Below the pieces are notes generated by a model. It made no database searches. It worked only from the letters and a program-made list of their open reading frames with translations, and was not told the DNA's origin. Positions 1 through 21,925 of a stretch of DNA of 21,925 bases are shown here, piece by piece (the first letter of the stretch is position 1; each line of letters starts with the position of its first letter). Both the position numbers and the translations under genes were made by a program. The stretch lies in the IMG/VR virus record IMGVR_UViG_3300006637_000042, positions 1 through 21,925 of that record. One strand, written 5' to 3'. The DNA is from a virus.

Positions 1-760
1 CCACTGGATACCGTGGCCCCGTGTTGCTCTTTCCCCACGAGTTGAAACACAGCAAGCCCGGCCTATCAAACCGCACGCCGCAGAAAAGCATACAGTGCGA
101 CCACGAGCCGCTTGCTCTGCAAAACCCGTCGCTGTCACGCTGTTTGGTGAACCCCTGGCCGCTGCACACAGGCACGGGATAACCGTTCTGAATCGCCGTG
201 GCCGCAGCTTCAAACGAATCAACCAGAGTCACTTCGGCTACTCGGTGCTGCTTGGCAAACGGCTCAAGGTTGTCAGGCACGCCTGTATTTCCCCAAGCCT
301 TTTCACGCTTTGCCGAGTAGGTATCAAACCGCTCACCGTTGTAGTCGATTCCGTAGTGCAGCGTCCCCCAATCTCGCACGGCTTTGGCTGCTGCGCCGCC
401 GTAGCTGCCATCGGATGTTCCCGCACGAGTCTTGCCGCGTGCTTCAACCCGGCTGAATGCGTAGACACTCGCTTCCAGCGTCCTGCCGCCGAATGACTCT
501 GGCTCCCGCTTCAGCACTACTTCGACTGCCGCCAGCATATCGACGCCAAGCGACCATCCCCAGCCAACGCATGAACCGATACCCTGCGCGCCACGTTTCC
601 AGTCACGCATGCACTTTAGAAGTGCCGGATAGAGAACGGTTTCCCGTTTGTCATCAAGTGCCAGTTCCGGCCCAGCGGTCGCCAGCGTTGGGTGCGGCAG
701 CGAGCCGATGAAGTTCTCGTTCTCTTCTTCGTTTGGCTGGTAGCCGAAAAGCTCTTCCAT
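1..760 (-). CDS. Papain-like cysteine peptidase-fold protein, partial (3' end outside window)
   Basis: I translated this frame by hand; it is open from an ATG at 760 to the left edge (253 codons), so the C-terminus is missing. Three patches match the papain (C1) catalytic pattern in order: QGIGSCVGWGWS with Gln59 and Cys64 (oxyanion-hole Gln and nucleophile), GSWSHCML with His222, and CFNSWG with Asn240. Known C1 enzymes use exactly this Gln/Cys/His/Asn set, and NSWG is the usual context of the Asn. There is no signal peptide or obvious propeptide; the first 45 residues are acidic and look flexible. The start lies 2 nt after the upstream stop, with AGGAG in front. Its role is unknown: a phage-encoded protease acting on host or virion proteins, or an inactive structural homologue, are both possible. 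Fold is fairly sure, activity is not. Confidence 0.75.
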   Translation of the reverse strand, partial: MEELFGYQPNEEENENFIGSLPHPTLATAGPELALDDKRETVLYPALLKCMRDWKRGAQGIGSCVGWGWSLGVDMLAAVEVVLKREPESFGGRTLEASVYAFSRVEARGKTRAGTSDGSYGGAAAKAVRDWGTLHYGIDYNGERFDTYSAKREKAWGNTGVPDNLEPFAKQHRVAEVTLVDSFEAAATAIQNGYPVPVCSGQGFTKQRDSDGFCRASGSWSHCMLFCGVRFDRPGLLCFNSWGKSNTGPRYPV

Positions 761-762
761 CG

Positions 763-1242
763 CTATTCGCTCCTGGCACCGGCCCAAGCCAGAGCGTGGT
801 AGAGTTCCGCAACATCGTTCAGAAGCTCTTCGTCAACTGGCTTGATTTCCAAGCCAATCGTGTCGGCAAATGCCTGCTCGACTGCTTCGGAAAGTCCTTT
901 GTATTTGCCTGACGCCTTCGCCAATCGTCGCCATGCAATGTTGAAAATAGACTGCTGCCAGACTTGCAGGCCCAGCGTGCTGGTGAATTCGACTTCCATC
1001 ACATCGCTTTCGCCGTCAATCACTTCAGCAGCTTCTTTCCAAGTTGCCATCCAGACGAGCCTATCGAATGCGTCCATTTCTTCGCAGATATCAGCGACGG
1101 CAGAAACGGCTTTTTGCATCGACACGCTTGGCTCCTTGATTGCTGGTGCTGATGGCTGCGGCAATGTCGGCAAGTCGATTTCCGGCAAGCCAAAGAAAGC
1201 GACGTACAGCAAGCCGAGTGAAGCAATCGTTCGCATACTCAT
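763..1242 (-). CDS. Small phage protein with hydrophobic N-terminus
   Basis: The 159-residue product starts MSMRTIASLGLLYVAFFGL, a short hydrophobic stretch that could be a signal peptide or membrane anchor. A Pro-rich linker follows (about residues 24-38), then a mostly helical acidic domain to the C-terminus. The start overlaps the upstream gene by ATGA and is preceded by GAGGTGA, so the start choice is well supported. It belongs to a chain of small genes between an HTH protein and the papain-like protein. I do not recognise a family. A membrane-anchored or exported accessory protein is the most that can be inferred. Confidence 0.7.
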   Translation of the reverse strand: MSMRTIASLGLLYVAFFGLPEIDLPTLPQPSAPAIKEPSVSMQKAVSAVADICEEMDAFDRLVWMATWKEAAEVIDGESDVMEVEFTSTLGLQVWQQSIFNIAWRRLAKASGKYKGLSEAVEQAFADTIGLEIKPVDEELLNDVAELYHALAWAGARSE

Positions 1243-1499
1243 GCGTTCACCTCAAGCAGTGCATCGAGCAACTGCCTAGCCACGGCAGACGCTTTTTCGT
1301 TGCCATCCTTCCGCAGCCGGTTCGCTAAGTCCAGCACCATAGTCAGGTCATCAGTGCCGATTAAATCCTTGTCAGTCGGCACGGTTGGCAGCGATGCCAG
1401 AGCGGCTCGCATGCGCTTTGCGAGTGCTGGAAGGTACGGCACGGCCAACAATGCAACGGCGGCGACAACCGCAAGGATTCTCAGCGGGTCATTCAGCAT
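1239..1499 (-). CDS. Small membrane protein (holin-like candidate)
   Basis: The 86-residue protein has one clear hydrophobic segment near the N-terminus (RILAVVAAVALLAVPYLPAL, residues 7-26) followed by basic residues and a soluble, amphipathic C-terminal half. One transmembrane helix at the N-terminus with a short charged tail is compatible with a small phage holin or other membrane protein, but no lysin is recognised nearby, so this is only a possibility. The ATG overlaps the previous gene by 11 nt and has GAGGTGA a few bases upstream. It is translationally coupled to both neighbours. Confidence 0.65.
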   Translation of the reverse strand: MLNDPLRILAVVAAVALLAVPYLPALAKRMRAALASLPTVPTDKDLIGTDDLTMVLDLANRLRKDGNEKASAVARQLLDALLEVNA

Positions 1500-1749
1500 C
1501 GGGGTTCACCTCTAACCGGCTTAGAATCCATCTCACAAACGCTTCGCCTTCGTCGCTGCGAAGAATGTCCGCGATGTGATCGACTAGCTCGTCATCCCAT
1601 TCCAGTTCCGTTTTGCTTGCCACCCATTCGGCAACGTCCGCGACAATCAACGCTTTCGCGTGAATGTCTGACTCTTCGGCAAACTTTTGCAGGAACGCAA
1701 TCACCGGCGACCATTCGGCCAGAAGCCGGATTTTCTCGAAGATGTTCAT
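1489..1749 (-). CDS. Conserved-looking small protein, function unknown
   Basis: This 86-residue acidic protein begins MNIFEKIRLLAEWSPVIAFLQ and appears all-helical, with no Cys and no membrane segment. AAAGGAG lies 7 nt before the ATG, giving a confident start. The gene lies 30 nt after the HTH protein gene and overlaps the next gene by 11 nt. Proteins with this opening seem familiar to me from planctomycete mobile elements, but I cannot name a family. No function is proposed. Confidence 0.65.
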   Translation of the reverse strand: MNIFEKIRLLAEWSPVIAFLQKFAEESDIHAKALIVADVAEWVASKTELEWDDELVDHIADILRSDEGEAFVRWILSRLEVNPDAE

Positions 1750-1779
1750 CGTGTTTCTCCTTTCCAGAATCTTGGCAGA

Positions 1780-2184
1780 TTAGCCGCCAGCCCTTGCAGA
1801 GTCGTCGTCTGGCTCGTCTGGCACATCGAACGGCAATTCGACGTTTTTGAGCGTGAAAATGCTTGGCCGCTGCCAGTACCGCGAATGCCGCTGCGCATCA
1901 GTCCAAGTATCCCGCACCTTTGACGCTCGCAACTCAATGGCTGGTGCCAGGTTCAGCGAACCCTGGCTGGCGGCTTCTTCGGCTGGTGGTGGCTCGCCGT
2001 CGTCTCGCTCTGGCTTGAACCGCTTGGCTCTGGAATGCCGCTTCGGCAGCTCGTAGATATCACGCAGCCGGATTAGCTGGTCTTTTGAGATTGACCAGAA
2101 TTGACATATCGACGCCATTGATGAATGGTTGACCCATTGCATCCGCAAGACTGCAACGTCAATCGTTGTCGTGTCGCCCCGCAT
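1780..2184 (-). CDS. Small HTH-type protein with the 'SxGSLxLAP' C-terminal tail
   Basis: The 134-residue protein has an N-terminal helical segment (about residues 14-50, including SMASICQFWSISKDQLIRLR) that fits a helix-turn-helix. A charged linker follows, then the motif AEEAASQGSLNLAPAIELRA (about residues 68-87). Nearly the same tail occurs in two other small HTH proteins of this window (genes ending at 4098 and 4441), which suggests a shared partner or function. The extreme C-terminus is acidic and disordered-looking. GGAGGAG stands in front of the ATG, and the start overlaps the upstream glycosyltransferase gene by 26 nt. It may be a DNA-binding regulator or adaptor; the target is not known. 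Confidence 0.7.
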   Translation of the reverse strand: MRGDTTTIDVAVLRMQWVNHSSMASICQFWSISKDQLIRLRDIYELPKRHSRAKRFKPERDDGEPPPAEEAASQGSLNLAPAIELRASKVRDTWTDAQRHSRYWQRPSIFTLKNVELPFDVPDEPDDDSARAGG

Positions 2185-3148
2185 CTGACTCCTCCGTGAG
2201 CCAAAGCATCAAACTGCGTTGGGAAGGATTTAGGAATATATCCCACCCGTCTGCAATCATTGAGCGGTGCAAGCCAGCGTGTTCGATATCGCCGTCAATG
2301 CTTTCATAGGCGTGCTGCCAGAATGGTTCGGGACGGTAGAACGCAGCCGCACCAAACGCGCTATAGACAGGCACAGGTGGCGAGCCTGCTGGAGGTAGCC
2401 AAAGCGTCTTCCACGGGTGCAGCTCGTGCTTCCAGCCATGCACCCGCAGAGCCCAAGTATCATAATGGCCCCACGCTGGCCCGCTGGTGAAAAACTGGTG
2501 CTGAAACAGCGAGACGCTTGCCATGCAGGCAGCGGTTTTCTTTCGCTGCATCCAGCCAACGCCGTTGAGCAAGCCATCCACGGACCACCCGCCCCAGCAG
2601 TCGAGATCGACGCACAGAATCAGGTTGGTGTGCGGCCAGTGGTCTTGCGAAAGTTCCCTGTAGATATTCCGCAACATGGCATACCGCTGCACCCGCTCAG
2701 GCTCCCAGCCGTGCAAGTGCGGCCAGTTGTAATCCTGCATGTGAGCCACAACCGAGCCGGGATTCTGCCGCTCAAAGTCTGCCAGGATTTCCTTGGTGTT
2801 GTCGGTGCTGTCATTCTCGACAACGCAGACGGCACAACCGGCGAAGTGTTTGGTGAGTTGACGCAGCCGGTGAATCGTCACCGGCAGAATGCCGCCGATG
2901 TTGCGAGCCATCCCGCATATCGTCAGGTGCGACCTGCTGGCAAAGTCACGGCCTTCCTTCGTCACTTCGTCAAACAGGCTTTGCCATTCGTCGTCAATCG
3001 GATGCACGGCGTCAGGCAGGAACCTGTCGGCACGCTCGGTGCGTTGTGACTCATACCTGGCAAGCTCTTCGGCCATCGACTTCGTTGGCTCGTCAATGTT
3101 CTGCCGTGCGGCCAGGTCGCTCAACTCGCGTGCGATGTCGATATTCAT
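2159..3148 (-). CDS. Glycosyltransferase, GT-A fold (CAP59/family 2-like)
   Basis: The product (329 residues) has a roughly 70-residue helical N-terminal extension, then a GT-A domain. It contains LTICGMARNIGG (about 75-86), the nucleotide-sugar-binding strand and turn VVENDSTDNT (109-118), the helix RVQRYAMLRN, and the metal-binding DxD as CVDLDCWGG (Asp181, Asp183). This arrangement resembles GT2-type and CAP59-type glycosyltransferases, which transfer a sugar from a nucleotide-sugar donor. The acceptor is unknown; phage glycosyltransferases modify phage DNA, virion proteins or host surface glycans. The ATG at 3148 forms an ATGA overlap with the upstream methyltransferase stop and is preferred over an ATG 12 nt earlier. 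The pairing with a SAM methyltransferase suggests a two-gene modification unit. Confidence 0.8.
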   Translation of the reverse strand: MNIDIARELSDLAARQNIDEPTKSMAEELARYESQRTERADRFLPDAVHPIDDEWQSLFDEVTKEGRDFASRSHLTICGMARNIGGILPVTIHRLRQLTKHFAGCAVCVVENDSTDNTKEILADFERQNPGSVVAHMQDYNWPHLHGWEPERVQRYAMLRNIYRELSQDHWPHTNLILCVDLDCWGGWSVDGLLNGVGWMQRKKTAACMASVSLFQHQFFTSGPAWGHYDTWALRVHGWKHELHPWKTLWLPPAGSPPVPVYSAFGAAAFYRPEPFWQHAYESIDGDIEHAGLHRSMIADGWDIFLNPSQRSLMLWLTEESDAGRHDND

Positions 3149-3720
3149 GGCATCTGCCAAAGGAATTGATAGTGTCGCATCAACGGCGTTGCACCGATGC
3201 GGTGCAGCCAGTTGGCAACGTAAAGACCCTTACCACCGTCAGGCCCACAGTCGTCAATCAGCACCAGCGAGCCAGGCCGAAGCAGGCGTGATGCCGAAGC
3301 AAGCTCCTGCATGTGATGCAGTGCAGATGGGTGCGGGTTCAGCCAAGACAAGTCGAACGAATCAAGGTAGAGCAAATCAACTGGCTCCGGCACATCCAGC
3401 AATCTGCGAACCGCATCGCCCACAAGAAACGTGCAAGCGTGGGAAACGTGAGCCGCCGCCATCTCGCAGGCTTCTTTGTCTAGCTCGCAGACAAACACCT
3501 TGCCGCCGTGGTGCCGTACAAACGCATCCCAAAGCATCGTGCTGCTGCCGTCATTGCGTGCCGCCTCTTCTGTCGGCTCAACACGCATACAGCCAGTCTC
3601 GCAGATGGTAAGCGGCTTTGGCGTTTGCTCCAGCATCTCTAATGCCTTGCGGAACGTAGCCGCACGGTGCTTGAGCTTGTCGCTCCACTCAGCGTCAAAC
3701 GTGTCAAGAAACGTACTCAA
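3145..3720 (-). CDS. Class I SAM-dependent methyltransferase-like protein
   Basis: The 191-residue protein fits the short Rossmann methyltransferases of the Methyltransf_24 type. An N-terminal helix leads to a motif-I-like strand LTICETGCMR (about 37-46; ETG replaces the usual E-x-G-x-G), an acidic ribose-binding residue in VFVCELD (Glu79), LLYLDSFD (Asp120), and SLVLIDDCGPDGGKG (Asp156-Asp157). These enzymes methylate small molecules, sugars or proteins; no DNA methyltransferase motif (DPPY/NPPY) is present, so DNA methylation is unlikely. Translation appears to start at TTG, with AGAGGTGG just upstream, overlapping the RusA gene by 17 nt. Its stop overlaps the start of the glycosyltransferase gene, suggesting joint action, for example on a glycan. 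Confidence 0.72.
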   Translation of the reverse strand: MSTFLDTFDAEWSDKLKHRAATFRKALEMLEQTPKPLTICETGCMRVEPTEEAARNDGSSTMLWDAFVRHHGGKVFVCELDKEACEMAAAHVSHACTFLVGDAVRRLLDVPEPVDLLYLDSFDLSWLNPHPSALHHMQELASASRLLRPGSLVLIDDCGPDGGKGLYVANWLHRIGATPLMRHYQFLWQMP

Positions 3721-4123
3721 TAGCCACCTCTGTAGTTGCTCGTTCGCCGTAGCATTTCACTAGGCAGAGCGAAGTCACTTGCGAATCGTCCACCCACGCA
3801 ATGCTTGTCAGTGCATCCAGCACCGCTTTGCCAATGTTGTCGCAGTCCGGCTTGGGAAACTTTGGCGCGTCCTTCTTCAACCCGCTCTTGTTCCAATGGC
3901 TCGGTGGCCGCTCAAACGTAAAGCGGCAGAAGACATGCACTTCCTCTTCCCGGTTCGTCAATCCTTTTGCCATAGCAGCAACCGCAATGGCATTGCGGTA
4001 GTCATGCACAGGGTGCTTCGCTGGCACATATGCGCGAGCGAACCCGCCGCGAGTTGAAACTCTCGCGCGTGGCTGCGGAACAGGTTGGCCGGGAACGTCA
4101 AACGTCACCACATTCGCTTGCAT
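3704..4123 (-). CDS. rusA: RusA-like Holliday junction resolvase
   Basis: RusA cleaves Holliday junctions symmetrically and in phages resolves recombination or replication intermediates. The 139-residue product is close to the usual 120-140. The N-terminal strand FDVPGQPVPQPRARV leads into a basic region, and the family signature PKPDCDNIGKAVLDAL (from about residue 90, with Asp93 and Asp95) is followed by WVDDSQV (Asp112, Asp113). These acidic residues coordinate the metal in the family and all are present. I chose the ATG at 4123, which overlaps the upstream HTH gene by 26 nt; the open frame continues further upstream but that part matches nothing. Together with RecT this gives a recombination set in the early region. 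Confidence 0.92.
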   Translation of the reverse strand: MQANVVTFDVPGQPVPQPRARVSTRGGFARAYVPAKHPVHDYRNAIAVAAMAKGLTNREEEVHVFCRFTFERPPSHWNKSGLKKDAPKFPKPDCDNIGKAVLDALTSIAWVDDSQVTSLCLVKCYGERATTEVAIEYVS

Positions 4124-4418
4124 CTTCGGATTCAATACGCCGTTTTTCAAGGTGTTCCGCAAATACCTTCCTGGCTCGCTTTGCAACCATCGGGGCCAGC
4201 GCAAGAGAACTCATACTCGCCAAGTCTTCTTCCGGCGTTGGTGCGTAGTCTTTCTCTGTAAGCCTTCCAACCTTTTTCTTGATACCGCTGAAGTGCAGCA
4301 TTTCGTAAAGCGTGGCCGTCGAGACTCGCAATTCCCTTGCCAGCGTCTTGACGTGCATTCTTGCTGCTTTTTCTTTGAACTCTTCGCTGTTGGCAATGTG
4401 TCTGTGGTGATTGTTCAT
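4098..4418 (-). CDS. Small HTH protein with the 'LALAP' C-terminal tail
   Basis: The 106-residue protein has an N-terminal region with KTLARELRVSTATLYEMLHF (about residues 24-43), a good helix-turn-helix of the type that recognises DNA. It is followed by KKKVGRL and the tail PEEDLASMSSLALAPMVAKR. The tail aligns with those of the genes ending at 4441 and 1780. The gene is upstream of, and overlaps, rusA. Possible roles are a small transcriptional regulator or a terminase-small-subunit-like recognition protein; the sequence cannot decide. Confidence 0.75.
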   Translation of the reverse strand: MNNHHRHIANSEEFKEKAARMHVKTLARELRVSTATLYEMLHFSGIKKKVGRLTEKDYAPTPEEDLASMSSLALAPMVAKRARKVFAEHLEKRRIESEDASECGDV

Positions 4419-4440
4419 TGCTGATACTTTCCTCTACCTG

Positions 4441-4776
4441 TCAACCCGGCTTCCTAGAATACGGCGAACGCTCGCCGCGAATGTAGGCGGCAATGGCGTT
4501 GCGTTTTACTTCGGCGGCCAGCACGGCCACGCTGGGAGCCAGGGCAAGCGTGCCTTGGCTCAGGTACTCTTCCTCCACGCTTGGCGCGTCAATCAGCGGC
4601 CCAACTTCATTCGGTGCTTTCGGCGTGTAGACTCTCATCGCTCGAAAAGCCGAGCGAACTGAACCCGAAGAGCATCCCAAGCGTCGAGCAACTTCGTTGA
4701 TACTGCACCCGGCACGGTACAACTCGACGAATCCTGGCTCGACAAGCAGCCTTTGTGCAATGGTTTGTTTTGGCAA
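4441..4776 (-). CDS. Small HTH protein with the 'LALAP' C-terminal tail (TTG start)
   Basis: The protein (111 residues) contains CSINEVARRLGCSSGSVRSA, a clear helix-turn-helix (about residues 24-43), and then the tail VEEEYLSQGTLALAPSVAVL followed by a basic C-terminus. The strong AAGGAGG only 4 nt in front of a TTG makes that the most likely start. The open frame extends further upstream but in a composition that looks like a shadow. The gene overlaps the 3' part of the preceding reading frame by 142 nt, an unusually long overlap. It is a paralogue-like neighbour of the HTH gene just downstream; both are probably DNA-binding regulators or adaptors. Confidence 0.72.
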   Translation of the reverse strand: MPKQTIAQRLLVEPGFVELYRAGCSINEVARRLGCSSGSVRSAFRAMRVYTPKAPNEVGPLIDAPSVEEEYLSQGTLALAPSVAVLAAEVKRNAIAAYIRGERSPYSRKPG

Positions 4777-4958
4777 TGCCCCTCCTTGATTGCTTCGGCA
4801 ACCTCCAGCCGATGCGACAACCGCAGGCATCGACGCCCTAGCCTGTCGATTCGCTTTGCTGCCACCTCCAAAAGCCACCGCGTCCTGTCGTCAATCGCGT
4901 CATTCCATGCGCGTTCCATCAGCAGCTCTATCACTTCGTCATTGCTGCGGCGTGCCAT
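4635..4958 (-). CDS. Small helical protein, 3' part overlaps an HTH gene
   Basis: From the ATG at 4958 the frame encodes 107 residues. The first 60 or so (MARRSNDEVIELLMERAWND, then a Leu/Arg-rich helix ending near EAIKEG) look like a real, mostly helical protein. The remaining 47 lie in the region that the next gene reads in another frame as a convincing HTH, and here they look non-native (Ser/Cys-rich). The start is 4 nt after the LexA-like stop, with AGGTGA in front. Either the two genes truly overlap by 142 nt, or the protein is normally joined to the HTH frame by a -1 shift, or the true end was lost. No family is recognised. Confidence 0.5.
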   Translation of the reverse strand: MARRSNDEVIELLMERAWNDAIDDRTRWLLEVAAKRIDRLGRRCLRLSHRLEVAEAIKEGHCQNKPLHKGCLSSQDSSSCTVPGAVSTKLLDAWDALRVQFARLFER

Positions 4959-4962
4959 CGGT

Positions 4963-5199
4963 TCACCTGACTGGCCGAAGTGTTCTGGACTGACCATGTT
5001 CCCAAGTCACAAACCCCTTGCGCTTGAGTGCGTCAATGTGGCATGAGACGCCATTGAGCGACCAACCAAACCGTTCCCCTATCTCGCGGAACGAGACGCA
5101 GAAACCACGCTCGTCTCGGAAATCGCGTATGTAATCAAAAACCCGCTGCTGCGTTTTCGTCAAGGCTACTTTGTCCGTGCTGGTTTTCGGCATTGTCAT
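4963..5199 (-). CDS. LexA-type winged-helix DNA-binding protein (no protease domain)
   Basis: The 78-residue protein corresponds to the LexA N-terminal DNA-binding domain only. It has LTKTQQRVFDYIRDF, then the recognition helix region SFREIGERFGWSLNGVSCHI, then ALKRKGFVTWEHGQSRTLRP, the LexA-like wing. The self-cleaving Ser/Lys protease domain is absent, so RecA-stimulated cleavage is not expected. It could be a regulator of early genes or an inhibitor of host SOS control. The ATG overlaps the initiator gene (ATGA), with GGAGGGG five bases upstream, so it is co-translated with the replication initiator. Confidence 0.85.
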   Translation of the reverse strand: MTMPKTSTDKVALTKTQQRVFDYIRDFRDERGFCVSFREIGERFGWSLNGVSCHIDALKRKGFVTWEHGQSRTLRPVR

Positions 5200-6113
5200 T
5201 TGCTCCCCTCCGCAAGCCTGCGCCTGGTGGCCTCAAACCTGTCAGCGTCAGCACCGCTGAACGCTTTCAACGGCGCACGCTCTGGCTGGCCGCCAGGCAC
5301 CCGCGAGACTCGCGGCTTCCGGTATGACTCGCCGTCTAGAATCTTTCGCCAGATTCTCAGGAAGTGGACGACGCCAACCGGCTCTTCAAAGTACCGGCAC
5401 TCCGAAAGCATCCCAGCGGCTCGCTCCAACTCGGCCAATTGGAAGGCATCGTCTGCAAGCTCCACCCAGCCCTCTGGTGGCCGCATTTGCGTTTGGGGGT
5501 TAGGGACAGCCGCTCGCTTGCCAGCGGCCTTCCAGGGGCCTCCTAGGAACTCCTGCCACGCATTTATGGCCCAGCCTGCCTGTCGTGATTTTCCTTCAAG
5601 AATCCGCAGGTCTTCGTCGCCGTCGTCGGCTCCCTTGGTAGTTGCGCCGTTTGACGACGGCGACAACGTAATTTCTTTTCTTCTCTCTTCTCTTCTCTTC
5701 TCTTCTAGTCCATCCGTAGTCTGGTTTTTGTCCGGAAGTTGTCCGGATTGTGTCCGGAGTTTGTCCGCTTTGCGTCCGTCAGCCTTCCGTCGCTTGTCCT
5801 TTAGCCGCTCTTTTGCAGCCTGCGAAAAGCGTTCTTCCCAACCGGAAATCCTCACCTTGCCGTCGTCTGAAAACGTCAACCAGCCTGCCTTCTCGACGGC
5901 CAGCCAGAATGCCGCATCTCCACCAGCGACTAGAGCCAGAACGTCTGGCGTGCCGTTGATGACGCCATCGACGGCGTTGAGTTGAACCCACCCCCAAAAG
6001 ATGGTGAGCCTGCCGACAACCACATCCGGCGGCTGGCCTGTCGCGGCCATAATCATCAAAGCTTCTGGCTTTGATGGCAGGCAGCAATCCACGGAAATCC
6101 ACTCACCGGCCAT
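5196..6113 (-). CDS. Phage replication initiator / replisome organiser-like protein
   Basis: The 305-residue protein starts MAGEWISVDCCLPSKPEALM, followed by a helical domain (to about residue 95) of the type at the N-terminus of phage replication proteins. A long, very charged low-complexity linker (about 100-155, with EEKRREERRKE) leads to a C-terminal domain containing WAINAWQEFLGGPWKAAG and FLRIWRKILDG. This two-domain layout with a flexible centre is like lambda O and DnaD-like initiators. The decisive support is in the DNA: the linker region carries an 11-bp iteron array and a homopyrimidine tract, as lambda O carries its origin. The start overlaps the preceding gene by 11 nt. The exact family is not certain; no helicase or polymerase motif is seen. 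Confidence 0.7.
   Translation of the reverse strand: MAGEWISVDCCLPSKPEALMIMAATGQPPDVVVGRLTIFWGWVQLNAVDGVINGTPDVLALVAGGDAAFWLAVEKAGWLTFSDDGKVRISGWEERFSQAAKERLKDKRRKADGRKADKLRTQSGQLPDKNQTTDGLEEKRREERRKEITLSPSSNGATTKGADDGDEDLRILEGKSRQAGWAINAWQEFLGGPWKAAGKRAAVPNPQTQMRPPEGWVELADDAFQLAELERAAGMLSECRYFEEPVGVVHFLRIWRKILDGESYRKPRVSRVPGGQPERAPLKAFSGADADRFEATRRRLAEGSK
5672..5706. other. 35-nt homopyrimidine/homopurine tract beside iterons
   Basis: All 35 bases on the plus strand are C or T, mostly TCTTC units, so the minus strand is pure purine. It sits directly at the end of the iteron array inside the initiator gene. In lambda an asymmetric AT-rich purine/pyrimidine segment next to the iterons is the part that unwinds; this could be its counterpart. 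The encoded peptide is simply Glu/Lys/Arg-rich. Confidence 0.7.
5706..5804. repeat. Iteron array, nine 11-bp units, candidate replication origin
   Basis: Nine consecutive 11-mers starting at 5706, 5717, 5728, 5739, 5750, 5761, 5772, 5783 and 5794 carry TCC (TCT once) at positions 4-6, and seven carry GTCC. The best copies are TTGTCCGGAAG, TTGTCCGGATT, GTGTCCGGAGT and TTGTCCGCTTT; the outer units are degenerate. The period of 11 is not a multiple of 3 and the protein shows no repeat here, so the pattern is kept at DNA level. One repeat per helical turn is how initiator binding sites are usually arranged. The array lies within the replication initiator gene, the standard place for a phage origin. 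Confidence 0.82.
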
Positions 6114-6573
6114 CTATCACCTCCAGTTCCTCAAGTGGCAGCAACGCTCCCTGCGGCACAAAATACGCAGGCGGCCTGCCGCCGTAATCTGCGAGCCATT
6201 CATCACGCTTGCCGTCCCTGCCAAGAATCCAGCCGCGCACGCAGAAGCCGGGAGCCTGGCCTGTCACCAGCACCCAGCGTGCGGCTTCGTCGTCGTGCGG
6301 CCTAATCACCAGAGCAGCATCGTCCTTGCGTGCCGTCCGCACTTGAATGCCGGGCAAGTCGTCGCCGCTGAAGTTGTTGACATGGCACCCCCAGTAGACG
6401 CCCAAGGCTTTCGCTACGGCAGCTTCGCCGCAGGCACCCTCAATGTGCGTATCCCAGCCAATGCCGGTCATGCCTGCGATGTGCTTTCGGCCAGCCTTGA
6501 GCGATGCAACCTGACGCATCACGCCAACAAGACTGGCGGCCATCATTTCGTGAACCGTGAGCGTCACATCCAT
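6103..6573 (-). CDS. Phage protein, possible PD-(D/E)xK nuclease-like fold
   Basis: The 156-residue protein contains HIEGACGEAAVAKALGVYWG (about residues 43-62), then DDLPGIQVRTA (about 71-81), LVIRPHDDE and RWVLVTGQAPGFCVRGWI. A helix with Glu, then Asp, then a hydrophobic-Gln-Val-Arg strand is reminiscent of the PD-(D/E)xK fold, though the expected ExK is QVR here, so activity is doubtful. The C-terminal part GGRPPAYFVPQ looks conserved. AAGGGG before the ATG at 6573 sets the start; the frame opens earlier without support. It lies between the pentamer tract and the replication initiator, which fits a DNA metabolism role, but function is inferred only. Confidence 0.62.
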   Translation of the reverse strand: MDVTLTVHEMMAASLVGVMRQVASLKAGRKHIAGMTGIGWDTHIEGACGEAAVAKALGVYWGCHVNNFSGDDLPGIQVRTARKDDAALVIRPHDDEAARWVLVTGQAPGFCVRGWILGRDGKRDEWLADYGGRPPAYFVPQGALLPLEELEVIDGR

Positions 6574-6740
6574 TCGCTGCCCCTTTGTATTGGCCGCGTA
6601 TCGTGCGGCATCCGGTCGCATCACCGCCGAAAGTGTAAAGCGGCTGCGACTGCCAGAGATACTCGCCTCACCTGGCTTGGCGACTCATGCGGTCGAATGA
6701 TGCAACCGCTGTCGGCCAGAGCTGGCCGCTCGATGTTTCC

Positions 6741-7133
6741 GTGCCTGCCAGGCCTTTCCGTGCCGGACCGCGCCTAGCCTGGCCCGGCCTAGCCCAGCCC
6801 AGCCTGCCGTGCCGCACCTAACCGTGCCTTGCCGCGCCACGCCATGCCGAGCACTGCCACTCCTGCCGTGCCTTACCAACGCGGGCGCAGCCTAACCACT
6901 CCCAGCCTTACCATGCCTGCCGTGCCATGCCGGGCCATGCCGGGCCATGCCTCACCCCGCCGTGCCTTGCCCGGCCGCGCCAATCCTGCCATGCCTTGCC
7001 ACGCCGCACCATGCCGCGCCCAGCCTCACCAATCCTGCCTTGCCGCGCACCGCCCTGCCAAGGCTTGCCACGCCCTGCCCGGCCCTGCCCAGCCAATCCT
7101 GCCGAGCCGTGGCCTGCCGGGACCAGCCTAGCC
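6741..7133. repeat. Degenerate pentanucleotide tract (GCCNN plus strand, NNGGC minus strand)
   Basis: About 390 bp consist almost entirely of 5-bp units, GCCNN on the plus strand (for example TGCCATGCCTTGCCACGCC), with occasional ACC, TCC or single-base slips. Because 5 and 3 share no factor, all reading frames become open and give Arg/Gly/Ala/His-rich or Pro/Cys/Ala-rich pseudo-proteins; I treat none as a gene. The minus strand, which is the transcribed sense, is strongly G-rich. The tract fills most of a 568-bp gene-free gap; positions 6574-6740 contain neither a convincing gene nor a strong promoter. Function is unknown; recombination, structured RNA or spacer are possible. Confidence 0.85.
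7073..7090 (-). other. G-quadruplex motif inside the pentamer tract
   Basis: On the minus strand this reads GGG-CA-GGG-CC-GGG-CA-GGG, four runs of three G with 2-nt loops, which meets the strict quadruplex pattern. It could form in the transcript, since genes here are read from this strand. It may be a by-product of the repeat. Confidence 0.6.
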
Positions 7134-7141
7134 ACTTGCTG

Positions 7142-7585
7142 CTATGCAGCATCGACCTGTTCAATCGCGTCAAAAATCGGCTTGAGTTCTTTGAGTTCCT
7201 CATACCTCTTTTTCACACGCTTGAACTCGCCAATCGCTTGGCGAAACAACTCGTCCCGCAGTTGCTCATTCGTCATCACATCCACAAACGGACGATAACC
7301 ACCGCCAGGCTGCTTTCTGTCTGACGAAAGCGAGACGTACATCGGCAGTGGCCTATCGTTGCCAAGATTCTTGGCCACCGTGACCACCAGACGAATCACC
7401 TTTCTGGCTTCCTCAAGCCGCCATTGCTCTGCGGCTTCGCCATCGTCCCAAGTAAATTGACGGTGCAGATGTGTTGTCGCGTCACGAGCGAACTCGACCA
7501 CATCTTCTGGCCGCAGCAATCCACCGTGCAACTCCCGTATCGACTCAAGTTCTTCGGCAATCGAATCCTTTGTCGCAATCGTCAT
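7142..7585 (-). CDS. Conserved phage early protein, function unknown
   Basis: The 147-residue product begins MTIATKDSIAEELESIRELH and contains LLRPEDVVEFARDATTHLHR, then FTWDDGEAAEQWRLEEARKVI and a C-terminal coiled-coil-like stretch (about residues 112-140). The block RPEDVV..A...T.LH..F.WDD..AA..WRL..AR is, as I remember it, common in phage hypothetical proteins of recombination regions. The start is fixed by AGGAGG immediately upstream, and the ATG sits one base after the previous stop. Much longer upstream open frame is shadow of the previous gene. No catalytic motif is seen. Confidence 0.75.
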   Translation of the reverse strand: MTIATKDSIAEELESIRELHGGLLRPEDVVEFARDATTHLHRQFTWDDGEAAEQWRLEEARKVIRLVVTVAKNLGNDRPLPMYVSLSSDRKQPGGGYRPFVDVMTNEQLRDELFRQAIGEFKRVKKRYEELKELKPIFDAIEQVDAA

Positions 7586-7586
7586 A

Positions 7587-8267
7587 TCAACCCTCCTGTG
7601 AGCAGATTTCAAAAGTCCCCCAACCCATGCCGCACGAGTTCTTGCTGAATGGCCGTCCCTCACCGATGCCGACTTGCACTCCGGCACGCAGTACCAAGTT
7701 GGCAATGTCGGCTGGCGTGAAGATGTCAGCGTCAAAGTCAATGTTGAGCGTTGCTGTCCACCCAACGTCATACATGGCACGCACGCGGATATCAGCAACG
7801 CCAGTGGCATTCCGAACCATGTGTTCCACCTTCGTCGGCTCGCTGTCAATCTTGATGAGCGGCGTGCCTTCTGCTGCATCAAAACCATCGGCGCGAATAA
7901 AGATCGACTTCTTCGCCTTCGTCATGTGAAAACCAACGATGCTGCACGCACTCACCATTGCGTTGCGAATCGCACCAGCAGGAATCCCAAACCACCCGTT
8001 GCGGCTGCGATGCACTGCCTCAAGGAATGCAGCGTCGAAATCTTTCGCTTCACGCTTGCGGCCTTTGGTCGCAGTTGACCCAGCCGCCTGCTTCTCACGC
8101 ATCGTGTTGCGTGCCTTCTCCCCAAAAGCAAGCTGCACATAGGGTGCAGTCCCCTGTATCTTGAGTTGGGTCGTGACAAAGTTGGGTGCTGTAATCGTCA
8201 CGCTCTGCGATGGCGTGCCAACCGTGTCGCTGATTCTGTTCTTCGCCGTCTTTTCTTTCGCAATCAT
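7587..8267 (-). CDS. Conserved phage protein with Gly-rich C-terminal motif
   Basis: The 226-residue protein starts MIAKEKTAKNRISD. The middle holds RNGWFGIPAGAIRNAMVSAC (about residues 90-109) and ADGFDAAEGTPLIKI, and the C-terminus ends in LVLRAGVQVGIGEGRPFSKN and GMGWGTFEI. The Gly-rich ending GIGEGRP...GMGWG is reminiscent of phage proteins found beside recombination genes and superficially of the Gly-rich loops of RAMP-fold proteins, but I cannot assign a function. GAAGGGA precedes the ATG at 8267, and an intrinsic terminator lies upstream, so the gene needs its own promoter or antitermination; I found no convincing -35/-10. It is probably part of the early DNA metabolism block. Confidence 0.75.
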   Translation of the reverse strand: MIAKEKTAKNRISDTVGTPSQSVTITAPNFVTTQLKIQGTAPYVQLAFGEKARNTMREKQAAGSTATKGRKREAKDFDAAFLEAVHRSRNGWFGIPAGAIRNAMVSACSIVGFHMTKAKKSIFIRADGFDAAEGTPLIKIDSEPTKVEHMVRNATGVADIRVRAMYDVGWTATLNIDFDADIFTPADIANLVLRAGVQVGIGEGRPFSKNSCGMGWGTFEICSQEG

Positions 8268-8332
8268 GCTTCTAATCCCTTCAGAAAACCCCTCCAAAAT
8301 GCAGCGTCTCAAGCGAGACTGTCCTGCGTGTG

Positions 8333-8372
8333 AAAAACCCCTGGCGGAAAACAACCGGGAACCCGCCAGGGG
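8333..8372 (-). terminator. Intrinsic terminator after the RecT operon
   Basis: In minus-strand sense this is a perfect 10-bp stem, CCCCTGGCGG with CCGCCAGGGG, a 15-nt loop and then TTTTT. It starts 19 nt after the stop of the 91-residue protein gene. The plus-strand direction has no T-run. It separates the RecT operon from the 226-residue protein gene. A small 5-bp hairpin (8306-8319) follows downstream. Confidence 0.85.
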
Positions 8373-8390
8373 GTGCGGCACATTGCCGCG

Positions 8391-8666
8391 TTAGCCATCC
8401 GATTCCGCTGGTGCGCGACGCAGGCCGCCGCCACCGTTCCGCAGGCTTGCTGCGTATTCCTCCTGTGCCTGCTGGCGTGCCTGCCAAACGTCGTCAGGTA
8501 TCAGCGTTTGCAGCTCGCGGATTTCCAACTGCAAGTCATGGCATTTCTGAACCATGTGCTCTAACGCTTGAAAACGCCGCTTCACCAACTCGCCAAGGTC
8601 GCCAAGTCCACGCATGTGGAGGAAAGCGGCCAGCCTGCCGGGTTCCATGTTTGCAAAGTCGCTCAC
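8391..8666 (-). CDS. Small coiled-coil-like protein downstream of RecT
   Basis: The 91-residue product is helical, with a heptad-like stretch from about 24 to 67 (RRFQALEHMVQKCHDLQLEI) and a Gly/Arg-rich C-terminal end. It starts with GTG, overlapping the RecT stop by GTGA, and has GAGGAGG seven bases before. It is the last gene before the terminator. A RecT accessory role is suggested only by position; no family is recognised. Confidence 0.68.
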   Translation of the reverse strand: MSDFANMEPGRLAAFLHMRGLGDLGELVKRRFQALEHMVQKCHDLQLEIRELQTLIPDDVWQARQQAQEEYAASLRNGGGGLRRAPAESDG

Positions 8667-9463
8667 GCTGGCACCTCCTCTTCCATCATGCCAAGACGTT
8701 CATCGAGCAACTCGTACAGGTCTGCCGCCTGCACTTCGGTGTAGAAGCCATCGTCCAGACGCTGACGCACGATGGCCGCGAACTTCCGCACCTGCTCGCC
8801 GTCTTTCGCCAACTCGATTGCCGCCCTGGCCTTCGCTATCGCGGCTTCATCGGCCACAGGTGGTGACGCCTGCGGCTTGGCCTTCGGTGTCGGCTGCGCC
8901 ACCGCTGGCTCAATCTCAGCGTGCGTGTAGTCTGCGGCCTCTTCGGCTGTCACCAGACCACGAAGCACATCGGCAAAGGCGTCACGCAGAGCGAACCCCC
9001 TGGCACGCATTTGCAGCATCCGCTTGGGATATTGCGTCCACGGTCCAGACTTTCCCCACAGACCAGCTTTCTTCGCGTCAGCCACAGAGAACGTCGAAAC
9101 CGTCACCGATGGCGAGCCACGGCGTTTGGCCTTGCAGGTTGCCATCATGTTGTCGCCGTCGCCGTCCAGCGTCTCGCTGACGTACTCGCAGACTGGCGAC
9201 GCCATCACCAACGCATTGGCCGCGTCACCGTAAATGGTCGGCCTTCCGTTGACGACGGCAATCGACTGAAGCGATTGCATAGGCGAAAGTCCTAACTCTG
9301 CACCGTGCTGGATTGCCAGCAGGCAGGCTTCGGGTTTGCCGCGAAAATCCTTCGGGGCAAAGTCGCTCTTGGCCACCAACTCGCTGAAGCGAAAAGCATC
9401 TTCAAAGGTGGCGAGTGCCAACCCACGCTGCTGGCTGACTGTCGTGCTGATTTCTGTACTCAT
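8663..9463 (-). CDS. recT: RecT-family single-strand annealing protein
   Basis: RecT proteins anneal complementary single strands in phage recombination, usually with an exonuclease partner. The 266-residue product fits the family. FRGKPEACLLAIQHGAELGL (about 40-59), SPMQSLQSIAVVNGRPTIYG and DAANALVMAS form the conserved core, followed by VADAKKAGLWGKSGPWTQYP, KRMLQMRARGFALRDAFADV and LRGLVTAEEAADY. A Pro/Ala linker and a separate small helical domain (about 206-266) end the protein. AAAGGGAAATC precedes the ATG at 9463, so I prefer it over the open frame upstream. No exonuclease gene is clear beside it; the possible PD-(D/E)xK protein further downstream is one candidate. The stop overlaps the next start. 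Confidence 0.88.
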   Translation of the reverse strand: MSTEISTTVSQQRGLALATFEDAFRFSELVAKSDFAPKDFRGKPEACLLAIQHGAELGLSPMQSLQSIAVVNGRPTIYGDAANALVMASPVCEYVSETLDGDGDNMMATCKAKRRGSPSVTVSTFSVADAKKAGLWGKSGPWTQYPKRMLQMRARGFALRDAFADVLRGLVTAEEAADYTHAEIEPAVAQPTPKAKPQASPPVADEAAIAKARAAIELAKDGEQVRKFAAIVRQRLDDGFYTEVQAADLYELLDERLGMMEEEVPA

Positions 9464-9476
9464 GATTTCCCTTTCT

Positions 9477-9743
9477 TCAATAAGGCAACAAAGCAAGGTC
9501 ATTGACCTCTACAACTTCGCTGCCGCCTCCCTCCACATGACGCCGTATGCGATAGGTATCGCGCTTGACGCCCTCAATCGCTTCCATGATGTGACCACGG
9601 CACAAGTCGCCGCCGTGCCAAAACATCACGCAATCGTCTGCCTTCCAACGGCAACGGCCATCGCGATATGTGCCGCCTGTCACGCCGTAGGTTTCAACCA
9701 TTGCTGCCGCAGCAGCATTGCCTTCGCGTTCGTGTGCGTCCAT
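9477..9743 (-). CDS. Small protein, function unknown, upstream of RecT
   Basis: The 88-residue protein starts MDAHEREGNAAAAAMVETYG and contains GGTYRDGRCRWKADDCVMFW and then a beta-rich stretch RDTYRIRRHVEGGGSEVVEV. The composition (Trp, Cys, Arg, Gly) and alternating strands suggest a small SH3-like or beta-barrel domain. GGGAG lies 7 nt before the ATG. It follows the 26-codon gene by 12 nt and precedes recT by 13 nt, clearly in the same operon. No family is named. Confidence 0.65.
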   Translation of the reverse strand: MDAHEREGNAAAAAMVETYGVTGGTYRDGRCRWKADDCVMFWHGGDLCRGHIMEAIEGVKRDTYRIRRHVEGGGSEVVEVNDLALLPY

Positions 9744-9755
9744 TTGTCTACTCCC

Positions 9756-9836
9756 TTAGTCGGCCATTCCTGCGGCAACAAGCCGCAAGCAAAAGATGGC
9801 AATCTCAATCACAATCTGTAGAAGTTCTTCCGACAT
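9756..9836 (-). CDS. 26-residue hydrophobic micropeptide
   Basis: The short frame MSEELLQIVIEIAIFCLRLV-AAGMAD has an excellent AAGGAGG seven nucleotides before its ATG and sits in the RecT operon between the 49- and 88-residue genes. Residues 5-22 are strongly hydrophobic, so a single membrane helix is likely. It may be a membrane micropeptide or a leader that couples translation to the next gene. Its size leaves doubt, but the ribosome site is better than that of most neighbours. Confidence 0.6.
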   Translation of the reverse strand: MSEELLQIVIEIAIFCLRLVAAGMAD

Positions 9837-9856
9837 GGTTTGCCCTCCTTGGCTTG

Positions 9857-9882
9857 AGCCGCCAGCCGGATTGCTGGCGGCT
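9857..9882. other. Perfect 10-bp inverted repeat between two small genes
   Basis: AGCCGCCAGC and GCTGGCGGCT flank a 6-nt loop. It lies 10 nt past the 49-codon gene and just before the AAGGAGG of the 26-codon gene. In minus-strand sense no T-run follows, so it is not a normal intrinsic terminator for this operon; in plus sense TTGTTGTTG follows. It may stabilise mRNA ends or modulate translation. Confidence 0.55.
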
Positions 9883-9892
9883 TTGTTGTTGC

Positions 9893-10042
9893 TCAGTCAA
9901 ACGAAAAGCTCAAAATCTTCCAGCGGCTATTCCAAAGGCTGTCCGCATACAGCCGAAAATCGTCCATCGTTTTGACTTTTTTGACGTTGACCAAGGTTTT
10001 GTTCAGATCAGGCTCAAAAACTTCAAAGGTGACGGTAAACAT
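9893..10042 (-). CDS. Small protein (49 residues), first gene of the RecT operon
   Basis: The frame encodes MFTVTFEVFEPDLNKTLVNV, then KKVKTMDDFRLYADSLWNSR and WKILSFSFD. It begins about 46 nt downstream of the predicted transcription start of the strong promoter, with GGGAAA before the ATG. Alternating beta-like N-terminus, a helix and a final beta strand suggest a small folded alpha/beta protein. The sequence is protein-like (aromatic residues, no low complexity). I do not recognise it. First position behind a strong promoter suggests an early, abundant protein. Confidence 0.65.
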   Translation of the reverse strand: MFTVTFEVFEPDLNKTLVNVKKVKTMDDFRLYADSLWNSRWKILSFSFD

Positions 10043-10094
10043 CGTTTTCCCTTTCCGGTTTGTGTCTCGCAGCTCCTTGCTGCGTCATGCCATC

Positions 10095-10122
10095 ATTGTA
10101 ACGGTATCGGCACAAGAGTCAA
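10095..10122 (-). promoter_or_regulatory. Strong sigma70-type promoter for the RecT operon
   Basis: On the minus strand TTGACT (10117-10122) and TACAAT (10095-10100) are separated by 16 bp; each box has one mismatch to the consensus. The expected start is near 10088. The -35 and adjacent spacer share a 15-bp element (two mismatches) with the promoter at 10397-10424. Confidence 0.8.
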
Positions 10123-10133
10123 CAGGCATCAGG

Positions 10134-10157
10134 AAAAAAATCCAAAAAATCCAAAAA
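10134..10157. promoter_or_regulatory. Phased A-tracts upstream of the RecT promoter
   Basis: Three A-runs on the plus strand (A7 at 10134-10140, A6 at 10144-10149, A5 at 10153-10157) have centres about 9 bp apart, beginning 12 bp upstream of the -35 box. In a GC-rich context this is a likely curved DNA or UP-type element that raises promoter strength. No hairpin precedes them in minus sense, so they are not a terminator for the HTH gene. Confidence 0.55.
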
Positions 10158-10171
10158 CCCCCAGAATCCCG

Positions 10172-10390
10172 CTAGTTTGCGGCAAATCCCTTTGCGAGTT
10201 TGCCGCCGCTTGCCGCCAGCTTTTTCACTTCAGCGGCATCGACTAAGTAAGTCCTGCCGATAAGTTGCCCAAAAACCCGGCCATCCCGTGCGAGCCTGCG
10301 GATGTAGCCCATCGTGCAGCCGTAGAGCTTGGCCGCATCCTGGCAGGTGATGAGAGTCCGCTCGCCGCTGGTAATCTTGTTCTTGCTCAT
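10172..10390 (-). CDS. Excisionase/MerR-type small HTH protein
   Basis: The 72-residue protein contains TLITCQDAAKLYGCTMGYIR, RLARDGRVFGQLIGRTYLVD and AAEVKKLAA, the layout of the helix-turn-helix-17 / excisionase family, where a winged HTH binds DNA and can act as a recombination directionality factor or repressor. No ribosome binding site precedes the ATG; the predicted transcript would begin at the A of that ATG, so translation is likely leaderless. The gene lies between two promoters with a shared element, which makes it the best candidate for a local regulator of both, including its own. Confidence 0.82.
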   Translation of the reverse strand: MSKNKITSGERTLITCQDAAKLYGCTMGYIRRLARDGRVFGQLIGRTYLVDAAEVKKLAASGGKLAKGFAAN

Positions 10391-10396
10391 GCGGCA

Positions 10397-10424
10397 AGGA
10401 TACCGCGAGCGGCACAGAAGTCAA
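10397..10424 (-). promoter_or_regulatory. Promoter of the HTH gene, probably leaderless transcript
   Basis: On the minus strand TTGACT (10419-10424) and TATCCT (10397-10402) are 16 bp apart. The ATG follows 6 bases after the -10 box, so transcription should begin at or next to the start codon. It has the same geometry and TTGACTnnTGTGCCG core as the RecT-operon promoter; the weaker -10 box suggests lower strength. Confidence 0.65.
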
Positions 10425-10496
10425 GCCGGGGCAGGGCAGGAGCGGCGTGGAGGGTTCGCCGTTATGCTCAACTGCCCGCCCCAGCCAGGGCGATAC

Positions 10497-10781
10497 CTAC
10501 TTGCAGTCGCAAGCGGCCTTGGCCTCACCAGCACACGATTTCGCACCAGCGCACGAACGCGCTTCGGCACGAGCCTCCCGAGCAGCACAACGAGCCGCAC
10601 TGCGGCCAGCCACCCGCTCGGCTCGACGCTGTGCGAACGTCGTGCGTCCAGCGCAAGACGCCTCACCAGCACACGAAGCCTTTGCCTCCACTGGCTTGCA
10701 CGCAGCACAATCCTGCGGTGGCGCACCAGCCAAAGCGGCGGCAGTCAAACCCGAAAACACAATCGCAAAAACGTATCGCAT
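10497..10781 (-). CDS. Secreted small Cys-rich protein
   Basis: The 94-residue protein has a clear signal peptide, MRYVFAIVFSGLTAAALAGA, with likely cleavage near Ala18, followed by a mature part with nine cysteines, several as CAG or CAAC, around an Arg/Ala-rich helix (TTFAQRRAERVAGRSAARCA). The start is fixed by AAAGGAG five bases upstream of the ATG at 10781. It follows the secreted protein gene upstream by 14 nt. Proteins with this RRAxRVAxR-plus-CAG look familiar to me from planctomycete regions, but no function is known. Oxidised disulfides outside the cytoplasm are likely. It may be a host-altering cargo gene. Confidence 0.7.
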   Translation of the reverse strand: MRYVFAIVFSGLTAAALAGAPPQDCAACKPVEAKASCAGEASCAGRTTFAQRRAERVAGRSAARCAAREARAEARSCAGAKSCAGEAKAACDCK

Positions 10782-10795
10782 CCCTGCTCCTTTTC

Positions 10796-11140
10796 CTATC
10801 GACCAAAACGGCGGCAACAATACCACCGACCAGACTTCCCTTGAGCCACGCCGCTGTCAACGGTCTTCATTCCGCTGTTTGCGTAGCAAGTGTTATTGTA
10901 CGCGGCTTGTGGCGACGAGCCGCTGCCGCATCCCTCATAGCCTTTGTTACCACCGAAGTGAGCAACCGTCTCCAGTTTAGCCATGCACTCTGCCACCCCC
11001 TGAGCGGTCGCATTACTGCAACCAGCAGGCACAGCACGGTAGCTGCTGCCACCACCACGCCTGCCGAAGACTCTGGCTTCGGCGTCGGTGGCCGCGAATC
11101 CAATCGCCAACGCCAGTGCAATTGCTGCAATCCTTTGCAT
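10796..11140 (-). CDS. Secreted small protein with Gly/Cys-rich mature domain
   Basis: The 114-residue product carries a signal peptide (MQRIAAIALALAIGFAATDA, cleavage probably after AEA near residue 22) and a mature domain with GCSNATAQGVAECMAKLETV, HFGGNKGYEGCGSGSSPQAA and YCCRRFGR. The pattern AQGVAE...HFGGN.GYEG.G.(S)SP..A...C resembles a small exported family I associate with Planctomycetes. ATG at 11140 overlaps the upstream stop by one base and follows AAGGAGG, so it is preferred over the GTG just before. Its Cys residues are probably disulfide-bonded. Function unknown. Confidence 0.7.
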   Translation of the reverse strand: MQRIAAIALALAIGFAATDAEARVFGRRGGGSSYRAVPAGCSNATAQGVAECMAKLETVAHFGGNKGYEGCGSGSSPQAAYNNTCYANSGMKTVDSGVAQGKSGRWYCCRRFGR

Positions 11141-11343
11141 CACTCCTCCTTTGGCAAATCCTTTGCGAGCAACTCAACGAGCAGTCGCTCACGCTCCCAC
11201 AGTAGCCGCATCACATCTGCGGCCAAAGCTCCGCTGGTGCCAGTCCAGCCAGGTTGCCCTGCTGCTCTGGCCCTATGCGTCATCCTGGCAATGTCGTCGC
11301 TGGTGAGCGGCAACATCTTCGGGTCAATCGTTTGTTTCTTCAT
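11140..11343 (-). CDS. Small protein, function unknown
   Basis: The 67-residue frame begins MKKQTIDPKMLPLTSDDIAR and ends in a helix with ADVMRLLWERERLLVELLAK. The ATG at 11343 overlaps the upstream gene by 20 nt; no strong ribosome site is visible, so translational coupling is likely. An internal ATG (residue 10) is an alternative start. The AAGGAGG that starts the next gene lies in its last codons. No membrane segment, no Cys, no family recognised. Confidence 0.6.
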   Translation of the reverse strand: MKKQTIDPKMLPLTSDDIARMTHRARAAGQPGWTGTSGALAADVMRLLWERERLLVELLAKDLPKEE

Positions 11344-11806
11344 ACAGCACAATCGCGAGCAGGCTATAAGCGGCCAGGTCGAGAAGCGTGTCTTTCACGC
11401 CCTCATGCACTAGTGTCCCAGTCTTGCAGTACGTTCGCAGCCGCTGCACCTTGTCGGCAATCCTGACCATGCAGCCACGCCACGGCTCAATGTCAACGAA
11501 GTCGGCACCCTGGCGAATGTTGGCAAGCGGGTCGCTTTCGCTTCCATAATCTGCGGATTTACTGCGGTGCAGTTGCGCCATCTCATTGAGCAACTGAAGG
11601 AAGCGACTGCTGGCGGGGTGCATTTCGTGCAACGGGTCTGGCTCGTCACTGCTTTCGTCTTCAGGGTCAGCCAATACGGGATGCTCATCGTCGGCCTGGC
11701 ACGCCTTGTCCATCCCAAGCCGGTTCATCACAACGGCACGCAGTGCTTCGTTCTTCTCTTCCAGCGACATTGCCGCCGCTTCCCATTCGTAGGTATCCAC
11801 AGTCAC
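11324..11806 (-). CDS. Nucleotide-modification-associated domain 1 (DUF1599)-like protein
   Basis: The 160-residue protein has an acidic, probably disordered N-terminal half and a C-terminal helical domain beginning FLQLLNEMAQLHRSKSADYG, continuing with SESDPLANIRQGADFVDIEP and WRGCMVRIADKVQRL and ending in LLDLAAYSLLAIVLYEE. The order helix, K..DYG, NIR, W....RI.DK..RL, D...D.A.Y resembles the DUF1599 / nucleotide modification associated domain 1 family, an all-alpha fold near MazG-type enzymes, often phage-encoded. The precise reaction is not established. Translation starts at GTG in a GTGA overlap with the phosphoesterase gene, with GGGAGG upstream. Confidence 0.72.
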   Translation of the reverse strand: MTVDTYEWEAAAMSLEEKNEALRAVVMNRLGMDKACQADDEHPVLADPEDESSDEPDPLHEMHPASSRFLQLLNEMAQLHRSKSADYGSESDPLANIRQGADFVDIEPWRGCMVRIADKVQRLRTYCKTGTLVHEGVKDTLLDLAAYSLLAIVLYEETND

Positions 11807-12804
11807 GAGCTTCGTACCTCCCCTTTCTTGCTGATTCGATAGTTGTCTACGTCAAAGCTGCCTGACTCGTCAACGGCAACTGTGGCGAACCCCCAATTCC
11901 ACTTGTTGCAGCGAGCATACTCCGGCGTCAGGTCGCACAGGCACCCAGTTGACCAGCAGAAAGTCTCGCGGTGCCACATATCAGATTCCGCATGGCCGCT
12001 GGTTCTGTGGCCGTGTCCCTCTAGTACCGTGTGATGCAGTCGCAGGAATGCACCACGCGCCTGATTGACCGGACTGCTGATGCCTTTGCCTTTCTCGTGG
12101 CCGTGCAAGACTGGCAACTCTCCAACCATGATAGGCCGCTGGTCATCAACCAGCTCGATTTCATACTTCGCAAAGTCCAGCCATTGGTCAAGTCCCATTC
12201 GTGGGTCGTCGCTGATTTCTGGTGCGTGCTGCCAGAGCCAATGCGCCCAACGCTCTTCGTGGTTGCCTGCCTTGAAGATGAACGGGATGCCAGGAAACTC
12301 CTGCCGCAGCCACGCAAGCAGTTGCCGCACGGCGTCAAGCTCGCCACGGAAATCTCGCTTCTTTGGATTCTTAATCCATCGGCTGATGGTGTAGAAGTCG
12401 CAGGTGTCGCCATTGAGAATCAAGGCGTCGATGCCGACTTTCTTGAGATGTTGAACTGCCGCACCCAGTGCGAGTTCATTGTGGTACGGAACGTGGATGT
12501 CGGAAAGAATGCCAACGATGCCAGTTGTCTCAAGCACATACGGAAGCCACGGCTCTGCCTTGCTCTTTGGCATTTCGATGCCTTGGCCTGGCTTGCGAGC
12601 ATCCCGCTTTGCGGCTGTATTCGACGACAACTTGCTTTTTTTGCCGCACTGGCCGCATTGAAAACGAATGCGGCTGCGTGCTTGCTCCAGCGTAATCGCC
12701 CCATTGGATTCAGCCACAAGCCTGCGAGCCAACGAGCGTGCTGGATGCGTTGGGTATTTGCGAATCAACTCACGAGCCATCTGCGTGACTTCATCACCTT
12801 TCAT
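11803..12804 (-). CDS. Calcineurin-type metallophosphoesterase
   Basis: The 333-residue protein carries the full metal-site set of this superfamily in order: GILSDIHVPYH (Asp102, His104), LNGDTCDF (Asp133), KAGNHEERW (Asn181, His182), VLHGHEKG (His234) and EGHGHRTSG (His264, His266). Such enzymes use two metal ions to hydrolyse phosphomono- or diesters, including nucleic acids. The first 90 residues form an extra helical, basic region with a CGQC pair, possibly a DNA-binding addition. I chose the ATG at 12804, with GGGGA five bases upstream, rather than the one 12 nt earlier without a ribosome site. The gene lies between the HExxH protein and the DUF1599-like protein; nucleic-acid or nucleotide processing is likely. 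Confidence 0.88.
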   Translation of the reverse strand: MKGDEVTQMARELIRKYPTHPARSLARRLVAESNGAITLEQARSRIRFQCGQCGKKSKLSSNTAAKRDARKPGQGIEMPKSKAEPWLPYVLETTGIVGILSDIHVPYHNELALGAAVQHLKKVGIDALILNGDTCDFYTISRWIKNPKKRDFRGELDAVRQLLAWLRQEFPGIPFIFKAGNHEERWAHWLWQHAPEISDDPRMGLDQWLDFAKYEIELVDDQRPIMVGELPVLHGHEKGKGISSPVNQARGAFLRLHHTVLEGHGHRTSGHAESDMWHRETFCWSTGCLCDLTPEYARCNKWNWGFATVAVDESGSFDVDNYRISKKGEVRSS

Positions 12805-13087
12805 CGCGTTCCCCATCTAAGCGGTAGCCGAGTTTCCACAAGATAGACGCCAGCGTCGTCGCCACTTCTGCAACGTGGTCTTCAGACGCAAAGTGCTGGC
12901 AGGCGTGAAGTGCTTCGTGCAGTTCCGTATCCAGCCGGTCGATACCCTTGAGCGTCTTGCAAATGCTCACAGTTTTGTTGTCATAGTCGCACAGGCCGCA
13001 CAACTTGCGCCTGCGCAAACTGCGATAGACCCACTGCCACTGAGTGCCAGCAATGCGAAACAAATAGCTAGGATGTTTCCTTGACAC
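12794..13087 (-). CDS. Mini HExxH metalloprotease-like protein (GTG start)
   Basis: The 97-residue protein includes CGLCDYDNKTVSI followed by DTELHEALHACQHF, in which HEALH (His66 to His70) is the zinc HExxH motif. A helix (EDHVAEVATTLASILWKLGY) with acidic residues could supply the third ligand. Minimal HExxH proteins of this size exist in phages and mobile elements; peptidase activity is unproven. The start is the GTG at 13087 because a perfect AAGGAGG lies six bases before it; the frame opens earlier inside the upstream gene. The stop overlaps the phosphoesterase start by 11 nt. Confidence 0.75.
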   Translation of the reverse strand: MSRKHPSYLFRIAGTQWQWVYRSLRRRKLCGLCDYDNKTVSICKTLKGIDRLDTELHEALHACQHFASEDHVAEVATTLASILWKLGYRLDGERDER

Positions 13088-13460
13088 GCTGCGCCTCCTT
13101 GCGAGCGTTTGCGATGGCACGACGCACCAGCATCTTGGCTGGCATCGTCATAAACGGCAGGCCGCGTTTGGTGGCTTCTTCCTTGAGCCACTCCACGATG
13201 GTTTCAATGTTCTCTGCGCACCACTCAGCACCGCGAGCATCCATCGTCAGTGCTTTTGCGTTGCAAGAGCAGTTTGATGACGCCGTGATCCCAATCACTC
13301 TCAACAACTTCTTCAACTCAGTGCCAGCACCGCCAGTGCTGTCGTGCCGCTTCACCTTCCGCTCAACCCCGCAGACTGCCCGCACCTTGCCGCTGAACGT
13401 CGCACCGCAGACTTCGCAGCGATGATTTCCATCGTCCTCAATCAGCTTGCAATAACTCAT
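13068..13460 (-). CDS. Small protein with Cys-rich motif, found beside virion genes
   Basis: The 130-residue protein begins MSYCKLIEDDGNHRCEVCGA with a CEVCG knuckle, then VRAVCG, which together with Cys4 could bind zinc. A second block, GTELKKLLRVIGITASSNCS then CNAKALTMDARGAEWC, leads into a helix NIETIVEWLKEEATKRGLPF and a basic C-terminus. I recall the block ELKKLL..IGI....C.CN..A..MD..G..WC as widespread in planctomycete phage-like regions, without known function. ATG at 13460 overlaps the preceding stop (ATGA). It closes the run of structural genes and begins the accessory block. Confidence 0.72.
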   Translation of the reverse strand: MSYCKLIEDDGNHRCEVCGATFSGKVRAVCGVERKVKRHDSTGGAGTELKKLLRVIGITASSNCSCNAKALTMDARGAEWCAENIETIVEWLKEEATKRGLPFMTMPAKMLVRRAIANARKEAQRVKETS

Positions 13461-14455
13461 GGAACTGGCTTCACGTTGACGGTCCCAGCTGTGCCTGCCG
13501 GCAAATCCCACGAACCAGTGAAGTTGCTGCACTGGCACAACTCGTTGACGCCATTAACCGGACAACGGGACGCAACCTTAGTCGGCGTAATCGCGTTCTT
13601 TTCTCGCGTGATTGTGATGTTGATAGGTCCGCTCACGCCGATATAGAGAATCACATGCCGGTCGCAGATGCTCGCTTCGGCATCCACATCGACGTTGACT
13701 TCCCACTCTGTTTCGTACGGGTCGGTCCAGTTGAACGTAATCGTCGGGAACGCTTCACGCACCGTCGAAAGACAGACGCTTGAGAAAACCCACGTTCCAT
13801 TGACTTCGGCCTCTACCGCTGTCTTTAGGCTCGCGTAGTCTTCGCCTTCGTCGGTTATCTCAAACAGGTCAAGCGAATAGAACTCGATTTGCAAAGCACT
13901 GAAGTCAGTACCGGCGACGCAATCGTATGGCGGGTCTTCCGGTGTCTCGTAGCCGTTTTCGCATTCGGTCACCGAAGGTGGCGACGCCCCGATGCAGGTG
14001 CTTTCGCTGTTTCCCTCACTGATGCAGCAATCCAGTTGTGTTCCAGTGCATGAGCCAACCGTGACGGGGTTGCCGTCCGCATCGTTGCATGGGCTTGAGA
14101 TAACGCAGCAAGGGCCAGGCGGCGGCGGTGGCGGGTCGCACTGGCATTTCAGCGTATACCGCCATGCCGTGCCGCCTGAGCCAACTACAGTGACTTCCAC
14201 GGATGTTTCGCCAGCGGCTTTGGTGAAGCAGTATTTGCCTGTTCCAGAAACAGCACCACCAGTTGAGTAGACCGTTGACCCACCAACCTTGACCGTAAAA
14301 TCATCGGGGATTGAATAAGCTTGGTACTCAAACTGGAGTTGCAACTCTTCGCTTGGAAACGTGTAGGAAGTGACTGTCGTGCCTGCTCCACCAGAAGCGG
14401 CTTCAATCTGACGGCACGGCGGCTCGCCGCAGCAGGCTTCGCACGGCAAGAACAT
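13457..14455 (-). CDS. Cys-rich probable virion protein with poly-Pro linker
   Basis: The 332-residue protein has about 21 cysteines, many as pairs (CEACCGEPPC, KCQC, GPCCV, DCCIS, CQCSN), which is unusual for an intracellular or phage structural protein. Layout: a Cys-rich N-terminus, a beta-rich domain (residues about 20-105), the linker CQCDPPPPPPGPCCV, a Cys/Asn/Gly-rich middle (to about 180), then a beta-rich C-terminal domain with TITFNWTDPYETEWEV. There is no signal peptide. Its place at the distal end of the tail gene series suggests a tail-tip, fibre or adhesin-type virion protein whose disulfides form after release. The ATG overlaps the previous stop by one base. Function is inferred from position and shape only. 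Confidence 0.72.
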   Translation of the reverse strand: MFLPCEACCGEPPCRQIEAASGGAGTTVTSYTFPSEELQLQFEYQAYSIPDDFTVKVGGSTVYSTGGAVSGTGKYCFTKAAGETSVEVTVVGSGGTAWRYTLKCQCDPPPPPPGPCCVISSPCNDADGNPVTVGSCTGTQLDCCISEGNSESTCIGASPPSVTECENGYETPEDPPYDCVAGTDFSALQIEFYSLDLFEITDEGEDYASLKTAVEAEVNGTWVFSSVCLSTVREAFPTITFNWTDPYETEWEVNVDVDAEASICDRHVILYIGVSGPINITITREKNAITPTKVASRCPVNGVNELCQCSNFTGSWDLPAGTAGTVNVKPVP

Positions 14456-14832
14456 CACTCACACTCCGCAGCAATCAGATACCAGGCTGTCCCTTCGCGT
14501 GCGATGGCAACTGCTCTACCAGTGCTTCCAGTCGCAAGGTCGGCAAAAAGGTTTGTAGCTGACGCGGTGTTTGGCGTCGTCGTCACGTTGATGAAGGTGA
14601 CGGTCTTCGATGCGTGCTTCGCCCACGCGGATGAATCGTGCGTGCCGACACGAAATATGACTGGCGCAGCACCACCCGAACCACCGCCGCTTCTATTGAA
14701 TACAAGCGGCGTTCCTTGCCTGTCGCCTTGCTCGACGGTCCTGACGACGTTGGCAATGCGTTGAGCATCGCGGCGATTGAACGCAACTCGCTGACCGCCG
14801 CTCTTGCCGTCTGGTTTGTTGGACGTTCCCAC
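14455..14832 (-). CDS. Small probable tail/virion protein (GTG start)
   Basis: The 125-residue protein has a basic N-terminus with AFNRRDAQRIANVVRTVEQG, a Gly/Ser-rich hinge (NRSGGGSGGAAP), and a beta-rich C-terminal domain containing VTFINVTTTPNTASATN and WYLIAAECE. The hinge and two-part layout fit a virion protein with an N-terminal helix for docking. The start is GTG, five nucleotides after the upstream stop, with a modest GAGGA. It belongs to the distal tail run; no named family. Confidence 0.65.
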   Translation of the reverse strand: MGTSNKPDGKSGGQRVAFNRRDAQRIANVVRTVEQGDRQGTPLVFNRSGGGSGGAAPVIFRVGTHDSSAWAKHASKTVTFINVTTTPNTASATNLFADLATGSTGRAVAIAREGTAWYLIAAECE

Positions 14833-14837
14833 GCTGG

Positions 14838-15206
14838 TCAGTCCTCATAGATTGTCAGCACGAGCCGCGAGCCTTCTACGGCAGACTTGGCAGCGTAGTC
14901 GCCAGGTGCAAGACGAAGCACGGCGGCTTCGCCTGCCTTAAGCCTGACGGTTTCGTAGAGCGTCCCTGCATTCAGCCTGCCGAATGACACGGTATGCGTC
15001 GTCTCCGTCGCCAGCGAACGAGCGAAGCACAACCCAACGGCACCAAGGTTTGCGGTGCTGACTGCTGAAGTTGCCGTGCCTAGCTCAAGCGTTACGGCCA
15101 CAACGCCAGCCGTTGCCATCGAAGCGGTGACGCCGCTGGCCGCGAATGATTGCGAAAGCGAGCCTTTTGATATCTGGCCGTTTATTGTGTATTGAGCGTC
15201 TGGCAT
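14838..15206 (-). CDS. Small beta-rich probable virion protein
   Basis: The 122-residue product is rich in Ala, Thr, Val and Gly with alternating strands (SLSQSFAASGVTASMATAGV and LKAGEAAVLRLAPGDYAAKS) and no Cys clusters. The composition is typical of small phage tail or decoration proteins with a beta-sandwich. It is spaced 9 nt from the upstream gene, with GAGG before the ATG. The function is not identified; the position suggests a tail-tip or minor virion component. Confidence 0.65.
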   Translation of the reverse strand: MPDAQYTINGQISKGSLSQSFAASGVTASMATAGVVAVTLELGTATSAVSTANLGAVGLCFARSLATETTHTVSFGRLNAGTLYETVRLKAGEAAVLRLAPGDYAAKSAVEGSRLVLTIYED

Positions 15207-15215
15207 GGGTCAGCC

Positions 15216-16103
15216 TCAGAATGGTGGAACGCCGAAGTAGGTGTTGAAATTGACAACAGGATTTAAACGTCTAGTCAGGATGTCAGGCGTGCCAGGGCCG
15301 CCAGGATATTTGAGAGTGCCGTCTGCGTTGAGCGGCTGCGGTGACGATGCGGCAATTTGGTTGCTTTCGTCATCGTAGACGTAGCACAACTTTTTCGCAC
15401 TGCCATCGATGTAGTGCCAGCCGACATGCGGCAGGAGCATACGCCAGCCGCTTTGCCGATAGACAAGCTCGACGCTGACTTGCCAATAGTTTATCTCGAT
15501 GCCGTTGACCACTTCCGTCGCCTGCTGCGCCGATATCCCAGCACACTTCCAAGTGTAGGCCGGGCCGCCAAGATACGCAGACTCATTGAGTGCGTTGGTG
15601 ACTGCCGCCGCAGTGGCAAGCGGGAACGCGGCACGGTTGCCGGAGATGCTTGCACGCACTTCTGCTTCATCAAGCATCAAGCCTTCGAAGAAGTCGCCAG
15701 CCGCGTTGACAAGCGGCTGGATGTCACTGTTGCCAGTGCCGTTGTAATGCACCAACGCAGGCACCTGCGCACCGCCTGTGCTAAATGACCAAACGTCAGG
15801 CCGAGCAAGTGGGCTTGGCTCAAACTCTGGATTGCCGCCAAGTTCCGGCACAGCGTAGTTGTAGGAAACTGTCGCGTGCCACGGGTCAGGCGAGTTCTCG
15901 CTAATGCTACCTTCGACGCATCGAAGATACGAATACTCAGGATGGTACGCACCGTGGAAAATGCCGATGGCGTTCAGTATCTCTTGATGCGTCGTCGCCG
16001 GGTCATCGAGCGTGACGGCGTACTGTATTTGGCTCGTCGGTGCTTCGCCAAAGCGATGCTGGAACGTGCGGCCAACAAGTTCACGATAGGAAACAACAGC
16101 CAT
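15216..16103 (-). CDS. Probable distal tail / minor tail protein
   Basis: The 295-residue protein follows the tape measure gene directly, the position of distal tail proteins in siphoviruses. N-terminal part: VSYRELVGRTFQHRFGEAPT and IQYAVTLDDPATTHQEILNA. Middle: HATVSYNYAVPELGGNPEFE and LARPDVWSFSTGGAQVPALV. Near the end: GWRMLLPHVGWHYIDGSAKK and a final Pro/Gly-rich stretch LKYPGGPGTPDI. Predominantly beta. I see no clear named motif, so the role is position-based. ATG at 16103 overlaps the tape measure stop by one base and has AGGAG 7 nt upstream, better than the GTG before it. Confidence 0.65.
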   Translation of the reverse strand: MAVVSYRELVGRTFQHRFGEAPTSQIQYAVTLDDPATTHQEILNAIGIFHGAYHPEYSYLRCVEGSISENSPDPWHATVSYNYAVPELGGNPEFEPSPLARPDVWSFSTGGAQVPALVHYNGTGNSDIQPLVNAAGDFFEGLMLDEAEVRASISGNRAAFPLATAAAVTNALNESAYLGGPAYTWKCAGISAQQATEVVNGIEINYWQVSVELVYRQSGWRMLLPHVGWHYIDGSAKKLCYVYDDESNQIAASSPQPLNADGTLKYPGGPGTPDILTRRLNPVVNFNTYFGVPPF

Positions 16104-17761
16104 CACGCAGCTCCTGCAATCTCGACTGGCAATGCCTTCAACGCACGAAGGTCTTCACGCATTCGCTGCAATTCCTGCAACTGCTTGCGGGCTTCCGTCA
16201 CGGCAGGGTCTTCTCGTCCCGTTGCAAGTGCGATGAACTGGTCGATGCCGCCTGAGCGAATATCTGCCGCCTGCAAGGCTTTTTGATTTACGGCAGAAAG
16301 TTTGTCGATTCGTTCAGCTTCATACGAAAGGGATGCTATGAGAAGATCATCTTGTTTTTTCAATAGAGCATCGTTGTACTTCTTTTGATCCTGCTCGGCT
16401 TGCTTGGCCGCAGCTTGTTCTTGTCTCTTCCTGTCTGCTTCCTGCGCTCGCTGTTGCCGCTCGTTTTCTCGCTGCTGCCTTTCTTGTTCGCGTGCCGCGC
16501 GTGCTTCTGGCGACTTACTATCCTCCCACGCTTGCCTGCCGCGTCCAACAGCAGACCCAAACATCCCAGGTTCTGCTGCATCCGGTGGCGCAGCGGAATC
16601 CTGTGAAATCCGTTGCCTATCCTGCTCGGCTTGCTGCCGCATTATTTGGGCGTAGTTATTGAGAAACTCAGCACCTGAGCTGGAAAAGTTTGCGACAAAC
16701 TGCGCAAAGACTTCCGCTGCGGATGCAATGAAGTCATTTAGTGCGGAACGCAAGAAATAGAATGAGTCGCTAAGTCCAACAGCTACATCGGAAAAAAACT
16801 GCATTGTGCTCTGGAAAGCGGAAAAGGTGCTTTCGACGCTCATGCCCCAGTCATTTAGGTTAGCCACTGCATAATCAAGAAGGTCAGCAAGATACTCAGC
16901 ACCATCAAAGAGTGCTGCCGTGATTGAGTCAGCGAGTGCAGTACCGCCGGTGCCTTCACCAAGTCCTTGGTATCCTTCAACAAATTGCAAAAACTCCTCT
17001 GCGATGGCAGTCACTGCCGGTGCCAAGTTGCCGACAACCTGGCCGATGATTCCTTGGAACGTCGCTTCCACCAAAGAAAGCGCGCCATTCATTTCCTGTA
17101 TTGCAGAAACTTGGTCTTCTGAAAGCACAATACCAAGCCGCTCGGCTCGTTCAGCAAGTGCTTGAAACTCTTCGCCGCCATTCCGAAGCAACGGCAGCAA
17201 AGCAGTCAAGTCGCCAGAGATTGCTTCAAGGTAGAAAACCATTTCCGCTTGAGACAATCCGGCACGCTCTAGGCTGTCAACGTAAAGCTGTAATGCTTCC
17301 GGCCCAGATAGGTTGCGGAACTGTTCAGCAGTAACGCCAACAAGTGGAGCGATGTTCTCAAAGAAGTCGGCCATCGGGCCGCCGCCAGTTTGCAAGAAAT
17401 CACCAACCCGGTCGTTCATGTCTTTGAAGATGTCGGCAAGTTTGTCTTGCTCAATGCCGACTGTCCTGGCAGCAACTGCCAAGGCTTGGAATCTTTCAAC
17501 AGACGTATTCGACACGGCGGCAAGCCGCGTCAACTCGCCAACTGTTTCGCGCACCTTGTCGATGAATGAATTGATCGAAGACACGGCACTGGTGAACATC
17601 TTGCCGAGCTCGATAGCAACAAGGCCACGCATCGCTGACGTAGCACTGCGGGTCGACTTGGAGATATCGCTAAGAAGCTTTTCGGTCTTCGTCATGCCGC
17701 GAGAAAGCCCTGCCGTGTCGGCAGTGAACTTCACGGCAAGTCCTGGCCCTGCTGCCATCAT
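16103..17761 (-). CDS. Tail tape measure protein
   Basis: The 552-residue protein sets tail length in long-tailed phages and is ejected during infection. It has the typical opening AVKFTADTAGLSRGMTKTEK, a helical, Ala/Ser-rich N-terminal region with ATSAMRGLVAIELGKMF, hydrophobic helices in the centre (residues about 220-380), and a highly charged coiled coil near the C-terminus (EQERQQRENERQQRAQEADR). By the usual figure of about 0.15 nm per residue the tail would be roughly 80 nm, which is a short siphovirus tail. The gene directly follows the chaperone frameshift pair, its standard position, and overlaps it by ATGA. A second ATG follows the first; either may serve. Confidence 0.95.
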   Translation of the reverse strand: MMAAGPGLAVKFTADTAGLSRGMTKTEKLLSDISKSTRSATSAMRGLVAIELGKMFTSAVSSINSFIDKVRETVGELTRLAAVSNTSVERFQALAVAARTVGIEQDKLADIFKDMNDRVGDFLQTGGGPMADFFENIAPLVGVTAEQFRNLSGPEALQLYVDSLERAGLSQAEMVFYLEAISGDLTALLPLLRNGGEEFQALAERAERLGIVLSEDQVSAIQEMNGALSLVEATFQGIIGQVVGNLAPAVTAIAEEFLQFVEGYQGLGEGTGGTALADSITAALFDGAEYLADLLDYAVANLNDWGMSVESTFSAFQSTMQFFSDVAVGLSDSFYFLRSALNDFIASAAEVFAQFVANFSSSGAEFLNNYAQIMRQQAEQDRQRISQDSAAPPDAAEPGMFGSAVGRGRQAWEDSKSPEARAAREQERQQRENERQQRAQEADRKRQEQAAAKQAEQDQKKYNDALLKKQDDLLIASLSYEAERIDKLSAVNQKALQAADIRSGGIDQFIALATGREDPAVTEARKQLQELQRMREDLRALKALPVEIAGAA

Positions 17762-18410
17762 TCACCCCTAAGTTGCCGCCGCAGTTCTTCCAATGCCGCT
17801 TGGTCTTGCAGATAGTGCTGCGGCGGCTTCTCGATTGGCACGAAGTCCGAAGCCTTTGGTGCATGACCCCTTTTGGCATACGGTGCAACAGTTGCGGCGG
17901 CAATGATTCCCGTCTGATGCCACGGGTCTGGTAGCGGCATGTAGAAGCGATGTACCGCCATCCATTCGCTCAATTCTTGGCTGTCCATCCTTGAGCATAG
18001 TTCTGCCACCGTCATGCCAAGAGTTGCGGCCAGCCTGAAAAGGAAAAGCCTGGCAGGCCGCAGGTTTAGTTTTTTGCGAGTTCCTCAACGTCATCATCGG
18101 AAAGCGCATTGTGTTTCATTGCCGCTTCCCAGACACGAATCGTGATGCGAGCCGACTTCTTCGCCAGCAGTTCGATTTCGTTTGCCTTGAAAAGCAACTC
18201 GCCTTTTTCGTCGCACAGCACACGCTGCAAAAACTTAGAGCGGAAATTCTCCACGCCTTTGCTCTTGTTGACCATCCAATCGTTTTCGTAGCTGTCACGC
18301 TCGCCAACCGTCATCACCCGCACGAAAACGCTGCCACCCCACTCAGGCACCTGCACTTCCAGCAGTCCCATGTCGTCAGCAGCAAGAATCTGTTCCTTCG
18401 TCAGTGCCAT
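17758..18410 (-). CDS. Tail assembly chaperone GT, -1 frameshift fusion of gpG-like and gpT-like frames
   Basis: In lambda-like phages a small fraction of ribosomes slip -1 at the end of gene G to make G-T, which together with G loads the tape measure protein during tail assembly. Here the G-like frame meets A AAA AAC (18069-18075), and the -1 frame continues without a stop as LNLRPARLFLFRLAATLGM and then TVAELCSRMDSQELSEWMAV, HRFYMPLPDPWHQTG. The T part is about 103 residues and contains the SS/SQELSEW-like motif of the gpT family. The fusion is about 217 residues. An internal ATG at 18015 gives a stand-alone 85-residue frame but has no good ribosome site. It lies directly before the tape measure gene. 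Confidence 0.9.
18025..18075 (-). promoter_or_regulatory. Programmed -1 frameshift signal: slippery heptamer plus stem
   Basis: In minus sense A AAA AAC (18075 to 18069) is in the required phase with the G frame (GCA AAA AAC TAA), the zero-frame stop following immediately. Six nucleotides later TGCGGCC pairs with GGCCGCA (7 bp; 18056-18062 with 18025-18031), with further inner pairing. This is the textbook arrangement of heptamer, 6-nt spacer and hairpin. Confidence 0.9.
18066..18410 (-). CDS. Tail assembly chaperone G-like protein (zero-frame product)
   Basis: The 114-residue protein begins MALTKEQILAADDMGLLEVQ, contains VFVRVMTVGERDSYEND and FLQRVLCDEKGELLF and KSARITIRVWEAAMKHNALS, and ends ELAKN at the slippery site. 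Length, position immediately before the tape measure gene and the frameshift signal identify it as the zero-frame chaperone, which coats the tape measure protein and guides tail tube polymerisation. The ATG is one base after the previous stop. The fusion product is listed separately. Confidence 0.88.
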   Translation of the reverse strand: MALTKEQILAADDMGLLEVQVPEWGGSVFVRVMTVGERDSYENDWMVNKSKGVENFRSKFLQRVLCDEKGELLFKANEIELLAKKSARITIRVWEAAMKHNALSDDDVEELAKN

Positions 18411-18411
18411 G

Positions 18412-18729
18412 TCAGGAGTCCGAAATCTTTAGGGTCACGGCAAACCGCGTCACGCCATTGCGTTCGAATGTTACGTTCACCGTCTCCCAAACAGCATACG
18501 TTGACAGTCCAGCCCCACCACCAGAAATGACGAACGCGGCTCGCTGGCCGAAGTTGGAAATGTTCGTGTTGGCAGTTCCAAGGCAGGCAACCGTTACGCT
18601 GCCTTGCTCTGAAGTCCAAGCGGTGCTGCGTCCTTGCCTGCCGCCGCCATAACTCCACGACAACTCCTGCACCTCTTCAAAAAAGGTGCCGTTCCAACTT
18701 ACGGAAACGTCAGTTGAATAGGTTGCCAC
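18412..18729 (-). CDS. Probable tail tube-type or tail decoration protein
   Basis: The 105-residue protein (MATYSTDVSVSWNGTFFEEV, then ELSWSYGGGRQGRSTAWTSE) is beta-rich and contains GSVTVACLGTANTNISNFGQ. Size and position between the tail completion and chaperone genes fit a tail tube or small tail protein. It starts with GTG, preceded by GAGGTGA. Together with the next gene upstream there are two candidate tube proteins; which is the major one cannot be decided from sequence. Confidence 0.62.
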   Translation of the reverse strand: MATYSTDVSVSWNGTFFEEVQELSWSYGGGRQGRSTAWTSEQGSVTVACLGTANTNISNFGQRAAFVISGGGAGLSTYAVWETVNVTFERNGVTRFAVTLKISDS

Positions 18730-18737
18730 GAATCACC

Positions 18738-19118
18738 TCACGCGGTGACTCGCACCGTAGCATTTCCACGCACAACGTCATTCATCGCAAGCGTCACGCT
18801 AGAGCTGACAATCGTTGCCGTCGCTCCAGTGATGAACGAGCCGACTGTAAATGAGCCACTTGAACCACCAGCAAGCTGACTGGTTCCGATGTAGTCGAAG
18901 GAAACTTCGCGGCCAGTCTCGCCAGTCGCGGAACCCTTGAGCGGCCTTGCTTGCGTCAACATCGTCTCGCCGGTTGTCTGGCCGAGATGGCTGATGTCGA
19001 TTCGGTCGGTTTCGCCAGAAACGTCCGAGTAGTTGATTGTCACGTTAGTGACGGTGTAGGTGCTTCCAGCAAAAACCACAAAGGTCTTTACTGGCCCATC
19101 ATGCGGCGTGGTTGCCAT
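18738..19118 (-). CDS. Probable major tail (tube) protein
   Basis: The 126-residue protein begins MATTPHDGPVKTFVVFAGST, followed by VTINYSDVSGETDRIDISHL, then GETMLTQARPLKGSATG and a Gly/Ser-rich beta segment. The phrase DRIDISHLGQTTGE is reminiscent of tail tube proteins, in which a conserved strand-loop carries a short Asp-rich motif. It follows the tail terminator gene by 3 nt, the standard order in siphoviruses. Small size for a major tail protein leaves doubt; it might share the role with the adjacent 105-residue protein. GGAG stands nine bases before the ATG. Confidence 0.65.
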   Translation of the reverse strand: MATTPHDGPVKTFVVFAGSTYTVTNVTINYSDVSGETDRIDISHLGQTTGETMLTQARPLKGSATGETGREVSFDYIGTSQLAGGSSGSFTVGSFITGATATIVSSSVTLAMNDVVRGNATVRVTA

Positions 19119-19121
19119 CTG

Positions 19122-19535
19122 CTAAGTCTCCTGCCACCAGATATCGTAGGTTTGCGTCACTGCATAAACGCCAGGAAGCTCAGAGCCGTCGAGCGTGATG
19201 ACTTCATCGCTTTCGCTTTCCAGGCTCGTCTGCTTCACCGTTGTATTGTCGAAACTGCCGCCGAACCCATCCAGAACACGGCGCACTTCGTCAGCTATTT
19301 GGCGAGATTCCAGCCGCGTTGTCGCGTAGATTGTGAATTCAACCGACACTCGCGGAACCCCCATTGGAAACGCAAGCGTCTGTTCCCGGCTGATATCTGC
19401 TCGCCTGTAGTTGATGAATGGCAGGCTGTCTTCAGAGCCAGCCAAATCGTAGAGCACTCGGTGGCCGATGTGCTGCGTCACGGCGGCATCGCTTATCAGC
19501 GCATTCCGAAGCACGCTTTCTGGAGTCTTTAGCAT
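19122..19535 (-). CDS. Tail terminator / tail completion protein (DUF3168-like)
   Basis: The 137-residue product has an N-terminal helix MLKTPESVLRNALISDAAVT, then GHRVLYDLAGSEDSLPFINY with the R(V)xY...PFIxY pattern of DUF3168/lambda-U type tail terminators, followed by VEFTIYATTRLESRQIADEV and YAVTQTYDIWWQET, the usual strand-helix-strand end. Such proteins cap the growing tail tube and join it to the head connector. The gene lies between a gp10-like protein gene and the tail tube genes, the conserved position. Confidence 0.85.
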   Translation of the reverse strand: MLKTPESVLRNALISDAAVTQHIGHRVLYDLAGSEDSLPFINYRRADISREQTLAFPMGVPRVSVEFTIYATTRLESRQIADEVRRVLDGFGGSFDNTTVKQTSLESESDEVITLDGSELPGVYAVTQTYDIWWQET

Positions 19536-19537
19536 GG

Positions 19538-20221
19538 TTATTTGTTCTTTGGCGGGAACTTGATTTCTAGGAAGCGTGCGGCACGCTCAACAATGTCACC
19601 CATTTCCTGCTGGAGTATTGAGCGAATCACGCTGGTATTCTGCTCATAGGTTTTACGCAGAACATCGTTTGGATAAATGCGTCCCAGGTTCACCTTTTCG
19701 CCTTTGGCGGCTTTTTTGAAAAATGCCTTTGGCGATGCTGGCGTGGTGCGAACCCGTGCAGAGCCGCCGAACTTTCCACGCTTGGCTTTCTTCTTGATGG
19801 TGAATGGTCCGCGACTGTTGAAACTTGATGCGATTCCCGCTTTCTTTGTGCGGCGATTCTTGGTTCCGAAAATCAGCAGGCCAGCGTGGTATGCGCGGTC
19901 TTTGCCTTTTTGGACGGTGCCGCCTGTTGGAGTTTTCTTTCCTGTGCCTGCCTTGGTGTAGCCGACAATCCCAACGGCGTTTCCGGTCTTTGGGTATCGC
20001 CGCACAACGCTGGCAATAGACCGGCGAAGGTTGCCACTGACGTTCTTGAATGCCGACTTCGTGTTCTGCTTTAAGGCACGAGCAACTGGCTTGGTCGCCT
20101 TATTGATTGCCGCACCAAGAAACTTGGCTCGGATGTTAGGTGCAAACTTCGCAGCCAGTTCGCGCTTGATAGCGGCAAGCTCAGGGAAATCGACTTTTGT
20201 TCCTTGAGCGTAGCGTGCCAT
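19538..20221 (-). CDS. HK97 gp10-like neck/minor tail protein
   Basis: The 227-residue protein is very basic, with a helical start VDFPELAAIKRELAAKFAPN, NKATKPVARALKQNTKSAFK, GNLRRSIASVVRRYPKTGNA, and AYHAGLLIFGTKNRRTKKAG, matching the gp10-like layout (an N-terminal helix-rich part and a C-terminal mixed part; here longer than usual with Lys-rich inserts). Proteins of this type link tail completion and connector proteins. ATG at 20221 overlaps the adaptor stop by one base, preceded by GAGG. Confidence 0.8.
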   Translation of the reverse strand: MARYAQGTKVDFPELAAIKRELAAKFAPNIRAKFLGAAINKATKPVARALKQNTKSAFKNVSGNLRRSIASVVRRYPKTGNAVGIVGYTKAGTGKKTPTGGTVQKGKDRAYHAGLLIFGTKNRRTKKAGIASSFNSRGPFTIKKKAKRGKFGGSARVRTTPASPKAFFKKAAKGEKVNLGRIYPNDVLRKTYEQNTSVIRSILQQEMGDIVERAARFLEIKFPPKNK

Positions 20222-20538
20222 CACTCAGCCTCTTCGCAGACGGCCACATGCTCAGAGCGGTTTCCATATTCCAGAAGGCTGACAATCTGCAAAATGCGGC
20301 TTCGCCAGACGAAGCGGTCGGTGTGCTTTAGCCCGTCGATGTAGCGAAACCGCACCCGATGCGTCACCTTGACTTCCTGCTGTCCATCGGCCAAGGCTTC
20401 GCTAGAGCTGACGCCGTTGATTGCGGCCCAGACCGTCGTCAAGTCAGACCACGCAAGCGTAGTTTCCCCGATGCTGTTGGTGCTGCTCGTTGGCCGCTGC
20501 ACCGTCACCCGCTCACGCATTTCGCCTGGCCGAATCAT
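20221..20538 (-). CDS. Phage head-tail adaptor (SPP1 gp16 / HK97-type stopper)
   Basis: The 105-residue protein shows the classic layout of the Phage_H_T_join family: MIRPGEMRERVTVQRPTSST, LAWSDLTTVWAAINGVSSSE, VKVTHRVRFRYIDGLKHTDR and a final strand FVWRSRILQIVSLLEYGNRS. These proteins close the connector and prevent leakage of packaged DNA. I start it at ATG 20538 (ATGA overlap; GGGGAAG six bases upstream) rather than at the GTG 15 nt earlier. It sits between the gp6-like connector and the gp10-like protein. Confidence 0.9.
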   Translation of the reverse strand: MIRPGEMRERVTVQRPTSSTNSIGETTLAWSDLTTVWAAINGVSSSEALADGQQEVKVTHRVRFRYIDGLKHTDRFVWRSRILQIVSLLEYGNRSEHVAVCEEAE

Positions 20539-21155
20539 CGGTAGCTTCCCCACTTCTGTGAGTCGAGAAGAGCCTTGACGCCGAACTCTATTTCCTTGGA
20601 AATGCTGCCTGTCAGCACTGCGAGCCGCTGCTCATACATATGGCCCACAAGCATCAGAATCGCGTGCCGTATTGCCGCAGGGACGTTTGAGCCTTCGGCA
20701 CCGTAACCGGCCCACCATGTCACCGCGACGGCATTCGGGTCGCTCAAGTGGCTTGGCCAGGTGCCGCCGTAAACGGTGCGAATGCGGCCTGGCGTGTCTT
20801 CACGGTCAACCCGGTACGTTGATGCACTCAGCGTCGTGGTGGTTGGCGTGGCCGTCCCTGAGCCGCCAGGGTCCAGCGTGTAGGTGATTGTCGTCGCCGT
20901 GAGCGTCCCGCTCGACGCCATCGGTGGCCGTGGCAATTCAAACTCATACGGGAAGGAATCCAGCCGCATGGTGAGCTGCTGCGAAACCAAGGCACGGTCG
21001 ATGTACTCTTCAACCCATTGGCGTGCCGCCGTAATCAAAGCACCGATATAGGTGTCGTCGTCGCTGATATCGACGCGCAGATGCTGCTTGGCTTCTGCCA
21101 GCGTCACCGGCTCAACCGCAGGCTGCGTTGCCACTGTCAGGCTTCGGTACTTCAT
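20535..21155 (-). CDS. Head-tail connector, HK97 gp6 / phiE125 gp8-like
   Basis: The 206-residue protein begins MKYRSLTVATQPAVEPVTLA then EAKQHLRVDISDDDTYIGAL and ITAARQWVEEYIDRALVSQQ, the highly typical N-terminus of this family (helix bundle binding the portal). The C-terminal helices include VPAAIRHAILMLVGHMYEQR. These proteins form the ring below the portal. An extra Gly/Thr-rich beta stretch lies in the middle (SSGTLTATTITYTLDPGGSG), a longer insertion than usual. ATG overlaps the preceding stop (ATGA). Confidence 0.93.
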   Translation of the reverse strand: MKYRSLTVATQPAVEPVTLAEAKQHLRVDISDDDTYIGALITAARQWVEEYIDRALVSQQLTMRLDSFPYEFELPRPPMASSGTLTATTITYTLDPGGSGTATPTTTTLSASTYRVDREDTPGRIRTVYGGTWPSHLSDPNAVAVTWWAGYGAEGSNVPAAIRHAILMLVGHMYEQRLAVLTGSISKEIEFGVKALLDSQKWGSYR

Positions 21156-21355
21156 TCCGTGACTCGCTTTCTGCGGTACTGCCTAACGTCTGCCGTTCTG
21201 GTTTCCCGCTCGACGCTCGCCGTTTCCAACAAGCTTCCCTGCCGCTCAGGCTCGACAATGCCACGGGCAATCAAGACATTCGCTTCGCCGTCGCCAAGTT
21301 CCACCACGTTGCCTTTGCGGTAGGTGCGGAAACTCTTGGTAAATCTGACACGCAT
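21152..21355 (-). CDS. Small protein between glycosyltransferase and connector genes
   Basis: From ATG 21355, which shares one base with the stop of the glycosyltransferase, the product has 67 residues. It has a beta-rich N-terminus (MRVRFTKSFRTYRKGNVVEL then GEANVLIARGIVEP) and a basic tail. The start of this segment, with YRKGN.VEL..GEA..L...G, resembles small phage head proteins of the GIY-like beta fold. Neighbourhood with the connector suggests a minor head or neck role. The open frame continues 33 codons upstream within the glycosyltransferase frame and is ignored. Confidence 0.65.
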   Translation of the reverse strand: MRVRFTKSFRTYRKGNVVELGDGEANVLIARGIVEPERQGSLLETASVERETRTADVRQYRRKRVTE

Positions 21356-21925
21356 TATCCCCCTACCTTCCAGACGCCTTCCGGCGGCTTGTTGTGAGTC
21401 ACGAAATCCGTTGCGTGCTGATGCACCGGTTTGCCTAAGTTCTCCCCCGGCCAAGTCACCATGTATTCGCCGTGGCCCAAGATGACCCGTGGCGTCACAT
21501 ACAGCCGGTTCCCTGCCTTCTTGAACTGACGCCAGAAGAAAATATCGTCGTCAATTCTGCCGTCTCCCCACTCGCCGGCGTCATTCGGCACGCCTTGAAA
21601 CCACGGCTTTGGCGTTCGCTTGAGTGCCGCCGTGCTGATGACGGTGCAGCCAAAGTGCGCCGTGTCAACTTCCTGCACAGGTGCTGCGAACCATTCGCGT
21701 GGCACCTGAGTTGATCCACCTTCTGGCGGGGCGTCCAGCATTCCTTTCATCGTGAGCATCGGCCTGCCGTCTTCGCGTTTCGTCTGCAAGCCAGTCACGG
21801 CGTCACATTGAAACGTCATGGCAAGCGTCATCAGATGTTCTACGTCGGCCTTGGTAAAAAACGTGTCGTAGTCAATCGTCAGGATGTACTCGCAATCATC
21901 CACGAACTGCTCAAAGACCCTCTGC
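21355..21925 (-). CDS. Glycosyltransferase, partial (5' end outside window)
   Basis: The frame is open to the right edge, so the N-terminus is missing; the 182-residue version starting at a GTG is internal. The visible part starts near the metal site YILTIDYDTFF (DxD as Asp-Tyr-Asp), continues with VEHLMTLAMTFQCDAVTGLQ, a variable loop, VDTAHFGCTVISTAALKRTP, and the acidic stretch GRIDDDIFFWRQFKKAG, typical of the late catalytic region in GT2 enzymes, ending in LGHGEYMVTWPGE. It transfers a sugar to an unknown acceptor. It is upstream of the connector genes and may modify a virion protein. Confidence 0.8.
   Translation of the reverse strand, partial: QRVFEQFVDDCEYILTIDYDTFFTKADVEHLMTLAMTFQCDAVTGLQTKREDGRPMLTMKGMLDAPPEGGSTQVPREWFAAPVQEVDTAHFGCTVISTAALKRTPKPWFQGVPNDAGEWGDGRIDDDIFFWRQFKKAGNRLYVTPRVILGHGEYMVTWPGENLGKPVHQHATDFVTHNKPPEGVWKVGG

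Follow-up and report, generated by a model that had tools for sequence, protein, structure and literature searches.

The window, that is, the whole 21.9 kb stretch of DNA analyzed here, is a viral contig fragment that carries a gene for a replication initiator, with an array of short repeats and a purine tract lying inside the coding region (Table 1). The host is probably a planctomycete, since the sole match in the genome collection was a Planctomycetota MAG, and relatives were found in 4 of 392 Planctomycetota genomes, this MAG included. Directly downstream of the initiator gene (4963–5199) lies a 78-aa ORF encoding a LexA-like winged-helix protein (PF01726, E = 4.5e-15; phrog_3502). Upstream of the gene, between two minus-strand ORFs, a region of about 360 bp (6772–7130) consists of degenerate 5-bp GCCNN units, with TRF periods of 5, 10, 15, and 20; nowhere else in the window is the GC skew as strong (-0.216). 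None of the genes in the window was identified as a helicase loader.

Table 1. Positions of the initiator gene, its encoded domains, and the repeat elements within it.
Feature	Position	Strand	Basis or remark
Replication initiator gene, 305 aa	5196–6113	-	PHROG matches and 80 IMG/VR relatives
N-terminal winged-helix domain, aa 12–90	5844–6080	-	AlphaFold2, pLDDT mostly 92–98
Long helix after the winged helix, aa 98–122	5748–5822	-	AlphaFold2; residues 106 and 110 track half-site class in relatives
Initially described array of nine 11-bp iterons	5706–5804		Lag and shuffle tests
Weaker outer half-site TGTCCG (coding strand CGGACA)	5762–5767	+	Gene nt 346; TCCGC unit at 5764–5768
Half-site core TCCGGA (self-palindromic)	5753–5758		Gene nt 355
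Half-site core TCCGGA	5742–5747		Gene nt 366
Half-site core TCCGGA	5731–5736		Gene nt 377
Two overlapping dyads, coding strand TCCGGACACAATCCGGA and TCCGGACAACTTCCGGA	5731–5758		Arms 6, loop 5
Degenerate tract-side half-site GTCCAT (coding strand ATGGAC)	5708–5713		Hexamer start 7 nt before tract
35-nt purine tract on coding strand, candidate DNA-unwinding element	5672–5706	-	Composition scan

The initiator protein matched phrog_2509, annotated as 'replication initiation protein' (E = 6e-21), and phrog_9474 (E = 8e-19) over residues 1–167; with E values up to 0.1 allowed, the only other PHROG matches were phrog_3926 and phrog_38810. Homology to initiators of the phrog_2509/YdaU type was thus present in the N-domain (E = 6e-21 over aa 1–155) and did not extend over the full length, the PHROG match stopping near residue 155; the C-domain aligned only with that of its own clade. 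Pfam gave no significant match to the protein, RepA_N domain included, and the lambda O families (phrog_345 and phrog_391) were absent from the PHROG matches up to the same E value of 0.1. Distant relatives include proteins of E. coli phage TL-2011b and Xanthomonas phage CP2, as well as YdaU of a Rac phage. The N-domain invariants in our alignment were W5, K15-P16-E17, P29-D30, W40, W42, G77-W78, K101, R103, and R109. In the AlphaFold2 model, the winged helix comprised helices at 16–25, 29–46, 56–63, and 67–76 and wing strands at 79–81 and 86–89, and the long helix was followed by a low-confidence stretch (135–173) and a helical C-terminal part. Fold matches in BFVD were replisome-organiser, primosomal, and DUF1376 proteins, and Foldseek searches of the PDB with the full and the N-terminal model returned no solved structure at E < 0.001. 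The array and the tract together encode the end of the long helix and the predicted disordered linker.

A sequence-only reading of the window had described nine 11-mers in perfect phase within this gene. The run was confirmed, with TCC at positions 4–6 of eight units and TCT in one, and a lag-11 run of nine never arose when the codons of the initiator gene were shuffled synonymously (0 of 2,000), which bears out the claim that the period is independent of codons. Widening the lags to 7–30 likewise gave no run of this length in 300 synonymous shuffles. The array was the top self-match of the entire window at both lag 11 and lag 22 (43/66 versus a mean of 16.6, SD 3.8), and its best lag-11 segments of 33–77 nt exceeded 1,000 of 1,000 synonymous and 1,000 of 1,000 codon-order shuffles. 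The protein was correctly said to have no repeat at this place, the units being read in all three frames. The nine units were not equal, however: only four or five were strong (three TCCGGA, TCCGC, and the tract-side GTCCAT), and the outer ones had little more than TCY in common. Lag 22 scored as high as lag 11 or slightly higher, in keeping with the 22-bp dyads seen in relatives (below). Taken alone, the count of perfect dyads in the window, namely the two overlapping 17-bp dyads, did not reach significance, and 8 of 100 shuffles did equally well.

We identified 80 loci in IMG/VR that encode relatives of the initiator, nearly all full-length, at 31–39% identity. They comprise 66 distinct genes besides that of the window, and the shuffle test accordingly covered 67 genes. 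The sequence-only reading held that homologues conserving the protein without DNA periodicity would speak against the array, and such a pattern was looked for; instead, both the protein and an array at the same place were kept, usually with half-sites that switch strand at intervals of about 11 bp. In 31 of the 67 genes, the signal was stronger than in any of 60 synonymous shuffles; in every such case it lay in the linker, at a lag of 22, 23, or 34. About half of the relatives were individually below significance in the lag and dyad tests. The best self-match lag of most relatives was 22 or 23 because the half-sites alternate in strand and so form dyads of about 22 bp, as in L020 (CGTGCGC-TCAA-GCGCACG). 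Dyads numbered 3.8 per 75 nt on average in the relatives versus 1.3 in shuffles, and of 186 gaps between dyad centers, 161 measured 11 or 12 bp. In a wider set of 156 genes, made up of the relatives together with L123-type and coliphage-type genes, 154 had their half-sites distributed over two or three codon phases, indicating that the constraint acts on the DNA rather than on the peptide.

Four loci from the Planctomycetota genomes, whose linker DNA contains units resembling TCCGG/TCCGA or other units spaced by 11 bp, varied in the strength of the periodic signal. L450 carried a lag-33 (3 × 11) array of TTCCGA/TCGGAA units (0/500 shuffles) ending in GTCGGAC-T-AAGAG, and L449 gave a lag-22 signal (5/500 shuffles); L447, which is identical to L326, contained GTCCGGAAGTTTCCGGAC without a significant lag. 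All three encode Asp and Lys at helix positions 7 and 11, respectively, which are considered below. L448 combined a purine tract with two TTGTCGCCATC units, and was left out of the residue rule because its helix does not fit the numbering.

The 35-nt pyrimidine tract that had been reported to adjoin the array is present on the plus strand, although it overlaps the array by 1 nt rather than lying beside it. It was the sole homopurine/homopyrimidine run of at least 16 nt in the window and the most AT-rich 40 nt of the initiator gene (27/40). The distance between array and tract was nearly fixed: the hexamer of the last half-site began exactly 7 nt ahead of the purine tract in 123 of the 156 genes, and in 167 of 174 genes a C or T at the junction preceded AGAG or AGAA, a pattern that the window junction (ATGGAC-T-AGAAGAG) also follows. 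This register was measured rather than assumed, as the tract finder takes the longest purine run. The tract started in codon phase 2 in 133 of the 174 genes and in phase 0 in 40. A change in GC skew at the array, suggested by the sequence-only reading as a sign of an origin, was not found in a scan of the window; this is uninformative, given that the annotated genes around the site lie on one strand.

We then compared the half-sites with the protein sequences. The half-site sequence fell into about ten classes among relatives, named after the arrays had been inspected; for L241 and L326, the class was assigned by eye in advance of tree building. In a tree built from the N-domain minus the long helix, which offers few columns and leaves many forks unresolved, the class changed at least 21 times. 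Among 16 helix positions, positions 7 and 11 (D106 and K110 in the window) were the most informative on class, with mutual-information z scores of 18 and 22, from which relatedness was not removed. CCGGAC occurred with Asp or Glu at position 7 and Lys at position 11 in the window, L326, L168, the L123 clade, and L229–L232. GTAACG was associated with Thr, Gly, Asn, or Ser at position 7 and Val, Ala, Thr, or Gln at position 11, and GCGCCC with Ala, Ser, or Thr and His; GCGCAC accompanied His and Ala in two separate clades. Within the L212–L233 group, flips between TCCGG and GTAACG were accompanied by a change of the helix. Comparison of pairs among 39 main-clade genes with N-domains at least 85% identical showed that the identity of the helix was 0.41 in different-class pairs versus 0.75 in same-class pairs, while that of the C-terminal part was 0.67 versus 0.70. 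The different-class pairs diverged in aa 104–113 and not in aa 88–95, the tract peptide, or the C-terminal part; a smaller class signal appeared at aa 56–63 of the winged helix (0.91 versus 0.80). Independent pairs on well-supported branches did not conflict with the residue rule, although at one to three per class they were too few for a formal test.

On these sequence comparisons, we give an even chance to the proposal that origin recognition across the phrog_2509 superfamily follows a modular code, in which helix residues 7 and 11 would set which of the roughly ten half-sites is bound and in which origin and initiator would switch together. As the helix and the array are adjacent in the DNA, their co-variation could partly be joint inheritance. 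Under an explanation of this kind, which concerns the recognition step and leaves the origin reading itself untouched, the helix and the array would recombine as a linked cassette and the winged helix alone would recognize the half-sites. The varying helix residues are encoded within about 30 nt of the array, and the signal at aa 56–63 points in the same direction; against it, unrelated lineages converge on Asp or Glu with Lys for CCGGAC, the pairing of His and Ala with GCGCAC arises in two clades, and neither aa 88–95 just upstream nor the C-terminal part carries a class signal. We therefore regard such hitchhiking as somewhat unlikely.

Taken with the precedents of lambda, SPP1 gp38/oriL, and pSK41 Rep, the array and the adjoining purine tract very probably constitute the replication origin of the phage, located where the initiator gene encodes the linker; initiator dimers would bind the dyads there, and the tract would melt. 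In the mechanism that we infer, from binding and dimerization through melting and recruitment to origin activity, the N-terminal domain (the winged helix and the following helix) would bind TCCGGA half-sites, and dimers would most likely sit on dyads whose half-sites are one helical turn apart. Several dimers would thereby be lined up along the same side of the helix, and the resulting strain would melt the neighboring tract, which is AT-rich and strand-asymmetric. The origin-encoded part of the protein, a disordered linker, would act as a spacer, and the C-terminal domain would recruit the helicase-loading machinery.

The sequence-only reading had favored a filament or stacked monomers, with initiator monomers bound to direct 11-bp repeats, one per helical turn. 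The units of the window formally qualify as direct repeats with an exact 11-bp spacing, and in some relatives neighboring half-sites stand on the same strand at 11–12 bp (107 of 512 pairs). The majority of neighboring pairs in the relatives were nevertheless in opposite orientation (358 of 512), which suggests two-fold symmetric dyads bound by dimers, and lambda O also binds its iterons as dimers (PMC6022878). In the window, the alternation is hidden by the core TCCGGA, which reads the same on both strands, and the array therefore resembles pure direct repeats. A monomer filament thus appears improbable, and the dimers may instead form a continuous row one turn apart.

Dyads and winged-helix dimers are also typical of operators, and the ORF that follows the initiator gene encodes a LexA-like winged-helix protein. 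The array could accordingly be one, at which the initiator or another regulator would autoregulate or block transcription while replication starts elsewhere. Such an element, however, would be located mid-gene, about 310 nt into the coding region, and would have no need for a purine tract, which follows on the 3′ side in fixed register in most relatives; moreover, the half-sites track the helix of the initiator itself. These features make an operator very unlikely. Selection on the protein, by which a basic, Q/K/R-rich flexible linker would yield DNA repeats by chance or slippage, is scarcely credible: the linker is of low complexity and predicted to be disordered and the tract encodes peptides resembling EEKRREERRKE, but synonymous shuffling that preserved this peptide never regained the run, the frame of translation differs among half-sites and tract, tandem slippage would not predict the dyad symmetry of the relatives, and no relative with the same linker peptide and scrambled DNA was seen among the arrays inspected.

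The comparison with the lambda O/ori arrangement made by the sequence-only reading held for the layout, an array with an asymmetric tract inside an initiator gene, and the lineage does differ, since no lambda O family matched the protein. In lambda, the origin occupies the middle of O. Dimers bind its iterons, imperfect inverted repeats of 19 bp, and the O-some strains and unwinds the AT-rich region beside them, with O providing the link to P (PMC7466680, PMC6022878). The lambda record places the iterons at O nt 349–433, with the inverted repeats 20–24 bp apart. The array of the window starts at nearly the same point of the gene (near nt 346, versus nt 349 of O), and both systems combine several iterons in mid-gene with a purine-rich, AT-rich stretch 3′ on the same strand, and an N-terminal DNA-binding domain with a linker and a C-terminal partner domain (PMC6022878). 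The half-sites studied here differ in being shorter, even in spacing (every 9–13 bp) without a clear gap between iterons, divided into about ten classes, and set at a fixed 7 nt from a near-pure purine tract.

SPP1 oriL likewise consists of direct repeats and an AT-rich unwinding element inside the gene of the initiator gp38 (PMC6316719); the likeness is one of layout, and SPP1 has a second origin elsewhere. For the RepA_N plasmid pSK41, four Rep boxes located centrally in rep are bound by the N-terminal 120 residues, and the linker encoded by the origin is dispensable (PMC5703833). This system differs in belonging to a plasmid rather than a phage and in its RepA_N domain, and matches to its fold (4pta, 4pql, 4pt7, and 5kbj) in Foldseek were very weak and not significant. 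The layout is therefore already known, and the lineage and the details are new.

Closer in sequence are the YdaU/TL-2011b-type initiators (phrog_2509) of Uetakevirus, Rac-like, and Xanthomonas phages, for whose origins we found no description in the literature searched. They share a homologous N-domain and a junction composed of a half-site, one base, and AGAGGAAG; they differ from the window in half-site class, which is GTAACG in YdaU and TL-2011b, and in the C-terminal domain, that of TL-2011b being a DnaT domain. The ydaU gene of MG1655 was considered as a K-12 test case and rejected, because its N-domain is different (DUF1376) from that of the Rac 442/2 YdaU and the K-12 Rac is thus not the right strain. 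The linker DNA of this gene (L245:2120–2977) contains TGTTCAAAC / GTTTGAACA repeats in both orientations, which are a sequence-based candidate for Rac oriJ; a position for oriJ was absent from the NC_000913 annotation and from the literature searched.

Finally, IMG/VR was searched without protein input for the DNA pattern TCCGGACNNNNTCCGGAC. As its matches often occur by chance, the pattern was used only together with a spacing control of 14 bp, and the test was only partly blind. At the matches (TCCGGAC pairs 11 bp apart), initiator or primosomal families were the commonest among the ORFs: four belonged to phrog_9474, three each to phrog_270, phrog_5810, and phrog_9327, two each to phrog_2509, phrog_1408, phrog_16167, and phrog_3992, and one to phrog_345, with overlapping memberships. 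No initiator or primosomal family was among the 25 of 48 families listed for the 14-bp-spaced controls. Such 11-bp-spaced pairs were located inside initiator genes of other PHROGs (270, 9474, 1408, and 345) at L146, L161, L156, L133, and L132, which suggests that the TCCGGAC half-site recurs across several initiator families. A TCCGGA array with a 21-bp period, produced by alternating spacers, was present in L117 (7165–7224) and L145 (1403–1462), where a 257-aa ORF had no PHROG match. TCCGGA pairs 11 bp apart without a long ORF occurred at L091:4623, L102:7515, L110:21, L121:3887, and L122:682, and are possibly operators or origins outside genes.

The design recurs in over a hundred related phages. 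The origin prediction now covers a large group of uncharacterized phages, and its coliphage members, with YdaU of the TL-2011b/Rac type, make it testable in laboratory E. coli. The natural switches of half-site and helix, represented by the class changes on the tree, render the co-evolution of initiator and origin directly testable. If the recognition code is true, a switch of specificity would amount to a handful of residues and the neighboring 70 bp or so, from Planctomycetota phages to coliphages.
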